A stretch of DNA of 64,000 nt from Celeribacter ethanolicus. GTDB lineage: Bacteria > Pseudomonadota > Alphaproteobacteria > Rhodobacterales > Rhodobacteraceae. Both the position numbers and the translations under genes were made by a program. The notes under the pieces are model-generated. The model had not been told where the DNA came from, made no database searches, and saw only the letters and a program-made list of their open reading frames with translations. This document shows, piece after piece, positions 1 through 64,000 of this stretch; within the stretch, counting starts at the first letter, position 1; each line of letters starts with the position of its first letter. The stretch spans positions 62,001 to 126,000 of the forward strand of contig NZ_LRUC01000004.1 of the NCBI RefSeq assembly GCF_001550095.1, written 5' to 3'.

Positions 1-670
1 GGCGTTGAGCGAGGGCGATCTGGTGTTCATATCTCCCGGCCTGCCCCACGCGCTTCAGGGACAGGGCGAAGAAAGCCATATCGTCAACCTCATCCTGCGG
101 CGCAAACGGGTTCGGGAGCTGGTCGAACGCTTCCCCGAAGTGAGCCAATATTTCCCCGGCGCCGGCGCCATCCCCGTACAGGTGCGCCGCGACATTCGCC
201 AGATGGCCCAGCTTTCGACCGCCGCCAAGGCGCTGGAGGCCTCGCCCCGAACCGCGCTTTTCCTCGAAGCCTTCCTGCTGCCGCTGATCGCCGGACTGGC
301 GCTCGAAGCCAGAGAGACGACCGAAGCCATGCCGCTCTGGCTGTCCGACGCGCTTGTGCGGGTCGAGGAGCCTGCGGTATTCCGCGACGGCGCCGCCGGG
401 CTCGTCGCGCAATGCGGCAAGGCCCATGCCCATGTCGCCCGCACGATGCAGAATTGCCTCGGCCAGACGCCCTCCGATTATGTCAACCGGTTGCGCATGG
501 ACTATGCCGCGCGTCGTCTCAAGGGCACCCCCGACAGCCTGGCGGAAATCGCCACCGACATCGGCCTGCAGAACATGAGCCATTTCCATCGGCTGTTCCG
601 GGCGCGGTTCGGCATGACGCCGCGGCAATATCGAGTGAAATATCAAAAAGGCGTGGTGCAACCGGTTTGA
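1..670 (+). CDS. AraC-family transcriptional regulator, C-terminal part (cut by window edge)
   Basis: The reading frame is open to the left edge, so the true start lies outside. The visible 220 or so residues begin in a cupin-like sensor segment (SEGDLVFISPGLPHALQG, the metal/ligand-pocket type found in ChbR-like regulators). They end with a two-helix-turn-helix AraC DNA-binding domain (about residues 120-210), with the second recognition helix at LAEIATDIGLQNMSHFHRLF and the conserved RFGMTPRQYR end. Such proteins activate or repress sugar-use genes on binding a ligand. Its target is not visible; the next gene downstream, deoC, is 71 bases away on the same strand, and an inverted repeat overlaps the stop codon. 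Family assignment is firm, ligand unknown. Confidence 0.85.
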   Translation, partial: ALSEGDLVFISPGLPHALQGQGEESHIVNLILRRKRVRELVERFPEVSQYFPGAGAIPVQVRRDIRQMAQLSTAAKALEASPRTALFLEAFLLPLIAGLALEARETTEAMPLWLSDALVRVEEPAVFRDGAAGLVAQCGKAHAHVARTMQNCLGQTPSDYVNRLRMDYAARRLKGTPDSLAEIATDIGLQNMSHFHRLFRARFGMTPRQYRVKYQKGVVQPV

Positions 671-682
671 CCGATTGGTCAA
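667..682. promoter_or_regulatory. Inverted repeat upstream of deoC, candidate operator
   Basis: TTGACC and GGTCAA are a perfect 6-base inverted repeat with a 4-base spacer (GATT). It overlaps the stop codon of the AraC-type gene and lies 60 bases before the deoC start. Placement suits a repressor or activator site for deoC, but no regulator is identified and a repeat this short can arise by chance. Confidence 0.3.
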
Positions 683-741
683 TGATTGCCAAGGCGCGTC
701 GTCCGTGCGAGCTTGCGCCCAAGTGAAAACGGAGCTTTTCG

Positions 742-1755
742 ATGAGCACGACCGACCTATCCGTCCCCACCGCCGGTGCGGACACCGAAACCGCTCATCT
801 GCCGCAGGTCCACGAACCGCGCAATCCCGGCATGGAGCTGGACCTCGACATCGTCGAACGCCAGCGGGTGAACACCTCCGCTGTCGAGCGGCGCTGTGCC
901 ACCCTGCCCGGACGTCGGTCAGTGAAAAAAGACCACCAAGCCGCGTGGCTGTTGAAAGCGATCACCATGATCGACCTCACAACGCTGGCGGGCGACGACA
1001 CGGCGGGCCGCGTGCGGCGTCTTTGCGCCAAGGCCGCCCATCCGGTGCGCGCCGATCTCTTGGACGCCATGGGCATGCCTGCGATCACGACGGGCGCTGT
1101 CTGTGTCTATCACGATATGGTCGAAACGGCGGTCGAGGCGCTGGACGGCACGGGAATCCCGGTTGCAGCGGTCTCGACCGGTTTCCCGGCGGGGCTCTCG
1201 CCCTATCACTTGCGGGTCAAGGAGATTGAGGAAAGCGTCAAAGCGGGGGCGAAGGAGATCGACATCGTGATCTCGCGGCGTCACGTTTTGACCGGCAACT
1301 GGCAGGCGCTTTACAACGAGATGCGCGAGTTCCGCGCCACCTGCGGTGAGGCGCATGTGAAGGCCATTCTGGCCACCGGCGAGCTGGGGTCTTTGCGCAA
1401 TGTCGCGAAAGCCTCGCAAGTTTGCATGATGGCCGGCGCGGATTTCATCAAGACCTCGACCGGCAAGGAAAGCGTCAATGCCACCCTGCCTGTTTCGCTC
1501 GTGATGATCCGGGCCGTGCGCGACTATTACGCCCGCACCGGCTATCGCATCGGCTACAAACCGGCGGGCGGGATTTCCAAGGCGAAGGATGCCCTCGTCT
1601 ACCTGTCGCTGATCAAGGAAGAGCTGGGCGATCACTGGCTCTCGCCGCATCTGTTCCGCTTCGGCGCGTCGTCTTTGTTGGGCGACATTGAGCGGCAGTT
1701 GGAACACCATGTGACCGGGCAGTACTCGGCCTCTTGGCGACATTCTATCGGGTGA
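742..1755 (+). CDS. deoC: Deoxyribose-phosphate aldolase, long (DERA) form
   Basis: Cleaves 2-deoxy-D-ribose 5-phosphate to glyceraldehyde 3-phosphate and acetaldehyde in the cytoplasm (deoxynucleoside salvage). The 337-residue protein is a class I aldolase: Lys237 in FIKTSTGKE is the expected Schiff-base lysine, Lys273 in GYKPAGGI the second active-site lysine, and Asp174 in KEIDIVI the proton relay. It is about 80 residues longer than E. coli DeoC, matching the long form related to animal DERA (N-terminal RNPGMELDL and ERRCATLPGRRSVKKD segments conserved in that form), so the early ATG at 742 with GGAG before it is preferred over the internal ATG at 967. It is followed 46 bases later by an ALDH16-type dehydrogenase, which would consume the acetaldehyde. 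Confidence 0.95.
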   Translation: MSTTDLSVPTAGADTETAHLPQVHEPRNPGMELDLDIVERQRVNTSAVERRCATLPGRRSVKKDHQAAWLLKAITMIDLTTLAGDDTAGRVRRLCAKAAHPVRADLLDAMGMPAITTGAVCVYHDMVETAVEALDGTGIPVAAVSTGFPAGLSPYHLRVKEIEESVKAGAKEIDIVISRRHVLTGNWQALYNEMREFRATCGEAHVKAILATGELGSLRNVAKASQVCMMAGADFIKTSTGKESVNATLPVSLVMIRAVRDYYARTGYRIGYKPAGGISKAKDALVYLSLIKEELGDHWLSPHLFRFGASSLLGDIERQLEHHVTGQYSASWRHSIG

Positions 1756-1764
1756 GGTCGGACA

Positions 1765-1790
1765 TGAGTATTTTTGCCAAGAAGAAGCAG
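1765..1790 (+). repeat. Dispersed GAGTATTT repeat, copy 1
   Basis: GAGTATTTTTGCCAAGAAGA lies between the deoC stop and the dehydrogenase start. It shares 17 identical leading bases with the copy at 10010 and the GAGTATTT core with copies at 13895, 30160, 34926, 34985 and 43598. Confidence 0.7.
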
Positions 1791-1801
1791 GGGCGCGGGC
1801 A

Positions 1802-4132
1802 ATGAGCGTGAAAGAGATTTTCGACACGATGGACTATGGCACGGCGCCCGAAAGTGCGGCGGAGGCTCTGGCCTGGCTGGTGGATGGTGGTGATCGGTTC
1901 GGGTTGTTCATTGGTGGCAAGATGACGGATCCGGGCGCGGTGTTCGAGGCGAAGAACCCGGCCACAGGCGAGGTTCTGGCGCATCTCACACAGGCGACCG
2001 AGGCCGATGTGGAGGCGGCTGTCACCGCCGCGCGCAAGGCGCAGAGCAAATGGGCGAAGGACAGCAAAGCGCGCGCCAAGGTGCTTTATGCGTTGGCGCG
2101 TCTGGTGCAGAAACACGCGCGTTTGTTCGCCGTGTTGGAGACCTTGGATAACGGCAAACCGATCCGCGAAAGCCGCGACATCGACGTGGCTCTGGTGGCG
2201 CGGCATTTCTATTACCACGCGGGCATGGCCCAGCTCATGGACGAGGAACTGCCGGGGCGTGAGGCGCTTGGCGTCTGCGGCCAGATCATCCCGTGGAATT
2301 TCCCGCTTTTGATGCTGGCGTGGAAGGTCGCGCCCGCGATTGCAATGGGCAACACGGTGGTGTTGAAACCGGCGGAATATACCTCGCTGACCGCGCTTTT
2401 GTTTGCGCAGATTTGCCAAGAGGCCGGTGTGCCGAAGGGCGTCGTCAACATCGTGACCGGCGACGGCGCAGTGGGCGAGATGATCGTGACGCATCCGGGC
2501 GTGGACAAAATTGCCTTCACCGGATCGACCGCCGTGGGGCGGCGCATTCGCGAGGCGACGGCCGGGTCTGGCAAATCGCTGACGCTCGAATTGGGTGGCA
2601 AATCGCCCTACATCGTTTTTGAGGATGCCGACATCGACAGCGCTATCGAAGGGCTGGTCGATGCGATTTTCTTCAATCAGGGGCAGGTCTGCTGCGCCGG
2701 ATCGCGTTTGCTCGTTCAGGAAGGCATTGCCGAGGATTTCCATGCCCGCCTTGTGGCGCGCATGGCCAATCTGCGCATCGGCAATCCTTTGGACAAGAGC
2801 ATTGATGTGGGGGCCATCGTCGATCCCGTACAGCTCGCGCGGATCGAAAGCCTCGTGGCCAAGGGCGGCGCGGAAGGCACCGTGCATCAACCCGTGAAGG
2901 CGCCGGAAGGCTGTTTCTACCCGCCGACTTTGGTGTCGGGGCTGGAGCCCTCGTCGCTCTTGATGCAGGAAGAAATCTTTGGGCCGGTGCTCGTCTCCAC
3001 CACCTTCCGCACGCCCGCCGAGGCGGTGCAGGTGGCGAACAACACGCGCTATGGCTTGGCGGCCTCGGTCTGGACCGAAAACGTCAATCTGGCGTTGGAT
3101 ATTGCGCCGAAACTGGTCGCGGGTGTCGTCTGGGTCAACGGGTCGAACATGTTCGATGCCGCGGCCGGATTTGGCGGTGTGCGCGAGAGCGGTTTTGGCC
3201 GCGAAGGTGGTTGGGAAGGGCTGATGGCCTACACCAAACCTGCGGGCAAAGCCACGCTGGTGAAGCCCGCAAAGGCGCATATGAAGCCGGATGACGTCGA
3301 GGTTCTCGGCCTTGATCGCACCGCAAAGCTCTACATCGGCGGCAAACAGGCGCGGCCGGATGGCGGCTATTCTCAGGCGATCTACTCGCCCAAAGGCAAA
3401 CTGTTGGGCCATAGCTCGATTGCCAGCCGCAAGGACATTCGCAACGCCGTCGAGGCCGCACAAGGCGCCAAAGGCTGGGCCAAAGCGACCGCCCACAACC
3501 GCGCGCAGGTGCTGTATTTCATCGGCGAAAATCTCTCGGCCCGCGCCGATGAATTCGCCACGCGCATCCGCGATCTGACGGGTACGACCGAAGCGAAAGC
3601 ACAGGCCGAAGTGGCGGAGGCGATCGACACGCTCTTCACCTATGCCGCGTGGTGCGACAAGTTGGACGGGGCCGCGAAACCTGTGCCGATGCGCGGCGTA
3701 GCTTTGGCGATGAACGAACCCGTCGGCGTGATCGGCGCGTTCTGTGACGACCGGCCTCTTGCCGGACTGATCGAGGTGATCGCGCCTGCGATTGCCATGG
3801 GCAACCGGGTGATTGCCGTGGCCTCCGAGGCCTATCCTTTGGCCGCGACGGATTTCTATCAGGTGCTCGACACCTCCGACGTGCCCGCAGGTGTAGTCAA
3901 CATCCTGACCGGGTCGCACGCGGAGCTGGCGAAAACCATGGCCGGGCATATGGATGTCGAGGCGGTGTGGAGTTTTTCCTCCGCCGAAATTTCCGCTGTG
4001 ATCGAGAAAGAGAGCGCCGGGAACCTGAAACGCACCTGGGTCAACAACGGGCTGAGCCGGGCATATCCGGCGCGGGACTGGTTGGCGCAGGCGACCGAGG
4101 TCAAGACGATCTGGGTGCCTTACGGGGAATAA
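1802..4132 (+). CDS. Two-domain aldehyde dehydrogenase, ALDH16 type
   Basis: NAD(P)-dependent oxidation of an aldehyde; next to deoC the likely substrate is acetaldehyde (inference). The 776-residue protein carries a complete ALDH domain (about 30-485) with catalytic Cys297 in FNQGQVCCAGSR, general base Glu263 in LTLELGGKSP and the PWNFPLLM/NTVVLKPAE cofactor segment. A second ALDH-like domain (about 505-776) starts again with YIGGKQARPDGGY and has an NAD-fold-like part, but ends before a catalytic Cys motif and has no LELGGKSP equivalent. Length and architecture match ALDH16 enzymes, in which the second domain is non-catalytic and serves oligomer architecture. A hairpin terminator follows directly. 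Confidence 0.92.
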   Translation: MSVKEIFDTMDYGTAPESAAEALAWLVDGGDRFGLFIGGKMTDPGAVFEAKNPATGEVLAHLTQATEADVEAAVTAARKAQSKWAKDSKARAKVLYALARLVQKHARLFAVLETLDNGKPIRESRDIDVALVARHFYYHAGMAQLMDEELPGREALGVCGQIIPWNFPLLMLAWKVAPAIAMGNTVVLKPAEYTSLTALLFAQICQEAGVPKGVVNIVTGDGAVGEMIVTHPGVDKIAFTGSTAVGRRIREATAGSGKSLTLELGGKSPYIVFEDADIDSAIEGLVDAIFFNQGQVCCAGSRLLVQEGIAEDFHARLVARMANLRIGNPLDKSIDVGAIVDPVQLARIESLVAKGGAEGTVHQPVKAPEGCFYPPTLVSGLEPSSLLMQEEIFGPVLVSTTFRTPAEAVQVANNTRYGLAASVWTENVNLALDIAPKLVAGVVWVNGSNMFDAAAGFGGVRESGFGREGGWEGLMAYTKPAGKATLVKPAKAHMKPDDVEVLGLDRTAKLYIGGKQARPDGGYSQAIYSPKGKLLGHSSIASRKDIRNAVEAAQGAKGWAKATAHNRAQVLYFIGENLSARADEFATRIRDLTGTTEAKAQAEVAEAIDTLFTYAAWCDKLDGAAKPVPMRGVALAMNEPVGVIGAFCDDRPLAGLIEVIAPAIAMGNRVIAVASEAYPLAATDFYQVLDTSDVPAGVVNILTGSHAELAKTMAGHMDVEAVWSFSSAEISAVIEKESAGNLKRTWVNNGLSRAYPARDWLAQATEVKTIWVPYGE

Positions 4133-4134
4133 GG

Positions 4135-4158
4135 AAAGAGGCCGCAAGGCCCCTTTTT
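4135..4158 (+). terminator. Intrinsic terminator after the deoC-ALDH pair
   Basis: AAAGAGGCC and GGCCCCTTT pair with one mismatch around a GCAA loop and run into a T tract. It sits between convergent genes and could act both ways. Confidence 0.65.
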
Positions 4159-4684
4159 ACATCCACCCAATCCAGCGCGGCGTTTTCTCGGAATAGCGCC
4201 GCCAATCGGCATTCTGGCCCAGCACCACCTCTTCGGAGCGCACCTGCATCACCGCAGAGGCGGTCATGATCGCGGCGGCCACCGCCATGGGAAGACCCAC
4301 GAGCGGTGTCAAAAACCAACTGAACGCGATTTGCCCGACAAAGACCGGATTGCGCGACAGGCGAAACGGGCAGCCGGTGACGATCTCGCCGATCGCGCCC
4401 TCCTTGGTGCCGATACGCCAGGAGCGGCCCATACAGGCCTGCGCATAGAGCGCGAAAGCGGCAGAGACAGCCGCAGGCACGATCCAGATCGGCGCGCCGC
4501 CTGCCCGTGTCACCACAGGCCAAAGCACAAGGATCGCAAACGCGATGCGAAAGCCCCAAGCCGCCCCGGCTTGGCCGGCGTCAAACAGCCAAAGCTTTTG
4601 CCCGCTGCGTCGCGCCAGCGCCGCCGTCAGCGCCAGAAACCCGGCTACATAGCCCGCGCTCACCAGCCAGGCGACAAAACTCAC
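4157..4684 (-). CDS. Isoprenylcysteine carboxyl methyltransferase-like membrane protein
   Basis: The 175-residue integral membrane protein has about five hydrophobic helices and the C-terminal signature of the ICMT/phospholipid-methyltransferase group: GPFRLSRNPVF-like text (TGCPFRLSRNPVFVG) followed by EEVVLGQNADWRRYSEKTPRWIG. Bacterial members methylate unknown small molecules or lipids with S-adenosylmethionine; the substrate here cannot be told. The GTG start at 4684 overlaps the stop of the DUF1523 gene (GTGA), indicating translational coupling. The open frame extends further upstream, but that part overlaps the DUF1523 gene and looks non-coding. Confidence 0.78.
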   Translation of the reverse strand: MSFVAWLVSAGYVAGFLALTAALARRSGQKLWLFDAGQAGAAWGFRIAFAILVLWPVVTRAGGAPIWIVPAAVSAAFALYAQACMGRSWRIGTKEGAIGEIVTGCPFRLSRNPVFVGQIAFSWFLTPLVGLPMAVAAAIMTASAVMQVRSEEVVLGQNADWRRYSEKTPRWIGWM

Positions 4685-5313
4685 CTGCGGAACCAGCGTT
4701 TGACCTTGTCCACCGCGCTGTCCTTTTTCTCGTCGGCCAACTCGAGAACGTCCTCCACATCCTCGACCAGCGGCTCGATGGTGCGTTCGCGGAACTGCTG
4801 CCACATGCGGTAGATCGTGATCAGGAAAACAGCAATGAGCGTCAGGATGATGATATTCGTCCAGGGAATGATCGTCGTATCCGGCCCGGACACCGGTTTG
4901 ATCCCGACGGCATTCGGGAAGATCGACAACACCTGCGAGCGCCAGCCGTAATGGGTCACCGAAACCCACGCGGGCGCGTTCTTGGTCGAGATGGCATCGC
5001 TCGCCTCGGTCGCAAGATTGGCCGTGTCGAATTTGAAATAGGGCGGCCAGCCCCAGCCGGTGTCCTCGTTGCGATAAACGATGGTCTTGCCGGAGGGGCG
5101 CACCGCCTGGATGAATTGCACGTCGCGGCTCTGCATCGTCGCCGTGCCATTGTCCGGTCCCTGCCAGAAGATCGAGGTCCAGCCGGAAATATCCTGCCGT
5201 TCCTGATAGGTGTTCACAATCCGCACGATGTCATGCTGCGGCAGGGTGTAATGGAAGAACCCTCCGACAAAGAGCACGATCAGGGCGATCAGGGTCCATT
5301 TCACATAGCGCAT
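4681..5313 (-). CDS. DUF1523 family membrane protein
   Basis: A 210-residue protein with an N-terminal membrane anchor (about 5-24), a long extracytoplasmic segment, a second membrane helix (about 155-177) and a charged cytoplasmic tail ending KVKRWFRR. The pattern YQERQDISGWTSIFWQGPD ... YRNEDTGWGWPPYFKFD matches DUF1523, a family of unknown function common in Rhodobacterales. It lies 9 bases after an 88-residue membrane protein and overlaps the methyltransferase-like gene downstream, so the three genes probably form one envelope operon. Confidence 0.8.
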   Translation of the reverse strand: MRYVKWTLIALIVLFVGGFFHYTLPQHDIVRIVNTYQERQDISGWTSIFWQGPDNGTATMQSRDVQFIQAVRPSGKTIVYRNEDTGWGWPPYFKFDTANLATEASDAISTKNAPAWVSVTHYGWRSQVLSIFPNAVGIKPVSGPDTTIIPWTNIIILTLIAVFLITIYRMWQQFRERTIEPLVEDVEDVLELADEKKDSAVDKVKRWFRR

Positions 5314-5322
5314 CGCGGGGCC

Positions 5323-5589
5323 TCACATAGAATTCGTCACGTAGAAGATCGCGGCAAAGACGACCAGGGGCAGGATATAGACCAGCAGCAAGAGCTTTGG
5401 CCGGAAGGAGCGTTCATACTCCCGCATCCCCTCCTCCACATAATCCTCGCGCGCGCCAATGGAACCCTCTTTCTCCCAATCGTCTTCGAGACGCTCGCGG
5501 GTGAGCGAGCGCAGGTAGATGCCCAAAAGCATGTAGAGCGCCGTCAGGAGGACGAGGCCAATCACGAGAAAACGCAGGAATCCCAACAT
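5323..5589 (-). CDS. Small two-helix membrane protein, unknown function
   Basis: 88 residues with membrane helices at about 4-25 and 65-85, separated by a highly charged loop (LTRERLEDDWEKEG ... YEERSFRP-like). No enzymatic motif. First gene of a three-gene minus-strand run with the DUF1523 and ICMT-like genes, so it is probably a partner in the same envelope function. I do not recognise the family. Confidence 0.7.
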   Translation of the reverse strand: MLGFLRFLVIGLVLLTALYMLLGIYLRSLTRERLEDDWEKEGSIGAREDYVEEGMREYERSFRPKLLLLVYILPLVVFAAIFYVTNSM

Positions 5590-5764
5590 GGTTTGGCCTC
5601 AGGACTGAAACACACCGCCCATTCTAGCGGCGTTGCGGCACAAGTGCGAGGTGGTTTCATGTCCCACATGCCCTCTTGTTTTGAGCTTCCGCCCCCATTC
5701 TTCCCCTTGCCCGACTCCCGAAGAGCGGTTTTGCTATCGGCACAGCATTCATCGGAGGGGTCCC

Positions 5765-6331
5765 ATGACATTCACAAGCAAACTTCTGGCGGGCACGGCG
5801 CTCGCTCTGAGCCTCGGCACTGCCGCCATGGCCGACGAGGTGAGCGACACGCTCAACAGCGCGCTCAAGGCCTATGAGGAGGGCGACGTCACCTACGCGC
5901 TCGAAGAACTCGATTACGCCAAGCAACTGATGCAGGAGATGAAGACCGGCGAACTTTCGGCCTTCCTCCCCGCAGCCCCCGAGGGCTGGACGGCCGAAAA
6001 TGATGCCGACACCACCGCGGGCTTTGCCATGATGGGTGGCGGCACGGCGGCGGCGAAACGCTATTTCAAGGAAACGGGCGAGGAGTTCACCATCACCATC
6101 GTGGTCGACAGCCCGATGATTGGCATGATGGGCGGCATGATCCAGAATGCCGGCGCCATGGGAATGAAGACCGTGCGCGTCGGGCGTGAGAAATTCCTCG
6201 ACAACGAGGGCGATCTTTCGGCCCTGATTGAGGGCCGCGTTCTGGTCCAGGCCTCGGGCGAACCGCGCGAGGTGGTTCTGCCGCTGCTGGAGAGCATCGA
6301 CTATCGCGAGCTGGGCCGGTTCGGCTACTGA
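5765..6331 (+). CDS. Secreted or periplasmic protein, unknown function
   Basis: 188 residues starting with a clear Sec signal peptide (MTFTSKLLAGTALALSLG, cleavage expected near AMA-DE). The mature part begins with a helical segment (VSDTLNSALKAYEEGDVTYA) and continues with a mixed alpha/beta domain containing a Met/Gly-rich stretch around residues 115-140 (MIGMMGGMIQNAGAMGMK). The ATG at 5765 follows GGAGGGG. Divergent from the 5323-5589 gene; the gap 5590-5764 should hold both promoters and contains the short palindrome CATGTCCCACATG at 5667. A terminator follows. Confidence 0.75.
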   Translation: MTFTSKLLAGTALALSLGTAAMADEVSDTLNSALKAYEEGDVTYALEELDYAKQLMQEMKTGELSAFLPAAPEGWTAENDADTTAGFAMMGGGTAAAKRYFKETGEEFTITIVVDSPMIGMMGGMIQNAGAMGMKTVRVGREKFLDNEGDLSALIEGRVLVQASGEPREVVLPLLESIDYRELGRFGY

Positions 6332-6343
6332 GCGCGAGACACA

Positions 6344-6369
6344 AAAAGAGGGGCACTGGCCCCTCTTTT
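6344..6369 (+). terminator. Bidirectional intrinsic terminator
   Basis: AAAAGAGGGGC pairs perfectly with GCCCCTCTTTT around a 4-base loop; both outer ends are A/T runs. It separates the convergent periplasmic-protein gene and aminotransferase gene. Confidence 0.85.
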
Positions 6370-6389
6370 CATTCTGAAACTCTGAAAGC

Positions 6390-7622
6390 TCACATCCCGG
6401 CGCGGATCACATCGCCCAGACGGGCGATGCCCTCTTCGATCTTCGCGGCGGGCGACATCGAGAAATTGAGCCGGAGCGTGTTGGTGTGCGAGCCATCGGC
6501 ATAAAACGCGCCACCGGGCACGAACGCGACCTTGGCCTCAAGCGCTCTGACCAGAAGCTCCGCCCCCCCCATGCCCTTGGGCAGGGTGACCCAGACGAAC
6601 ATGCCGCCCTCGGGACGCGTCCACTCCACCCCCTCGGGCATGTGCCGGTCGAGCGCCGCCAGCATGGCGTTCAACCGCGCACCGTACACCTCGCGCAGAG
6701 TCGCGACATGCGCGTCGAACACGCCACGCGCCACCTCGTTCACGGCGATCTGGTTGATCGTAGCGGTCTGAAGATCGGCGGCCTGCTTGGTCAGCACCAT
6801 CTGCTGAATGACCGGTTTCGCCGCCACCGCCCAGCCGACCCGAAGCCCCGGCGCCAGCGTTTTCGAGAACGAGCCGAGATAGATCGTGCGGCACTCCTCA
6901 ATATCCCCCTTCTCTTCGATCTCCAGCGCGAGCATCGGTTTGACCTCCGCCCCCGTATAGCGCAGCTCCTGATAGGCCGCGTCCTCGATCACTGCACAGC
7001 CCAGCGCCTCGGCACGTTTGAGCACCGTGCGGCGCTGATCCTCGGTCAGGGTCACGCCGGTCGGGTTGGCGAAATCGGACGACAGGTAGACGAATTTCAC
7101 CTGCCCGCCTGCGGCCTCCGCATCGGCGGTGATGTCTTCGATCGGACGGTTGGCCTGCGGATCGAACCGGTCATAGCGCGGCTCATAGGCGTTGAACGCC
7201 CCCAAGGCCCCCATATAGGTCGGCCAAGCGACCAGAGCCGTGTCGTTCGGATCGAGAAACAGCTTGCCGAGGTAGTCGAGCGCCTGTTGCGACCCGGCGG
7301 TGATCAGGATGTTGTCGCGGGTACAGCTCACGCCATGACGCCCCATATAGTCGACGATCCAGTCGCGCAGCGGCGTATAGCCTTCGGAGGTCGAATATTG
7401 CAGCGCAATGCCCGCCGCCTGTTCGCTCGTCGCCTTGAGCATCGCCTGTTCAAACGCCACACGCGGGAAATAGGCCGGGTCGGGGATACCGCCCGCAAAG
7501 GAAATGATATCCGGCTGATCCAGAAGCTTGAGAAGCTCGCGGATCTCGGAAGCCTTCATTTTCTGGGTGCGTTTGGCAAAAAGCGTGTTCAGGCGCGCGG
7601 GCGAATTCTGCGACAGACTCAT
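6390..7622 (-). CDS. PLP-dependent class I/II aminotransferase (2-aminoadipate/LysN-like)
   Basis: Fold-type I aminotransferase of about 410 residues. GSFSKTLAPGLRVGW carries the pyridoxal-phosphate lysine, AVIEDAAYQELRY the cofactor-binding Asp and Tyr, DFANPTGVTLT the substrate Asn, and the C-terminal LRLNFS the carboxylate-binding Arg. The N-terminal SFAGGIPDPAYFP and the PTYMGALGAF segment fit the LysN/multi-substrate 2-oxoacid aminotransferase group; the amino donor and acceptor cannot be read from sequence. ATG at 7622 is chosen because GGAGAAG lies directly before it; an in-frame ATG four codons upstream is possible. Confidence 0.88.
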   Translation of the reverse strand: MSLSQNSPARLNTLFAKRTQKMKASEIRELLKLLDQPDIISFAGGIPDPAYFPRVAFEQAMLKATSEQAAGIALQYSTSEGYTPLRDWIVDYMGRHGVSCTRDNILITAGSQQALDYLGKLFLDPNDTALVAWPTYMGALGAFNAYEPRYDRFDPQANRPIEDITADAEAAGGQVKFVYLSSDFANPTGVTLTEDQRRTVLKRAEALGCAVIEDAAYQELRYTGAEVKPMLALEIEEKGDIEECRTIYLGSFSKTLAPGLRVGWAVAAKPVIQQMVLTKQAADLQTATINQIAVNEVARGVFDAHVATLREVYGARLNAMLAALDRHMPEGVEWTRPEGGMFVWVTLPKGMGGAELLVRALEAKVAFVPGGAFYADGSHTNTLRLNFSMSPAAKIEEGIARLGDVIRAGM

Positions 7623-7790
7623 TTTCTTCTCCATTCAGGGCTCCCGTCTCGCGCTTTTCGACGTTTAAGTCAACAAAGCTGACGTGACACTCCAAGCACA
7701 GCCCCCTTTACAAAAATGATACAAAACCGTCACCCTGGCGACATTTCCTTTCGTCAAACCCCGCGCGTGTGCAATGACGAGGGACACAAC

Positions 7791-9956
7791 ATGAAAAAGC
7801 ATCTGCTGCTGGCTGCCTCTGCGCTCGCGATCACCGCGACCGGGGCCAATGCCGAACTGAATTTCAACCGCATCGCCGCTTTCGCCACCCCGGACAACAT
7901 GGCCGAGGGCGAAGACCGCGCGCGCGAGACCTCCGCCGAGATCATCGGCGCCTCCGCGGATGGCATGACGCTGGTCTATACTGACAGCCCGCTGGGCGTC
8001 GTGGGCCTGATCGACATCACCGACCCGAAAAACCCGCAGCCGAAAGGCAATGTGGATGTCGCTGGCGAACCGACATCCGTGACCGTGATCGGCAACACCG
8101 CCTTTGTCGCGGTGAACACCTCTGAGAGCTATGTCGAACCCTCGGGCAAACTCCTGTCCGTCGATCTGGCCACCGGCGAGATCACCGGGGAATGCGATCT
8201 TGGCGGTCAGCCGGATTCCACCGCGCATAATGACGAGGGCACCATGGTTGCCATCGCGATCGAAAACGAACGCGACGAGGATGCAGGTGACGGTCGTGTC
8301 GGCCAGCTTCCGGCCGGCTACATGGTCACTGTTGGCGTGAAAGACGAAGCGCTGACCTGCGACAGCCTGAAGAAAATCGACGTCACCGGCCTGGCAGAGA
8401 TCGCGCCGGAAGATCCGGAGCCGGAATTCGTGGACATCAACGCCTTGGGCGAGATGGCCGTCACGATGCAGGAAAACAACCACATCGTGGTGATGGACAA
8501 AGACGGCAATGTGACCGCGCATTTCTCCGCCGGTGCTGTCGATCTCGACAACATCGACGCCACCGACGAACGTGCAGCGCTTTTGTTCACCGAAAGCCAG
8601 CCGGGACGTCTTCGTGAACCCGATGGGCTTCAGTGGACCGACAACGACCACATCATGATCGCCAACGAGGGCGACATGGATGGAGGTTCGCGCTCCGTTA
8701 CCGTGTTCAACAAGGACGGCACGCTGGTCTGGGAATCGGGCGCGGCATTCGAGTATCCGATCATTCAAGCCGGTCACTACCCGGACAAACGCTCCGATGC
8801 CAAAGGCGTGGAACCCGAGGGCATGGAAGTCGCCACCTTCGGCGATGTGACCTATGCCTTCATCCTCTCCGAGCGCTCCTCCACCGTTTCCGTCTATGAC
8901 GTGACCGACGCAGAGAACCCAGTGTTCAAGCAACTCCTGCCCTCCGGCATTTCGCCCGAAGGCGCGATTGCGATCCCCGAACGCGGGCTTCTGGCCACCG
9001 CGAACGAGCTCGACCTCATCGAAGACGGCGGCACCCGTGCCCATGTCATGCTCTATGAACTGCAGGACGCCCCCGCCGCCTACCCGACGCTGACGTCAGA
9101 AGGCATGGACGAGATCACCGGCTGGGGTGCGAACTCCGGCATGGTCGCGGATGAGGACGGCATGATCTACGCCGTGAACGACAGCTTCTACGGCTATCAA
9201 CCGACCATCTTCAAAATCGACCCGACGCAGACGCCCGCGAAGATCGTCGACGCGATCCGCGTGGTGCGCACCAATGGCGATGCCGCGCAGAAGCTCGACA
9301 TGGAAGGCATCACGCTCGATGGCGAAGGTGGGTTCTGGGTCGCGTCCGAAGGCCGCACCGACCGTGTGACCCCACACGCGATCTATCACATCGGCGCAGA
9401 CGGTGAGATTGACGAGGAAATCGGCTTGCCCGCCGAACTTCTCAATAACGAGACGCGCTTCGGCTTCGAAGGCATCACCAAGGTCGGCGACACGCTTTGG
9501 ATGGCGGTTCAGCGCGAATGGAAAGACGATCCGAAAAACACCGTGAAACTCGTGGCCTATAACATCGAGAGCGGTGAATGGGGGGCTGTGCGCTATGAGA
9601 AAGCCGCGCCGGACACCGGTTGGACCGGCCTTTCCGAGATCGTCGCGCATGGCGACTGGTTCTACGTCATCGAACGCGACAACCAGATCGGTGCGGCGGC
9701 CAAGATCAAAAAAATCTACCGCATCCCGGCCTCTGAAATGGTTCCGGCTCCGCTGGGCGGCGACCTCCCCGTCGTGTCCAAGGAAGAGGTGCGCGATCTG
9801 ATCCCCGATCTGAAATCCTGGAATGGCTATGTGGTCGACAAGGTCGAAGGCCTCGCGATCACCAAAGATGGCGAAATCTTCGTCTCCACCGACAATGACG
9901 GCGTGGACGACAGCTCGGGCGAGACCTTCTTCTGGTCCATCGGCAAAGTCGAATAA
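7791..9956 (+). CDS. Secreted beta-propeller protein with phytase-esterase-like domain
   Basis: 721 residues with a signal peptide (MKKHLLLAASALAITATGANA). The first two thirds are a beta-propeller-like, choice-of-anchor I type region with repeated GxVxLIDITDPKNPQ and VSVYDVTDAENPVFKQ blades. The last 270 residues (from about GMDEITGWGANSGM) match the 'esterase-like activity of phytase' family, with GGFWVASEGRTD, GFEGITKV and WTGLSEIV blades. It is strongly acidic, as expected for a periplasmic or extracellular, possibly calcium-binding phosphohydrolase. The exact substrate is unknown; a role in organic-phosphate use is an inference. The ATG follows GAGGGA; a terminator follows the stop. Confidence 0.82.
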   Translation: MKKHLLLAASALAITATGANAELNFNRIAAFATPDNMAEGEDRARETSAEIIGASADGMTLVYTDSPLGVVGLIDITDPKNPQPKGNVDVAGEPTSVTVIGNTAFVAVNTSESYVEPSGKLLSVDLATGEITGECDLGGQPDSTAHNDEGTMVAIAIENERDEDAGDGRVGQLPAGYMVTVGVKDEALTCDSLKKIDVTGLAEIAPEDPEPEFVDINALGEMAVTMQENNHIVVMDKDGNVTAHFSAGAVDLDNIDATDERAALLFTESQPGRLREPDGLQWTDNDHIMIANEGDMDGGSRSVTVFNKDGTLVWESGAAFEYPIIQAGHYPDKRSDAKGVEPEGMEVATFGDVTYAFILSERSSTVSVYDVTDAENPVFKQLLPSGISPEGAIAIPERGLLATANELDLIEDGGTRAHVMLYELQDAPAAYPTLTSEGMDEITGWGANSGMVADEDGMIYAVNDSFYGYQPTIFKIDPTQTPAKIVDAIRVVRTNGDAAQKLDMEGITLDGEGGFWVASEGRTDRVTPHAIYHIGADGEIDEEIGLPAELLNNETRFGFEGITKVGDTLWMAVQREWKDDPKNTVKLVAYNIESGEWGAVRYEKAAPDTGWTGLSEIVAHGDWFYVIERDNQIGAAAKIKKIYRIPASEMVPAPLGGDLPVVSKEEVRDLIPDLKSWNGYVVDKVEGLAITKDGEIFVSTDNDGVDDSSGETFFWSIGKVE

Positions 9957-9976
9957 ACGACGTCTCTAAAGTACGG

Positions 9977-10004
9977 AAACGCCCGCCAAATCGGCGGGCG
10001 TTTT
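9977..10004 (+). terminator. Intrinsic terminator after the phytase-like gene
   Basis: AAACGCCCGCC pairs perfectly with GGCGGGCGTTT around AAATC(GG-side) and is followed by five T. Confidence 0.88.
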
Positions 10005-10009
10005 TATGT

Positions 10010-10033
10010 GAGTATTTTTGCCAAGAAAAAGAG
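10010..10033 (+). repeat. Dispersed GAGTATTT repeat, copy 2
   Basis: GAGTATTTTTGCCAAGAAAA directly behind the terminator; nearly identical to copy 1 at 1766. Confidence 0.7.
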
Positions 10034-10045
10034 CGGAACGGGGGC

Positions 10046-10525
10046 TCAGACCTCGACTGTCCGTTCGCCTTCGATCACCTTGGTGGCGACCGTGTTCGGC
10101 CCGGCAATCTCGATCCGGCGCGGTTTCAGGGCTTCGGGCACTTCGCGTTTCAGGTCGATGTGCAGCATACCGTTTTCATGCGACGCGCCAGTGACTTTGA
10201 CATGTTCGGCCAAGGTAAAGCGGCGCTCGAAGGCGCGGGTGGCGATGCCGCGATGAAGATAGGTCTTGCCCTTATCTTCCTCGCTGTCGGATTTGCGGGC
10301 AGAGACGATCAGAGCGTTTTCGCGTTGCTCGATGGCGATGTCTTCGGTCGAGAACCCGGCGACGGCGAGCGATATGCGCCACGCATCCTCAGCGGTTTTC
10401 TCGATGTTATAGGGCGGGTAGCTGGGCTGGCTGACGTCTTGGGCCAAAACCCGGTCCATCAGATCGGCGATCTGATCAAAACCGACGGTGGCGCGGTACA
10501 GCGGGGCAAGGTCAAAATTACGCAT
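10046..10525 (-). CDS. Small heat-shock protein, Hsp20/IbpA type
   Basis: 159 residues with an alpha-crystallin domain: PPYNIEKTAEDAWRISLAVA opens it, ENALIVSARK and HRGIATRAFERRFTLAEHV lie in the middle, and NGMLHIDLKREVPE closes it, followed by the C-terminal RRIEIAG anchor motif. It acts as an ATP-independent holdase binding unfolding proteins in the cytoplasm. GAGGATACCC precedes the ATG. The 125 bases upstream contain CCCCTTGAAAC, but no well-spaced heat-shock promoter could be confirmed. Confidence 0.92.
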   Translation of the reverse strand: MRNFDLAPLYRATVGFDQIADLMDRVLAQDVSQPSYPPYNIEKTAEDAWRISLAVAGFSTEDIAIEQRENALIVSARKSDSEEDKGKTYLHRGIATRAFERRFTLAEHVKVTGASHENGMLHIDLKREVPEALKPRRIEIAGPNTVATKVIEGERTVEV

Positions 10526-10650
10526 GGGTATCCTCCATTGAGCGATTCCAGAGTGAGGGCCTTCCGCGTTGCGGACAGGCGATATGCCGGACCCTGTTCA
10601 GGCATCCGACATCAAAGATCTGGGCATGGAGAGAGGCGGTTTCAAGGGGC

Positions 10651-11451
10651 TTATTGCCCGAGCACACCCACGGCGAATTCGGTATTGGTGAGGGCGGGCA
10701 TGGGGCCGGCGTCGACCTTTTTGAAGGTGCTCTGGCCATTAGACGCCATTTGCAGAAGATCGGCCAGAGCGCCATCGAGAGAGGTGCCGACCGACACGCG
10801 TTCGCCCCGGAAATTCGCCTTGGCGGAGACCACGGACACGATGCGCGGCGTGGCGCCGGTCATGTCGAAGATCGGCGCGCCGGAGGAGCCGAAATCCACT
10901 TCGCAGGAGGTCACAAGCACACCGCCCTGACGCGCCATCACATGGCAGACCTCCTGAAGAGACGGACTTTCGGCGCGATCATGAGCGTAGGAGACAACCC
11001 CCACTTCCTGACCTTTTTCGGGGCGCACGGAGGTTGGGAAAGGGCGCACGGCGCTGTTGCGCACGGGCTGGGACAATTCGATCAGAGCCACGTCATTGAC
11101 CAGCCGGTCATGCAAATCCCCACTGTTAAGTGAAAAACCCGGATGGACATAAATCGCCTTGGCGTCGCGGTAGGCCTGCGCCTGACCATTGCGCCAACCG
11201 GCCTTAAAGGTCACGTCTGCGGGCTTGTGGGGCTGTTTCGAATAGATGTCATACATGCAATGCGCGGCCGTCAGAACGAGGCTCTCGGTGATCAGCGTTC
11301 CGGTGCAGAAACTGCGGCCTGCAAAATCCAGCCTCCCGACCGCTTCCCAACCTTTGCTGTCGTCGCCCGTGCGGAAGGTTTTCAGGACACTGTCCGCTTG
11401 CGCCGTCCCGCCCAGCAGGATCAGGAATAAAATCGTCAGAAGTTTCTTCAT
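10651..11451 (-). CDS. Secreted trypsin-like serine protease (S1 family)
   Basis: 266 residues with a signal peptide (MKKLLTILFLILLGGTAQA). The catalytic triad is visible: His64 in LTAAHC, Asp120 in VNDVALIEL and Ser190 in FGSSGAPIF. The active-site motif is GSSGAP rather than the classical GDSGGP, so the oxyanion-hole region is somewhat divergent. It is likely a periplasmic or exported endopeptidase; the substrate is unknown. The MKK start at 11451 has GAGGCTG before it; the open frame begins nine codons earlier. It follows glcF on the same strand after 60 bases, but a functional link is not apparent. Confidence 0.85.
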   Translation of the reverse strand: MKKLLTILFLILLGGTAQADSVLKTFRTGDDSKGWEAVGRLDFAGRSFCTGTLITESLVLTAAHCMYDIYSKQPHKPADVTFKAGWRNGQAQAYRDAKAIYVHPGFSLNSGDLHDRLVNDVALIELSQPVRNSAVRPFPTSVRPEKGQEVGVVSYAHDRAESPSLQEVCHVMARQGGVLVTSCEVDFGSSGAPIFDMTGATPRIVSVVSAKANFRGERVSVGTSLDGALADLLQMASNGQSTFKKVDAGPMPALTNTEFAVGVLGQ

Positions 11452-11511
11452 GTCAGCCTCGTCAGCCCCTCTATCCACCCAGTTCAGCGCTAAAGGGGGT
11501 TCAAGGCGGGA

Positions 11512-12804
11512 TTATGACCGATTCGAGAACAATTTGGGCGGTTTTGGGCCGCCTGTTGCCCAATCGAGTAATTCGACAGTATGAACCACGGGCACATCCA
11601 TCCCCGACCCGATCTGCATGATGCAGCCGATATTGCCCGCGGCCACCACATCTGGGGTCTTCGCCGACAAGGTCTTGATTTTGCGCGTCTTGAGATTTTG
11701 CGAAATTTCCGGCTGCAACAGGTTGTAGGTCCCTGCCGAGCCGCAACAGAGATGGCTGTCACGCGGCTCGACCACCTCAAACCCGACGCGCTTCAAAAGC
11801 GTCTTTGGATGGGTCTTGATCTGTTGCCCGTGTTGCAGAGAGCAGGCGGCGTGATAGGCGACTTTCAGGTCCTGTTTGCCTTCGGGCAGATCGAGCCCGA
11901 TCAGCACTTCGGAGACATCCTTGGCCAAAGCCGCCACCTTCGCGGCCTCCTCCGCCAATTCAGTGGTCCGAAACATATGACCGTAATCCTTCACCGTCGT
12001 GCCACAGCCCGAAGTGTTGATCACGATGGCGTCCAACCCCTCGCCTTCGATCTCCCGCATCCACGCGCGGATGTTCTTCGCGGCCGATCCGTGTGCCTCG
12101 GCCTCCTTGCCCATGTGATGGGTCAGCGCGCCACAACAGCCCGCGCCTTTCGCAACGACAACCTCGCATCCAAGCCGGGTCAAAAGCCGGATGGTCGCGT
12201 CGTTGATATCGGTATCGAGCGCCTTTTGCGCGCAGCCAGTCATCAGAGCGATCCGCATCTTGCGCGCACCTTTCGCCGGAAACACTTGCGGCGCGTCATT
12301 GCGTGAGGCGGCCGGAATACGGGTCGGCGCCATCTCCAGCATGGCTTTCAAGCGCGGATCGGGCATCAGATGGCGCAGAGGCTTCGCGATCTTCGCCCCC
12401 AAAAGAGCGACCCGAAATCGCCCCGGATAGGGTAGGATTTTTGCCAGCGTCCAGCGCAGCACCCGATCCATCACAGGCCGTTTGTAGGTCTTCTCCACAT
12501 GCGCGCGGGCATGGTCGATCAGATGCATGTAATGCACCCCCGACGGGCAGGTCGTCATACAGGCCAGACAGGACAGGCAGCGATCCAGATGTTTGACGAT
12601 CTTCGCATCCGCAGGCCGGTCGTTTTCCAACATATCCTTGATCAGGTAAATCCGCCCGCGCGGGCTGTCCAACTCGTCGCCCAAGACCGCATAGGTCGGA
12701 CAGGTCGCGGTACAAAACCCGCAATGTACACAGGCGCGCAGGATCTCGTTGGCGCGCTGAATGCCCGGATCGGCAAGCTGCTCTTCGGTGAAATGCGTCT
12801 GCAT
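11512..12804 (-). CDS. glcF: Glycolate oxidase iron-sulfur subunit GlcF
   Basis: 430 residues. Two ferredoxin-type [4Fe-4S] motifs lie near the N-terminus (CVHCGFCTATCP and CLSCLACMTTCP), followed by two CCG domains (GAGCCGALTHHMG and LCCGSAGTYNLLQP) that bind further redox centres. It accepts electrons from the GlcD/GlcE flavin sites and passes them to the membrane quinone pool during glycolate oxidation to glyoxylate. Its ATG overlaps the glcE stop (TGATG), so it is translationally coupled as the last gene of glcDEF. Phytoplankton-derived glycolate is a common carbon source for marine members of this family (context, not seen in the sequence). Confidence 0.95.
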   Translation of the reverse strand: MQTHFTEEQLADPGIQRANEILRACVHCGFCTATCPTYAVLGDELDSPRGRIYLIKDMLENDRPADAKIVKHLDRCLSCLACMTTCPSGVHYMHLIDHARAHVEKTYKRPVMDRVLRWTLAKILPYPGRFRVALLGAKIAKPLRHLMPDPRLKAMLEMAPTRIPAASRNDAPQVFPAKGARKMRIALMTGCAQKALDTDINDATIRLLTRLGCEVVVAKGAGCCGALTHHMGKEAEAHGSAAKNIRAWMREIEGEGLDAIVINTSGCGTTVKDYGHMFRTTELAEEAAKVAALAKDVSEVLIGLDLPEGKQDLKVAYHAACSLQHGQQIKTHPKTLLKRVGFEVVEPRDSHLCCGSAGTYNLLQPEISQNLKTRKIKTLSAKTPDVVAAGNIGCIMQIGSGMDVPVVHTVELLDWATGGPKPPKLFSNRS

Positions 12805-13922
12805 CAGCCCATCATCCCTTGGTTGAACTTGCCGTCCGGATCGAATTTATGGCGCAGCCCCGCACTGATCCGTGCCAATACTGCCGATTGCGGATGAAAC
12901 ACCCCGAGGCGCCGCTTGGTCTCATCGGATGCCCGGACCAATGTCGCATGACCAGTGGTCATCTTCGCCCGCAGATCCGTGCCCTCTTTCATCAAAAGCC
13001 AAAGCCGGTTGCCGCCCCAGTCGAACATCACATCCTCGGGCTGAACCGCCTCGATCAGCCCTGTGGCCTCCGAGGGCTTCACCGACACCCGCCAGACATC
13101 GCCACCTCTGTTATTAAACGCCTCGACATCACGGATACCGCACCAGATCGGCGTACAGGCCTCAGCGCCCCAGATCTCCTCAGCCGCACATCGCAGCCGC
13201 GCACGCATCCGCCCGACCCGATAACGCAGCGAGGTTTCGAACCCTTCGAGCCGCAGCATAACCTTACCCCCCAGCCAAGCCGCACCGGTCAAATCGAAGG
13301 GCTGCCCCAACATGTCCGACATGATCGCCACCGCCCCGGGCGCATCACATCCCGGAACTACCAGCGTCACCACCGTCTCCGGCAAGGGCTGTACCTTCAG
13401 GCTCACCTCGGTCAGCACCCCAAGCGTGCCATGGCTCCCCGCCATCAGTTTCACAAGATCGAGCCCGGTAACATTCTTCATCACCCGCCCGCCGTTTTTC
13501 ACCACCTGCCCGCGCCCGTCCACGAACCTTACCCCAAGGCAAAAATCGCGACAGGCCCCGGACGCCACCCGCCGCGGCCCGGAGGCATTCGCGGCCACCA
13601 CACCGCCGATAGTGCTGTCCCCTTGGCGCCCAAACAGTCCGCGCAGGTCCGGCACTTCGAACGCCAACCTTTGGTTTTCCGAGGCCAAAAGTGCGTCGAT
13701 CTCATGCAAAGGTGTTCCTGCCTGCGCCACGAAGGTCAGAGTGCCGGGCTCATACAGCGTAACGCCGCTGAGGCCTCGCGTTATCAAACGCTCCCCTTCG
13801 GCCAATCCGATTCGTCGCGTTCCACCACCTTCGATGACACACGCCCCAGTGCTGCGGATGGCCGCACAAACCTCCGCCTCGCTCTGCGGCGCCAGCGTTT
13901 CCTTTGCTGTCAAAATACTCAT
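12804..13922 (-). CDS. glcE: Glycolate oxidase FAD-binding subunit GlcE
   Basis: 372 residues of the FAD-linked oxidase (PCMH-type) fold: GGGTRRIGLAEGE is the pyrophosphate loop, GQGDSTIGGVVAANASGPRR-like text (GRQGDSTIGGVVAANASGPR) the FAD-contact region, and VMKNVTGLDLVKLMAGSHG the conserved GlcE segment. It partners GlcD and GlcF in glycolate oxidation. The ATG at 13922 overlaps the glcD stop as ATGA, which fixes the start. Its first nine codons (MSILTAKET) are a copy of the dispersed GAGTATTT repeat, an unusual origin for an N-terminus. The end overlaps glcF. Confidence 0.93.
   Translation of the reverse strand: MSILTAKETLAPQSEAEVCAAIRSTGACVIEGGGTRRIGLAEGERLITRGLSGVTLYEPGTLTFVAQAGTPLHEIDALLASENQRLAFEVPDLRGLFGRQGDSTIGGVVAANASGPRRVASGACRDFCLGVRFVDGRGQVVKNGGRVMKNVTGLDLVKLMAGSHGTLGVLTEVSLKVQPLPETVVTLVVPGCDAPGAVAIMSDMLGQPFDLTGAAWLGGKVMLRLEGFETSLRYRVGRMRARLRCAAEEIWGAEACTPIWCGIRDVEAFNNRGGDVWRVSVKPSEATGLIEAVQPEDVMFDWGGNRLWLLMKEGTDLRAKMTTGHATLVRASDETKRRLGVFHPQSAVLARISAGLRHKFDPDGKFNQGMMG
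13895..13920 (-). repeat. Dispersed GAGTATTT repeat, copy 3, inside the glcE start
   Basis: Read on the minus strand from 13920, GAGTATTTTGACAGCAAAGG continues with AAACG and matches the copy behind polA (34949 down to 34926) at all but one or two positions. It supplies the G of the glcE ATG and the next eight codons. Confidence 0.75.
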
Positions 13923-15355
13923 GCCCGCGCCCTCCGCGTGGCACTCACGTCGAGCGGAAACACCTTCGCCGGGTTCAAAATCCATGTCGAATCAAACACA
14001 TCCTTCACTGCCATCTGCGCTTCCAAATCGGCGGGCGCGAACTGATGCGTCATCAGCTCACGCTTCTCCACCCCCACGCCATGCTCCCCGGTCAGACAGC
14101 CCCCTGCATCGACGCAGAGCTTCAAAATCTCCGCGCCAAGCCGCTCGGCGCTTTCCAACTGACCCGGTTCGTTGGCGTTATAAAGAATTAACGGATGCAT
14201 GTTTCCATCCCCCGCATGGAACACATTGCCGACCATATGGCCGTGCTCGGCGGCCAGATCGGCGATGCGGTTCAGCACAGAGGGCAGCTCGCCCACCGGG
14301 ATCGTTCCATCGAGACAAATGTAGTCTCCCATCTGCCCCATCGCCCCAAAGGCCGATTTTCGCCCGAGCCAGATGCGCGTGCTTTCCTCCGCACTCTGGC
14401 TTTCGCGGATCGCCACCGGATTGTGCCGCTTGGCAATCGCGATGATCCGCGCCAGTTGATCCGCAATCTCCTGCTCCGAGCCCTCGACTTCGACAATCAG
14501 AAGCGCTTCGCAATCCGGGTAACCCGCGCCCGCGAACTCTTCTGTGGCACGAATGATTGGCCGATCCATGAACTCGATCGCCACCGGGATCAGACCCGAG
14601 CGGATAATGTCGGCGACACAGGCCCCCGCGACTTCGTTGCTGTCGAATCCAAAGAGCACAGGCCGCGCACCCTCGGGTTTTGGCAGGATGCGCAAAGTCG
14701 CTTCGGTGACCACGCCCAACTGCCCCTCGGAGCCGCAGATCAGCCCCAAAAGGTCCAGCCCCGGCGCATCCATCTCCGCGCCACCGATCTCGACCACCTC
14801 GCCATCGGCCATGACCATTGTGACGCCCAAAAGATTGTTCGTCGTCACCCCGTATTTCAGGCAATGCGCGCCGCCTGAATTCATCGCGATATTGCCCGCG
14901 ATGGCGCAAGCGAGCTGGCTCGACGGGTCGGGGGCATAGAAAAACCCCTCGTCCTCGACCGCCGCCGTCACGGAGAGATTGGTCATGCCGGTCTGCACCC
15001 GGATGTAACGGTCGGCGGTGTTGATCTCCAAAACCTCGCGCAGGCGTGCCACGCCGAGGATCACCGCATCCGCCGTCGGGAGAGCACCGCCCGCAAGCGA
15101 AGTTCCTGCCCCACGCGGCACCACGGGCACGCCCATATCGTGGCAAATTTTCATGATTTCAGATACTTGCCCTGTCGTTTCCGGCAGGACCGCCAACAAC
15201 GGCGGACAGCGATAGGCCGCAAGCGCATCGCATTCATAGGCCTTTAATTCTTCCGGCGCGTCAATCACCGCATCCTCAGGAAGCACGGCGCGCAACCGAG
15301 CGACCAGTTCCGGCTTTCTGACAAGGGTCCCCGGCTCGGGCTCTGGCATATCCAT
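13919..15355 (-). CDS. glcD: Glycolate oxidase FAD-linked subunit GlcD
   Basis: 478-residue flavoprotein that oxidises glycolate (and probably related 2-hydroxy acids) to glyoxylate. FAD is bound through VVPRGAGTSLAGGALP and the SSQLACAIAGNIAMNSGG segment. The C-terminal half has the GNVFHAGDGNMHPLILY motif and CLTGEHGVGVEKRELM, both diagnostic for this oxidase group. The ATG is preceded by GGGGAGGAAAG. It is first in glcD-glcE-glcF, with 4-base overlaps downstream; a palindromic candidate operator lies 15-37 bases upstream of the start. Confidence 0.95.
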   Translation of the reverse strand: MDMPEPEPGTLVRKPELVARLRAVLPEDAVIDAPEELKAYECDALAAYRCPPLLAVLPETTGQVSEIMKICHDMGVPVVPRGAGTSLAGGALPTADAVILGVARLREVLEINTADRYIRVQTGMTNLSVTAAVEDEGFFYAPDPSSQLACAIAGNIAMNSGGAHCLKYGVTTNNLLGVTMVMADGEVVEIGGAEMDAPGLDLLGLICGSEGQLGVVTEATLRILPKPEGARPVLFGFDSNEVAGACVADIIRSGLIPVAIEFMDRPIIRATEEFAGAGYPDCEALLIVEVEGSEQEIADQLARIIAIAKRHNPVAIRESQSAEESTRIWLGRKSAFGAMGQMGDYICLDGTIPVGELPSVLNRIADLAAEHGHMVGNVFHAGDGNMHPLILYNANEPGQLESAERLGAEILKLCVDAGGCLTGEHGVGVEKRELMTHQFAPADLEAQMAVKDVFDSTWILNPAKVFPLDVSATRRARA

Positions 15356-15369
15356 GTCTTTCCTCCCCT

Positions 15370-15392
15370 ATTGGTAAAGTTTTAAAACCAAT
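15370..15392. promoter_or_regulatory. Inverted repeat upstream of glcD, candidate GntR-family operator
   Basis: ATTGGT and ACCAAT form a perfect 6-base inverted repeat with an 11-base A/T-rich spacer, just upstream of the glcD ribosome-binding site and between divergent glcD and the DUF599 gene. TTGGT/ACCAA half-sites are typical for FadR-subfamily GntR regulators such as PdhR and LldR, although those usually have shorter spacers. A GntR regulator of that subfamily is encoded at 39251 (link is inference). Confidence 0.45.
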
Positions 15393-15436
15393 TTTTGGAT
15401 GTGACAAGCATGCCGCTCTTGCGTAATGCTGCCCCC

Positions 15437-16132
15437 ATGGAACTCATTGACCAGCTTCGACATTTCAGCGCGCTCGACGCCATCGCCGTGATCTATCTGG
15501 TCGGGGCCTGGGGGCTTTTGGGCTATGTCATCGAGAACCCGCCCAAATCGCGGATCTCGACCTCGGTGCTGGTCGCCGATTACCGGCGCGAGTGGATGGT
15601 CCATATGATCACCCGAAAGCCGCGAATCTTCGACGCCACCGTGCTCTCAACCCTCAGAGAAGGCACGAGTTTTCTCGCCTCCGCCTGCCTGATCGCCATC
15701 GGTGGCGGGCTGGCCGCAATCTCCAACGCCGAGCGCCTGAGCGGCGTGGCGCGTGATCTGGCGCTGGATGCGCCACAGATCATCTGGGAGGTCAAAATTC
15801 TTCTGGCGCTGTTTTTCATCACCAACGCCTTCCTGAGATTCATCTGGTCGAGCCGGTTGTTCGGCTATTGCGGTGTGGTCATGGCCTCCGTCAGCAACGA
15901 TGAAAACGACCCCAAAGCCCTGCCCCGCGCACAGAAGGCGGGCGAATTGAACATCACCGCCGCGCGGGCGTTCAATTCGGGGATCAGAGGCATTTATTTC
16001 GGTTTAGGTGCCCTGTCCTGGCTCCTCGGCCCGGTCGGTTTACTGATTGGCAGCACTCTTGTGATCGCCATCATGCTGCGCCGCGAATTCGCCTCAAGCT
16101 CGCGCGCGATCCTGCTTCGGAAAGAACCGTAA
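15437..16132 (+). CDS. DUF599 family membrane protein
   Basis: About 231 residues with four hydrophobic segments, a conserved cytoplasmic-loop pattern (RREWMVHMITRKPRIFDATVLSTLREGTSF read in pieces) and RAFNSGIRGIYFGLGALSWLLGP near the C-terminus, which is typical of DUF599. Function unknown. The start is uncertain: ATG at 15437 gives MELIDQLRHFS, which fits the family; in-frame ATG at 15410 would add nine residues. Neither has a clear ribosome-binding site. Divergent from glcDEF. Confidence 0.82.
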   Translation: MELIDQLRHFSALDAIAVIYLVGAWGLLGYVIENPPKSRISTSVLVADYRREWMVHMITRKPRIFDATVLSTLREGTSFLASACLIAIGGGLAAISNAERLSGVARDLALDAPQIIWEVKILLALFFITNAFLRFIWSSRLFGYCGVVMASVSNDENDPKALPRAQKAGELNITAARAFNSGIRGIYFGLGALSWLLGPVGLLIGSTLVIAIMLRREFASSSRAILLRKEP

Positions 16133-16396
16133 GCCTCCCCCAATCCTGACATTGCTCCCGGCATTTTCAGCGTCGGCAAAGCGTCGGACTTTTGTCGGAC
16201 TTTCGTCGGGCAGTTTCAGAGTGAGACGGCATCCCTCCGTGCCTCACCGAGAAAATCAGAGAAAGCCCATACGACCGAATTCAGAACGAATTGAAGAAAG
16301 TTATTCCACACCTTCAACATATAAAGCCAAATAGAATAGGCCTATCTCTCTCCTCAACGAAACGCCGCACGTCGCGGCTTTGATGAGGACACAGAC
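16133..16396. other. Intergenic region before doxX-like gene
   Basis: 264 bases without a credible gene. It holds the CCGAC array (16172-16209) and a less GC-rich stretch at about 16285-16335 that probably carries the promoter of the DoxX gene. No terminator for the DUF599 gene was recognised. Confidence 0.5.
16171..16213 (-). repeat. Four CCGAC boxes at 11-bp spacing, copy 1
   Basis: GTCGG (CCGAC on the minus strand) starts at 16172, 16183, 16194 and 16205, exactly 11 bases apart. The whole array aligns with the one at 50044-50081, including an identical GCTTTG spacer between the last two boxes. One-helical-turn phasing puts all boxes on one face of the DNA, as in a multi-site protein-binding element. 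It lies 188 bases upstream of the DoxX start. Confidence 0.55.
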
Positions 16397-16828
16397 ATGA
16401 TCGACCTTTCTTCCAACATCCTCGGCGTCGCCGGCGCCGGTTCCGTCACCGCCATCGCGCTTGCCGCCCTGCTGCTGCGCGTCTCTCTTGGTGGTCTCTT
16501 TATGGCCCACGCTTACCTGAAATACTTCATCTTCACGCCGAAAGGCGCCGCGGGCTTCTTTGCCTCCCTCGGCGTGCCGGGCTGGTTCGCCTACCTGACC
16601 ATCGCCGCCGAAACGCTGGGCGGCATCGCCCTGATCCTCGGCTTCCAAACCAGCCTCGTCGCGCTTCTCCTGATCCCGACCCTTCTGGGTGCCGCGATCC
16701 TTGCCCACGGCAAAAACGGCTTCTGGTTCACCAACGAAAACGGCGGCTGGGAATATCCGGCCTTCTGGGCCGTGGCGCTTCTGGTGCAGGTCCTGCTCGG
16801 CGGTGGCGCTTTGGCCCTGACGGCCTGA
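16397..16828 (+). CDS. DoxX family membrane protein
   Basis: 143 residues, four predicted membrane helices with the DoxX pattern: ALLLRVSLGGLFMAHAYLKY in helix 1, FASLGVPGWFAYLTIAAETLGGIALILG across helix 2 (read in parts), and GWEYPAFWAVALLVQVLLGG at the end. DoxX proteins are small inner-membrane proteins linked in other bacteria to thiosulfate oxidation or redox stress; the role here is unknown. GAGGACACAGAC precedes the ATG. It stands alone and ends at a bidirectional terminator. Confidence 0.85.
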   Translation: MIDLSSNILGVAGAGSVTAIALAALLLRVSLGGLFMAHAYLKYFIFTPKGAAGFFASLGVPGWFAYLTIAAETLGGIALILGFQTSLVALLLIPTLLGAAILAHGKNGFWFTNENGGWEYPAFWAVALLVQVLLGGGALALTA

Positions 16829-16841
16829 CCCCTCTGCAACG

Positions 16842-16877
16842 AAACACCCCCGACACGTCACTGTGCCGGGGGTGTTT
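16842..16877 (+). terminator. Bidirectional intrinsic terminator
   Basis: AAACACCCCCG pairs perfectly with CGGGGGTGTTT around a 14-base loop, between the convergent DoxX gene and the last gene of the MoxR operon. Confidence 0.82.
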
Positions 16878-16911
16878 GTGTTTCAAAAGCCTTCTCTCAA
16901 AGCGCGGACGC

Positions 16912-18975
16912 CTATCGCCGCCCTTCCCTGAGCCACGCCACCACCGACAGCCCCGCCAAAAGCAGCAGCCAGACCCAGCCCGGCAAGACCGGCATCAGCC
17001 GGGTCGATTGCGTCACATAGGCCTCGCGGGGCGTGATGCCCATCCAGCCGCGACCGGCTGCGACACGCCCCTCGGGAACGGTTCGGATCGTGGGCAGGCC
17101 ATCGGAAAGCGCGAAAGTACCGCCCCCCGAGGCTTTGATCACCGGGGCGAGTTTGCCCCCCGTCGCAATGGTTTCTTCGAATTCGCGCGGCGCTGCGGGG
17201 CCAAGGACCATGACGGCGCTCTGGTCGCCTTCGCGGAGTCGGTACAGCCCCATCTCGCCCTCGGTCAGCTCGGCCACGAAACGGCCCGGCGCGATCTCTT
17301 CCATCGGGATCTCCACAACGGAGCCGTCCGGCGTCTCGACCGTCACCGACCGCGCGCCCTCGGTCAGACTGCGCCGGGTAATGATCAAAGTGTTCCCCTC
17401 GGCGGTGGCGGTCAGGGCCTCTTCTTCGAGATCCGGCTCTTTCATCATCCAATGCGCGAGACGGCGCAGCAATTCGAGCTGCGGCCCACCGCCCTCGACG
17501 CCACGGGTCCAGAGCCAGGCGTGATCGGAACCCAAGACGGCCACGCGCCCCTCGCCCACCCGGTCGAGCACCAGCAAAGGCCGCCCGTCGACGCCGGACA
17601 TCACGGTTTCGCCGGTCTCGCCGGGGTCCAGTTCGACCTGACGGAACCAGCGGCCCCAAGTCGGATCGTCCCCTGTGCGCAGCCCGCCGAGACCTTCGGT
17701 CACCGGGTGACGCGCGCCGAGATCGGTGAGACGCGGCAGGAAGGGTTCCTCGATCACCCGGCCCGTCGGTGCGGTCGGGATGACACGGGCCAGAGGCGAG
17801 CGATAGAGGCTGTCGGCGGTGGCGAAATCGGGACCGGCGGCGAAGAGCACCGCGCCGCCGTCTTCGACATAGCGCGCGATATTGTCGAGATAGGAGGCGG
17901 GCAGGATGCCGCGCAGCTTGTATCGGTCGAAAATGATCAGGTCGAAATCGTCGACCTTCTCCATGAACAGCTCGCGGGTCGGGAAAGCGATCAGCGACAG
18001 CTCGGTCACAGGCACGCCGTCCTGTTTCGAGGGCGGGCGGAGAATGGTGAAGTGGACGAGATCGACGGAAGGGTCGGATTTCAACAGGTTGCGCCATGTG
18101 CGCTCGCCATTGTGCGGCTCGCCGGACACGAGAAGCACGCGCAGCCGGTCGCGCACGCCGTTGATCCGCACCATGGCGCTGTTGTTACGGGGGGTGATCT
18201 CGCCGGGGGCTTCGGGCAGGGTGAACTGGATGACGTTCATGCCGCCATGCGCCAGTTTGAGCGGCACGTCGAGCGGGCGACCGATGGGAACGGTGAAGCG
18301 TTCGGGCGCTTCGCCGTCGATGGAAATCATCAGATCGGTGAGATCGGGAAGACCTGCGGGGCGGTTGCCCTGATCCTCGACGCGGAGTTTGAGGGTGACC
18401 TCTTCGTCGAGAATGGCAAAAGACGGCGCGCTTTCGATCACAAGACGCCGGTCCCAATCTTCCGGCTCCCCGGTGAGCAAAAGATGCACCGGCGCGGGGA
18501 AATCCGGGGCGATGTCGACATCATGAAGCTGACCGTCCGAGAGCAGGAACGCCCCCGCAAGCCGCCCGCGCGGCTCGTCGGCCATGGCTTCCGTCAGAGC
18601 GGTCATCAAAAGCGTGCCGCGATTGTCGGGCGCATCGCCCAGCGTGATCACCCGCAACTCGGTATTGGGCAGCGCGGACAGGCGCGCTTCCAACGTTGCG
18701 CGGGCCTCGTCAAGTTGTCCGGGGCGGGTCGAAAGCATTTGCGAGGCACTTTCATCGACCACGAGGAAGACGATATCGGACAGCGGATCACGCTGTTCTT
18801 CGCGGAGCGACGGCCCACAGAGAAAGGCGAGAATGCCAAGGGTCGCCAAAGCGCGGAAGGCCCAGCCGGAGAGCCCCCGGAAGGCCGCAAAGGCGATCAG
18901 CAGGGCGGTGAAGGCGGCCAGACCGGCCAGCACCGGCCATGGAATGAGCGGGGAGAAGGCAAGATCGCGGATCAT
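16912..18975 (-). CDS. Membrane-anchored VWA/glutamine-amidotransferase-like protein, last gene of MoxR operon
   Basis: 687 residues. Two N-terminal membrane helices (about 10-30 and 37-55) precede a region resembling a von Willebrand A fold with DIVFLVVDESASQML (DESAS in place of the usual DxSxS metal site). Later comes a class I glutamine-amidotransferase-like (ThuA-like) fold around residues 290-480 (RLRVLLVSGEPHNGERTW, FDLIIFDRYKLRGILP, YVEDGGAVLFAAGP), without an evident catalytic Cys triad. A C-terminal helix (VLPGWVWLLLLAGLSVVAWL) is the third anchor. Its start overlaps the DUF4159 gene stop (ATGA). It is probably part of a periplasm-facing chaperone-like complex with MoxR; the function is unknown. 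Confidence 0.75.
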   Translation of the reverse strand: MIRDLAFSPLIPWPVLAGLAAFTALLIAFAAFRGLSGWAFRALATLGILAFLCGPSLREEQRDPLSDIVFLVVDESASQMLSTRPGQLDEARATLEARLSALPNTELRVITLGDAPDNRGTLLMTALTEAMADEPRGRLAGAFLLSDGQLHDVDIAPDFPAPVHLLLTGEPEDWDRRLVIESAPSFAILDEEVTLKLRVEDQGNRPAGLPDLTDLMISIDGEAPERFTVPIGRPLDVPLKLAHGGMNVIQFTLPEAPGEITPRNNSAMVRINGVRDRLRVLLVSGEPHNGERTWRNLLKSDPSVDLVHFTILRPPSKQDGVPVTELSLIAFPTRELFMEKVDDFDLIIFDRYKLRGILPASYLDNIARYVEDGGAVLFAAGPDFATADSLYRSPLARVIPTAPTGRVIEEPFLPRLTDLGARHPVTEGLGGLRTGDDPTWGRWFRQVELDPGETGETVMSGVDGRPLLVLDRVGEGRVAVLGSDHAWLWTRGVEGGGPQLELLRRLAHWMMKEPDLEEEALTATAEGNTLIITRRSLTEGARSVTVETPDGSVVEIPMEEIAPGRFVAELTEGEMGLYRLREGDQSAVMVLGPAAPREFEETIATGGKLAPVIKASGGGTFALSDGLPTIRTVPEGRVAAGRGWMGITPREAYVTQSTRLMPVLPGWVWLLLLAGLSVVAWLREGRR

Positions 18976-21716
18976 TGGCCCAACCTGTCGAGAAGTGCGG
19001 GGACATGGACCTGATCGGATTTGTAATTGCCGGTCAGCACATAGACCACGAGGTTGATGCCGAAACGATAGGCCATTTCGCGTTGCCGTTCGCCTGCGAA
19101 GCCACGGCCCACGGGCAGCATCGGAAAGCCGCTATCCTCCACCGCCCAGGCCGCCGCCCAATCGCCCCCGCCAATGATCACCGGAGTCACATTGTCATTG
19201 AGGTTGCGAAACGGCATGCCTTCGGCCTGTTCGGAGTCTGGCGAGGCTTCGACCCAAAGCGTGCCTTCGGCATGACGGCCCGGAAAATCGCGCAACAGGT
19301 AGAAGGCGCGGGTCAGAACGTGATCCTCGGGGATCTGCTCGAGCGGCGGGATGTCGAGCGGGGAGGCCAGCGCCTGAAGCCGGGTGCCGGTGGGAGTCGC
19401 GGCCCCGAAAGCGGCGACATCGGCGTCGCGCGTGTCGAACACGATCACGCCGCCAGTGCGCAGATAGGCGTTGAGCTTGGTATAGGCGGCGGCGGAGGGC
19501 ATGGGCTGCGTCGTGGTCACGGGCCAATAGAGCAGCGGGAAGAAGCCGAGCGGATCGGTTTCGAGATCAATGCCCATGGGCGCCGCGGGCTCGACGGAGG
19601 TGCGCGCGGTGAGCATGTTGGAGAGGCCCTGAAGCCCCGCTTCGGAGGTGCGGTCGAGCGCGGCATCGCCGGTTTTGACATAGGCGAGCGTCAACTCGGA
19701 GGAGGCCAGAAGCGCGAAATCGTCGGGGCTTTGGGCGCGCAGATCTTGCGGCGAGAGCGCCAGCGCGAGAAGCAGGATCGGCACGGCGCGCGCGCCGAAA
19801 AGCCGCCCGGAAAGCCAGAGCGAGGCCAAAAGATCGGCGGCCAAAAGCGCCAGAGCGGCGAGCAAAAGCGCGGGCGAGAGCGGGCGTTCACGCGCTGCCG
19901 TCACACCGGAGAGCGGCACGTCGGAGGGCCAGCTTGCGGCGGTCAGGGTGTCGCCTTCCGCCATCACATTGAGCGCCCGAAGCGCATCGCGGCCCTGATA
20001 GAGCCCCGGCGGCGTCGCGCGGGAGGCATGGGCTTCGGCGAACGCCTCGCCTGCGACCGGCGGCACCGTCCCGGCATCCGTGAGCGTGCCGAACCCGTCC
20101 ATGAGCTGCTGCGGCTGAAGGCTTTGGCCGGAGAGGTCATCGGCCTCCAGAAACGCCGCCTGAGACGTCACGGAAAGCCGGTCCAGCATCGACACAAAAA
20201 GCCCCGACAAAGGCAGCGTCGACCATTCGGCATTGGCCGTGACGTGGAACAACACGACCTGCCCCTGCCCCAGCGCCTTGCGTGTCACCAGAGGCGTGCC
20301 ATCTTCGAGCGTCGCGATGGTGCGGGCGGCCAGTTCGGGATCGGGCTGGGCCATGACCTGCGCATTCACCTCGACATCCTCGGGAACCGGCAGGCCGTAA
20401 AACGGCGAGGTCTCGGCAAAGGGGCGCAGGCGTTTCGGCTCGCCCCAGCTCATCGCACCGCCAAGCGTGCGCCCGCCTGCGCGCAGTCTCACTGGCATCA
20501 GCGGGTCTTCCGCGTCGCGCGCCACATCGGAGGCGGCGAGTTGCGGCCCGGCGAAGCGCAGGAGCAGCCCGCCTTTGCTCAGCCAGTCCAGAAGATCGGC
20601 GCTCTCCCCGCCCGAAAGCTGCGCCACATCGGCCAGAACGATCACATCCGGGTTGGCCATGATCAGGTCTTCCAGAGCACCCTCGATCACATCGGCTTTG
20701 CCGAACAGGGCGGCGCGCAGGTAATGCAGTTGCGACAAAAGTTGCAGCCCCTCGCCGCCTTCACGCACGGACACGATCCCGACCTCGCGGCGTTTGAGAC
20801 TGTCGTCGGTGAGACGTTTGGCCCCGGCGCTGCGCTCGCCTTCGATCTCGAAACGACTGACACGGGCGCGCAATTCGGGAGGCAGATCGAAGATCACCTC
20901 TGCCCGCGCGCCATCGAACGTGACCTCTTGCCGTGCCAGCTCGCGCGCCACCCCGGCAGGATCGGTGCCATGGGCGACAACGGTCACGTCGCGCGGCCCC
21001 TCGCCTGCGCGCAAAACCGGGAGCGTGACCCCAGTGTCCGTAAGCGACAAAGCCCCAAGCGCCAGACGATCTCGCCCGGTTTCGAACACCGTGACGGGGC
21101 CATGAGATTGCAACAGAGACAACACGCGATCGCGCCCGTCGCGCGCCAGACCGTCGGAGAGCCAGAGCGTTTCGACCCCATCGGGGAGCGTGGTCAATGC
21201 GCCACTCAAAGCATCCATATCGGGCGCGAAACCGGCGGGTTTGATCCCCGCGAGACGCGGACGCCAGTCTGCGGCGGAGAGAAAGGCGCAGCCTTCGGCG
21301 GGCAGATCACTGGCGGGCAGAATGCAGAGGGTTCGCCCGTCGGCCTCCGCCTCATCGAGCGCCTGACCGAGGCGCCCCATACGCAGGGTCCAATCCGGCG
21401 CGGAGGCCCAGCTTGCATCCATCAGAACCAGAAGCGGCCCGGAGCCGCCGCGTTCCACACGCGGGTTCAGAACAGGACCGGCGAAGGCAATAATGAGCGC
21501 GGCAACCGCCAGCATGCGCAGGAGCAGAAGCCACCAGGGCGTGCGGTCGGCTTCGACCTCGTCGTCCTTCAGACCCAAAAGAAGCGCCACACCGGGAAAG
21601 CGGCGTTTGACCGGCGCGGGCGGCACGGCGCGCAGCAAAATCCAGAGGATCGGCAAAAGAGCGAGCGCGAGGAGCACCCAAGGCGCGGTGAAACCAACAG
21701 GGCCGAGAATCCACAT
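18972..21716 (-). CDS. BatA-like and DUF4159 domain membrane protein
   Basis: About 914 residues. The N-terminus has the BatA-type anchor (GPVGFTAPWVLLALALLPILW, then RRFPGVALLLGL) and a VWA-like segment (GSGPLLVLMDASWASAPDW). The middle is a large extracytoplasmic part with a GATase-like stretch (MANPDVIVLADVAQLSGGES). Another helix occurs near 660, followed by a DUF4159 domain (about 700-914; LASSELTLAYVKTGDAALD, GGVIVFDTRDADVAAFGA). The ATG at 21716 overlaps the DUF58 gene stop (TGATG), fixing the start. Such proteins occur with MoxR ATPases and DUF58 proteins as a presumed metal- or stress-linked complex; no biochemical role is established. Confidence 0.82.
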   Translation of the reverse strand: MWILGPVGFTAPWVLLALALLPILWILLRAVPPAPVKRRFPGVALLLGLKDDEVEADRTPWWLLLLRMLAVAALIIAFAGPVLNPRVERGGSGPLLVLMDASWASAPDWTLRMGRLGQALDEAEADGRTLCILPASDLPAEGCAFLSAADWRPRLAGIKPAGFAPDMDALSGALTTLPDGVETLWLSDGLARDGRDRVLSLLQSHGPVTVFETGRDRLALGALSLTDTGVTLPVLRAGEGPRDVTVVAHGTDPAGVARELARQEVTFDGARAEVIFDLPPELRARVSRFEIEGERSAGAKRLTDDSLKRREVGIVSVREGGEGLQLLSQLHYLRAALFGKADVIEGALEDLIMANPDVIVLADVAQLSGGESADLLDWLSKGGLLLRFAGPQLAASDVARDAEDPLMPVRLRAGGRTLGGAMSWGEPKRLRPFAETSPFYGLPVPEDVEVNAQVMAQPDPELAARTIATLEDGTPLVTRKALGQGQVVLFHVTANAEWSTLPLSGLFVSMLDRLSVTSQAAFLEADDLSGQSLQPQQLMDGFGTLTDAGTVPPVAGEAFAEAHASRATPPGLYQGRDALRALNVMAEGDTLTAASWPSDVPLSGVTAARERPLSPALLLAALALLAADLLASLWLSGRLFGARAVPILLLALALSPQDLRAQSPDDFALLASSELTLAYVKTGDAALDRTSEAGLQGLSNMLTARTSVEPAAPMGIDLETDPLGFFPLLYWPVTTTQPMPSAAAYTKLNAYLRTGGVIVFDTRDADVAAFGAATPTGTRLQALASPLDIPPLEQIPEDHVLTRAFYLLRDFPGRHAEGTLWVEASPDSEQAEGMPFRNLNDNVTPVIIGGGDWAAAWAVEDSGFPMLPVGRGFAGERQREMAYRFGINLVVYVLTGNYKSDQVHVPALLDRLGQ

Positions 21717-22597
21717 CAGCGCGGGCCCTCCAAGGCCTCGTAAAGCCACAGAAGTGCGGGCAAATCGGCTCCGTTCGTATGGTGCGTGGCAAACCGCCAA
21801 CCGGCATGATGGGCGATGCGGCTCAGGTGATCTTTGCGCTCGGCAAGGCGCTCCAGATAGCGGTCGCGCAGATCGCCCGCGCGCAGGGTCTCATGGCGCA
21901 CGGTCCCGCTCATGGAGGTAAAGACCGTGCGGCCCTGATAAGGAAACGCCTCTTCGGCGGGGTCGAGAATTTGATAGAGCACGCCGGAAATGCCCCGGTC
22001 GGAGGCCATGCCGACGGCGTCTTCAATCGCCTCGATGGGGCCGAGGAAATCCGACAGGAACAGAGCGCGGGCATGGGGCAGGAAGAGGCGCGCATCGGGC
22101 GCGCCGTAATCCGCTTCGCCCTGTTGTGAGAGGCCTTCGGCGATACGCCGGAGTTGCAGTGTCCCGATGCGGGGCGGCGTGCCGAGAGAGGCGAGTGACA
22201 CACGTTCGCCGCCTTTCATCAGAAGGATCGACAAAGCCATGGCAAGCAAAGCCGCACGGTCGGATTTCGGTGGGATCGACTTGCCGGAGGTGAAACTCAT
22301 CGAGGCCGAAAGATCGACCCAGAGATGCACCGACTGCGCCGCCTGCCATTCCTTTTCGCGCACATAATGCCCGTCGGAGCGGCCAGAACGCCGCCAGTCG
22401 ATGGCACGGCCCGGATCGCCCGCCTGCGCCGGGCGGTATTGCCAGAATTCGTCACCCATGCCGGATTGCCGACGCCCGTGCCCGCCGATCAGCATTGCGC
22501 GGGCAAGCTGTTCGGCCCGGGCCTGCAAGGGCGGCAAGGGGGCGGCGAGCGTCTCTGCGCGGGCGCGCAGGGCGGCGGGGGCGGGGTTTTCACTCAC
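21716..22597 (-). CDS. DUF58 domain protein (VWA-like MoxR partner)
   Basis: 293 residues with the DUF58 signature: GHGRRQSGMGDEFWQYRPAQ, then GDPGRAIDWRRSGRSDGHYVREKEW read in parts, then VHLWVDLSASMSF, which has the VWA-type DxSxS metal-binding pattern. In MoxR systems the DUF58 protein is the cytoplasmic partner or substrate adaptor of the AAA+ ATPase. It overlaps moxR by 4 bases upstream (ATGA) and the DUF4159 gene downstream. Confidence 0.9.
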   Translation of the reverse strand: MSENPAPAALRARAETLAAPLPPLQARAEQLARAMLIGGHGRRQSGMGDEFWQYRPAQAGDPGRAIDWRRSGRSDGHYVREKEWQAAQSVHLWVDLSASMSFTSGKSIPPKSDRAALLAMALSILLMKGGERVSLASLGTPPRIGTLQLRRIAEGLSQQGEADYGAPDARLFLPHARALFLSDFLGPIEAIEDAVGMASDRGISGVLYQILDPAEEAFPYQGRTVFTSMSGTVRHETLRAGDLRDRYLERLAERKDHLSRIAHHAGWRFATHHTNGADLPALLWLYEALEGPR

Positions 22598-23628
22598 GCG
22601 GCGGACCGCGCGTCCATGGCGGAGCCGGCCACAGAGGCGATAATCGCGCCCAGATCGTCGCCACGCGCGCGGGCCGCAAAAGTCAGGGCCATGCGGTGAA
22701 TGAGCACCGGGCGCGCCATGGCCAGGACGTCTTCCGTGCTGGGGGCCAAACGACCGTCGAGCAAAGCACGCGCGCGGGTGGTGAGCATCAGCGCCTGCGC
22801 CGCGCGCGGCCCCGGCCCCCAGGCGACGGAGGCGTTCACCGCATCCGTCGCCTCCGGCTCGTTCGGACGGCAGGCGCGCACCAGATCGAGGATCATTTCA
22901 ACGACCTGTTCGCCCACCGGCATTTTGCGCAACAGGGTCTGTGCGCGGATCAGCTCGGCGGCGGTGAAGACCGGATGCGCTTCGCCCTCATCCGCACCAG
23001 TGGTGGCAATCAGGATGTCACGCTCGGTCGCGCGGTCGGGATATTCGACATCGACCTGAACGAGGAAACGGTCGAGCTGAGCCTCGGGGAGCGGATAGGT
23101 GCCCTCCTGTTCCAAAGGATTTTGCGTGGCAAGGACGTGAAACGGCGCTTCGAGATCGTGCGGCTGCCCGGCGATGGTGACGGATTTCTCCTGCATCGCC
23201 TGCAACAGCGCGGATTGGGTGCGGGGGCTGGCGCGGTTGATTTCGTCGGCCAAGAGGAGTTGACAGAACACCGGCCCTTCGATGAAGCGGAACGCACGCG
23301 AACCGTCGGGGGCGGTTTCCAACACCTCGGAGCCCAGAATATCGGCGGGCATCAGGTCGGGGGTGAACTGCACCCGTGCGCCCTTGAGCCCCATGACCGT
23401 CGAGAGCGTATCGACAAGGCGGGTTTTGCCCAGCCCCGGAAGCCCCAAAAGCAAAGCGTGGCCGCCGCAGAGCATGGAGGACAACACCAGATCGACCACA
23501 GTCTCCTGACCGATGAAACGACGGGTGATCGACGCCTTCGCCTCGGCAAGCTTCGCGCCCAGCGCGTCGATCTCTGCCGCCAGCTCCGCACCGGTCATAT
23601 CGGTTTCGGTCATGTCGGTTTTTGTCAC
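22594..23628 (-). CDS. MoxR-family AAA+ ATPase
   Basis: 344 residues. Walker A is GLPGLGKTR, Walker B LLADEINRASPRTQSALLQAMQE (read in parts), sensor 1 VLATQNPLEQEGTYPLPEAQ and the arginine-finger region LDRFLVQVDVEYPD. MoxR ATPases help assemble or activate partner proteins, often by metal insertion, and here drive the DUF58/DUF4159/GATase-like set downstream. GTG at 23628 is chosen because CGGAGGTGAAGCC lies directly before it; an in-frame GTG ten codons upstream lacks a ribosome-binding site. Divergent from the DUF1285 gene. Confidence 0.9.
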   Translation of the reverse strand: MTKTDMTETDMTGAELAAEIDALGAKLAEAKASITRRFIGQETVVDLVLSSMLCGGHALLLGLPGLGKTRLVDTLSTVMGLKGARVQFTPDLMPADILGSEVLETAPDGSRAFRFIEGPVFCQLLLADEINRASPRTQSALLQAMQEKSVTIAGQPHDLEAPFHVLATQNPLEQEGTYPLPEAQLDRFLVQVDVEYPDRATERDILIATTGADEGEAHPVFTAAELIRAQTLLRKMPVGEQVVEMILDLVRACRPNEPEATDAVNASVAWGPGPRAAQALMLTTRARALLDGRLAPSTEDVLAMARPVLIHRMALTFAARARGDDLGAIIASVAGSAMDARSAA

Positions 23629-23719
23629 GGCTTCACCTCCGATGTCATTCCGTGACACTATTAAGGACAGCTACGTCCGAAAGTACAAATGACAAAAGGG
23701 TTAAAAGGGGGATTTTCCA

Positions 23720-24283
23720 ATGAGTGTTTCCGCAGAGAGCATTGCCGCGGCGATCAAGTCGGCGGAAGGCCGCGGATTGCCGCCGGTCGAACGCTGGAAT
23801 CCGCCGTTCTGTGGCGATCTCGATATGCGGATCGCCCGCGACGGGACGTGGCATTATCTCGGCAGCCCGATCGGACGCGCGCCTTTGGTGCGGCTGTTCT
23901 CCACCGTCCTGAAACGCGAAGGAGACCGCTATTTCCTTGTGACGCCAGTGGAAAAGGTGGGAATCACCGTCGATGACGCGCCGTTTCTGGCCGTCGATTT
24001 CGACGCAGAGGGCGAGGGCGAGGCGCAAAGCCTGACTTTTCTGACCTCGGTCGGCGACCGGGTCACGGCGGATGCGGAGCACCCGATCCGGGTCGCGACC
24101 CGCGACGGTGAACCCGCGCCTTACGTGGAGGTGCGTGCGGGGCTTGAGGCGCTGATCGACCGCAAGAGCTTTTTCCGACTCGTTGACCATGCTGTCACGC
24201 GGGAGATTGACGGCGAGGCGGTTTTTGGCGTCTGGTCGAAAAACACGTTTTTCGAAATCGCGAAAGCCTGCGACCTGACCTGA
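23720..24283 (+). CDS. DUF1285 family protein
   Basis: 187 residues, soluble. PPVERWNPPFCGDLDMRIARDGTWHYLGSPIGR (read in parts), YFLVTPVEKVGITVDDAPF and KSFFRLVDHAV are the conserved DUF1285 segments. Function unknown; structures of the family show a beta-rich fold with no recognised active site. It is divergently arranged with the moxR operon, 91 bases apart, and this neighbourhood is common in the family, suggesting a link. AGGGGGATTTTCCA precedes the ATG. Confidence 0.85.
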   Translation: MSVSAESIAAAIKSAEGRGLPPVERWNPPFCGDLDMRIARDGTWHYLGSPIGRAPLVRLFSTVLKREGDRYFLVTPVEKVGITVDDAPFLAVDFDAEGEGEAQSLTFLTSVGDRVTADAEHPIRVATRDGEPAPYVEVRAGLEALIDRKSFFRLVDHAVTREIDGEAVFGVWSKNTFFEIAKACDLT

Positions 24284-24310
24284 ACCCTCACCTGAACCCC
24301 GCCTGACCCG

Positions 24311-25075
24311 ATGCCCAAATTCGCCGCCAACCTGTCTTTCCTGTTCAAGGAATACCCTTTCCTCGAACGCTTCGCCGAGGCGAAGGCAGCAGGTTTCAAG
24401 GCGGTCGAAGTTCTGTTTCCCTATGACGAACCGGCCTCGGAAATTGCCTGGCGGATGCAGGATCTCGACCTCGAAATGGTGCTGATCAATGTGCCGCCGC
24501 CAAATTACACCGGGGGCGAGCGCGGCTTTGCCGCCGTGCCGGGATTGGAAGAACGGTTCCGGCGCGATTTCAAACGCGCGCTCAGATATGCCGAGTTCCT
24601 CAAGGCCGGGCATATGCATATCATGGCGGGCAAGGCCAAGGGTGTGGTGGCGCTTGAGACCTACAAGCGCAATCTGGCTTGGGCGGCGCAGGAAGCGCCG
24701 AACATGAGCCTCACCATCGAACCGATCAACCCGCATGACATGCCGGGCTATTTTCTCGACGATTTCGATCTGGCGATCGAGGTGCTCGATGCGGTGGCGG
24801 AGCTGAACCTCGGGCTCCAGTTCGACGCCTATCACGCCCAGATCATCACCGGCGATGCCATAGCCGCCTGGGAGCGTTACGCGCCCTATGTCCGGCACAT
24901 CCAGATCGCGGGCGCACCGGAGCGGCACGAACCGGTGAAAGGCCTGATCGACTACCCGGCGTTTTTCAAGGCGGTGGACGAGAGCGGCTATTCCGGCTGG
25001 ATCTCCGCCGAATACATGCCGAAGACACGCACCGAAGACGGGCTCGAGTGGTTCCGGCAGGCGCAATCGGCGTGA
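24311..25075 (+). CDS. Hydroxypyruvate isomerase family sugar isomerase
   Basis: 254-residue TIM-barrel enzyme of the Hyi/OtnI group, interconverting hydroxypyruvate and tartronate semialdehyde (or acting on 2-oxo-tetronate). NLSFLFKEYPFLERFAEAK opens the fold; Glu137 in TIEPINPHDMPGYF and the late Glu in SAEYMPK are the expected metal/catalytic residues; LQFDAYHAQI is the conserved DxYH segment. No glyoxylate carboligase or tartronate semialdehyde reductase gene lies nearby, so the exact reaction is open. It starts 28 bases after the DUF1285 gene. Confidence 0.82.
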   Translation: MPKFAANLSFLFKEYPFLERFAEAKAAGFKAVEVLFPYDEPASEIAWRMQDLDLEMVLINVPPPNYTGGERGFAAVPGLEERFRRDFKRALRYAEFLKAGHMHIMAGKAKGVVALETYKRNLAWAAQEAPNMSLTIEPINPHDMPGYFLDDFDLAIEVLDAVAELNLGLQFDAYHAQIITGDAIAAWERYAPYVRHIQIAGAPERHEPVKGLIDYPAFFKAVDESGYSGWISAEYMPKTRTEDGLEWFRQAQSA

Positions 25076-25079
25076 CGGA

Positions 25080-26006
25080 TCAGCTCAGCGGCTGAACCCC
25101 CGGCGCCTCTCCGGCACAGCCCGCCCCGGGCGCTTCGACTTCGAGCGTGGAATGAGCGATGCCGAAACGGTCGCGCAGAACCCGCTTGAGCGCCCCAAGC
25201 ACTTCGGCCGGATCGCCTGCGGTCACCACATGCGCCTCGACGGAGGTGCGGTGTTCGTCGATCTGCCAGAGATGCACATGGTGCACATCCTCGACCGCCT
25301 CGACCTCGGCCATGGCGCGCGCCACGTCCCCCGCCCTGTGCCCTTCCGGCGCGCCGAGCATCAGGATTCGGATCACCGGGCGGATTTCGACGAAGGCGTG
25401 CATGAGGATATAGACCGCGATCAGGATGGTCAGGATCGGGTCGATCAACCGCCAGTCCCACAACAGGATCACCACGCCACCGACGATCACCGCCACCGAG
25501 GTCCCGGCATCGGCGAGGTTGTGCAGGAAGGCGGCGCGGATGTTCAGACTGTCCTTCGACATGGCCCAGGTGAGCGCCGCCGTCACCAGATCGACGACAA
25601 GCGCAATCCCCGCGATGATCACAACGGTCCAGCCCGCCACCTCCGGCGGGTTGAACAGGCGCGAAACCCCTTCGGCGAAGAGATAGACCGAGATCACCAC
25701 CAATGTGGTGTAATTGACCATCGCTGCCACGACCTCCGCCCGCCCGTATCCAAAGGTCATCGCACCGTCGCGGGGCCGCCGTGCGATCTTGCGCGCGCCA
25801 AAGGCGATGACGAGGGAAATCGCATCCGAGAGGTTGTGGATCGCATCGGCGATCAGGGCCATGGAGCCGGAGATCACCCCGCCGACGATCTGCGCAACGG
25901 TCAGCAACAGATTGACGGCAATCGCCCCCGCAACGCGCGCGTCGCCCGCATCCGGGGCGATGTGGTGGTGATGGTGATGTGTGTGAGCATGATGATCATG
26001 AGCCAT
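25080..26006 (-). CDS. Cation diffusion facilitator metal exporter (ZnT-like)
   Basis: About 308 residues. A His-rich N-terminus (HDHHAHTHHHHHHIAPD) is followed by six membrane helices. HNLSDAISLVIAF in helix 2 and HNLADAGTSVAVI in helix 5 supply the HxxxD metal sites typical of Zn2+/Cd2+ exporters. The cytoplasmic C-terminal domain has VHHVHLWQIDEHRTSVEAHV, the dimerising metal-sensing fold. It should export zinc or similar divalent ions in exchange for protons. ATG at 26006 is preferred (AGG six bases before it); another ATG four codons upstream has its GGAG too close. Convergent with the isomerase gene, 4 bases apart. Confidence 0.92.
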   Translation of the reverse strand: MAHDHHAHTHHHHHHIAPDAGDARVAGAIAVNLLLTVAQIVGGVISGSMALIADAIHNLSDAISLVIAFGARKIARRPRDGAMTFGYGRAEVVAAMVNYTTLVVISVYLFAEGVSRLFNPPEVAGWTVVIIAGIALVVDLVTAALTWAMSKDSLNIRAAFLHNLADAGTSVAVIVGGVVILLWDWRLIDPILTILIAVYILMHAFVEIRPVIRILMLGAPEGHRAGDVARAMAEVEAVEDVHHVHLWQIDEHRTSVEAHVVTAGDPAEVLGALKRVLRDRFGIAHSTLEVEAPGAGCAGEAPGVQPLS

Positions 26007-26381
26007 GGACCTATCCATGCTCCAATACACGGGAAATACCAGAGGAAATTGCGCCACAGCCGCGGGCGGAACTCGCACCCGATGTGTCCCGGACAGGCCT
26101 GACGTGGCTTTATTCCCAAACCGTCGCGCAAGACATCTCACTTATGTGTGAATACGCACATTGCTACAATTTTCACATCAATATAAAAATTTTGGCGATT
26201 TCCAGTCAAAATCCCGAAAATGTGATCAGCTTTTTCGCACATCATTAAGTCATATTTTGAATATTAGTTCGTATTTACACAAGAACAACAAAACCCTAAA
26301 TTCATTTTCATCGAACGGCGCAAAAATACACAGACCGCGCCGGACACCATTAAAGACACAGATACACAAAGGACCAAAACA
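26007..26381. other. AT-rich divergent intergenic region
   Basis: 375 bases between the CDF exporter and a secreted-protein gene, with no credible gene. From about 26105 to 26350 it is much richer in A/T than its surroundings and should hold both promoters. It contains the near-palindrome ATGTGTG-AATA-CGCACAT (26144-26161) and a second CGCACAT near 26236. Confidence 0.5.
26144..26161. promoter_or_regulatory. Near-palindrome, candidate operator
   Basis: ATGTGTG and CGCACAT match at six of seven positions around a 4-base spacer, 138 bases before the CDF exporter start. A metal-responsive regulator would fit the position, but it does not match a consensus I know. Confidence 0.3.
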
Positions 26382-26723
26382 ATGACCTTCTCTCTGAAAA
26401 CTCTCTCCGCCGCCGCCATCGTTGCCGTTGCAGGTTCCGCCGCTTTCGCTGGCCCGAACTACATCATCCCCGGCGACCAGAGCGATCTGAAAACCGTGGC
26501 TTCCGTGGACCTCGTGCGCGCCGATGAAAACGCCACGCTGCAAGTCTACAACTTCCACGGCGGCGAACGCGGCGCCCTGCTCGGTGCCGCCGATGTGAAC
26601 GCTGGCGCAAACACCAACGTCAAAGTGCGTCTGACCGCCGCTCCGACCTCCGACGTGGAATTCGTTCTGGTTGGCAGCAACGGCACGCCGCTCGCAATCA
26701 AAACCGCCGACACCTACCAATAA
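26382..26723 (+). CDS. Small secreted protein, unknown function
   Basis: 113 residues with a signal peptide (MTFSLKTLSAAAIVAVAGSAAFA). The mature ~90 residues look like a small beta-sandwich (ATLQVYNFHGGERGALLGAA ... VNAGANTNVKVRL ... VEFVLVGSNGTPLAIKTAD). Codon use is strongly biased to C-ending, frequently used codons and a long AT-rich region precedes it, suggesting high expression. No cysteine and no catalytic motif. I do not recognise the family. AAGGACCAAAACA precedes the ATG. Confidence 0.75.
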   Translation: MTFSLKTLSAAAIVAVAGSAAFAGPNYIIPGDQSDLKTVASVDLVRADENATLQVYNFHGGERGALLGAADVNAGANTNVKVRLTAAPTSDVEFVLVGSNGTPLAIKTADTYQ

Positions 26724-26775
26724 GCGGTCGGCAAACCTCCGGGGGGCGCCTGCGCCCTTCCCCACGACACACACG

Positions 26776-26807
26776 AAAACGCCGCCGGGTTTCCCGACGG
26801 CGTTTTT
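26776..26807 (+). terminator. Bidirectional intrinsic terminator
   Basis: AAAACGCCGCCGGG pairs with CCCGACGGCGTTTT with one mismatch and a 3-base loop, followed by T; lies between convergent genes. Confidence 0.85.
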
Positions 26808-26826
26808 CCACAAACGGGGCTTGCGA

Positions 26827-27054
26827 TCAGGAGCGCCGCAACGCCTCCACCACGGCGGCAAGTCCGATCAGCAGTGCCGGCTGGAATGTGGCAGCAGCGA
26901 AACTCAGGAGAAAGTTGATCAAAGCATATCCGCTGCCCAACGCCCCCGTGCGGGCACTTGCGTAAGAACTGACCATCACCCCCATGACTTGCGCCACGAA
27001 CAAAAGCACCGCAATCCCCACAAGGATGCGCGGGGCGTCTTCAATGATTTTCAT
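26827..27054 (-). CDS. Small membrane protein, unknown function
   Basis: 75 residues with two hydrophobic helices (ILVGIAVLLFVAQVMGVMV and INFLLSFAAATFQPALLIGL) linked by a short Ser/Ala/Gly loop and ending VVEALRRS. The ATG at 27054 is preceded by AAGAGGAAATC, a good ribosome-binding site, which supports expression. It follows the sulfotransferase gene on the same strand after 28 bases and may be co-transcribed with it. Function unknown. Confidence 0.65.
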   Translation of the reverse strand: MKIIEDAPRILVGIAVLLFVAQVMGVMVSSYASARTGALGSGYALINFLLSFAAATFQPALLIGLAAVVEALRRS

Positions 27055-27082
27055 GATTTCCTCTTGAATGTCTGGACAAATA

Positions 27083-27901
27083 TCAGTCGCCGAGCTTTGC
27101 ATGCACCTCGGCCAGATCTATCTCACCGGTCGGCATCTTGTTGGCCGGGTTTTCGAAATCGTATTTGAAAAGCTGGAAATCCTTTTTGTAGATTTCCCAC
27201 ATCAGATGCATCGAAAGGTCGTCAAAATAATCCTCCACCGGATGCAGCCGCTTCGGCCCATGACCCTCGGATTCGTTGAAGCGCGGAATTTGCGCCAGGT
27301 CGACCGGATAGGGTGTCTCGATATGATCGAGCACCTCCTGCATGCCCTCGTTGAATTTCTCGGTGAAGAAAATCTTGTCGTAAGTGCCGCCGTTCACAAT
27401 GAACGTGGACACATGCCCCGCCATCGCGGACCAGTGAATGTCCGGGTCCATCGGGCGGCGAAAACGGATGGTGTCGCGCACGAACAAAAGGAATCGGCGG
27501 AAGCTGGCGATCTGGTCGAACTCCTGCTTGCCGTCCTCGCCGCCGACCTCGATACCGTATTTCTGGATGAGCTGTGGCACGAGCTTGCCGCGATAGCGGC
27601 TGCCGTTGCGCTGAATGCCACAGATCTTGTCGAAAAACGATGACAAAACCCGGGTGTAGGGATTGCGCACACAGGTGAAGGCATAGGATTTATGCGCCAG
27701 GACATTGGCTTCGATCGGCGCCTGGCTTTCTTCTTGCGACCATTTGTGCAGGCGATCCTTGCTGTCGTGAATGTCACCGTCGAAGAACTCGCCGTGGTCG
27801 GAATAGAACATGATCTGACCGATGGTCGAACAGGCACATTTCGGGACAACGCGGTATACCACGCTCTCGCTTTCGGTCATCCAGGTTCCGGGAAAGCCCA
27901 T
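27083..27901 (-). CDS. Sulfotransferase family protein (Sulfotransfer_2-like)
   Basis: About 272 residues. VYRVVPKCACSTIGQIMF near the N-terminus is the PAPS 5'-phosphosulfate loop of the Sulfotransfer_2 (carbohydrate sulfotransferase) type, and KSYAFTCVRNPYTRVLSSF is the 3'-phosphate loop (RxPxxR-S). It should transfer sulfate from PAPS to a glycan or lipid. It is divergent from a GT14-type glycosyltransferase at 28036, which suggests joint work on a surface polysaccharide (inference). ATG at 27901 is preferred; GTG three codons upstream is possible. Confidence 0.85.
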   Translation of the reverse strand: MGFPGTWMTESESVVYRVVPKCACSTIGQIMFYSDHGEFFDGDIHDSKDRLHKWSQEESQAPIEANVLAHKSYAFTCVRNPYTRVLSSFFDKICGIQRNGSRYRGKLVPQLIQKYGIEVGGEDGKQEFDQIASFRRFLLFVRDTIRFRRPMDPDIHWSAMAGHVSTFIVNGGTYDKIFFTEKFNEGMQEVLDHIETPYPVDLAQIPRFNESEGHGPKRLHPVEDYFDDLSMHLMWEIYKKDFQLFKYDFENPANKMPTGEIDLAEVHAKLGD

Positions 27902-28035
27902 ATTTACCACAACTCCGTTTATGTCGCGACACCCGCGCGCCTTTTCGCTTTAAAAGCAAATTCGCCTTGATTATTCAATGATTGGTTACGCTTGTATGTG
28001 AACAATGCGTTAGAAATGAGGTTACGGTTTCCAAT

Positions 28036-29613
28036 ATGGCACGAATTGCCTTCATCTTGCTGTGCCATAAGGACCCGGAAGCGATCATAGATCAAGCCCG
28101 GCGTCTGACCCGTGCGGGCGACTACATCGCCATCCATTTCGACGCGCGCGGCGGCAAGGAAGCGTTCGAGGCGATCCGGGAAGGGCTCAAGGACAATCCC
28201 AACGTCGCCTATGCCACCAAGCGGATCAAATGCGGCTGGGGGGAATGGAGCCTTGTCGAAGCCACGCTTTACGCGATTGAGGCGGCGGAGGCGGCCTTTC
28301 CGCGCGCCACGCATTTCTACATGCTCTCGGGCGATTGTATGGCGATCAAGACCGCCGAATATATCCACGATTACCTCGACCGCGAGGATGTGGATGTCAT
28401 CGAAAGCTTCGACTTTTTCGAGAGCGACTGGATCAAGACCGGGATCAAGGAAGAGCGGCTGATCTATCGCCACTGGTTCAATGAGCGCACGCATAAGTGG
28501 CTGTTTTATCAAAGCTTCTGGATGCAGCGGCGGCTTGGCCTGCAACGCGAGATCCCCGAGGATCTGCAAATCATGATCGGCTCGCAATGGTGGTGCCTGC
28601 GCCGCCGCACGATCGAATGGATTCTCGATTTCACCCGGAGCCGCAAGGATGTGATGAAATTCTTCCGCACCACATGGATTCCCGACGAGACATTCTTTCA
28701 GACCCTCGTGCGCCATCTCGTGCCGGAAAACGAGATCAAGACGCGAACGCTCACCTTTCTGATGTTCACCGATTACGGCATGCCCGTGGTGTTCTATAAC
28801 GACCACTACGACCTTCTCCTGTCGCAGGATTATCTGTTCGCTCGGAAAATCTCTCCCGAAGCCAAGGAGTTGAAAAAACGCTTGGGCGATCTGTTCGCTG
28901 CCACCGGGGTCGAGTTCCAGATTTCCAACGAAGGGCGGTCGCTGTTCAACTTCCTCACCGGGCGCGGACGGGACGGGCGGCGGTTCGCGCAACGCTTCTG
29001 GGAGACCGAAAGCACACTGGGCCGGGACCGCGAGCTTTTGATGATCGTCTGCAAGAAATGGCACGTCGCCAAGCGACTGGTCTCACGGATCAAGGATCAC
29101 TCCGACATTCCCTGTCTCGAATATCTGTTCAACGAGGAAAACACCAACCTGCCCGATCTCGGAGGCATCGAGAAAAGCCTCGAGAAACGCACCCGGCACC
29201 GGCGGGCCTGGGTGCGGATGCTGTTCGACTATTTCGACGCCGACAAGATGGTGGTCTGTCTCGACCCGCAGGGCATCGAACTGATCCGCGATTTCAATGC
29301 CGACCGCTCCGGCACGCGGGTGCTTGAGATCGACTGCGAGTTCACCGACGACTATCTGGCGGGTCACGCCAAACGCACCGGGCTTGCGGGGGAACAGACG
29401 CCCGAAGAGGCGCTCCAGCGCCTGTTGCCGACGATCCGCGCCGACATCAATCACGAGAGCGACCGCATCCGCGACGCCGAATTCGACCATTACGAGCGCA
29501 TCTCGCAATCCAGCACCCCGGAGGAAAATGCGCGCCCCCTTGCCCGCTTCCTCGGCATTCCCGAAGAAACCGCGCGCGAGATCGTCTCGATGCACTACCT
29601 GTTTTCCGACTGA
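28036..29613 (+). CDS. GT14-type (beta-1,6-N-acetylglucosaminyltransferase-like) glycosyltransferase
   Basis: 525 residues. The N-terminal half (about 1-270) matches the core-2/I-branching GT14 fold: ARIAFILLCHKDPEAIIDQ, then IHFDARGG, CGWGEWSLVEATLYAIEAA, THFYMLSGDCMAIKT, GSQWWCLRRRTIEWIL and WIPDETFFQTLV, including the conserved SG(D) and SQWW motifs. The C-terminal half (about 300-525) resembles DUF5928, a family-specific extension of unknown role (LLMIVCKKWHVAKRLVSRIK, VVCLDPQGIELIRDFN). No signal peptide; cytoplasmic action on a nucleotide-sugar substrate is expected. Paired divergently with a sulfotransferase gene. Confidence 0.82.
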   Translation: MARIAFILLCHKDPEAIIDQARRLTRAGDYIAIHFDARGGKEAFEAIREGLKDNPNVAYATKRIKCGWGEWSLVEATLYAIEAAEAAFPRATHFYMLSGDCMAIKTAEYIHDYLDREDVDVIESFDFFESDWIKTGIKEERLIYRHWFNERTHKWLFYQSFWMQRRLGLQREIPEDLQIMIGSQWWCLRRRTIEWILDFTRSRKDVMKFFRTTWIPDETFFQTLVRHLVPENEIKTRTLTFLMFTDYGMPVVFYNDHYDLLLSQDYLFARKISPEAKELKKRLGDLFAATGVEFQISNEGRSLFNFLTGRGRDGRRFAQRFWETESTLGRDRELLMIVCKKWHVAKRLVSRIKDHSDIPCLEYLFNEENTNLPDLGGIEKSLEKRTRHRRAWVRMLFDYFDADKMVVCLDPQGIELIRDFNADRSGTRVLEIDCEFTDDYLAGHAKRTGLAGEQTPEEALQRLLPTIRADINHESDRIRDAEFDHYERISQSSTPEENARPLARFLGIPEETAREIVSMHYLFSD

Positions 29614-29732
29614 GCCTTTTTCGTTTAATCTGAAACGGATTGAACGAAAACGTCACCACATCGCTTTGCGATTGCGACGTTTTGAAAACCTGAGTACCTC
29701 GGATTTCGAGACACGCTGCAAGGGAGGCCACG

Positions 29733-30110
29733 ATGCCCTACACCTATGACGATCAGAATATCTTTGCGAAAATCCTGCGTGGCGAGATCCCCGCGAAGCC
29801 GGTTTTCGAAAGCGAGCACACACTGGCCTTCCCCGACATTTCGCCGAAGAAAAAGGCCCATGTGCTGGTGATCCCGAAAGGCCCCTACCGCTGCTACGAC
29901 CATTTCGTACAGGCGGCCTCCGATGCCGAACAGCTCGATTTCTTTCGCTCCGTGGCCAAGGTGGCCGAACGTGTGGGCGTGGCCGAATCCGCGGGCGGTG
30001 ACGGGTTTCGCCTGATCACCAACTCCGGCGCGAACTCGCATCAGGAAGTGCCGCATTTCCACGTCCACCTCCTGGGCGGCGAACCCTGCGGGCCGCTGGT
30101 CTGCGACTGA
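29733..30110 (+). CDS. HIT-family (HINT-like) nucleotide-binding protein
   Basis: 125 residues with NIFAKILRGEIPAKPVFE at the start and the histidine triad HFHVHLLGG near the C-terminus, preceded by NSGANSHQEV. HINT proteins hydrolyse adenosine phosphoramidates such as AMP-lysine. The length is typical for the family. CAAGGGAGGCCACG precedes the ATG. A terminator follows the stop. Confidence 0.93.
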   Translation: MPYTYDDQNIFAKILRGEIPAKPVFESEHTLAFPDISPKKKAHVLVIPKGPYRCYDHFVQAASDAEQLDFFRSVAKVAERVGVAESAGGDGFRLITNSGANSHQEVPHFHVHLLGGEPCGPLVCD

Positions 30111-30130
30111 GATTTACATCATATCATGAG

Positions 30131-30156
30131 AAAACCCCGCGAAACGCGGGGTTTTT
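30131..30156 (+). terminator. Intrinsic terminator after the HIT gene
   Basis: AAAACCCCGCG pairs perfectly with CGCGGGGTTTT around AAA, followed by T; outer A/T runs on both sides make it usable for the convergent ABC gene too. Confidence 0.88.
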
Positions 30157-30159
30157 ATT

Positions 30160-30182
30160 GAGTATTTCAACCATCGGAAAAC
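30160..30182 (+). repeat. Dispersed GAGTATTT repeat, copy 4
   Basis: GAGTATTTCAACCATCGGAA directly behind the terminator, closest to the copies at 34985 and 43598, which share CCATC followed by GAAAA. Confidence 0.6.
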
Positions 30183-30188
30183 CGGATC

Positions 30189-31121
30189 TCATTTCCCTGA
30201 GGTCAGATTGACGAAGACGTCTTCCAGATCGGGCTCCATCGTGCGCACATCGCCAATGGTGATCCCCGCCGCCTGCACCGCGTCGATGATCGCACCGACC
30301 GAGGTCTGACGCCGGGAAAAATCGAAGGACAGCGTGCCATCCCGGCGCCGCTCCATCTTGACGCCTTCGGGCAGGCCCACGATCTCGGGGGCCGCGCCCT
30401 CCGGTTCGATCACAAGCGTCTTGGCATCCATCATCCCCAGCAGGTTTTTCGTCGTGTCGCGCTTGATCAGCTCGCCATGATTGATGATGGCGATCTCGTC
30501 ACACATCTCCTGCGCCTCTTCGAGGTAATGCGTGGTCAGGATGATCGTCATGCCGCGCTCTTCGTTAAGCTTGCGGACATTGGTCCAGAGCATCTGACGC
30601 AGCTCGATATCGACCCCTGCGGTGGGTTCGTCGAGCACGAGGATCTGCGGGTTGTGCACCAGCGCCTTGCCAAGCAAAAGCCGCCGCCGCATCCCGCCCG
30701 AAAGCGTCCGGGCATAGGAATCGGCCTTGTCGGTCAACCCGATCAATTCAAGAATCTCATCGGTGCGCCGATCGCGTTTCGGCACGCCATAAAGCCCGGC
30801 CTGCACCTCAAGCGCGCCACGCGGAGTGAAGAACGGATCGAGGTTCAGTTCCTGCGGCATCACCCCGATGGCGGCGCGCGACTGACGCGGGTTCACATCC
30901 TGATCGAAGCCCCAGATCTTCACCCGACCGGAGGTCTTGATCACCAGCCCGGCAAGGATGTTGATCATCGTCGACTTGCCCGCACCGTTCGGCCCCAGCA
31001 GGCCAAAGATCGAGCCTTGCGGGATGCTCAAATCCACTCCCTTGAGCGCCTCTTTCGGCGCCTGCCCCTTGCCCCCCGCATAAGTCTTGCGCAGGGCTTC
31101 GATCTCGATTGCGTGTCTCAT
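30189..31121 (-). CDS. ABC transporter ATP-binding protein (CcmA/YadG type), no permease nearby
   Basis: 310 residues. Walker A GLLGPNGAGKST, signature LSGGMRRRLLLGKAL, Walker B ILVLDEPTAGVD and switch His in ILTTHYLEEAQEMCDE. This is the CcmA-like ATPase group that works with an ABC-2 type membrane permease to export drugs, lipids or polysaccharides. A C-terminal 80-residue extension (LVIEPEGAAPEIVGLPEG ...) is usual for the group. No ABC-2 permease gene is adjacent, so its partner must be elsewhere. Confidence 0.92.
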   Translation of the reverse strand: MRHAIEIEALRKTYAGGKGQAPKEALKGVDLSIPQGSIFGLLGPNGAGKSTMINILAGLVIKTSGRVKIWGFDQDVNPRQSRAAIGVMPQELNLDPFFTPRGALEVQAGLYGVPKRDRRTDEILELIGLTDKADSYARTLSGGMRRRLLLGKALVHNPQILVLDEPTAGVDIELRQMLWTNVRKLNEERGMTIILTTHYLEEAQEMCDEIAIINHGELIKRDTTKNLLGMMDAKTLVIEPEGAAPEIVGLPEGVKMERRRDGTLSFDFSRRQTSVGAIIDAVQAAGITIGDVRTMEPDLEDVFVNLTSGK

Positions 31122-31317
31122 GCATTCCCTTTCCGGGGCCGAGTGCCCGCGGTTTGCCTCTTGTCCGCATCCCGCGGATGACTATCATGCAGGCCTGATC
31201 TAGGCGGTCTCTGGGCACTCGGCAACCGCACGGGCCACACAGCCCCCCTTGCAAAGACCCACACGCTCCGCCAAAGACTGTGCTGACCGCACGTTCAAAG
31301 CAAAAGGAACGACAGAG

Positions 31318-31500
31318 ATGACGATTGAAGCGCCGGAAACCGAAGTGGTCTCCTCCTGGAAAGTGGCCTGCGATGGGGGCGAGGGCGCGCTTGGACATCC
31401 GCGCGTCTGGCTCGTGATTCCGCATGACACGGGGTTTGTCGAATGCCCCTATTGCGACAAGAAATACATCCACGAAAGCGCCCGCCTCAGCGACGCGTGA
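31318..31500 (+). CDS. Zinc-finger domain protein (zf-CHCC, NDUFS6-like)
   Basis: 60 residues with the zf-CHCC pattern: [15 protein letters not shown] provides Cys and His ligands and [10 protein letters not shown] the CxxC pair. The fold is shared with the NDUFS6 accessory subunit of complex I, and alphaproteobacterial members are its presumed ancestors, so a respiratory-complex role is plausible. The ATG at 31318 follows GACAGAG; the open frame further upstream does not look coding. Confidence 0.85.
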
Positions 31501-31576
31501 GCGATTTTTCCGGAATGTTCTCTTTTCATTAAGGCTTGGCCTGTAACGTCTTTCCAACAGACTTGGGAGACGCATC

Positions 31577-31999
31577 ATGCCTTCGGCCCGTCAAATCGCG
31601 CTCGTGCGCAACAATTTCCGGGCGCTTTCACCGAAGCGACCGGATATTTTTATCCCTGTCTACGACCGGCAAGTCGGGGAAGATCCCAAGGCCGCAGCGC
31701 AATATGACGGCAGCCTGTGCCAACGTGCACGCGTGCTGGACGGGCTGATCGAACTCGCACTTCTCTCGGCCGATCATCCCACCGCCCTGTTTGCGACATT
31801 GCACAAGATGGGGCAGGACTATGCGCATTACGGCTCGTGGCGTGAAAAGCACCCCTTCCTGATCGGGCAAATCATCAAGGCCTTTGCCGAAGCGACCGAT
31901 ACGAATTGGACGGACGAATTGGCCGACGCCTGGGAGCAATTCCTCTATTTCATGGCGGAAGGCATGCTCGAAGGGGTGAATTCCTCCCGCGTGGCCTGA
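31577..31999 (+). CDS. Globin-like protein with atypical proximal region
   Basis: 140 residues, all-helical. SARQIALVRNNFRALSPKRPDIF and FIPVYDRQVGEDP resemble helices A-B of single-domain bacterial globins; LFATLHKMGQDYAHYGSWRE and WTDELADAWEQFLYFMAEGML resemble helices F and H. By alignment to VHb-type globins (H-x-x-A-G-V), the proximal histidine position falls on Tyr82, with His84 two residues later, so haem binding by the usual ligand is doubtful. It may be a haem-less or unusually ligated globin, or a sensor. Family assignment is from pattern only. GGGAGACGCATC precedes the ATG. Confidence 0.6.
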   Translation: MPSARQIALVRNNFRALSPKRPDIFIPVYDRQVGEDPKAAAQYDGSLCQRARVLDGLIELALLSADHPTALFATLHKMGQDYAHYGSWREKHPFLIGQIIKAFAEATDTNWTDELADAWEQFLYFMAEGMLEGVNSSRVA

Positions 32000-32053
32000 G
32001 CGGGCAGGCGAAGGACAAAATGGCGCGCAAGCGCTCCGCCCCGGCTTAGGTGC

Positions 32054-32081
32054 TTGCAGCCGGTCCGGGCTTCCGTGTTAT
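32054..32081 (+). promoter_or_regulatory. Candidate promoter of polA
   Basis: TTGCAG and TGTTAT, 16 bases apart, lie 38 bases before the polA start; agreement with -35/-10 consensus is moderate. Confidence 0.35.
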
Positions 32082-32118
32082 CAAGGCGCGAATGAAACCG
32101 GGACGGGAAACGCGCAAC

Positions 32119-34923
32119 ATGACATTCGGCAAGGGCAGCCACCTGCATCTGATCGACGGATCGGCCTTTATCTTTCGGGCCTATCATGCGCTTCCCCCGC
32201 TGACGCGCAAATCCGATGGCCTCCCGGTGGGCGCCGTCTCGGGTTTTTGCAACATGCTTTACAAGTATATCGAGGACGCCAGTGGCAATGACGCACCGAC
32301 CCATGCGGCGGTGATTTTCGATCATTCCGGCAAGACCTTTCGCAACGATCTCTACCCCGCCTATAAGGCGAACCGCCCGCCCGCGCCCGAAGACCTCGTG
32401 CCGCAATTCCCGCTGACCCGCGAAGCGACCCGCGCGTTCAACGTCGCCTGCATCGAAATTCAGGGCTTCGAGGCCGATGACATCATCGGCACGCTGGCGC
32501 ATCAGGCGCGCGACGCCGGTGGCCGGGTGACGATCATCTCCTCGGACAAGGACCTGATGCAGTTGGTCGGCGACGGGGTCGAGATGCTCGACCCGATGAA
32601 GAACAAGCGCATCGACCGCGAAGGCGTCGAGGAGAAATTCGGTGTCGGCCCGGAGCGCGTCGTGGACGTTCAGGCGCTTGCGGGCGATTCGGTCGACAAC
32701 GTGCCGGGCGCGCCGGGGATCGGGCTCAAGACCGCCGCGCTTCTGATCAACGAATTCGGCGATCTCGACAGCCTGCTCGCCCGCGCCGAAGAGATCAAAC
32801 AACCGAAACGCCGCGAAACCCTGATCGAGAAAGCCGAACAGATCCGGATTTCCCGCGAGCTGGTGAAACTCGTCTGCGACATGGAGCTGGATTTCACCCT
32901 CGACACGCTCGAAGTGCAGGAACCGGATGCAGACAAGCTCTTGGAGTTCCTGTCGAAAATGGAATTCCGCACCATCGTCAAACGCGTCTCCGACAAGTTC
33001 GGCGTCGCGCCGCCTGCAATCCCCGAGGCTCCCTCGACGGCCAGCGCCCCCGACGCCCCCGCGACGCCGGAATCGAAACCTTTCGACACCGCGGCCTATG
33101 AAAAGGTCTCGACCATGGGCGCGCTCGAACGTTGGATCGACGCGATCTATGCCCGAGGTTATGTCGCCGTCGACACGGAAACCACCGGGCTCGACGAAAT
33201 GGTCGCCGATCTCGTGGGCGTGTCGCTCTGCGTCGAGCCGGGCGTGGCCTGTTACATTCCGGTCGGTCATACGGTGGGAGAGGACGATTTGTTCGGCGGC
33301 TCGAACCTTGTCGACGGGCAGCTCGCCAAGAACATGGTTCTGGACGCGCTCAAACCCGTGCTTGAGGACCCGGGCATCCTCAAGATCGGTCAGAACACGA
33401 AATACGACGCGAAGATTTTCGCGCGCAACGGGATCAAAGTCGCCCCCTGTGACGACACGATGCTGATATCCTACGCGCTTCACGCCGGGATCAACGGCCA
33501 TGGCATGGATACGCTCTCCGAACGCTATCTGAACCACACCCCGATCCCGACGAAAGAGCTTCTGGGCAGCGGAAAATCGGCGATCACATTCGACAAGGTG
33601 GAGATGACAAAGGCCGTCGCCTACGCCGCCGAGGACGCCGACGTCACCCTGCGCCTCTGGCAGATGTTCAAACCACAGCTCCACGCCGAACGCGTCACCA
33701 CGGTCTATGAGACACTGGAACGCCCGCTCTCGCCCGTGCTCGCCAGGATGGAAATGGCGGGCGTACTCGTGGACCGCGATGTGCTCTCGCGCATGTCCAA
33801 CGCCTTCGCCCAGAAAATGGCCGGACTGGAAGACGAGATTCACCAACTCGCGGGCGAAAATTTCAACGTCGGCTCGCCGAAACAGCTTGGTGAAATTCTT
33901 TTCGACAAAATGTCCCTGCCCGGCGGGAAAAAGGGCAAGACCGGCGCCTATGCCACCGGCGCCGACATTCTCGAAGACCTCGCCGCCGAAGGCCACGAGT
34001 TGCCCGCCCGCGTGCTCGACTGGCGCCAGCTTTCCAAGCTGAAATCGACCTACACCGATGCGCTTCAGACCTTCATCAACGCCGAAACGGGACGCGTTCA
34101 CACCTCGTACCTGCAAACCGGCGCGGTCACCGGGCGGCTGTCCTCCTCCGACCCGAACCTGCAAAACATCCCGGTGCGTTCAGAGGAGGGCCGCCGCATC
34201 CGCGAGGCCTTCATCGCCCCCAAGGGTCGCAAGCTGATCTCGCTCGACTATAGCCAGATCGAGCTGCGCATCCTCGCCCATGTCGCGAACATCGACAGCC
34301 TGAAACAGGCCTTCCGCGACGGGCTGGACATTCACGCCATGACCGCCTCCGAGATGTTTGGCGTGCCGATCGAAGGCATGGACCCGATGGTCCGCCGCCA
34401 GGCCAAAGCGATCAACTTCGGCGTCATCTACGGCATCTCCGGTTTCGGCCTCGCCCGCAACCTGCGTATCCCGCGTGCCGAGGCACAGGGCTTTATCGAC
34501 CGTTATTTCGAACGCTTCCCCGGCATCAAACAGTACATGGACGACACGGTGGAGTTCGCAAAAGATCACAAATACGTCCAGACCCTGTTCGGTCGCAAAA
34601 TCCACACGCCGGAAATCGGCGCCAAAGGCCCGCAGGCGGGTTTTGCCAAACGTCAGGCGATCAACGCGCCGATCCAGGGCTCCGCCGCCGACATCATCCG
34701 CCGCGCCATGATCCGCATGCCCGAGGCGATCAAGGACCTGCCCGCCACCATGCTGTTGCAGGTGCATGACGAATTGATTTTCGAAGTGGACGAAGATGCC
34801 TGCGATGCGGTGATCGAGGTGGTCAAGGACGTGATGGAAAACGCCGCCGCCCCTGCCGTGCATCTCGATGTCCCGATCGAAGTGGACGCGGGCATCGGCG
34901 ACACCTGGGCGGAAGCGCACTAG
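32119..34923 (+). CDS. polA: DNA polymerase I
   Basis: 934 residues with all three domains. The 5'-3' exonuclease (about 1-300) has LHLIDGSAFIFRAYHALPPL, GFEADDIIGTLA and ALAGDSVDNVPG. The 3'-5' proofreading domain (about 330-520) keeps its acidic residues in VAVDTETTGLD, IGQNTKYDAKIF and YAAEDADVTL, so proofreading should be active. The polymerase domain (about 560-934) has motif A LISLDYSQIELRILAHV, motif B RRQAKAINFGVIYGISGFG and motif C LLQVHDELIFEV. It fills gaps in repair and removes Okazaki primers. ATG at 32119 is chosen for the conserved N-terminus. A repeat-built terminator follows. Confidence 0.97.
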   Translation: MTFGKGSHLHLIDGSAFIFRAYHALPPLTRKSDGLPVGAVSGFCNMLYKYIEDASGNDAPTHAAVIFDHSGKTFRNDLYPAYKANRPPAPEDLVPQFPLTREATRAFNVACIEIQGFEADDIIGTLAHQARDAGGRVTIISSDKDLMQLVGDGVEMLDPMKNKRIDREGVEEKFGVGPERVVDVQALAGDSVDNVPGAPGIGLKTAALLINEFGDLDSLLARAEEIKQPKRRETLIEKAEQIRISRELVKLVCDMELDFTLDTLEVQEPDADKLLEFLSKMEFRTIVKRVSDKFGVAPPAIPEAPSTASAPDAPATPESKPFDTAAYEKVSTMGALERWIDAIYARGYVAVDTETTGLDEMVADLVGVSLCVEPGVACYIPVGHTVGEDDLFGGSNLVDGQLAKNMVLDALKPVLEDPGILKIGQNTKYDAKIFARNGIKVAPCDDTMLISYALHAGINGHGMDTLSERYLNHTPIPTKELLGSGKSAITFDKVEMTKAVAYAAEDADVTLRLWQMFKPQLHAERVTTVYETLERPLSPVLARMEMAGVLVDRDVLSRMSNAFAQKMAGLEDEIHQLAGENFNVGSPKQLGEILFDKMSLPGGKKGKTGAYATGADILEDLAAEGHELPARVLDWRQLSKLKSTYTDALQTFINAETGRVHTSYLQTGAVTGRLSSSDPNLQNIPVRSEEGRRIREAFIAPKGRKLISLDYSQIELRILAHVANIDSLKQAFRDGLDIHAMTASEMFGVPIEGMDPMVRRQAKAINFGVIYGISGFGLARNLRIPRAEAQGFIDRYFERFPGIKQYMDDTVEFAKDHKYVQTLFGRKIHTPEIGAKGPQAGFAKRQAINAPIQGSAADIIRRAMIRMPEAIKDLPATMLLQVHDELIFEVDEDACDAVIEVVKDVMENAAAPAVHLDVPIEVDAGIGDTWAEAH

Positions 34924-34925
34924 AC

Positions 34926-35006
34926 GTTTCCTTTGCTGTCCAAATACTCAAAACGGCGCGCAGGTGGAAACCCGCGCGCCGTTTGAGTATTTAGACCATC
35001 CGAAAA
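34926..35006. repeat. Two inverted GAGTATTT repeats (copies 5 and 6) forming a terminator
   Basis: Copy 5 (34926-34949, minus) and copy 6 (34985-35006, plus) face each other. With the GC-rich bases between them they form a stem of about 19 base pairs (AAATACTCAAAACGGCGCGC against GCGCGCCGTTTGAGTATTT, one bulged A) with a 13-base loop. It lies between the convergent polA and adenosine-kinase-like genes, so it probably ends transcription from both sides. Confidence 0.75.
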
Positions 35007-35009
35007 GCC

Positions 35010-35996
35010 TCAGATCAGCCCCTGTTTCTGGAACAGAATCTTCATGTCCGTCTCGGGGCGCGGCCCGATGTGAGAGATGACCTCGGCGGCGGCGACGCAG
35101 CCCATGCGCCCGCTGGTCTCAAGGCTCTGGCCGGTGGCCAAACCATAGAGGAAGCCCGCCGCGAACTGATCGCCCGCGCCGGTGGTGTCGACCGGCTGCA
35201 CGCGATGCACCGGCACAACGGCCTCCTCGTCCCCGCGCACCAGCACCACGTCGGAGCCGGAGCGGGTGCAGACCACCAGCCCGGATTCGCTTGCTGCAGT
35301 TTCCAGCGCCGTCGAGAGGTCCGTCTGGTAGAGGCTTTCCCACTCGTGCTCGTTGCCGATCACGAAATCCATTTCCTTCACAAATTTACGGAAATCGTCA
35401 CGGTGACGGTCGACGCAGAACGGATCGGACAGCGAAATCCCGACCATGCCGCCCGCCTTGTGGGTCAGCTCGGCGGCGCGGTTGAACGCCTCCTTGCCCT
35501 TGGGTTTGTCGTAGAGATAGCCTTCGAGGAACATGATCTCCGTGTCGGACGCCGCCGTTTCTGGCACGTCCTGCGACGAGATTTCCGAGGAAATCCCGAG
35601 ATAGGTGTTCATCGAGCGCTCCCCGTCCGGCGACACGAAAATCATCGACCGCGAGGTCGGAAGCTCGCCGCCCTGCACCGGCGGATTGACGAAGGCCGTG
35701 CCATCGGCCTCCATTTCGGCGGCGTAGAACCGCCCCAGAGCGTCGTCATGCACCCGGCCGATAAAGCCGGTTTTCAGCCCCAGCGCGCCAAGCCCCGCCA
35801 GCGTATTGGCGACCGAGCCGCCCGGCGTCTGCACCCGGTTGGTCATCGCACCGTATAGCATCTCGCCCCGTGCGCGCTCCACAAGCTGCATGATGCCCTT
35901 TTCGATCCCCATGAGTTCAAGGAAATTGTCATCGGCCTGGGTGATCACATCGACGATGGCGTTGCCGATGCCGACAACCTGATAGGTTTTAGTCAA
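35010..35996 (-). CDS. PfkB-family sugar/nucleoside kinase, adenosine-kinase-like
   Basis: 328 residues of the PfkB fold: YQVVGIGNAIVDVI at the start, VQTPGGSVANTLAGLGALGL (substrate-binding Gly-Gly) and VDTTGAGDQFAAGFLYG with the catalytic Asp and anion hole. Rhodobacterales homologues are annotated as adenosine kinase; substrate choice is not proven by sequence. The TTG at 35996 overlaps the nth stop by eight bases and has GAGGAGAAG just before it, better than the ATG ten codons upstream inside nth. This overlap suggests nth and the kinase are co-translated. Confidence 0.88.
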   Translation of the reverse strand: MTKTYQVVGIGNAIVDVITQADDNFLELMGIEKGIMQLVERARGEMLYGAMTNRVQTPGGSVANTLAGLGALGLKTGFIGRVHDDALGRFYAAEMEADGTAFVNPPVQGGELPTSRSMIFVSPDGERSMNTYLGISSEISSQDVPETAASDTEIMFLEGYLYDKPKGKEAFNRAAELTHKAGGMVGISLSDPFCVDRHRDDFRKFVKEMDFVIGNEHEWESLYQTDLSTALETAASESGLVVCTRSGSDVVLVRGDEEAVVPVHRVQPVDTTGAGDQFAAGFLYGLATGQSLETSGRMGCVAAAEVISHIGPRPETDMKILFQKQGLI

Positions 35997-36636
35997 GGTT
36001 CTTCTCCTCGAAGTCACAGAGGTCACGGATGAGACAGGCGCTGCATTTCGGCTTGCGCGCGGTGCAGGTATAGCGCCCGTGCAGGATCATCCAGTGATGG
36101 GCATGTTGTTGAAATTCGGCGGGAATATGGTCTTCGATGGCGCGCTCGACCGCGACGACATCCTTGCCGACCGCGACGCCCGAGCGATTACCGAAACGAA
36201 AGATATGGGTGTCCACCGCCTGCGTCGGCACATGCCACCACATGTTCAGAACGACATTGGCGGTCTTGCGCCCGACGCCCGGCAGACTCTCCAGAGCGGC
36301 GCGCGACGAGGGCACTTCGCCCTCGTACTGATCGACGAGAATCTGGCTCAGTTTAATGACGTTCTTGGCCTTGTTGCGGTAAAGCCCGATGGTCTTGATG
36401 TGCGCGATCAGCCCCTCTTCGCCGAGATCGAGCATCTTTTGCGGTGTGTCGGCGATCTTGAACAGCTCTTTCGTCGCCTTGTTCACGCCCTTGTCCGTGG
36501 CCTGCGCAGACAGTGCCACAGCCACCACGAGCGTATAGGCATTGGTATGATCGAGTTCCCCCTTCGGCTCCGGCTCGGCGGCTCGGAAGCGGGTGAAAAT
36601 CTCTTTGATCGTGTGATAATCGAGCTGTTTCGTCAT
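35989..36636 (-). CDS. nth: Endonuclease III (DNA glycosylase/AP lyase)
   Basis: 215 residues. The helix-hairpin-helix LPGVGRKTANVVL supplies the catalytic Lys, AVDTHIFRFGNR the catalytic Asp, and the C-terminal CTARKPKCSACLIRDLC holds the [4Fe-4S] cluster with C-x6-C-x2-C-x5-C spacing. It removes oxidised pyrimidines from DNA in base-excision repair. ATG at 36636 gives the usual length; the longer open frame upstream runs under the opposite-strand Hint gene. It overlaps the downstream kinase gene. Confidence 0.96.
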   Translation of the reverse strand: MTKQLDYHTIKEIFTRFRAAEPEPKGELDHTNAYTLVVAVALSAQATDKGVNKATKELFKIADTPQKMLDLGEEGLIAHIKTIGLYRNKAKNVIKLSQILVDQYEGEVPSSRAALESLPGVGRKTANVVLNMWWHVPTQAVDTHIFRFGNRSGVAVGKDVVAVERAIEDHIPAEFQQHAHHWMILHGRYTCTARKPKCSACLIRDLCDFEEKNLD

Positions 36637-36798
36637 AAAGGTTCTAATGCCTTGTCCGGCCCGGTCGGGCAAGCTGTTCCTGTGTCGCGAAAAGTTTTCA
36701 TAAAATGCGATGCAAACAAAGGGCAAATCGCCCTGGGCGATTAAACTCGCGTTCAGGTCTCTGCCGCAAAATGCCCCGTGAATTTCGGGAAAATCGAC

Positions 36799-37431
36799 AT
36801 GACTGAGAACACGGCAATGGACAACGGCGCAGCGCCTGGCGCCCTCTCCGGATTTGGCCCCGGCGTGGTCGTCGAAACGACGGAGGGCCCACAACCGGTC
36901 GAATGGCTGCGACCCGGAGATCTCCTTCTGACCCGCGATCACGGCTACCGCCCGGTGATCTGGACCGGGCGCAGCCCCCTCTCCGTCGCTCCGCCCGTGC
37001 GCATTGCCGCGGGTGCGCTCGGAACACGCATTCCGGATCGCGATCTTGTCCTGTCCTCGGCCCATCACGTGCTGTTGCGCTCACCACAGATCGAACTGCA
37101 CTTCGCGACAGAGGAGGTGCTCGTGCCGGTCTCCGACATCGCGACAGAGGAGGAAAGCGGCATGTCCCTGGCGGACCCCGCCTATGGCTATTGCCACATT
37201 GTCATGGGCCAGCATGAGCTCATTCTGGCGGAAGGGGTCTGGCTCGAAAGCCTGTTTCCCGGGGAGACCACGCTCAACCTGCTCGGCGCCGTGGCGCGTG
37301 CCGAGATCGCCACGAGACTCGGTCAGGATGCCATGGCGCGGCTGCATACGGCCCGCCCCCTGCTCCTCCCCGGCGAGGCCGCCGTCCTGCATCCCCGCTC
37401 CGCCATCGCTGCCACACGCATGGCAGCCTGA
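36799..37431 (+). CDS. Hint-domain (Hint_2-like) protein
   Basis: 210 residues. GFGPGVVVETTEGPQPVEWL opens a Hedgehog/intein-type fold, followed by LRPGDLLLTRDHGYRPVIWTGR, IPDRDLVLSSAHHVLLRS and AEGVWLESLFPGE. In these secreted alphaproteobacterial proteins the Hint_2 domain normally follows calcium-binding repeats; here it stands alone with no repeat and no signal peptide, and the usual catalytic Cys/Ser after the first strand (C-F-x-P-G) is replaced (SGFGPG), so self-cleavage is doubtful. Function unknown. ATG at 36799 follows GGGAAAATCGAC. Confidence 0.8.
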   Translation: MTENTAMDNGAAPGALSGFGPGVVVETTEGPQPVEWLRPGDLLLTRDHGYRPVIWTGRSPLSVAPPVRIAAGALGTRIPDRDLVLSSAHHVLLRSPQIELHFATEEVLVPVSDIATEEESGMSLADPAYGYCHIVMGQHELILAEGVWLESLFPGETTLNLLGAVARAEIATRLGQDAMARLHTARPLLLPGEAAVLHPRSAIAATRMAA

Positions 37432-37507
37432 TCCGAATGGAACGGATCACAGAGCTTTGCACAAGTTTCGGGTCGGCACGGTGGCCCCGGTCCGCTAATC
37501 TCCGGGC

Positions 37508-38407
37508 ATGTCACTCCGGAGCACCGCCTTGTCCACCCTGCCCCTCGAAGACCGTTATCATTACAACATCATCCGGCGCGCCATCGACCTGATCGACGCC
37601 GCCGCCCTGCCCCTGTCGCTTGACGCCTTGGCCGCCGAGCTGGGCATGAGTCCGCATCATCTGCAAAAGCTTTTCACCCAATGGGCCGGCGTCTCGCCGA
37701 AACGCTTCCAACAATATCTCACGCTCGGTCATGCCAAGGCACTGATCGACAACCGCCACACCATGCTCGACACCGCTGACGCCACCGGGCTTTCGAGCAC
37801 CGGTCGCCTGCATGACCTGTTCCTGCGCTGGGAGGCGATGACCCCGGGGGAATTCGCCCGTAAAGGCGATGGTCTCAACATCTCCTACGGGCTCTGCACC
37901 ACCCCCTTTGGCGAAGCCCTCGCCATGGCAACCGATCGCGGGCTTTGTGCCCTGGCCTTCACCTCGGAAACCGGTCGCGAGGCGGCCTTCGCCGATCTCT
38001 CTGCCCGCTGGCCCGCCGCACATTATGTCGAAGCGCCTGAAACCATCCGGCCGCTGATCGACACGGCACTTGGCGGAGGAACCATGCCGCTCCACCTTAT
38101 CGGCGCGCCGTTCCAGATCAAGGTCTGGGAAGCTCTCCTCTCGATCCCCTCCGGGCATGTCACCACCTATTCCGACATCGCCCAAGCCATCGGCAACCCG
38201 AAAGCCGTGCGTGCGGTCGGCACCGCCGTCGGACGCAATCCGGTGAGCTGGCTGATCCCCTGCCACCGGGTGCTGCGCAAGACCGGCGCTCTGGGCGGCT
38301 ATCACTGGGGCCTGCCGGTGAAACGCGCGATTCTGGCCTATGAAAGTGCGCAGGCCGACGCGACGCGGCCCGATGCGCCTGAGCGAAAACCCGCCACATT
38401 CGCGTGA
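37508..38407 (+). CDS. AraC-type HTH fused to O6-methylguanine-DNA methyltransferase (Ada-like)
   Basis: 299 residues. The N-terminal ~110 residues form an AraC HTH (LDALAAELGMSPHHLQKLFTQW, GVSPKRFQQYLTLGHAK). The C-terminal half is an alkyltransferase with FQIKVWEALLSIPSGHVTTY, AVRAVGTAVGRNPVSWLIPCHR and the acceptor Cys252 in PCHR. It repairs O6-alkylguanine by taking the alkyl group irreversibly. The Ada N-terminal zinc domain, which senses phosphotriester damage and activates transcription, is missing, so any gene control must work differently. Confidence 0.9.
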   Translation: MSLRSTALSTLPLEDRYHYNIIRRAIDLIDAAALPLSLDALAAELGMSPHHLQKLFTQWAGVSPKRFQQYLTLGHAKALIDNRHTMLDTADATGLSSTGRLHDLFLRWEAMTPGEFARKGDGLNISYGLCTTPFGEALAMATDRGLCALAFTSETGREAAFADLSARWPAAHYVEAPETIRPLIDTALGGGTMPLHLIGAPFQIKVWEALLSIPSGHVTTYSDIAQAIGNPKAVRAVGTAVGRNPVSWLIPCHRVLRKTGALGGYHWGLPVKRAILAYESAQADATRPDAPERKPATFA

Positions 38408-38486
38408 TCGCTCAAAATCCACCGTGCCAGAGGCAAGCGACAGCGCTAAAACCAGCGTCAAGAGCAGTTTTTCAGGAGGATCAAAC

Positions 38487-39134
38487 ATGAAATCCCCGCT
38501 TTACATCGCCATCCCGCTGGTCTCCGCCTTCGGCCTGACCGCCTGTATGGACACTTACGATGCCAATTCCAAAGCCACGCAAGGCGCGGTCGTCGGCGCC
38601 ACCCTCGGCGGCATCGCTGCGGCGGCCACCTCGGGCAAGAATGACAAGCTGGCCAAGACCGCCGTCGGCGCGATGATCGGCGGAGCCATCGGTGGCGCCA
38701 TCGGCACCCAGCTCGACAAACAGGCCGCCGATCTCCAGCAATCCATGGGGAATGGCGACGTCAAAATCGTCAACACCGGTTCGCAGCTCATCGTGACCAT
38801 GCCGCAGGACATCCTGTTCGCCACCGACAGCGCCGTCGTCGTGCCCTCGCTGCAAGACGACCTGCGCGCTCTGGCCTACAACCTTCAGGATTATCCGAGC
38901 ACCACGGTGCAGATCATCGGCCACACCGACAACACCGGCTCGGCCACCTACAACCAGGAACTGTCGACCCGCCGCGCCTCTGCCGTTGCGACCATCCTGC
39001 GCGCCAACGGTGTCGCCTCCGGTCGGATTCAGGCCTTTGGCCGTGGCGAGGATGCCCCCATCGCAACCAACCTGACCCCCGAAGGCCGGGCGCAGAACCG
39101 TCGCGTGGAGATCGTCATCACCCCGATGACCTGA
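38487..39134 (+). CDS. OmpA-family outer-membrane lipoprotein with glycine zipper
   Basis: 215 residues. The lipobox GLTAC puts the lipidated Cys at position 20. A glycine-zipper segment (GAVVGATLGGIAAAATSG, GAMIGGAIGGAIGTQLD) precedes a C-terminal OmpA peptidoglycan-binding domain (about 100-215) with VQIIGHTDNTGSATYNQELS and the GRAQNRRVEIVI end. It likely ties the outer membrane to peptidoglycan. CAGGAGGATCAAAC precedes the ATG. A terminator follows. Confidence 0.9.
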   Translation: MKSPLYIAIPLVSAFGLTACMDTYDANSKATQGAVVGATLGGIAAAATSGKNDKLAKTAVGAMIGGAIGGAIGTQLDKQAADLQQSMGNGDVKIVNTGSQLIVTMPQDILFATDSAVVVPSLQDDLRALAYNLQDYPSTTVQIIGHTDNTGSATYNQELSTRRASAVATILRANGVASGRIQAFGRGEDAPIATNLTPEGRAQNRRVEIVITPMT

Positions 39135-39157
39135 TCTGTTGTTCAGCCACGATTTCG

Positions 39158-39185
39158 AAAGGCCGGGGCATGCTCCGGCCTTTTT
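39158..39185 (+). terminator. Intrinsic terminator after the OmpA lipoprotein
   Basis: AAAGGCCGG and CCGGCCTTT pair around GGCATGCT, followed by six T. Confidence 0.85.
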
Positions 39186-39250
39186 TCATGCCGGTTTTTC
39201 TCATGGCTCCCTGCCCGGCGCGGCCCTATAATCTGCCCAAAGGAGCCGCC

Positions 39251-40021
39251 ATGCCGTTTCAGAGAATCCAAGCCGAAAAGCTCAGCGCCTCCGTCGTGCG
39301 GCAGATCGAGCTTCTGATCCTGCGCGGCATTCTGCGCCCCGGCGAACGCCTGCCCTCAGAGCGCGATCTGGCGGAGCGGCTCGGCGTCTCCCGGCCATCG
39401 CTGCGAGAAGCCATTTCCGAATTGTCCGCCAAGGGGCTGATCGAGACCCGTGCCAATGCCGGGGTGTTCGTGGCCGATGTCCTGGGGTCCGCCTTCTCGC
39501 CCGCGCTCGTGTCGCTCTTCGCAAGCCATGACGAGGCAGTGTTCGATTACGTCGCTTTTCGCCGCGACATGGAGGGGCTCGCCGCCGAGCGCGCCGCGAA
39601 ACTGGCCTCCGACACCGATCTCAAGGTGATCGACGCGATCTTCCGCAAAATGGAAGCGGCCCACCCCAAGCGCAATCCCTCAGAAGAGGCGCGACTCGAC
39701 GCCGAATTTCACCTCGCCATCATCGAAGCTTCGCATAACGTGATCATGCTGCACATGATGCGCTCGATGTTCGATCTGTTGCGCGAGGGCGTGTTCTACA
39801 ACCGCTCCGTGATGTTCAAGCAACGCACCAACCGCGCCCAGCTTCTCGACCAGCATCGCGCGATCAACGAGGCCCTTCAGGCCCGGACCCCGGAGGCCGC
39901 CCGCGCCGCCGTGACGCGCCATCTCGACTATGTCGAAGAGGCGCTCAAGGATCAGCAAAAATTCGAACAGAATGAAGAGATCGCCCGCCTGCGCTACGCC
40001 CATGAAACGGGGCGTGCTTAA
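39251..40021 (+). CDS. GntR-family (FadR subfamily, FCD) transcriptional regulator
   Basis: 256 residues. The winged HTH (about 5-75) reads SASVVRQIELLILRGILRPG, LPSERDLAERLGVSRPSLRE. The FCD ligand domain (about 95-240) contains the metal-site pattern DAEFHLAIIEASHN, with later His residues in LLDQHRAINEAL and VTRHLDYV. It resembles PdhR/GlcC/LldR regulators responding to 2-hydroxy or 2-oxo acids. The inverted repeat upstream of glcD (15370) is a possible target, though far away. AAAGGAGCCGCC precedes the ATG. It is not near a metabolic operon. Confidence 0.88.
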   Translation: MPFQRIQAEKLSASVVRQIELLILRGILRPGERLPSERDLAERLGVSRPSLREAISELSAKGLIETRANAGVFVADVLGSAFSPALVSLFASHDEAVFDYVAFRRDMEGLAAERAAKLASDTDLKVIDAIFRKMEAAHPKRNPSEEARLDAEFHLAIIEASHNVIMLHMMRSMFDLLREGVFYNRSVMFKQRTNRAQLLDQHRAINEALQARTPEAARAAVTRHLDYVEEALKDQQKFEQNEEIARLRYAHETGRA

Positions 40022-40200
40022 GTCATAGCCGCGAGATTTCATCGACACAGACCCAAGCAAAAGCGTGCATCTTGGAACAGGTGCACGTCGATTGGAATAT
40101 ATATAATTCTCCATATTGTTGCGCTTAAAGAGGTTTCATAGGGCTGAAGGAGTTTCAAACGCCATGTGCGTCCAGATGAATTCCTGTTGGAGCCATATTG
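40022..40200. other. AT-rich gap before the small HTH gene
   Basis: 179 bases with no clear gene. An A/T tract (GGAATATATATAATTC, about 40094-40109) probably marks the promoter of the small HTH gene. An ATG at 40163 with a GAAGGAG before it opens a different frame overlapping the HTH gene; I do not regard it as a gene. Confidence 0.4.
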
Positions 40201-40455
40201 ATGAAATGTCTTGGAGAAACTCCCAGTCCGCTTTCTCCGCGTCAGGCCCAGGTGCTATGCCTTCTTGCTCATGGGTATCGCTTGGGAGAAGTGGCCCTGC
40301 ATCTGGGAATCAGCGATTCCGCCGTTAATCTCTATCTCTCGAACACCAGACGAAAACTTGGCCTGAAGACAAACGAACAATGTCTGGCATTGGCCGTCCA
40401 CAACGGCTGGCTGAAACAGGATTGCCTGTCTCACAGCCTGGATAAAGCCCGTTAG
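40201..40455 (+). CDS. Minimal LuxR/GerE-type HTH protein
   Basis: 84 residues, essentially only the LuxR-type HTH: LSPRQAQVLCLLAHGYRLGE, then VALHLGISDSAVNLYLSNTR and RKLGLKTNEQCLALAV. No receiver or autoinducer domain is attached, so it is either constitutively DNA-binding or controlled by a partner. Its codon use and base composition are more A/T-rich than neighbours, which may mean later acquisition. The ATG at 40201 has GGAG eight bases before it. A 64-residue membrane protein follows 39 bases later and may be co-transcribed. Confidence 0.8.
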   Translation: MKCLGETPSPLSPRQAQVLCLLAHGYRLGEVALHLGISDSAVNLYLSNTRRKLGLKTNEQCLALAVHNGWLKQDCLSHSLDKAR

Positions 40456-40494
40456 ACCGCACCACAAACTTCCTCAGAGAAACAGGATCATCCA

Positions 40495-40689
40495 GTGATA
40501 TTCCTTCTTGGCTATCTCTCTCTCATGGCGGCAATTTTTGGGGCACTGTTGAGCTATGCGTATTTCTTTTATGCCCAAAATGCTTTGCTGACACGGTTGC
40601 AACTGGGGATCCTTGCCTTTTTGGCCGCCTTGTTCATAGCCTTGAGCTTATATTTTGGCCGATTGGTGCTCGTCTTGTTCCAAGAATAG
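40495..40689 (+). CDS. Tiny two-helix membrane protein, unknown function
   Basis: 64 residues from a GTG start: helices IFLLGYLSLMAAIFGALLSY and LGILAFLAALFIALSLYF with a short loop (AQNALLTRLQ). CAGGA lies 10 bases before the GTG. Like the HTH gene upstream it is more A/T-rich than the surroundings. A strong terminator follows 2 bases after the stop, supporting a real transcript. No known family recognised. Confidence 0.6.
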   Translation: MIFLLGYLSLMAAIFGALLSYAYFFYAQNALLTRLQLGILAFLAALFIALSLYFGRLVLVLFQE

Positions 40690-40690
40690 A

Positions 40691-40717
40691 AAAAGCCCCG
40701 CTTTTGGCGGGGCTTTT
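40691..40717. terminator. Bidirectional intrinsic terminator
   Basis: AAAAGCCCCGC pairs perfectly with GCGGGGCTTTT around TTTTG-type loop; serves the small membrane gene and the convergent atp operon. Confidence 0.9.
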
Positions 40718-40753
40718 CAATTCGGGGTCAGATCGATCCGGTCAGGAAACCGA

Positions 40754-41326
40754 TCAGTGCAGCTTGGCGCCGACCTCGTCGATCGACGCGTCGATCATGG
40801 CATTGGCTTCGGTTGCACCCATGTTCTTCGCGATCACGTCCGCAGCGGCAGCCACGGCGACAGAGATCGCGGTGTCACGCACTTCGCGCACGGCGGCAGC
40901 TTCGGCGGCGTCGATCTGCTCGGCGGCGGCGGCCAGACGACGGGCGATGGAGGCCTTGAGGTCCTCTTTCGCCTTGTCCGCGGCGGCTTCCGCATCCTTC
41001 TTCGCCTGAGCGACGATGGCATCGGCCTGCGCCTGGACTTCACGCTGTTTGCGCTCGTAGGAGGCCAGGATCGACTGGGCCTCTTCGCGCAGCGCACGGG
41101 CCTCGTCGAGCTCGGATTTGATGCCTTCGGCGCGCTGCTCCAGCATTCCGCCGATCATCGACGGAACTTTTTTCCAGAACAGGATGCCAACGAACACGAG
41201 AAAGCCCAGAAGGACGATCAGGTTGGTGTTGGTGAGCGTCCAGAAATGGCCCGAAAACGGGTTGGAGCTTGCGGCGAGTGCCGGGGTGGCGGTGGTGAGG
41301 GCGAGAAGGAGAGAAAGTTTTTTCAT
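40754..41326 (-). CDS. atpF: F0F1 ATP synthase subunit b
   Basis: 190 residues. A cleavable-looking leader (MKKLSLLLALTTATPALAA), usual for the alphaproteobacterial b subunit, is followed by the single membrane helix LIVLLGFLVFVGILFW. A long charged, Ala-rich coiled coil follows (RAEGIKSELDEARALREEAQ ... VQAQADAIVAQAKKDAEAAAD in parts). It forms half of the b/b' peripheral stalk holding F1 to F0. It is the last gene of atpI-B-E-b'-b, 4 bases after b'. Confidence 0.95.
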   Translation of the reverse strand: MKKLSLLLALTTATPALAASSNPFSGHFWTLTNTNLIVLLGFLVFVGILFWKKVPSMIGGMLEQRAEGIKSELDEARALREEAQSILASYERKQREVQAQADAIVAQAKKDAEAAADKAKEDLKASIARRLAAAAEQIDAAEAAAVREVRDTAISVAVAAAADVIAKNMGATEANAMIDASIDEVGAKLH

Positions 41327-41330
41327 GTCC

Positions 41331-41876
41331 TTAGCCTTTCATCCGTGCGGTGACGGCCGCAGTGACGGTGCGTGCATCGGCGGTGGTGCCGAGAGCGGCC
41401 ACGAGTTCCTTGGCGGTCTCCTTGGCGACTTCTTTCACGCTGTCGACCGCGCCGGCACGGATCTCGTCGATCGCTTTCGCCGACTCGGCAGCCTTGGCGG
41501 AAATCTCCGCATCGGCTTTCGCGGTGGCGGCATCGAGATCGGCCTGAATGGCGGCACGGGTCTCGCCCGCAATCTGTTGGGCTTGTGCTTTGGCTTCGGC
41601 GAGCGCGGCGTCATAGGCCGCCTCGGCCTCTTTCGCCTTGAGCTTGAGCTCTTCGGCGGCGGCGATGTCGTTCATGATCGTGCCGGAGCGCTCGGCGAGC
41701 ACCGCGGAGATGCGCGGCAGGGCGATCTTGGACAGCACGAAATAGATCACGACGAGCGTGACCAGAAGCCAGAAAATCTGGTTGGGGAAAGTTGCGAAGT
41801 CGAGCTGCGGCATGCCTGCCTCAGCGGCGCCGTGTGCGGCGTCTACGACCTCTGCCCCATGCGTCTGAGTTGCCAT
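41331..41876 (-). CDS. atpF2: F0F1 ATP synthase subunit b'
   Basis: 181 residues. A short N-terminal stretch ([20 protein letters not shown]) precedes a membrane helix ([20 protein letters not shown]), then a coiled-coil stalk ([40 protein letters not shown]). The [15 protein letters not shown] motif identifies the b' type, found in photosynthetic bacteria and alphaproteobacteria, which pairs with b as a heterodimer. AGGAGAATAAG precedes the ATG. It lies 180 bases after atpE, separated by a hairpin. Confidence 0.95.
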
Positions 41877-42006
41877 CTTATTCTCCTGATTCTGACCTGT
41901 TCTCCCGGTGACGGGAGAGACCCCTTTTATGTGGTCGCAATGCCCATAGTGAAAATCACATGGCGAAAATCATCCGATTTTCTCAGCATTGCTCACATAT
42001 TACGCG

Positions 42007-42034
42007 AGGGTGGGACTGTTAGGAGTCCCACCCT
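42007..42034 (-). promoter_or_regulatory. Strong hairpin behind atpE
   Basis: AGGGTGGGACT and AGTCCCACCCT pair perfectly (11 base pairs, 6-base loop), 23 bases after the atpE stop on the minus strand. No T tract follows, so it is more likely an mRNA 3'-end stabiliser or partial terminator than a full stop. It would raise atpE mRNA over b' and b, matching the need for many c subunits per enzyme. Confidence 0.6.
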
Positions 42035-42056
42035 GCCGTAAGGATGGAGCGTCGGA

Positions 42057-42293
42057 TCAGACGGCGAACATCAGCAGAAGCGCGACGAGGAACGAGAAGA
42101 TCCCCAGAGCTTCCGCGAAGGCCATGCCGATGAAGAGGGTCGCGGTTTGCGACGCAGCGGCGGACGGGTTGCGCAGAGCGCCGGAGAGGTAGTTGCCAGC
42201 AACATTACCCACACCCATGGCGGCGCCGCCCATACCGATGGCGGTCAGACCAACACCGATGTATTTGCCGAGTTCTGCGATATTGCCTTCCAT
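42057..42293 (-). CDS. atpE: F0F1 ATP synthase subunit c
   Basis: 78 residues, a two-helix hairpin. Helix 1 has the glycine-rich [20 protein letters not shown], the polar loop ALRNP and helix 2 the ion-binding Glu in [19 protein letters not shown]. Glu without the extra Na+-ligand residues points to proton coupling. It forms the rotor ring. GTAAGGAGATATCACA precedes the ATG, a very strong ribosome-binding site. Confidence 0.97.
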
Positions 42294-42351
42294 TGTGATA
42301 TCTCCTTACGTTGGAATTGGCTGGATAGAGTTCGGACCCTTGCGGACCGGA

Positions 42352-43128
42352 TCAGTGAGCCGGGTGCAGCGCGTCTTTCAGATAGACACAGGTCAGAATG
42401 GTGAACACGTAGGCCTGGATGAAGGCCACGAGGATTTCGAGAGCGTACATACCTGTAATCGCAAGAATGGATACAGGGGTGACCACGACACCGATCCCAG
42501 AGAACAGGATAATCGGAGCGAAACCGGCGAAAACTTTGATCACGGCGTGACCGGCCATCATGTTACCCGCAAGACGGATAGAGTGGCTGACGGGACGCAC
42601 GAAGTAGGAGATCAGCTCGATCACCGCGAGAAGCGGGCGCACGGCCATCGGCGCGGAGCTGACCCAGAAGAGGGCGAGGAATTTGGAGCCGTTCTTCACG
42701 AAACCGAGGATGGTCACGAAGAGGAACACCAGAACCGCGAGCACGCCGGTGACGGCGATGTGGGACGTGGTGGTGAAGGAGAGCGGCAGAAGCCCAAGCA
42801 TGTTCGAGAAGACGATGAAGATGAACAGGGTCATCACATAGGGGAAGTATTTCACGGCATCCTTGCCGGTCACTTCCTCAAGCATCTTGTAGACGAAACC
42901 GTAGGTCAGCTCGGCGATCGACTGGCCCTTGGAGGGCACGACCGCGCGGCCACGGGAGCCGACGACCAGAAGCAGGATCACACCGACAACGGCGATCGCC
43001 ATCCACAGCGTCACGTTGGTGATCGTGTACCAATGCACCGGACCATCGCCGAACAACGGCGTGACCTTGAACTGGTCCATCGGGTGGAAAACAAGGCTGC
43101 TCTCGGAACCATGTGCTTCAGTCGCCAC
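42352..43128 (-). CDS. atpB: F0F1 ATP synthase subunit a
   Basis: About 258 residues, five to six membrane helices. The essential Arg is in [14 protein letters not shown], and the proton path residues in the [20 protein letters not shown] end. It carries the proton channels against the c ring. GTG at 43128 with GAGAGGG seven bases before it is preferred; a TTG two codons upstream overlaps the atpI stop (TTGA) and cannot be excluded. Confidence 0.95.
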
Positions 43129-43130
43129 GT

Positions 43131-43493
43131 TCAATCCCTCTCATCACGTGCGGGCGTCCCCGCGTTGTCGTCTTCGGCCGCCTTCTGTTCAGCGACCTGT
43201 TGTTTTTCAATGTCCCGCGCGGTGCGCATCATCGTCTTGACGCCGGCCGCGAGACCAAATCCGATAAACAGCACGAGGAAAAGGGGCGTTGTCCCCAACA
43301 GCTTGTCCAAGCCGAACCCCATGCCGAAGCCAATCAACAGACCGGCCACAAGTTCCGTCACCATCCGCCAGGCCATATTGGCCTGGGAAAAGTGCTCTTC
43401 GCCGCGGGAGGTCTTCGGCTTTTGCGCCTCTTTCACCTTTGCGATCCGATCTTCCAGAGCGCGCAAACGCCCGGGATCATGCGGGTCGGTCAT
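43131..43493 (-). CDS. atpI: ATP synthase accessory protein AtpI
   Basis: 120 residues. A charged N-terminus ([20 protein letters not shown]) precedes two membrane helices ([20 protein letters not shown] and [20 protein letters not shown]) and a charged tail. AtpI helps c-ring assembly. First gene of the F0 operon. ATG at 43493 has AAGGGGG before it; an in-frame GTG seven codons upstream is less likely. The F1 genes are not in this window, as expected for families with split atp operons. Confidence 0.9.
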
Positions 43494-43597
43494 GGTGAAA
43501 GCCCCCTTGGTCACTTGCGGGCAAGCTATGCGGGGGGGGATTTAGAGTCAACGCGGAATTGACCACACCACATACAATACAAGACACTGTTTATATT

Positions 43598-43620
43598 GAG
43601 TATTTTTCCATCGAAAAACC
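43598..43620 (+). repeat. Dispersed GAGTATTT repeat, copy 7
   Basis: GAGTATTTTTCCATCGAAAA in the divergent gap between atpI and the ArsR gene; shares CCATCGAAAA with the copies at 30160 and 34985. Confidence 0.6.
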
Positions 43621-43673
43621 AGGAGCTCGGCGCGCACGGGACCGTTAGCGCAAAAGGCTCGCGTTTTCGTTAT

Positions 43674-43689
43674 TCAACCAAACGGTTGA
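43674..43689. promoter_or_regulatory. Inverted repeat before the ArsR gene, candidate autoregulatory operator
   Basis: TCAACC-AAAC-GGTTGA is a perfect 6-base inverted repeat with a 4-base spacer, 33 bases before the ATG of an ArsR-family gene. Palindromes of the form AACC-N4-GGTT are common targets of this regulator group. Confidence 0.55.
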
Positions 43690-43721
43690 CCAAACCCGCG
43701 CGCGCGCCTATCGGCAAGAAC

Positions 43722-44075
43722 ATGACCCATGATCTCGACCTCATCTTCGCAGCGCTCGGAGACCCGACCCGACGGGCCATCCTCTCGATGCTTTTGGAAG
43801 ACGACATGGCGGTCACCGATGTAGCCGAACCGTTCGAGATGTCTCTGGCCGCGATCTCCAAACACCTGACCATCCTGACCCGCGCCGGTCTCATCGCGCA
43901 GGAAAAACGCGGACGAGTGAAATGGTGCAAACTCGAACCCGACGCCATGCGTGCCGCTTCAGTCTGGATGCAGGGCTTCGGACAATTCGAGGAGATTGAT
44001 CTCGACGGTCTGGAACGGTTTCTGGAGCTGGAACTCTCGCCCCTGCCCGGCACGACAGAAACCGACACGCGCTAA
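43722..44075 (+). CDS. ArsR-family helix-turn-helix regulator
   Basis: 117 residues. LDLIFAALGDPTRRAILSML and MSLAAISKHLTILTRAGLIA form the winged HTH, with QEKRGRVKWCKLEPD as the wing. No metal-binding ELCVCDL motif is present, so it belongs to the non-metal ArsR group that usually sits beside an SRPBCC (AHSA1-like) gene; no such partner follows here. ATG at 43722 is chosen: the frame is open upstream to 43596, but that part reads through a dispersed repeat. A perfect palindrome upstream suggests autoregulation; a terminator follows. Confidence 0.87.
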   Translation: MTHDLDLIFAALGDPTRRAILSMLLEDDMAVTDVAEPFEMSLAAISKHLTILTRAGLIAQEKRGRVKWCKLEPDAMRAASVWMQGFGQFEEIDLDGLERFLELELSPLPGTTETDTR

Positions 44076-44130
44076 AACCGCCCGGCATCAGAGCAAATCT
44101 GCGGTGAAGACCGCCCCCGAGACAGAAACA

Positions 44131-44163
44131 AACACGCGGAGCACTTCTGCTCCGCGTGTTTCT
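44131..44163. terminator. Strong hairpin terminator between ArsR gene and small peptide gene
   Basis: AACACGCGGAGCA pairs perfectly with TGCTCCGCGTGTT (13 base pairs) around CTTC; T-rich bases follow on both strands, so it can end both convergent transcripts. Confidence 0.85.
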
Positions 44164-44195
44164 CTTCAGCACTGTCTGTGCCGTGCAAGCTGCAA

Positions 44196-44264
44196 TCAAA
44201 AGACAAAGCTCAGGATTGCACCGACAACGACAACGAGACCGACAAGATAAATGACAGAGTTCAT
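44196..44264 (-). CDS. 22-residue hydrophobic membrane peptide
   Basis: ATG at 44264 opens a 22-codon frame, MNSVIYLVGLVVVVGAILSF followed by VF, a single membrane-spanning helix with hardly any other residues. GGAGAAGAG lies just before the ATG, and a perfect terminator-like hairpin follows the stop. It lies 66 bases behind a universal stress protein gene on the same strand and may be its co-transcribed partner. Its ribosome-binding site is held in a 12-base-pair hairpin (44269-44309). Tiny membrane peptides of this look are widespread in Rhodobacterales; function unknown. Too short for certainty. Confidence 0.55.
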   Translation of the reverse strand: MNSVIYLVGLVVVVGAILSFVF

Positions 44265-44268
44265 AACT

Positions 44269-44309
44269 CTTCTCCGCGTTTGTTCTGTTACAGAGACAAC
44301 GCGGAGAAG
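44269..44309 (-). promoter_or_regulatory. Hairpin covering the ribosome-binding site of the 22-residue peptide
   Basis: On the minus strand CTTCTCCGCGTT (44309 down to 44298) pairs perfectly with AACGCGGAGAAG (44280 down to 44269) around a 17-base loop. The second arm contains the GGAGAAG ribosome-binding site of the peptide starting at 44264, so the structure would block translation unless opened. Confidence 0.5.
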
Positions 44310-44330
44310 ACCCGGAAGTTCCCGTGCGCC

Positions 44331-44744
44331 TTAGCGCACCACGAAAACCGACATCTTGGCATGCGAGGCGAGCGTGCCCGCGTTCGAGCCGAAGATATAT
44401 TCGGCAAAGCCCGGCACATGGCTGGCCATCACCACGAGATCTGCGCCCAACTCATCGCTGGCTTTCATCAGAAGCGCATCGAGATCAATCCGCAAATCCG
44501 TCGCGATCACGGGGTGCGGCGTGACGGGACGCCCATAACGGTCGGACAAGTCGGCTGCAAAGGCCCGGAGCCGCGCCTCATATTCGGCAGGGGTGTGCCC
44601 CAGAGCATGCGGAGTTTCGGGAGCAACCCCCACCACATGAACGGCCGCATCGTATTGCGCCGCAAGATCGCCCGCGACACCCAAAGCCTTTTCGAGGCGG
44701 TCCGCATGGCCGAGATCGACGGGGATGACGATCGTTTTAAACAT
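44331..44744 (-). CDS. Universal stress protein (UspA family)
   Basis: 137 residues. FKTIVIPVDLGHADRLEKAL at the start and GADLVVMASHVPGFAEYIFG plus SNAGTLASHAKMSVFVVR at the end match the UspA fold. The ATP-binding pattern G-2x-G-9x-G(S/T) is altered (ASHVPGFAEYIFGSNAGTLA), giving uncertain nucleotide binding. GAAGGAGGAGAT before the ATG at 44744 is a strong ribosome-binding site. Induced by stress in most bacteria; the tiny membrane peptide gene follows. Confidence 0.9.
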   Translation of the reverse strand: MFKTIVIPVDLGHADRLEKALGVAGDLAAQYDAAVHVVGVAPETPHALGHTPAEYEARLRAFAADLSDRYGRPVTPHPVIATDLRIDLDALLMKASDELGADLVVMASHVPGFAEYIFGSNAGTLASHAKMSVFVVR

Positions 44745-44826
44745 ATCTCCTCCTTCTGACCTGCCTGTGCAAATCCCGTTCATTCTAACAGAAATGGAAG
44801 GTTACCGATATGCGGGAGGTCAACCC

Positions 44827-45726
44827 TCAGCCCTCGTGCTCGAGCAGGAGATAGAGCGCCAGAATGGTCAGGCCGATGCCGCCGAACACCAGCGCGGGCG
44901 GCGTGCCATGGCCCAGAGCGATCTCCCAAATGATCACCCAGGACGGCACGAGATAGGTGTAAGCCATGACCTTGGCCGCTGCCAGACGCACGGTGGCATA
45001 GGCCAGAAGCGTCGCCGTCGTGGTCGTGGCGAACACCGTGATATAGCCCAGCGCGATCCAGACGATGGCCGGAAGATGGGCCCAGTCGGTCGCCAGCACG
45101 TCTTTCCAGCCGAAAAGCAGGATGACGAGCGAGGCGGAGGCCAGCACAAAGAAGGTGAAGACCAGCGTGCGCTCGCCTCGGTGCAGGCGCGGCACCAGCG
45201 GGGTGTAGATCGCATGCGCCACGACGCCGATGAAATAGAGCGCCTCGCCGCGTCCGACATGAAAGGCCAGAAGCGCATGGATGTCGGCGCGGAAGATCAC
45301 CCAGAGCGCGCCCGCCGCCCCGATGGCAAGCGCCATGGCGATGCGGCGCGTGGTGATCTGGCGCATGATCAGATAGCCGAAGCCCGCCGCCAGAAGCGGC
45401 GTCAGGGTGAAGACGGCGGAGGCGGAGACCGGCTCTGCGGTTTTCAGACCGACGAACATCATCACAAAGTAAAGCGCGAAAATACCGCCAAGGATCAGGT
45501 AGCGCCAGGGCTGACGCGTGGCCTCGCGCGGGATGCCGCCCGTGGCCATGGCCATGATGCCGACAAAGATCGTCGCCGCGACGAAGCGCACCCCGTTCAG
45601 CGCCAGCGGCGTGATCTCGTTCGCCGCCATGGAGCCCAGCGAGAACGATCCGGCCACGAGACAGGAAAAGGTGAGCATGGCCAGATGGCCATTGCGGCGG
45701 TCGGCGGCGGTCGCGTCATGGGGCAC
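44827..45726 (-). CDS. EamA/DMT-family transporter
   Basis: 299 residues with ten predicted membrane helices in two EamA repeats (first with LVAGSFSLGSMAANEITPLA and AEPVSASAVFTLTPLLAAGF; second with RGEALYFIGVVAHAIYTPLV and VRLAAAKVMAYTYLVPSWVI). Family members export amino acids or metabolites; substrate unknown. It follows a LysR regulator on the same strand after a 141-base gap, so regulation by that protein is possible. Confidence 0.88.
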   Translation of the reverse strand: MPHDATAADRRNGHLAMLTFSCLVAGSFSLGSMAANEITPLALNGVRFVAATIFVGIMAMATGGIPREATRQPWRYLILGGIFALYFVMMFVGLKTAEPVSASAVFTLTPLLAAGFGYLIMRQITTRRIAMALAIGAAGALWVIFRADIHALLAFHVGRGEALYFIGVVAHAIYTPLVPRLHRGERTLVFTFFVLASASLVILLFGWKDVLATDWAHLPAIVWIALGYITVFATTTTATLLAYATVRLAAAKVMAYTYLVPSWVIIWEIALGHGTPPALVFGGIGLTILALYLLLEHEG

Positions 45727-45867
45727 GGGGAGAACTCTTTTGAAAACGCTATGGATCGTGCTCCCTTAGCGCCCACGGCCCGGAAGGTCCATTGCGAGCA
45801 TCCGCACAGGACAAAATCGTTTTCGCGGCTTTCCGGGGCACCCAGTCTGCAATTGCCCGGTCTGCGA

Positions 45868-46770
45868 TCACCCGACCTGCGAACAGGGCCATTCGCGCGA
45901 GCGCGCCTTGAGGAAGGTCAGGAAGGCCTGCACCTTCGGCGTGCGGTGCAGATCGACATGGGTGACGATCCAGTTCTGACTGTCCCAATCGGGGCTGGGC
46001 GGCAACACCTCGACGAGATCGTCGCGCTGCCCGGCCTGCCAGGTCGGCATGAACCCGGCGCCCGCACCCGCACAGATCGCCTCGGTCATCACCTCGACAT
46101 CGGAGGTGCGGAAGGCCAGCCGGTCGGCGGGCACATGTTCGTTGATCCAGACCATGAAGGGCGCGCGCGAGCTCGGGTCGTCGAGCGACACGAACCGCAG
46201 CTCATGCGCAAGCGCCTCACCCGTCGCCTCCGGCATGCCGTAGCGCTCGATATAGGTCTTGTGGACGTAGAGCGCATAGGCCTGACGGTGGAACGGCTGG
46301 ACCACATTGTCGGGTTCCTGCGGCGGACGCCCGGCGCGGATCGCCACATGCGCCTCGCCATATTCGAGCCGGAACAGCCGCTCGCCGGTCAGGTAGCGCA
46401 CATTGAGGCCGGGGTGTTCGAGCTGGAACTCCGCGAGCACCGGCACCAGAAGCGCGCCCATCCCCGGCAGCGATGTCACGACCAGCTCCCCCGCCACCTC
46501 TTCGCCCCGGCCTTTGATCCGGGAGACAAGCTGCGAGAGCTGATCGTCGGTGGTTTGCGCGACCTTCAAAAGGTCCATCCCCGCCTCGGTCGGCGTATAG
46601 CCGCGGGCGTGACGCTGGAACAGTTTGACGCCAAGGCGCTGTTCGAGGCTGTCGATATGGCGGATCACCGTGGCGTGGTGCACGCCCAGCGCCTGCGCGG
46701 CACCGGATACGGTGCCCATTTTCGCGACCTGAAAGGCGGTGCGGAATTCATCCCAGTTTTCGACGGACAT
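45868..46770 (-). CDS. LysR-family transcriptional regulator
   Basis: 300 residues. The HTH (about 1-65) reads WDEFRTAFQVAKMGTVSGAA, QALGVHHATVIRHIDSLEQR, LGVKLFQRHARGYTPTEAG. The effector domain (about 90-295) has the periplasmic-binding fold. The ligand is unknown. ATG at 46770 is preferred, with GAGG a few bases before; two upstream in-frame ATG (46782 and 46812) are possible. The downstream EamA exporter gene is the likeliest target, although LysR targets are usually divergent. Confidence 0.87.
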   Translation of the reverse strand: MSVENWDEFRTAFQVAKMGTVSGAAQALGVHHATVIRHIDSLEQRLGVKLFQRHARGYTPTEAGMDLLKVAQTTDDQLSQLVSRIKGRGEEVAGELVVTSLPGMGALLVPVLAEFQLEHPGLNVRYLTGERLFRLEYGEAHVAIRAGRPPQEPDNVVQPFHRQAYALYVHKTYIERYGMPEATGEALAHELRFVSLDDPSSRAPFMVWINEHVPADRLAFRTSDVEVMTEAICAGAGAGFMPTWQAGQRDDLVEVLPPSPDWDSQNWIVTHVDLHRTPKVQAFLTFLKARSREWPCSQVG

Positions 46771-46837
46771 CTCTGGCCTCATGTGCGGAGAGGAACGGTT
46801 CACCGCGATCATCCAGAGGTCTGTGTGGAATTACAAG

Positions 46838-47632
46838 CTATTTTGCCACGTCGCGGTTTCTTAATTCCGCCCATCCCTGCGCGGCTTCGGGCAAATCGCC
46901 CTGCCATTCCTCTGCCAGAGCCCTCCGCTCCGCCTCCAGCAATGCCTCCAGCGTCGCGATCCGATCCCCCCGCCCGCGCATGTGATCCTGAAACCGGTGC
47001 GAATGCAGGATCGTCGGCACCGCATCCAAGGGCTCCCAGGCATCCAACACCGTCACCCGCCGCAGGTTGAATTCCGGCGGCAACACATAATAGCGCAGAT
47101 CGCTCTCCCAAAGCAGGTCCTTGAGTATGATCTGATCGCGCTCCACCGCCGCATCTGCAAAGAACCGCGCCGCCCATTCGCTCAGAAACCCGAGCATCAC
47201 CTCGGACCGCCGATAAAGAAACACCCCCGAATTGTGCTGCGGAAAGGCATAGGGCGTGTGGTGATCCCGCCCCTGCCGGATCAGATCCCAGTCGCGGCGC
47301 ACATCATGGGTCAGCGCACATTCGAACCGCTCCAGCACATCGAAGAGATCGCCCAGCGGCGCGACAAACAACGTGTCGCTGTCGACATACAACGTGCGCT
47401 CGAACCGCGTCTCCGGCATCGCCCGCAGCTTCTCGCGCGCATGCATCCGTGCCTCGACCCGCACCTGATCGAACAGCCCCTCGGGCAGAAGCTCCTGCAC
47501 ATCCGTCACCAGATCGATGGCCAAATCCGGCTCCACCGCCCTGAGACTCCGCGCCGACTGAATCGCCAGATCGACATAGTCCGGCCCGCTCGCAACATAG
47601 AGCACGCCCCGCGTCACACCACTCTCCCCCAT
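46838..47632 (-). CDS. Glycosyltransferase-like protein with DxD motif
   Basis: 264 residues, GT-A-like fold. GVLYVASGPDYVDLAIQSAR opens it, and RTLYVDSDTLFVAPLGDLFD carries the metal-binding DSD. QHNSGVFLYRRSEVMLGFLS and DQIILKDLLWESDLRYYVLP are typical of nucleotide-diphospho-sugar transferases (GT8-like). Donor and acceptor unknown. GGAGGGGAGACCCG precedes the ATG. Isolated, ahead of the ffh cluster on the opposite strand. Confidence 0.75.
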   Translation of the reverse strand: MGESGVTRGVLYVASGPDYVDLAIQSARSLRAVEPDLAIDLVTDVQELLPEGLFDQVRVEARMHAREKLRAMPETRFERTLYVDSDTLFVAPLGDLFDVLERFECALTHDVRRDWDLIRQGRDHHTPYAFPQHNSGVFLYRRSEVMLGFLSEWAARFFADAAVERDQIILKDLLWESDLRYYVLPPEFNLRRVTVLDAWEPLDAVPTILHSHRFQDHMRGRGDRIATLEALLEAERRALAEEWQGDLPEAAQGWAELRNRDVAK

Positions 47633-47945
47633 CGGGTCTCCCCTCCGTTCTCTGGTCCGCAGAAGCTAGAGCAATCCCCCGCCAAGGCCAGCCCTCACCT
47701 CATGTCAACGTCCCGGCCAAAACGCCGCATCTCTCTTGACTCATTTCCCGCGCACGCGTAGAGACCCGGCAACATCCCGGAAAGCAGTCTGCCTTCCGGT
47801 CCTCAGGCTACATGCCAGGATCGCCCCCCGTCAGCGCGTTGCGCCCACGGGGGCTGAGCCGCATTGGTCTTTTAAACTCACCGCTCCGTGCCCACATGGA
47901 GCAGATCGCAACACGGCCAAACGTCATAATGACAGGAGTACGCCC
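47633..47945 (+). other. Promoter and structured leader of ffh
   Basis: 313 bases without a gene. TTGACT (47736-47741) and TAGAGA (47759-47764) with a 17-base spacer make a plausible promoter, giving a leader of about 175 bases. The leader contains a hairpin CCGGAAAGCA-GTC-TGCCTTCCGG (47778-47800) and a second with CCCCCGT/ACGGGGG enclosing GCGC-GTT-GCGC (about 47825-47854). It does not contain the conserved SRP (4.5S) RNA core GGTCCGGAAGGAAGCAG, and I recognise no known RNA family. Confidence 0.45.
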
Positions 47946-49448
47946 ATGTTTGAAAATCTGTCCGAACGCCTCTCCGGCGTCTTCGACAAGCTCACCAAAC
48001 AAGGTGCCCTGTCCGAAGACGATGTGAAAACCGCCCTGCGCGAAGTGCGCGTTGCGTTGCTTGAGGCCGACGTCTCGCTTCCCGTGGCGCGCGACTTCGT
48101 CAAGGCCGTGGGCGACAAGGCCACCGGTCAGGCGGTCACCAAATCCGTCACCCCCGGCCAACAGGTCGTCAAGATCGTTCACGATGAACTGGTCCACGTC
48201 CTCGCCGGTGACGAAGGCGAGATCGGCACGCTCAAGGTCGACAACGCCCCGGCCCCGATCCTCATGGTCGGTCTGCAAGGTGGCGGTAAAACCACGACCA
48301 CCGCGAAACTCGCCAAACGCCTGAAAGAGAAACAGGGCAAACGCGTCCTGATGGCCTCTTTGGACGTCTACCGTCCCGCCGCTATGGACCAGCTCAAGGT
48401 TCTCGGCGAACAGATCGGCGTCGACACGCTGCCGATCGTTCCGGGTCAGAAACCCGCCGACATCGCCCGCCGCGCCAAGCAACAGGCGACCATGGGCGGC
48501 TATGACGTCTATATGCTCGACACCGCAGGCCGCCTGTCCATCGACGACGCGCTGATGGCCGAGGTCGAAGAGGTCAAAGCCATCACCACCCCGCGCGAAA
48601 CGCTTTTGGTGGTCGACGGTCTCACCGGTCAGGACGCCGTCCACACCGCCGAAAACTTTGACGGGCGCATCGGCATCTCCGGCGTCGTCTTGACCCGGAT
48701 GGACGGTGACGGTCGTGGCGGTGCGGCGCTCTCGATGCGCGCGGTCACCGGCAAGCCGATCAAATTCGTCGGTCTCGGCGAGAAAATGGACGCGCTCGAA
48801 GAGTTCCACCCGGAGCGCATCGCGGGCCGTATCCTCGGCATGGGCGACATCGTGGCCCTCGTCGAGAAGGCACAGGAAACCATCGAGGCCGAACAGGCCC
48901 AGCGCATGATCAAGCGTTTCCAGAAGGGTCAGTTCAACATGAACGACCTGAAGATGCAGCTTGAGCAGATGCAAAAGATGGGCGGCATGGAAAGCATCAT
49001 GGGCATGATGCCGGGCATGGGCAAAATGGCCAAGCAAGTCCAGGACGCCGGGTTCGACGACAGCATCATCAAGCGTCAGATCGCGCTGGTGAACTCCATG
49101 ACCAAGAAAGAGCGCGCCAACCCCGCGCTTCTTCAGGCCTCGCGCAAAAAGCGTATCGCAGCGGGTGCCGGTCTTGAGGTCGCCGAGCTGAACAAGCTTC
49201 TGAAAATGCATCGCCAGATGGCGGACATGATGAAGAAGATGGGCAAAGGCGGCATGCTGAAACAGGCTGTGAAAGGCATGTTCGGCAAGGGCGGCCCGCA
49301 GGGTCTCGAAGATATGGACCCGGCGAAAATGGCCGAAGCCACCAAGGCGCTGCAAGGCGCGATGCCCAAGGGCATGGGCGGCCTTCCGGGCCTCGGCGGT
49401 GGCATGGGCCTGCCGTCCAATCTCTCGGGTCTTGGGAAGAAAAAATAA
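47946..49448 (+). CDS. ffh: Signal recognition particle protein Ffh
   Basis: 500 residues. N domain (1-90), G domain with VGLQGGGKTTTTAKLAKRL (P-loop), SLDVYRPAAMDQLK, MLDTAGRLSIDD and VLTRMDGDGRGGAALSMRAV, then a Met-rich M domain (about 310-460: MNDLKMQLEQMQKMGGMESI, MGMMPGMGKMAKQ) that binds signal peptides and 4.5S RNA. A Gly/Met-rich tail (GMGGLPGLGGGMGLPSNL) follows. It targets nascent membrane proteins to FtsY and SecYEG. GACAGGAGTACGCCC precedes the ATG. First gene of the translation cluster. Confidence 0.97.
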   Translation: MFENLSERLSGVFDKLTKQGALSEDDVKTALREVRVALLEADVSLPVARDFVKAVGDKATGQAVTKSVTPGQQVVKIVHDELVHVLAGDEGEIGTLKVDNAPAPILMVGLQGGGKTTTTAKLAKRLKEKQGKRVLMASLDVYRPAAMDQLKVLGEQIGVDTLPIVPGQKPADIARRAKQQATMGGYDVYMLDTAGRLSIDDALMAEVEEVKAITTPRETLLVVDGLTGQDAVHTAENFDGRIGISGVVLTRMDGDGRGGAALSMRAVTGKPIKFVGLGEKMDALEEFHPERIAGRILGMGDIVALVEKAQETIEAEQAQRMIKRFQKGQFNMNDLKMQLEQMQKMGGMESIMGMMPGMGKMAKQVQDAGFDDSIIKRQIALVNSMTKKERANPALLQASRKKRIAAGAGLEVAELNKLLKMHRQMADMMKKMGKGGMLKQAVKGMFGKGGPQGLEDMDPAKMAEATKALQGAMPKGMGGLPGLGGGMGLPSNLSGLGKKK

Positions 49449-49465
49449 GGCAAGAAGAAATAACC

Positions 49466-50008
49466 ATGACCCTCGCCCCCACCATAGAAACCCAGCGCCT
49501 GCGGTTGCGCGGCCATGTCGAGGCGGATTTCTATTCGTTTGCCGACATGTTCGCCTCGGACCGGTCGCGCTTCATGCATGGCCCGCTCTCGCGGCGTCAG
49601 GCATGGTTTGCGTTCTGTGGCGACGTGGCGCAATGGCAGCTCTTTGGCCATGGCGCATGGGGTGTGGAACGTCTGGACGACGGCGCGTTCGTCGGTCAGG
49701 TCGCTTTGAACAAACCGCCGCATTTCCCGGAGCTGGAGCTTGGCTGGTTCGTCATGGACGGGTTCGAAGGCAAAGGTTACGCACTTGAGGCCGCCACGGC
49801 CGCCCGCGATTACGCCTATGTCGAAATGGGCCGCGACACGCTTGTGTCCTATATCGACGCCGCCAACACCCGCTCGATCGCTTTGGCCGAACGCATGGGC
49901 GCGGAACTGGACGAGATGGCTCAGACGCCCGACGGCGAGGCTTGCCTCGTCTACCGTCACCCGACGCCCGACGCGTTGCAAGACGGCGGCATGGAGGCTT
50001 ACGCATGA
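49466..50008 (+). CDS. GNAT-family N-acetyltransferase
   Basis: 180 residues. IETQRLRLRGHVEADFYSFA at the start is typical of RimJ/RimL-like acetyltransferases, and GWFVMDGFEGKGYALEAATA carries the acetyl-CoA loop (Q/RxxGxG/A form, here GFEGKGYA). VSYIDAANTRSIALAERMGA is the conserved C-terminal helix. The substrate is unknown; the position between ffh and chorismate mutase is shared in the family. It starts 17 bases after ffh and has AAGAAGAAATAACC before its ATG. Confidence 0.9.
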   Translation: MTLAPTIETQRLRLRGHVEADFYSFADMFASDRSRFMHGPLSRRQAWFAFCGDVAQWQLFGHGAWGVERLDDGAFVGQVALNKPPHFPELELGWFVMDGFEGKGYALEAATAARDYAYVEMGRDTLVSYIDAANTRSIALAERMGAELDEMAQTPDGEACLVYRHPTPDALQDGGMEAYA

Positions 50009-50042
50009 GCCTTTCGAACCGCCTCCTCTTTACCGAAATGTG

Positions 50043-50083
50043 CCCGACAAAAGTCCGACACAAATCCGACGCTTTGCCGACAG
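50043..50083 (+). repeat. Four CCGAC boxes at 11-bp spacing, copy 2
   Basis: CCGAC starts at 50044, 50055, 50066 and 50077, exactly 11 bases apart, and ends two bases before the GGGGAG ribosome-binding site of the chorismate mutase gene. It aligns with the array at 16172-16209 on the opposite strand. Confidence 0.55.
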
Positions 50084-50096
50084 GGGAGTTGCGCCC

Positions 50097-50393
50097 ATGA
50101 ACGAGACCCAGAAACGCGCCGCCGAGATCCTCAAGGAGCATCGCGAAAGCATCGACCGGCTCGACGCGATCCTCGTCTACACGCTGGGCGAGCGGTTCAA
50201 ACACACGCAGGCCGTGGGGAAACTCAAGGCCGAAAACGATCTTCCGCCGTCGGACCCGGCGCGCGAAGAGAAACAGATTGCCCGGCTAGAGGAGCTTGCC
50301 ATCGCGGCGGACCTCGATCCGGAATTCGCAAAGGCCTTCCTGAAATTCATCATTCGGGAAGTCATTCACCACCACGAAAAACATCAGGAATAA
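50097..50393 (+). CDS. Chorismate mutase (AroQ type)
   Basis: 98 residues, all-helical AroQ fold: ILKEHRESIDRLDAILVYTL (helix 1 with the active-site Arg), RFKHTQAVGKLKAENDLPPS (Lys and Arg contacts) and FAKAFLKFIIREVIHHHEKH (helix 3). It converts chorismate to prephenate for phenylalanine and tyrosine. Stand-alone, without a dehydratase or dehydrogenase domain. GGGGAGTTGCGCCC precedes the ATG, itself preceded by the CCGAC array. 46 bases before rpsP. Confidence 0.9.
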   Translation: MNETQKRAAEILKEHRESIDRLDAILVYTLGERFKHTQAVGKLKAENDLPPSDPAREEKQIARLEELAIAADLDPEFAKAFLKFIIREVIHHHEKHQE

Positions 50394-50439
50394 CAGGGGC
50401 TTAGCCTCTGACAAATAGCTAGTATCAGGAGAAACAACC

Positions 50440-50832
50440 ATGGCTATGAAAATTCGTCTCGCCCGCGGCGGTTCCAAAAAACGCCCGTTCTACCGCATCG
50501 TTGCCACCGATTCCCGCATGCCGCGCGACGGTCGCTTCATCGAGAAACTGGGCACCTACAACCCGCTCCTGCCGAAAGACAGCGAGCAACGCGTTCAGAT
50601 GGACATCGACGCCGTGAAAGCATGGCTCGACAAAGGCGCCCAGCCGACCGACCGCGTCGCTCGTATGCTCGAAGCCGCTGGCGTCCTTGAGAAAAAAGAG
50701 CGCAGCAACCCGAAGAAAGCCGTCCCGGGCAAAAAAGCCCAAGACCGCGCCGAAGAGAAAGCCGCGAAAGCTGCCGCCGCCGCGGAAGCCGCTGCGGCTC
50801 CGACCGAAGAAGAGGCCGCTGCCGAAGAGTAA
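50440..50832 (+). CDS. rpsP: 30S ribosomal protein S16
   Basis: 130 residues. [40 protein letters not shown] and [20 protein letters not shown] are the conserved S16 segments. The core is about 80 residues; a 45-residue Lys/Ala/Glu-rich tail (from [18 protein letters not shown] to EEEAAAEE) follows, as in many alphaproteobacteria. CAGGAGAAACAACC precedes the ATG. Confidence 0.97.
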
Positions 50833-51032
50833 GCCCACCGGGGACTTGCTTTGGGCGATTCGCCATTATTCGGGCGCGGGCAATTTGCCTGCGCCCGTTT
50901 TCCGTCGCTCTTGGGCTGTGAGCAATAAAGCAAGGGATTTCAGCGCCCTGCGATTTGCGCACAATCAAAGTTGCCCCCGGCTTAACCCGTTACGGTGCTT
51001 ATATCTCTGAGCCAATACAGGGGAATGAAGAC

Positions 51033-51680
51033 ATGACCAAACCTGCTGCACTCGGGCAGTTTTCTGCCGCATTTCGCAACGATTTTTCCGAACTTCTACG
51101 CTGGCGCCGGGATGTCCGCAGCTTTCGGAACGATCCGGTCGACGAGGCGGCCCTGAGCCGTTGCCTCGACACCTTCACGCTGGCCCCGTCCGTAGGGCTG
51201 TCGCAACCGTCGCGGATCGTCAAAGTCGTCAGCCCGCAGGCCCGTCAGGCCACGCTGGAGAATTTTCAGCGCGCCAATGAAAAGGCGCTGGCCGGATACG
51301 AGGGCGAAACCGCACAGGCCTATGCCAACCTCAAACTGGCCGGCCTCAAAGAAGCCCCCGTGCAACTCGCCGTGTTCTGCGACGAAGCCACCGAACAGGG
51401 CAAGGGCCTTGGCGTCCAGACCATGCCGGAGATGCTCCACTATTCCGTCGTCAGCGCCATCATGCAGTTCTGGCTCATGCTGCGCGCCGAGGGAATTGGC
51501 CTTGGCTGGGTCTCCATTCTCGATCCGAAAGCGCTTTGCGCCAGCTTGAATACACCGCAAAACTGGTCTCTGGTCGGCTATCTCTGTATCGGTTACCCTG
51601 AAGAGATCACGCGCGAACCGGAACTGGAGCGCGCGGGATGGGAACATCGAAACGCACATCCCGAGATTATCGAGTGCTAA
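51033..51680 (+). CDS. bluB: 5,6-dimethylbenzimidazole synthase
   Basis: 215 residues of the nitroreductase-like BluB fold. [20 protein letters not shown] is the FMN phosphate-binding start, [20 protein letters not shown] the BluB-specific SVGxSQPWR-like segment, and [17 protein letters not shown] the conserved GLGWVSI. The enzyme breaks down FMN with oxygen to make the lower ligand of vitamin B12. GGGGAATGAAGAC precedes the ATG. No cobalamin riboswitch was seen in the 200 bases upstream, and no other B12 gene is near. Confidence 0.93.
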
Positions 51681-51705
51681 TCCACGGACGGGACCGAAGG
51701 GCAAA

Positions 51706-52212
51706 ATGACAGACACGCGGATCATCGTCGGAGCCATCGCGGGCGCCTTTGGCGTCCATGGCGAGGTGCGTATCAAGAGCTTCTGCGCCGATCCGGAGGA
51801 CATCGGGGAGTATTCCCCACTGACCTCCGAAGATGGCACGGAATATGTCCTGACCCTGACCCGTGCGATCAAGAACGGCTTTGCCGCAGAGATCGAAGGT
51901 GTCGAGACCAAGGAAGAGGCGGACGCCCTGCGTGGCGTGACGCTCTATGCCGACCGCGCGCATCTGCCCTCCCTGCCCGACGACGAGTTCTACCATGCCG
52001 ATCTGATCGGTCTCACCGTGCTCGACACGGGCGGAGCGGTGCTCGGCACGGTGCGCAACGTATTGAACCACGGCGCGGGCGATCTCTTGGAGGTGCAGGG
52101 ACCGAAGCTAAAGACCCCTGTTCTCCTGCCCTTCACGTTGCAGAACGTGCCGACGGTCGATCTTGCCTCCGGCCGGATCATCGCAGACCCGCCGGACGGT
52201 CTCTTCGAATGA
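51706..52212 (+). CDS. rimM: 16S rRNA processing protein RimM
   Basis: 168 residues. [20 protein letters not shown] opens the RimM N domain, [20 protein letters not shown] ends it, and [20 protein letters not shown] begins the PRC-barrel domain, which closes with [17 protein letters not shown]. It assists maturation of the 30S head with S19. The stop overlaps the start of a sulfotransferase-like gene (ATGA), so the usual rimM-trmD pair is split here. Confidence 0.95.
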
Positions 52213-53021
52213 CACTGAGAGGGGACAGACGCGTTCTGCTCCATGCCGGGTTCCACAAAACCGGCACCACCTCGCTGCAAAAAACATTCGAGCAGAACCG
52301 TCATCTGCTCGACCCGCATGTGGAAACCTATCTGCGTTACGATTTTCGCACCGGTCTCCTCGTCCGCCCGGTGCGAAAATTCGCCGCCCAGCGCAACAAG
52401 GCGGCGAAAGAGGCGATCCTTGAAGAGGCCACGCTGTTTTTCACGGGGCTCGACCATAGCGATCCCCGCCCCGTCTTCATCAGCCATGAAAACCTGTCCG
52501 GCACCTATATCGGCAAGGATCGTGTCGCCAGCTATGCTGCGGCCCCGATCGCGGCAAAGATCATTCAGGATGCCTGGCGCAGCGTGACCGGAGGCACGCA
52601 CAATCTGGAATTTTTATACTCAACGCGCAGAACGGGATGGATTGCGTCCTGTCATTGGCAGAGAGTCATCACGGATCGGGAAACCCGGGACCTCGCGCAA
52701 TATGAAAAGCAATATGCGCATGCCGCCGATCTGGACATCGTGGTCGATCAGATTTGCGATGCCGTGGCTCCCGGTCGCGTCCACAGTTTCGCCATCGAAG
52801 ACGTTCGGCACCCCGCCTTGTCTGCGCTCGAACACCTCGGCCTCGGCGCGCTTTGGCCCGGATTTGACATCCCCGACAATCAACATACCGCTCTGGACGG
52901 GGCAACGCGCACAGAGCTTTTGGCGCTCAATCGTTCGCCCCTCAAAGGGCCTGAGTTCTACGCCCGGCGCAGCGCCCTGCTTGGGCTGCCGCACGCCTCT
53001 GCGGCAGAGGGGCGCCGATAA
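52209..53021 (+). CDS. Sulfotransferase-like P-loop protein A (tandem pair)
   Basis: 270 residues. [20 protein letters not shown] (from residue 11) is the PAPS-binding loop typical of sulfotransferases (HKTGTTS form). [20 protein letters not shown] lies in the middle, shared with the next gene. The 3'-phosphate loop is less clear than in the sulfotransferase at 27083. The substrate is unknown. It begins inside the rimM stop and ends one base before its paralogue, so it is inside the ribosomal operon. Confidence 0.78.
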
Positions 53022-53810
53022 ATGCGGCGGCTGGTCGTTCATGGCGGGTTTCACAAAACCGGCACGACCTCGCTGCAGAAAACCCTGAAACTCAACGCGC
53101 GCCTGCTGGTCGATCATGTCGAGGTGCATGTTCAGGAAAACCTCTGGATGGTGCCTCTGGCCGAGGCGGTGCTCGAATTCTCTCTCGCCCGCAATCCCGA
53201 GACCAAGGCCCGCATCCGCAGCGAGGCCCGGGCGCTGTTCGCCACCTTCGATCTCGACGATCCCCGCCCGATCCTGATTTCCTCGGAACATCTGGCCGGT
53301 CACATGATCGGGGTCGGGTCGGTTCAGCGCTATGTCGCCGGCCCGATCGCCATGGAAATCCTTCGTGACGTCTGGCGCGAAAGAGCCGGGGCGGAGGCGC
53401 CGTTCGATCTCTATTATTCGACCCGGCGGGAGGGCTGGATCGCGTCCTGCCACTGGCAGCGGCTGAAATTCAAGCGCTGCCTCCTCAATCTCGAGGACTT
53501 CGCCGCCCGCTATCCTCTGGCCAGCGACTTCGACACGATCCTCGACATGGCGCGGGCGCGTCTCGGGGCGGAGAGCGTGCATGCCATGGCGCTTGACGAC
53601 ATGAGCCACCCGATCGACCCGGTGCTCGATCTTCTCGAGCTCACGCATCTGCGTCCCGTCATCACACTGCGCCACCGGGTCAATGCCTATCCCGGCGGCA
53701 ATGCCCGTGAGGCGCTTCTGGAACTGAACCGCTCCGATCTGCACGGCGCGCCCTATATCGCGGCACGCGATGCGATCATTTCTCCCGCACAGCACATTCC
53801 CAAGCCCTGA
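53022..53810 (+). CDS. Sulfotransferase-like P-loop protein B (tandem pair)
   Basis: 262 residues, clearly related to its upstream neighbour: both have [13 protein letters not shown] near the start, DDPRPILISSEHLAGHMIG versus [19 protein letters not shown], and [19 protein letters not shown] versus [19 protein letters not shown]. The C-terminus LELNRSDLHGAPYIAARDAI also matches [20 protein letters not shown]. It starts directly after the stop of gene A (TAAATG), so the two are co-translated. A local duplication is the simplest origin. trmD starts 21 bases later. Confidence 0.78.
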   Translation: MRRLVVHGGFHKTGTTSLQKTLKLNARLLVDHVEVHVQENLWMVPLAEAVLEFSLARNPETKARIRSEARALFATFDLDDPRPILISSEHLAGHMIGVGSVQRYVAGPIAMEILRDVWRERAGAEAPFDLYYSTRREGWIASCHWQRLKFKRCLLNLEDFAARYPLASDFDTILDMARARLGAESVHAMALDDMSHPIDPVLDLLELTHLRPVITLRHRVNAYPGGNAREALLELNRSDLHGAPYIAARDAIISPAQHIPKP

Positions 53811-53831
53811 CATGCGAGGCTATATGGGGCC

Positions 53832-54680
53832 ATGAGCGACGATTCGATCCCGACCCGACCCGCAGACATCCCGGCCACCGCCCGGTCCCATGGCCGTCTG
53901 GCCGTCCGCCCGACGCTGAAACCGCGCGAGCTGATGACCAATACGCCCGACATCGCGGGCGTGTGGAAGGCCAAGGTGATCACGCTGTTTCCCGGCGCCT
54001 TTCCCGGCGTTCTGGGCGAGAGCCTGACCGGCAAGGCGTTGCAGGACGGCACATGGCAGCTCGAACCCATCCATTTGCGCGAGTTCGGCGAGGGCAAGCA
54101 CAAGAATGTCGACGACACGCCCGCAGGCGGCGGCGCGGGCATGGTGATCCGCCCCGACGTCATGGGCAACGCCATTGATTTCGCAATGAACGGCGTGCCG
54201 CCGGATCGCGCCAAATGGCCTCTGGTCTACCTCTCGCCGCGTGGAAGGCGCTTCGATCAGGCGACGGCGAAACGCTGGTCCGAGGCACAAGGCATCACGA
54301 TGATCTGCGGCCGGTTCGAGGGCGTCGATGACCGGGTGCTGTTTCACTACGGCATCGAAGAGGTCTCGCTCGGCGATTTCGTCCTCACCGGAGGCGAGAT
54401 CGCGGCACAGGCGATGATCGACGCCACGGTGCGTCTCTTGCCCGGCGTGCTCGGCAATGCCGAGAGCGTCGAGGAGGAAAGCCATTCGAACGGCCTTCTG
54501 GAACACCCGCAATTCACCCGCCCCGCCGAATGGCGCGGCCTGCCGATTCCGGAGGTCCTGATGTCCGGCCATCACGGCAAGATCGCCGAATGGCGCCAGA
54601 AGATGGCCGAGAAGATCACCCGCGACCGCCGCCCCGACATGTGGGCGGCCTATGAGGCAAGCCGCAAGCCGGACGAATAA
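53832..54680 (+). CDS. trmD: tRNA (guanine-N1)-methyltransferase TrmD
   Basis: 282 residues. KAKVITLFPGAFPGVLGESL, then DDTPAGGGAGMVIRPDV, YLSPRGRRFDQATAKRWSEA and ICGRFEGVDDRVLFHYGIEE carry the knotted SAM-binding SPOUT fold; LPGVLGNAESVEEESHSNGL is the conserved late segment. It methylates G37 in tRNA to keep the reading frame. It carries about 45 extra N-terminal residues (MSDDSIPTRPADIPATARSH ...); an internal ATG at codon 35 would give normal length. GGGGCC lies before the chosen ATG. Confidence 0.94.
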   Translation: MSDDSIPTRPADIPATARSHGRLAVRPTLKPRELMTNTPDIAGVWKAKVITLFPGAFPGVLGESLTGKALQDGTWQLEPIHLREFGEGKHKNVDDTPAGGGAGMVIRPDVMGNAIDFAMNGVPPDRAKWPLVYLSPRGRRFDQATAKRWSEAQGITMICGRFEGVDDRVLFHYGIEEVSLGDFVLTGGEIAAQAMIDATVRLLPGVLGNAESVEEESHSNGLLEHPQFTRPAEWRGLPIPEVLMSGHHGKIAEWRQKMAEKITRDRRPDMWAAYEASRKPDE

Positions 54681-54801
54681 GCCGCGTCCCAAGCCACGCA
54701 AGCGTCAAAACACCGCGAATGACAACTCTGTACGGATCGGCACTTGCCCGGATGCGGGTCTGCGCCTAGCCTCGCCCGGACAACAACCAGAGCAGAACAC
54801 C

Positions 54802-55836
54802 TTGGACAGCCAAAGGCATACCCAGATCGACGGCCTGCGCGCGCTCGCCATGACCGGCGTGCTTTATGTGCATTTCTGGGACCGGCAACCTCTGACCGAA
54901 AACCTGCGGGTGTCCCTGTTCTTCACAGTCAGCGGGTTCCTGATCACCCATATCCTGATTGCCGCCAAGGAAAGCGGTCGCTCTGTCAGCATAGGAAATT
55001 TCTACATCCGCCGTGCGCTCCGGCTGTTTCCCGCGCTGTTCGTCCTCGGCGCCGCCGCGGTGATCTTCGACATGGATGGCGCGCGCACCTCCTGGCCCTG
55101 GCATGTGTTGCAGGCCTCGAACCTCTTTTTCGCCTTCCATGAACAGTTCAGCCCCTGGGTGTTCAGCCATCTCTGGAGCCTCAACATCCTAGAACAGTTC
55201 TACCTGATCTGGCCCCTGGTGATCCTGCTCATGCCGATCCGGGGTATTTATCTTGTGACGCTGGGCATGCTGGTCGGCTCCGCCTTCGTCTATGCCCATG
55301 GCAACGACATGGGGTTGACCGACTGGACCCGGCGCCTGATTTTTCAGTTCGATCCGATTGCCAGCGGTGCGCTCACTTATCTTTTGGTGCGGCACAACCG
55401 CGATGTGCGCGAGGTGGTCACCTCCCGCTGGGCCCTTCTGGCGGCGCTCATGGTCATGGCCTCACCGTCCTTCCTCTGGCCGGGGTTCAGTGAAGACCCG
55501 ACCTATCGCCTGCTCTGCCAACCGGCGCTCGGCGTCGTCGTCGCCGGAGCCTGGCATGGCTATCGCGGCCCGATCGGCTGGCTCCTGGGCTGCCGCGCCG
55601 CGCAGTTCATCAGCAAGATCAGTTACGGCGTCTTCATGTACCATCTGGCGATCTGGTGGGCGATGGCGCAACTCGGCTCGCCGCTTTACGACACCGGCCC
55701 GCTGCCGTTTTTTGCCATGACCGGCCTCAGCGTCCTGGCGGCGACGCTATCCTGGTATCTCATAGAGGAACCGATTTCGCGGCTGAAACTGCGCTTCCCG
55801 ACGGCCCGTCCCGCCAACCTGGCCGTGACCGCCTGA
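54802..55836 (+). CDS. Membrane acyltransferase (OafA/YrhL, Acyl_transf_3 type)
   Basis: About 344 residues, roughly ten membrane helices. QIDGLRALAMTGVLYVHFWD carries the conserved RALA...H active-site region, LRVSLFFTVSGFLITHILI and NFYIRRALRLFPALFVLGAA (RR..R-P) follow, and WSLNILEQFYLIWPLVILL is the family's SLxxExxFYLxWP motif. It O-acylates an extracytoplasmic carbohydrate. The start is uncertain: TTG at 54802 fits the family; the frame is open back into trmD. It sits between trmD and rplS, unusual for that operon. Confidence 0.8.
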   Translation: MDSQRHTQIDGLRALAMTGVLYVHFWDRQPLTENLRVSLFFTVSGFLITHILIAAKESGRSVSIGNFYIRRALRLFPALFVLGAAAVIFDMDGARTSWPWHVLQASNLFFAFHEQFSPWVFSHLWSLNILEQFYLIWPLVILLMPIRGIYLVTLGMLVGSAFVYAHGNDMGLTDWTRRLIFQFDPIASGALTYLLVRHNRDVREVVTSRWALLAALMVMASPSFLWPGFSEDPTYRLLCQPALGVVVAGAWHGYRGPIGWLLGCRAAQFISKISYGVFMYHLAIWWAMAQLGSPLYDTGPLPFFAMTGLSVLAATLSWYLIEEPISRLKLRFPTARPANLAVTA

Positions 55837-55863
55837 GCGCACCTGAAAAGCGGCGCATAACGC

Positions 55864-55891
55864 TTGCATTCCGGGGCATTTCTGCCTAGAA
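55864..55891 (+). promoter_or_regulatory. Candidate promoter for rplS-rpmE
   Basis: TTGCAT and CTAGAA with a 16-base spacer lie 224 bases before rplS, in the 278-base gap 55837-56114. Such a promoter would uncouple rplS-rpmE from the genes upstream. The remaining gap is G/C-rich, with ACCGCCCGTCCGGGGTCGAG and GCCCGACC-type stretches that could fold, but I recognise no known leader RNA. Confidence 0.4.
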
Positions 55892-56114
55892 ACCGCCCGT
55901 CCGGGGTCGAGATTCGACCAACCGGGCCTTTGCGTTTTGTCCGGGCCTGTTCTTCGACGCCCGACCCGACAGGCGGAAAGACCAAAGCAAAGACGACCTG
56001 AACCCTCCGGCGGGCATCCTTCCTTGCAAGGCTGCGATGGACCCGATCGAAGATGCGGAGCTCTGAGGCGGTTGAAACTTCGTGGCATACCACGAGCAAA
56101 TTGGAGTGTAAGCG

Positions 56115-56489
56115 ATGGATCTGATCGCACAGCTTGAAGCCGAGCAAATCGAAGCTCTCGGCAAAACCATCCCGGATTTCAAGGCCGGTGACACCATCCG
56201 CGTCGGTTACAAAGTGACCGAGGGTTCCCGCACCCGTGTGCAGAACTACGAAGGTGTCTGCATCTCCCGTAAGAACGGCAAAGGCATTGCCGGGTCCTTC
56301 ACGGTTCGCAAAATTTCCTTCGGTGAAGGCGTCGAGCGTGTGTTCCCGCTCTACTCCACCAACATCGAATACATCGAGGTGGTGCGTCGCGGCCGTGTGC
56401 GTCGTTCCAAACTGTACTACCTCCGTTCGCGTCGCGGCAAATCCGCCCGTATCGCGGAAGTCACCAACTACAAGTCGCTCGAAGCCTGA
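56115..56489 (+). CDS. rplS: 50S ribosomal protein L19
   Basis: 124 residues. [60 protein letters not shown] and [20 protein letters not shown] are the L19 core at the 30S-50S interface. ATTGGAGTGTAAGCG precedes the ATG. Codon use is biased, as expected for a ribosomal protein. rpmE follows 11 bases later. Confidence 0.97.
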
Positions 56490-56500
56490 GGATCGTCACG

Positions 56501-56722
56501 ATGAAAAACGATATCCATCCCGACTACCACTTCATCGACGTCAAAATGACCGATGGCACCATCGTCAAAATGCGTTCCACCTGGGGCTCCGAAGGCGACA
56601 CCCTGTCGCTCGACATCGACCCCTCGGTGCACCCGGCCTGGACCGGCGGCAACTCCCGCCTGCTCGACGCCGGTGGCCGCGTGTCCAAGTTCAAAAACAA
56701 ATACGCTGGCCTCGGCTTCTGA
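56501..56722 (+). CDS. rpmE: 50S ribosomal protein L31, cysteine-free form
   Basis: 73 residues: [70 protein letters not shown]. The Cys pair that binds zinc in the C+ form is absent, so this is the C-minus (zinc-independent) form, though it is in the normal housekeeping place. CTGAGGATCGTCACG precedes the ATG. Confidence 0.95.
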
Positions 56723-56745
56723 GCCTCCGCCCGTATCTGACATGC

Positions 56746-56773
56746 AAAGGCCCGCCATCTGGCGGGCCTTTTC
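56746..56773 (+). terminator. Intrinsic terminator ending the ribosomal cluster
   Basis: AAAGGCCCGCC pairs perfectly with GGCGGGCCTTT around ATCT and is followed by T; convergent with the OmpA-family gene. Confidence 0.88.
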
Positions 56774-56803
56774 GTTTGGTCGTCACGCAGGATCATCAAG
56801 ACC

Positions 56804-58600
56804 TTACTGCGCCGCGACTTCGGCCAGAAGCGGCGTGATCAGCCGCACCGCGGCACGGCGATTGCTGCGGTCGGCCTCAATGGTCTGGACCTTGAGATAG
56901 CGCTCGCCATAGCCTTGCACGACCATGTTTTCCGGCGGCACGTCGAAATATTCGGTCAGTGCGAGGGCCAGACTTTCCGCACGACGGTCCGACAGCGCCA
57001 GGTTCATCGTCGCAGGCCCGACCGCATCGGTGTGCCCTTCGACCAGAAACACCTCACGCGGGTTGGCGGCAATCGCCTCACGCATCGCCCGCCCCAGAGC
57101 CGCAAGCTCCTCGGCCTCAGTGGGCGAGATCGCCGCGGAGCCGGTGGCGAAGGTCACATTGGTCAGTTCGATCTCCGGCGCCAGCTCGCGCACCGCGCGG
57201 ATCGAACGGATCTGGTTCAGGGAAAAGCGACGGTTCAGCGCCTCGTTCTCCATCTGACTGGCGGCAAGGGCCGCGCGCAGGGCGTCTTCGTCTTGCGTGT
57301 AAGTCACTGTCTTCTGAGACGGCGACGGCAGAGCCGTCACATCGACCGCCTCAATGGCCTGCGTGTCATCGAACAGCACAACGCGCGTGCCATCGACAAG
57401 CACACGTTCGCGACGCAACACCCGACCGTCGGCGGAGCGAATCGTCACCACCTCGCTGCCGTCTTCACGATTCAGCGTGGTCCGGGTCGAGCCGTCGGTG
57501 AAGCTCTCCGTGGTCACCTGGGAACCGGGTTGGCGCAACAGGGCGTCGTCATTCTTGAGCACGCGCAACTGGCCGTCGCGCTCAACAATCACCCGGTCAC
57601 CGGTATTGGCCACCACCTGATCGTCATCGGCGAGCACATTGCCGATGACGGCGGCGCCCACGGCCCCGATCAGGAATTTCTCGAGATTGGACAGACCCTC
57701 GTCGTCCTTCTCACTCTGCGCCGTGGCCCGGTTGGCGAATTCCTCGTTCGAGGCCCGCGTGGTTTCGCGCGTTACGGTCTCGGTCTCGACCTCAATCTCC
57801 TGTCCGGTCTCGGCCGAAGCCGCTGCCGCCGGGGCCGCCTGCGTCTCTTCCTCAGCCGCCTGCGCCGCCTCTTCCTCGGCCTGCGCCTTGAGCACCTCCT
57901 CGGTCATCTCGACGGCCTGGGCCTCACCTGCATCGGTCGGGACGAAAATTCCTTCGGCCTCATCGGGGATCTGCGGCTTGACCTCCGCATCGGACATCTC
58001 GCCCCTGACCGGATTATCCGCCATCGGCGCCATCTCCTCATTCGTGACTTCCAAGGTCTCGTTCGGTTCCATCGGCTGCACCGTCACATCACCGCCCATA
58101 TCACCGCCCGTCTCAGCCTCTTCCGACGCAAGCGCCTCTTCCAGCATCTGGGTCGGGTCACTCTCGGTCACATCCGGCACAACCGTCCCCATTTCCGGCA
58201 CCGTTTCCGTGGTCGCTTCAGAAGCTTCCGTCGTTGCCTCCTCCCCAGCGGCAGGCATGTCCTCCGCCAGTTGATCGGCCAGGATGTCTTCCTCGACCAC
58301 CTCCTGATGTTCGAGATCGGCGGTGGCCTCTTCCCCCACGGTCGCGGGAGCGGTTTCCACCTCCTCGCGCGGCGCAGCAATGCCAAGCGCCTCATAGGCT
58401 TCGACGGCACTGACGACACGGCCGTCCTTCAGCAGCACCGTTCCCTCTTCGGTCATGCAGGGCGGCTGAATGTCGCTGCAACTCTCCAGCACCATGTTCT
58501 CCTCCACCGCCTGCGCGTCCTGTGCCAGAGCGGGTGTCCCCAGCCCGAGACCGATGAGGCCGAAACCGGTGGCGGCCGTGCTCATAATCATGCGTTTCAT
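56804..58600 (-). CDS. Acidic OmpA-family outer-membrane/periplasmic protein
   Basis: 598 residues. A signal peptide (MKRMIMSTAATGFGLIGLGL ... ALAQD) is followed by a small Cys-pair segment (ESCSDIQPPCMTEEG), then about 200 residues of Glu/Ala/Thr-rich low complexity (for example EEATTEASEATTETVPEMGT). A short hydrophobic stretch follows (LEKFLIGAVGAAVIGNVLAD), then a beta-rich part (DRVIVERDGQLRVLKNDDAL), and finally an OmpA domain (about 470-590) with EVFLVEGHTDAVGPATMNLA and RSNRRAAVRLI, binding peptidoglycan. The acidic spacer probably spans the periplasm. Divergent from mipZ. Confidence 0.85.
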   Translation of the reverse strand: MKRMIMSTAATGFGLIGLGLGTPALAQDAQAVEENMVLESCSDIQPPCMTEEGTVLLKDGRVVSAVEAYEALGIAAPREEVETAPATVGEEATADLEHQEVVEEDILADQLAEDMPAAGEEATTEASEATTETVPEMGTVVPDVTESDPTQMLEEALASEEAETGGDMGGDVTVQPMEPNETLEVTNEEMAPMADNPVRGEMSDAEVKPQIPDEAEGIFVPTDAGEAQAVEMTEEVLKAQAEEEAAQAAEEETQAAPAAAASAETGQEIEVETETVTRETTRASNEEFANRATAQSEKDDEGLSNLEKFLIGAVGAAVIGNVLADDDQVVANTGDRVIVERDGQLRVLKNDDALLRQPGSQVTTESFTDGSTRTTLNREDGSEVVTIRSADGRVLRRERVLVDGTRVVLFDDTQAIEAVDVTALPSPSQKTVTYTQDEDALRAALAASQMENEALNRRFSLNQIRSIRAVRELAPEIELTNVTFATGSAAISPTEAEELAALGRAMREAIAANPREVFLVEGHTDAVGPATMNLALSDRRAESLALALTEYFDVPPENMVVQGYGERYLKVQTIEADRSNRRAAVRLITPLLAEVAAQ

Positions 58601-58825
58601 ATGTCTTCTCCCAGAGTGATGCGGCCCCTGGAGGTCCGCACATGTCCCGTCTCAACGCATGAAACCGCAAATTCGTTTCCATATCCGCGTCGCAACACTG
58701 CGGAACGGATCGCGAAAACCGGGCGAAACGCTCTTGCACGGCAGCCAAAAACATCGTCATACAAGGTCTCAAAGAGACAACACACGCAGCGCAAAAGCGC
58801 GCGGACAGAACGGGAAATTGGGAAC

Positions 58826-59638
58826 GTGGCGCATATCATTATCGTCGGCAACGAGAAGGGCGGAGCGGGAAAATCGACCGTTTCCATGCATGTGGCGACG
58901 GCTTTGGCGCGGCTGGGCCACCGGGTCGGCGCTCTGGATCTCGATCTGCGGCAAAAGACCTTTGCCCGCTATCTGGAAAACCGCCTGAGCTATTGCCTGC
59001 GCGACGGGATCGAACTTCCAACGCCGGACTACCGCGACCTTCCCCAGGTAGATGCCGACGATCTGGCCGAGGGCGAAAACATCTACGACCGGCGCCTGTC
59101 CATGGCCGTCGCGGGGCTGGAAGAAACCTGCGATTTCATCCTGATCGACTGCCCCGGCTCCCACACGCGCCTCTCGCAGGTGGCGCATACGCTCGCCGAT
59201 ACGCTGATCACCCCGATGAACGACAGCTTCATCGACTTCGATCTTCTGGCCCGCGTCGATCCGGACAGCAACAAGATCCTCGGCCCCTCAGTCTATTCGG
59301 AAATGGTCTGGAACGCCCGGCAATTGCGGGCGCAGGCCGGGCTCAAGCCCATCGACTGGGTGGTTCTGCGCAACCGTCTCGGCGCGCAGCAGATGCACAA
59401 CAAGAAAAAGATCGGCGATGCGTTGGGCGAGCTGTCGAAACGCATCGGGTTTCGCGTTGCTCCCGGGTTTTCCGAACGGGTGATCTTCCGGGAACTGTTT
59501 CCGCGCGGGCTGACGCTTTTGGATCTCAAGGACATCGGCGTCAAATCCGCGATGAACATTTCCAATGTCGCCGCCCGTCAGGAATTGCGCGACCTGATGA
59601 AAGAGCTGAACCTGCCCGGCGTCGCGGTCGATTTCTGA
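58826..59638 (+). CDS. mipZ: Division-plane positioning ATPase MipZ
   Basis: 270 residues of the ParA/MinD group. IIIVGNEKGGAGKSTVSMHV is the deviant Walker A (signature Lys11, catalytic Lys16), LDLDLRQKTFARYLENR is the MipZ-specific segment with DxxQ/R-K-T, and FILIDCPGSHTRLSQVAHTL is Walker B. PMNDSFIDFDLLARVDPDSN and VLRNRLGAQQMHNKKKIGDA are also MipZ-like. It binds ParB at the chromosome poles and inhibits FtsZ there, directing division to midcell. The start is a GTG with GGGA close before it. Divergent from the OmpA-family gene. Confidence 0.92.
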   Translation: MAHIIIVGNEKGGAGKSTVSMHVATALARLGHRVGALDLDLRQKTFARYLENRLSYCLRDGIELPTPDYRDLPQVDADDLAEGENIYDRRLSMAVAGLEETCDFILIDCPGSHTRLSQVAHTLADTLITPMNDSFIDFDLLARVDPDSNKILGPSVYSEMVWNARQLRAQAGLKPIDWVVLRNRLGAQQMHNKKKIGDALGELSKRIGFRVAPGFSERVIFRELFPRGLTLLDLKDIGVKSAMNISNVAARQELRDLMKELNLPGVAVDF

Positions 59639-59652
59639 TCGCGCATCAGGCC

Positions 59653-59925
59653 TCAGCCCATCCGATCCAGACGGCGCAGAAACGCATCGCCTTTCTGACG
59701 CGTCACCATGTGGCGCTCCCCTGGCACACTGCGGGAGACGGTCTCGGCGAGCGGCGAGCGGCTGGGCGCATTGTGCTCCGCCCGGCCACGATGCTGCCAG
59801 ATCAACAGGGCAACGGCCAAAATCATCAGACCAAGCCCAACGGCCATGAGCGTGACCTGTGCGCTGGCGTCAAATCCGATCGGCACTTGCCCGAACAGCG
59901 CCTTCACCTGCATGACGATGTCCAT
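59653..59925 (-). CDS. Small membrane protein, unknown function
   Basis: 90 residues. A membrane helix (VTLMAVGLGLMILAVALLIW, about 24-43) is followed by a basic cytoplasmic tail (QHRGRAEHNAPSRSPLAETV, ending AFLRRLDRMG). The N-terminus MDIVMQVKALFGQVPIGFDA is probably extracytoplasmic. No family recognised. It is convergent with mipZ, 14 bases apart. AAGATCTTGCG-like text precedes the ATG (GGAGATCTTGCG), giving a reasonable ribosome-binding site. Confidence 0.6.
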   Translation of the reverse strand: MDIVMQVKALFGQVPIGFDASAQVTLMAVGLGLMILAVALLIWQHRGRAEHNAPSRSPLAETVSRSVPGERHMVTRQKGDAFLRRLDRMG

Positions 59926-60036
59926 CGCAAGATCTCCACAATCCTCCGGTTAACCGCGACTGTCCCCCGAAAAGGGGCAGAATTCCGGCCAGCCTGTGGT
60001 CAAAACTGTGGAATTTCGTGATGCTCGCAAGACAGG

Positions 60037-60990
60037 TTAACCTGACCGCGCCCGCCAGAGCGCCCCGGCCCGTTCTACGGGGTCGGTTTCCCCTAAAGTC
60101 TCCAGTGCTAAGGACGCCGTGGCCAGCACGATCGCCTCCGCAAAAGGATCGTCGAGCGCCCCGCCCCAAAGGGCCGTGAGGCGGGAGAGATCGGTTTCGC
60201 CATCGTTGAGCCTGCGCGTATCCTCATGAGCCGGGGGCACAAACCCGTCCCAGCGCGCGCCCTCTCGCAGGCCAAACACCTGAACATCCTTCGACGGATT
60301 GCGCTCGAACTCGCCGCCGCCGCCTTTGATCACCGACAGGGATTTCAGGCCCAAAAGCGCCGAGGCATCCGCCTGCAATTCCCGATACGGCGGGTGAAAC
60401 ACTCCCTGAACCGAGGCCCCTGCCCCGCCCGGATTGAGCATCCGAGCCACGGTATTGAGACAGGAGCGAAGGCCGAAAACCGCGCGCAGTTGCAAGAGGT
60501 GCAGAAGCTCCGGCGAAAAATTCTCAAGCGGCAGATAGGCGATGCCTTCTGTCGCCATGACCTCGCGCGCGTGATCCGGACTGTCGCAGGAGGTGATCCC
60601 CGCACAGGGCATCCCTTCGCGCACCAGATGGCCGCTTTCGCCCAGCCCGTTCCAGCCATGCATCAGGACCTTATACCCGCCCTCGGCCACAAGCCGCGCG
60701 GACAAGAGGAACCACGGCAAGCCCCGCGTGCGGCCCGCCGCATAGGACGGCCAATCGAGATCGGGCATGGGCACGGCCACAAGCGTATCGCGCAGCGCAC
60801 GGGTAAATCCCGCGATCTCCTCAGGCACTTCGCCCTTCATCCGCATCAGCATCAGCATCGCACCGACGCTTTCGGGCGCGGCCTCGCCCCGGAGCACACG
60901 CGCCATCGCCTCATGCGCCTCGTCATAGCTCAGGGATCGGGACCGGCCCGGGCCACGACCCAGAATCCGAACGAATTCGGCAATGCTCAT
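60037..60990 (-). CDS. TrpD2/YbiB-like protein (anthranilate phosphoribosyltransferase fold)
   Basis: 317 residues with the TrpD fold: LSYDEAHEAMARVLRGEAAP, ESVGAMLMLMRMKGEVPEEI, ARMLNPGGAGASVQGVFHPP. The PRPP-binding motif of true TrpD (GTGGDxxxxxNIST) is lost, here replaced by YAAGRTRGLPWFLLSARLVA. So it belongs to the TrpD2/YbiB group, described as a nucleic-acid-binding dimer rather than a transferase. It starts 16 bases after nasA on the same strand, a neighbourhood common in Rhodobacterales nitrate clusters; what it does there is unknown. Confidence 0.82.
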   Translation of the reverse strand: MSIAEFVRILGRGPGRSRSLSYDEAHEAMARVLRGEAAPESVGAMLMLMRMKGEVPEEIAGFTRALRDTLVAVPMPDLDWPSYAAGRTRGLPWFLLSARLVAEGGYKVLMHGWNGLGESGHLVREGMPCAGITSCDSPDHAREVMATEGIAYLPLENFSPELLHLLQLRAVFGLRSCLNTVARMLNPGGAGASVQGVFHPPYRELQADASALLGLKSLSVIKGGGGEFERNPSKDVQVFGLREGARWDGFVPPAHEDTRRLNDGETDLSRLTALWGGALDDPFAEAIVLATASLALETLGETDPVERAGALWRARSG

Positions 60991-61006
60991 CGGGTGTCCC
61001 CTCGGT

Positions 61007-63643
61007 TTACTCTGCGGCTGCGCGGCCCTTGATCCGTTCGATCAGCGCCTTGATCTCGGGTCGACAGGAGCCACAATTCGTGCCCGCCTGCAGCGCCTCG
61101 CCAATCGCTTCGACCGTCATCAATCCGCGTGTTTCAATCGCGGACAGAATAGTGTTCACGCCCACATTGAAGCAAGAGCAGAGCACGGGCCCCGGATCGG
61201 GTTGATCGGCGGGGGATTTGCCCGAGAGCACCATCGGCGCCTCCTGTCCCGGCAGATGGGTCAGGTAATCGCGCATCACGGCAACCGGTTGGCACGACAC
61301 GAAAAGCGCGGCTTGCAGCGCGCCGTCCTTGTGAAAGGCGATGCGCGCGGTGCCTTTGGCCGGGTCGAGCATGGTCTGGACAACCGCATCGGCCAGATCG
61401 AAGAGCTGGCGTGCCGCCTCAACCCAATCTTCGGGCGTCTCGCGCCCCGCCAGTTCCATGCGATAGCCCGCGTAGGTTTTGGCCTGCGCCCAATACTCCG
61501 CATCGGCTTTCACCGGGGCTTGCGAAATCGCAAAACCATACCACGCCGCCTCAAACGGTTTGATCTGCGCCACCGCAGCCTTGCTTTCCGGCTGACCGGA
61601 GACCGGATCCGTCACCGCGGCCACAAGCGCGTCGATTCGTGCGGCGGGGGCGTTTTCGCCGGTCCAGTGCATCGGCGCGAAAATCTCGCCAGGGGCGATC
61701 CGGTCGGTGATCATGGCGCGCAGGATCGCCTTGCCATTGGGCGATGTGACCTCAACGAGAGAGGTCGGACCAATGCCACGGGCGCGGGCATCGTCCGGGT
61801 GAATCTCGATGAACGGCTCGCCCAGATGGGCATTGAGGCGCGGTGCGCGGGCGGTGCGGGTCATGGTGTGCCACTGATCGCGGACCCGACCGGTGTTCAG
61901 CCGGAACGGATAGCGCGGTTCGGTTTTCGCCACGGGGGGCTTCCACGACACGGCCAGCATCCGGGCCTTGCCATCGGGGGTATAGAATTTGCCATCGGCA
62001 AAGAAACGACCGCCCTGTTTGCCATCGGAGACCGGCCAGCGGGTCGGCGCGAGCGCGTCATACTCGGCGTCCGACAGGTCCTTGAGACCGGAGATGTCGA
62101 AATCCTTGCCAAAGCCACCGGCAATGCCGGACAGGGCGGCATATTCGCGGAAAATCTCGGCGGGGTTCTCGTAATCGAAGGCCGCGCCATAGCCCATCAG
62201 ACGCCCGACCTCGGCCAATTGCCACCAGTCGGGGCGCGCCTCGCCCGGCGCGGGCAGGACGATGCGTTGTCGCGAAATGATGCGGTCGGAATTAGTCACC
62301 GTGCCGCTTTTCTCGCCCCAGCCGGTGGCGGGCAATAGCACATGGGCAAGGCGCGCCGTATCGGTCGCCTCGGTGATGTCGGAGACCACGACAAACTCGC
62401 AGCCCGCAATGGCCTCGCGCACCTTATCGGCGTCCGGCATGGATACGGCGGGGTTGGTATGAAGGATCCACAGCGCCTTGATCTTGCCCTCGCCCACGGC
62501 GCGGAACATGTCGACGGCTTTGAGACCGGCCTGTTCCGGGATGACCGGGGCGGACCAGAAATCACCCACGGCCTTGCGATGGTCGCCATTCTCGATGTCG
62601 AGATGGCAGGCGAGCATATTGGCAAGCCCGCCGACCTCGCGCCCGCCCATGGCGTTGGGCTGACCGGTGACGGAAAACGGCCCAAGCCCGGCGCGCCCGA
62701 TGCGACCCGTGGCGAGGTGGCAATTGATGATCGCGTTGACCTTGTCGGTGCCGGAGGAGGATTGGTTGACGCCTTGGGAAAAGATCGTCACGACCTTTTC
62801 CGTACCGCACCAAAGCGCATAGAACTCAGCCAGCAGATCGTCCGACAGGCCCGTCACGGAGAGATCGTCGGCCTTGGCGGCTTCGATGGCCTCATCGAGA
62901 CCCGTGACATGTTCGGCGAACTCCCGGTCGATCAGGCCACGCTTTTCGATCTCAGCCAAAAGCCCGTTGAACAGCGCTACATCGGCCCCCGGTTTCACCG
63001 GCAGATGCAGGTCCGCCAGATCGCAGGAGGCGGTGCGGCGCGGGTCGATGACGACGAGCTTTTGCTCCGGGCGTTTCTTGCGATTGGCCAGAATGCGTTG
63101 ATAAAGCACCGGGTGGCACCATGCGAGGTTCGACCCGGTGAGCACGATCAGATCGGCCTCACCAAGGTCCTCATAGGTACCGGGAACCGTGTCGGTGCCA
63201 AAGGCGCGTTTGTGTCCGGCCACAGTCGAGGCCATGCAGAGGCGCGAATTCGTGTCGATATTGGCCGAGCCGATGAAGCCTTTCATCAGCTTGTTGGCGA
63301 CATAATAATCCTCGGTCAGGAGCTGGCCGGAGACGTAAAAGGCCACGCTGTCGGGGCCATGTTCGGCGATGGCTTCGGAGAACTTGCGCGCCACAAGGCC
63401 CAACGCGCTGTCCCAATCCGTGTCCTCGCCATGGACGCGCGGGGCCAGAAGCCGCCCGTCGAGCGAGACGGTTTCTCCCAGCGCCGTACCCTTGGAACAA
63501 AGACGCCCGAAATTCGCCGGGTGGCTTTTGTCGCCGCGCACATCGAGGCCGCCCTGCCCGTCCGGGCCCAGAACGACACCGCACCCGACCCCGCAATAGG
63601 GGCAGGTCGAGCGGATCGCACAGCTGGAGTTCGGAGCTTTCAT
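61007..63643 (-). CDS. nasA: Assimilatory nitrate reductase catalytic subunit (molybdopterin enzyme)
   Basis: 878 residues. The N-terminal CPYCGVGCGVVLG ... FGRLCSKG holds a [4Fe-4S] cluster, followed by bis-MGD binding (VLTGSNLAWCHPVLYQRILA, VVIDPRRTASCDLADLHLPV, NTGRVRDQWHTMTRTARAPR). The final 70 residues are a BFD-like [2Fe-2S] domain (PVLCSCFNVGVNTI ... AGTNCGSCRPEI) that receives electrons from a flavoprotein. It reduces nitrate to nitrite in the cytoplasm; no signal peptide is present, in agreement with an assimilatory role. Its ATG overlaps the stop of a NirB-like flavoprotein gene (ATGA), the likely electron donor. Confidence 0.95.
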   Translation of the reverse strand: MKAPNSSCAIRSTCPYCGVGCGVVLGPDGQGGLDVRGDKSHPANFGRLCSKGTALGETVSLDGRLLAPRVHGEDTDWDSALGLVARKFSEAIAEHGPDSVAFYVSGQLLTEDYYVANKLMKGFIGSANIDTNSRLCMASTVAGHKRAFGTDTVPGTYEDLGEADLIVLTGSNLAWCHPVLYQRILANRKKRPEQKLVVIDPRRTASCDLADLHLPVKPGADVALFNGLLAEIEKRGLIDREFAEHVTGLDEAIEAAKADDLSVTGLSDDLLAEFYALWCGTEKVVTIFSQGVNQSSSGTDKVNAIINCHLATGRIGRAGLGPFSVTGQPNAMGGREVGGLANMLACHLDIENGDHRKAVGDFWSAPVIPEQAGLKAVDMFRAVGEGKIKALWILHTNPAVSMPDADKVREAIAGCEFVVVSDITEATDTARLAHVLLPATGWGEKSGTVTNSDRIISRQRIVLPAPGEARPDWWQLAEVGRLMGYGAAFDYENPAEIFREYAALSGIAGGFGKDFDISGLKDLSDAEYDALAPTRWPVSDGKQGGRFFADGKFYTPDGKARMLAVSWKPPVAKTEPRYPFRLNTGRVRDQWHTMTRTARAPRLNAHLGEPFIEIHPDDARARGIGPTSLVEVTSPNGKAILRAMITDRIAPGEIFAPMHWTGENAPAARIDALVAAVTDPVSGQPESKAAVAQIKPFEAAWYGFAISQAPVKADAEYWAQAKTYAGYRMELAGRETPEDWVEAARQLFDLADAVVQTMLDPAKGTARIAFHKDGALQAALFVSCQPVAVMRDYLTHLPGQEAPMVLSGKSPADQPDPGPVLCSCFNVGVNTILSAIETRGLMTVEAIGEALQAGTNCGSCRPEIKALIERIKGRAAAE

Positions 63644-64000
63644 CCCATCACCTCCAAAACCGGTGCCGCAGCCGTTTCCTGATAGGCCGGACCGAAAATC
63701 AGCATGTCGCGCATGTCGGAAATATCAACGCCGTCACGGATCAGGTTGAAGAACCAGCCGCCATCATCCGTATCGCCATACATCACCGTGCCCACGAGCC
63801 GCCCCTCCTCGATCACGAGGCGCTTGTAAATCGCGGCCTGCGGATCGGAATAGGTGATGCATTCGCGGCCCTGCGTCTCGCGGAAATCTCCGGCGGAGAA
63901 GAGATCGCAGCCGGTGACTTTGAGCTTGGTCGACACATCCTTGTTGACGAAGCTCGCGGGCAGATCGCGGAGCGTCTTGGCCAGCACCTTGGCCTGATCG
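63640..64000 (-). CDS. NirB-like NAD(P)/FAD-dependent oxidoreductase, C-terminal end (cut by window edge)
   Basis: The frame is open to the right edge; only the last 119 or so residues are seen. LRDLPASFVNKDVSTKLKVT, GCDLFSAGDFRETQ and AAIYKRLVIEEGRLVGTVMY, GDTDDGGWFFNLIRDGVDIS match the C-terminal part of the FAD/NAD-binding half of nitrite reductase NirB. The protein then stops where full NirB continues into the BFD and sirohaem domains, so this is a stand-alone reductase, probably feeding electrons to the [2Fe-2S] domain of NasA with which it is translationally coupled. If full-length NirB exists, it must be elsewhere. Confidence 0.8.
   Translation of the reverse strand, partial: DQAKVLAKTLRDLPASFVNKDVSTKLKVTGCDLFSAGDFRETQGRECITYSDPQAAIYKRLVIEEGRLVGTVMYGDTDDGGWFFNLIRDGVDISDMRDMLIFGPAYQETAAAPVLEVMG

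Follow-up and report, generated by a model that had tools for sequence, protein, structure and literature searches.

A candidate EcfG-type promoter that overlaps one arm of a hairpin enclosing the Shine-Dalgarno sequence of a conserved hydrophobic peptide gene in Celeribacter

The window analysed here comprises 64,000 nucleotides of Celeribacter ethanolicus DNA (contig NZ_LRUC01000004.1). A frame for a hydrophobic peptide of 22 residues lies in it at 44264-44196 of the reverse strand, behind a co-directional gene for a universal stress protein (uspA), just as the original prediction had described: the product of this gene was identified by Pfam search as PF00582 (E 5.4e-17), its stop codon is located at 44333-44331, and the peptide start follows 66 nt downstream. 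In the direction of transcription, the locus comprises:

44827..45726, reverse strand: EamA-type transporter gene (PF00892; Pfam search of the window protein only)
44331..44744, reverse strand: universal stress protein gene (PF00582, Pfam), co-directional with the peptide gene and the presumed source of read-through
44318..44322, reverse strand: -35 element GGAAC of an EcfG-type (general stress response) promoter, from an exact match to GGAAC-N16-CGTT
44298..44310, reverse strand: 5' arm of the hairpin, equal to the promoter spacer end plus the -10 CGTT (44301-44298), from fold and sequence
44281..44297, reverse strand: hairpin loop of 17 nt (fold), with the predicted own-promoter start at about 44292-44289 (from the usual distance to the -10)
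44268..44280, reverse strand: 3' arm of the hairpin with the Shine-Dalgarno GGAG (44275-44272), from sequence and fold
44196..44264, reverse strand: gene for the 22-residue membrane peptide MNSVIYLVGLVVVVGAILSFVF (ORF list, conservation and sequence)
44130..44161, reverse strand: intrinsic terminator, stem of 14 pairs and T-rich tail (terminator search; other Celeribacter loci by eye)

The hairpin is a perfect stem in which 44310-44298 pairs with 44280-44268 around the loop 44297-44281: perfect pairing, a loop of 17 nt and a Shine-Dalgarno in the 3' arm had all been correctly predicted, whilst the stem is 13 bp and not 12 bp long. The predicted terminator is also present, with 14 pairs in place of 13. 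It is the sole terminator-like site in 43500-45000 and, since shuffled sequences contain 2.0 such sites on average, it stands out by its stem length and not by count; at the same place in other Celeribacter loci, GC-rich inverted repeats with T-rich tails were seen by eye in the alignment. An Rfam search of the region gave hits to ar35, to two microRNA families and to two further families, none of them reaching its cut-off; the weak full-length match to the small RNA ar35 (RF02346; 44125-44254, reverse strand; 21.2 bits versus a cut-off of 45) was best over the terminator. The stem could also have been nothing but the intrinsic terminator of uspA, a reading that we rejected: GTTATG and not a U-run stands directly 3' of the stem, and the terminator search called no site there, only 44161-44130.

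The peptide has a GRAVY score of 2.36 and resembles Type I toxins in being short and hydrophobic. It was found in 9 of 20 Celeribacter genomes, eight with the 22-residue form and one (L014) with a form of 24 residues, and pairwise comparison of the eight 22-residue loci gave 208 synonymous versus 69 non-synonymous codon differences: the frame is thus conserved at the protein level, a point on which the original prediction could have failed. Using a profile built from 42 of 76 distinct peptides, 98 of 394 Rhodobacteraceae genomes gave a match at E<=0.01. The consensus reads MNxIIYLVGLVVVVLAILSFxGLR, with M1, Y6, G9 and V12 invariant among the 42 profile peptides. Relatives in named genomes (80 kept of at least 160) come from Devosia, Mesorhizobium, Bosea, Paracoccus, Roseibium, Bradyrhizobium and others. 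Searches of Pfam and NCBIfam with the peptide gave no family above its cut-off. YohP (PF25659) is a small membrane protein that it resembles in being short, hydrophobic and single-span, and from which it differs in profile score (E 0.083; 13.3 bits against a cut-off of 27). The literature searched, including part of the S. meliloti small-proteome study (PMC10117765), contained no account of this peptide. We also asked whether the EcfG-dependent non-coding RNA ReC64 of R. etli might be a mis-annotated copy and discarded the idea, as its length of 88 nt (PMC3892343) would be too short for a frame of 66-75 nt together with leader and terminator. Some genomes carry the peptide gene twice, with copies some 100-230 bases apart (G227:C22:40583/40811; G207:C1:892404/892527; G067:C4:152814/152917). 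Records titled Opitutus, Solirubrobacterales, Burkholderiales and Frankia (L066, L061, L075 and L112) also carry this otherwise alphaproteobacterial peptide; because the Opitutus-titled locus shares its promoter and leader with a Devosia locus (L069), these are likely mis-binned or mislabelled contigs.

Between the uspA stop codon and the peptide Shine-Dalgarno lies a feature absent from the original prediction: an exact match to GGAAC-N16-CGTT at 44322-44298. This is the EcfG1 motif of Rhizobium etli according to PMC3892343, and the similar motif GGAAC-N17-20-GTT is given for Sphingomonas melonis in PMC6599016. The form GGAAC-N15-18-NGTT occurs within 160 nt upstream of the peptide in 59 of the 80 relatives kept (of at least 160), compared to 0.47 expected from shuffles, and in 36 of 49 further readable loci (60 fetched, 11 without a peptide start by pattern), compared to 0.41 expected. 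The stricter [CT]GTT form was found within 150 nt in 21 of 35 readable loci of the initial searches; here, four of the 39 loci L006-L044 (L016, L022, L034 and L036) were dropped, showing no peptide start by pattern. All eight Celeribacter loci of the 22-residue type exhibit the promoter motif. Across the own genome, the motif as such shows no enrichment (57 matches versus 87 for a reversed control pattern), and hence it is informative solely through its position upstream of the peptide. On the other strand, inspection by eye for a reverse promoter formed from the inverted repeat revealed no GGAAC at the right distance.

In the genome of the window, phyR and nepR are found together with an ECF sigma gene; the sigma gene is termed EcfG-like from its position beside nepR and its ECF domains. 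The phyR-nepR gap (L162:1501-1533) itself contains two opposed GGAAC-N17-CGTT motifs that overlap over most of their length, each -10 lying near the -35 of the other. NepR, the anti-sigma factor, is present in 188 of the 394 family genomes: it was found in 87 of the 98 genomes with the peptide versus 101 of the 296 others (Fisher p=2e-22, uncorrected for relatedness and genome completeness). Within the genus, NepR is present in all nine peptide genomes versus 5 of 11 others (p=0.014), and none of the six NepR-less genomes has the peptide. Among the 11 peptide genomes of the family that lack NepR, eight were fetched as loci and seven of these had a readable start: five (L019, L029, L035, L043 and L205) are without the GGAAC motif, and the two in which it is present (L037 and L203) come from genomes that are 92% and 64% complete. 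The peptide gene thereby shares both the promoter motif and the co-occurrence with NepR with the EcfG/PhyR/NepR regulon of Alphaproteobacteria, as this is described in PMC3892343 and PMC6599016; the literature searched mentioned neither this peptide nor a promoter-embedded lock. The gene probably encodes a small peptide that spans the membrane once and belongs to the general stress response of Alphaproteobacteria.

The 5' arm of the hairpin consists of the promoter spacer end and the -10, and RNA from the own promoter would therefore start in the loop, without this arm. We compared both RNAs using a folding model. The region (226 nt, terminator included) folds with a z-score of -4.46, none of 200 shuffles being as good. 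The probability that the Shine-Dalgarno is unpaired was 0.001 in the read-through RNA versus 0.34 in the own transcript, and its opening cost 20.3 versus 6.2 kcal/mol, with the latter value indicating that the modelled own transcript keeps some Shine-Dalgarno pairing. In a fixed-length comparison, opening in the window costs 11.1 kcal/mol more in read-through than in own-promoter RNA: at 389 control gene starts, the same difference was 0.39 +/- 2.42 kcal/mol with a maximum of 9.5, and thus the window exceeds them all.

These results lead us to propose, on the basis of sequence and modelling, that the promoter may well double as a cis anti-Shine-Dalgarno that limits peptide synthesis to mRNA started by EcfG, an explanation that we favour without regarding it as settled. 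The downstream half of the promoter, comprising the spacer end and the -10, is the reverse complement of the Shine-Dalgarno region. In unstressed cells EcfG would be held by NepR, so that RNA over the peptide gene would be read-through from uspA; this would carry both halves, form the 13-bp hairpin and leave the peptide untranslated. Under stress, the released EcfG would begin transcription within the loop, presumably 6-9 nt past the -10, and the resulting mRNA of about 170 nt would be devoid of the 5' arm, have an open Shine-Dalgarno and end at the strong terminator. As the 5' arm belongs to the EcfG-type promoter, switching would depend on where transcription starts. A lock against leaky synthesis would in turn suggest that the peptide is costly outside stress. 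Computational support is provided by the conservation of the peptide, the promoter motif, the co-occurrence with NepR, matched changes of both halves in some lineages and the predicted folds; the start site, the dependence on EcfG, the read-through, the block of translation, the cost of leaky synthesis and the function of the peptide are what we infer. To the extent of this proposal, the original suggestion of a membrane peptide that is linked to stress and translated under control of the hairpin gains support.

It could be argued that the peptide is driven by EcfG and that the hairpin has no regulatory role, a C/T-rich spacer and a purine-rich Shine-Dalgarno having come to form the repeat through chance or drift; we consider this doubtful, albeit the most serious objection to the lock. 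Purine/pyrimidine bias indeed inflates simple shuffles, in which 26 of 84 loci reached p<0.05: because shuffling dissolves the purine-rich Shine-Dalgarno, these were judged to be biased and were replaced by swap tests, in which the pairing of the promoter half with its own leader is compared to that with the leaders of other loci, a design preserving base composition and Shine-Dalgarno. For the first swap set, leaders at least 72% identical to one already kept were removed. The Devosia test (n=12) gave p=5e-5, which is the floor of the test, although it was not blind, Devosia being already prominent in the earlier shuffle ranking; the idea itself came from Celeribacter. Celeribacter (n=5) gave p=0.026, and the other short leaders, mostly from Mesorhizobium (n=11), showed no effect (p=0.35). 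The long leaders (n=39) gave p=0.035 over their full length and p=0.0026 over their last 22 nt. A fresh set (n=35), fetched afterwards and unthinned for relatedness (L173 is a near-duplicate of L037 from the first set), comprised 35 of the 36 motif loci, L188 with its motif at -160 being omitted, and gave p=0.002 over the full leader length and p=0.003 when only the last 22 nt were used. At L218, a member of this set, the stem is some 18 bp long and contains one bulge, and the -10 sits at the edge of the loop.

As a control, pairing of the promoter half with the coding start showed no excess, with p 0.46-0.98 in the first five sets and 0.17 in the fresh set. Pairing of sequence upstream of the -35 with the leader gave p=0.011 for Devosia (23-44 nt upstream), p=0.027 for the long leaders (22 nt upstream) and p=0.042 for the fresh set (22 nt upstream, with the last 22 nt); given these three small values, a small general pairing effect is possible. 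An origin of the repeat by chance would fit these few control pairings, as well as the absence of the hairpin from several orthologues and from the mostly-Mesorhizobium group. Against it stand the swap tests, which preserve the bias and still detect specific pairing in Devosia, Celeribacter and the fresh set, and the effect in the window, which lies above all 389 control gene starts.

The lock that we propose is unevenly spread across the loci. Within Celeribacter, L012 is without a hairpin, L009 and L010 possess only a weak, different one, and the long stem of L011 barely alters access to the Shine-Dalgarno (+0.2 kcal/mol). We calculated fold energies of the 78-nt start region for the 24 Devosia-like loci, of which 16 have the motif and 8 lack it: 12 of the 16 loci with the motif fold at -17.9 kcal/mol or better, with arm sequences that are very different, two fold weakly (L093, -14.8; L111, -12.1 kcal/mol) and two have no lock (L094 and L123; -6.3 kcal/mol). 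Six of the loci without the motif fold at -6.3 to -15.4 kcal/mol, the other two being L092 (-20.1 kcal/mol) and L098 (-20.9 kcal/mol). The Mesorhizobium loci have no lock, and several of them close the Shine-Dalgarno more in their own transcript. At five of these (L118, L119, L120, L085 and L086) we saw by eye a short inverted repeat in the own leader (e.g. GGCAAT...ATTGCC) with the Shine-Dalgarno in its loop, and translation control may therefore differ there.

The lock was stronger at loci with the end of a co-directional gene no more than 300 nt away (43 versus 36 loci, p=1.3e-4), an association that is confounded with lineage and for which the upstream genes were called by a simple codon-usage caller. 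It is seen with short leaders alone (23 versus 14 loci, p=0.0015), is not significant with long leaders alone (20 versus 22 loci, p=0.08), and has the same direction in the fresh set, again without significance (23 versus 12 loci, p=0.13). Occurrence of the peptide behind uspA in relatives, which the original prediction had suggested searching for, is not general. The upstream gene of the 22-residue Celeribacter loci is usp in four of eight (L006, L007, L008 and L013) and EamA-like in the other four (L009-L012), whose upstream proteins cluster by BLAST and were likened by eye to the PF00892 protein of the window. In Devosia, the upstream genes encode an NMT1/THI5-like protein (Pfam, one of six), a small protein without a family and a protein that we read as LacI-like. 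Since the upstream neighbour differs in this manner, the lock is not tied to uspA alone. At nine loci of the family (L169, L178, L192, L194, L195, L199, L216, L217 and L218), the distance from the end of a co-directional frame of 250-319 aa to the peptide is 19-67 nt, with the frame ending near the EcfG motif.

A perfect 13-bp stem shortly past the uspA stop could also act in the read-through RNA in some other way, as an RNase III or stability element or as a transcriptional barrier for the upstream gene, and at some Devosia loci a few U residues do follow the stem. This we regard as improbable: the stem in the window has neither a U-run nor a terminator call, and the specific pairing is that between promoter half and Shine-Dalgarno region, with none between promoter half and coding start. 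A Shine-Dalgarno within a stem, in a stress neighbourhood, likewise recalls an RNA thermometer or an element opened under heat or other stress by a small RNA, both of which the original prediction had raised; such control now appears very improbable. In the heated model the Shine-Dalgarno is unpaired with a probability of just 0.001 at 42 C and 0.01 at 70 C, so that it is still 99% paired at the latter temperature, and the thermometer was rejected on this modelled stability, as the modelled stem does not open within the growth range. A small RNA is not needed, with all Rfam families under their cut-offs and the 5' arm absent from the predicted stress transcript. Ribosome movement from uspA, the third route that had been put forward, is unlikely on account of footprint size, as a gap of 20 nt lies between the uspA stop codon and the 5' arm. 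That the inverted repeat is instead a repressor operator in the DNA is also very improbable: the repeat does overlap the -10 and the promoter in those lineages that have it, but arm sequences vary widely among lineages with complementarity kept, unlike a typical protein site.

The promoter-embedded lock has a counterpart in phage T4. The longer upstream transcripts of gene e, soc, 49 and I-TevI fold the Shine-Dalgarno into a helix and, in the case of gene e, late promoters placed in the DNA encoding the 5' strand give rise to short, translated transcripts, an arrangement kept in related phages (PMC3014915). By analogy, the lock proposed here would follow the logic of gene e: in the folding model the Shine-Dalgarno is sequestered in the longer transcript, and the promoter motif is placed in the 5' strand, so that a short transcript with the predicted start would be without it. 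The two differ in that T4 relies on its own late promoters and on the timing of infection, whereas here a candidate host promoter of the general-stress type precedes a chromosomal gene predicted to encode a small membrane peptide. In the transposase genes of IS10 and IS50, impinging transcripts sequester the transposase start region; these share the protection from read-through, but belong to mobile elements and have no stress promoter. Within the literature searched, which largely excluded subscription papers, we found no such promoter-embedded lock in a bacterial stress gene.

With this peptide, the general stress response would gain a very short, widely conserved membrane peptide without a Pfam or NCBIfam family. 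The lock would represent a simple cis design by which a bacterial chromosome could tie protein output to the sigma factor responsible for starting the mRNA. If this is true, read-through of an operon does not have to yield protein, and such genes would be misjudged from RNA-seq alone; other alternative-sigma promoters can be searched for the same design. More tentatively, and with rather less confidence than for the single locus, a family of alphaproteobacterial membrane peptides of 22-25 aa, acting in the general stress response, may have acquired such insulation in three or more lineages (Celeribacter, Devosia and, within the family of the window, that of L218), the promoter spacer and -10 having perhaps evolved into an anti-Shine-Dalgarno: output would then be set by the sigma factor, with the lock needed as the peptide would act on the membrane and be costly outside stress.

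The motif search in the own genome also produced an observation regarding its assembly: three motif matches recur between contigs C10 and C48 at a constant offset of 111,717 bases over 116 kb, which suggests either a long duplication or redundant assembly contigs.
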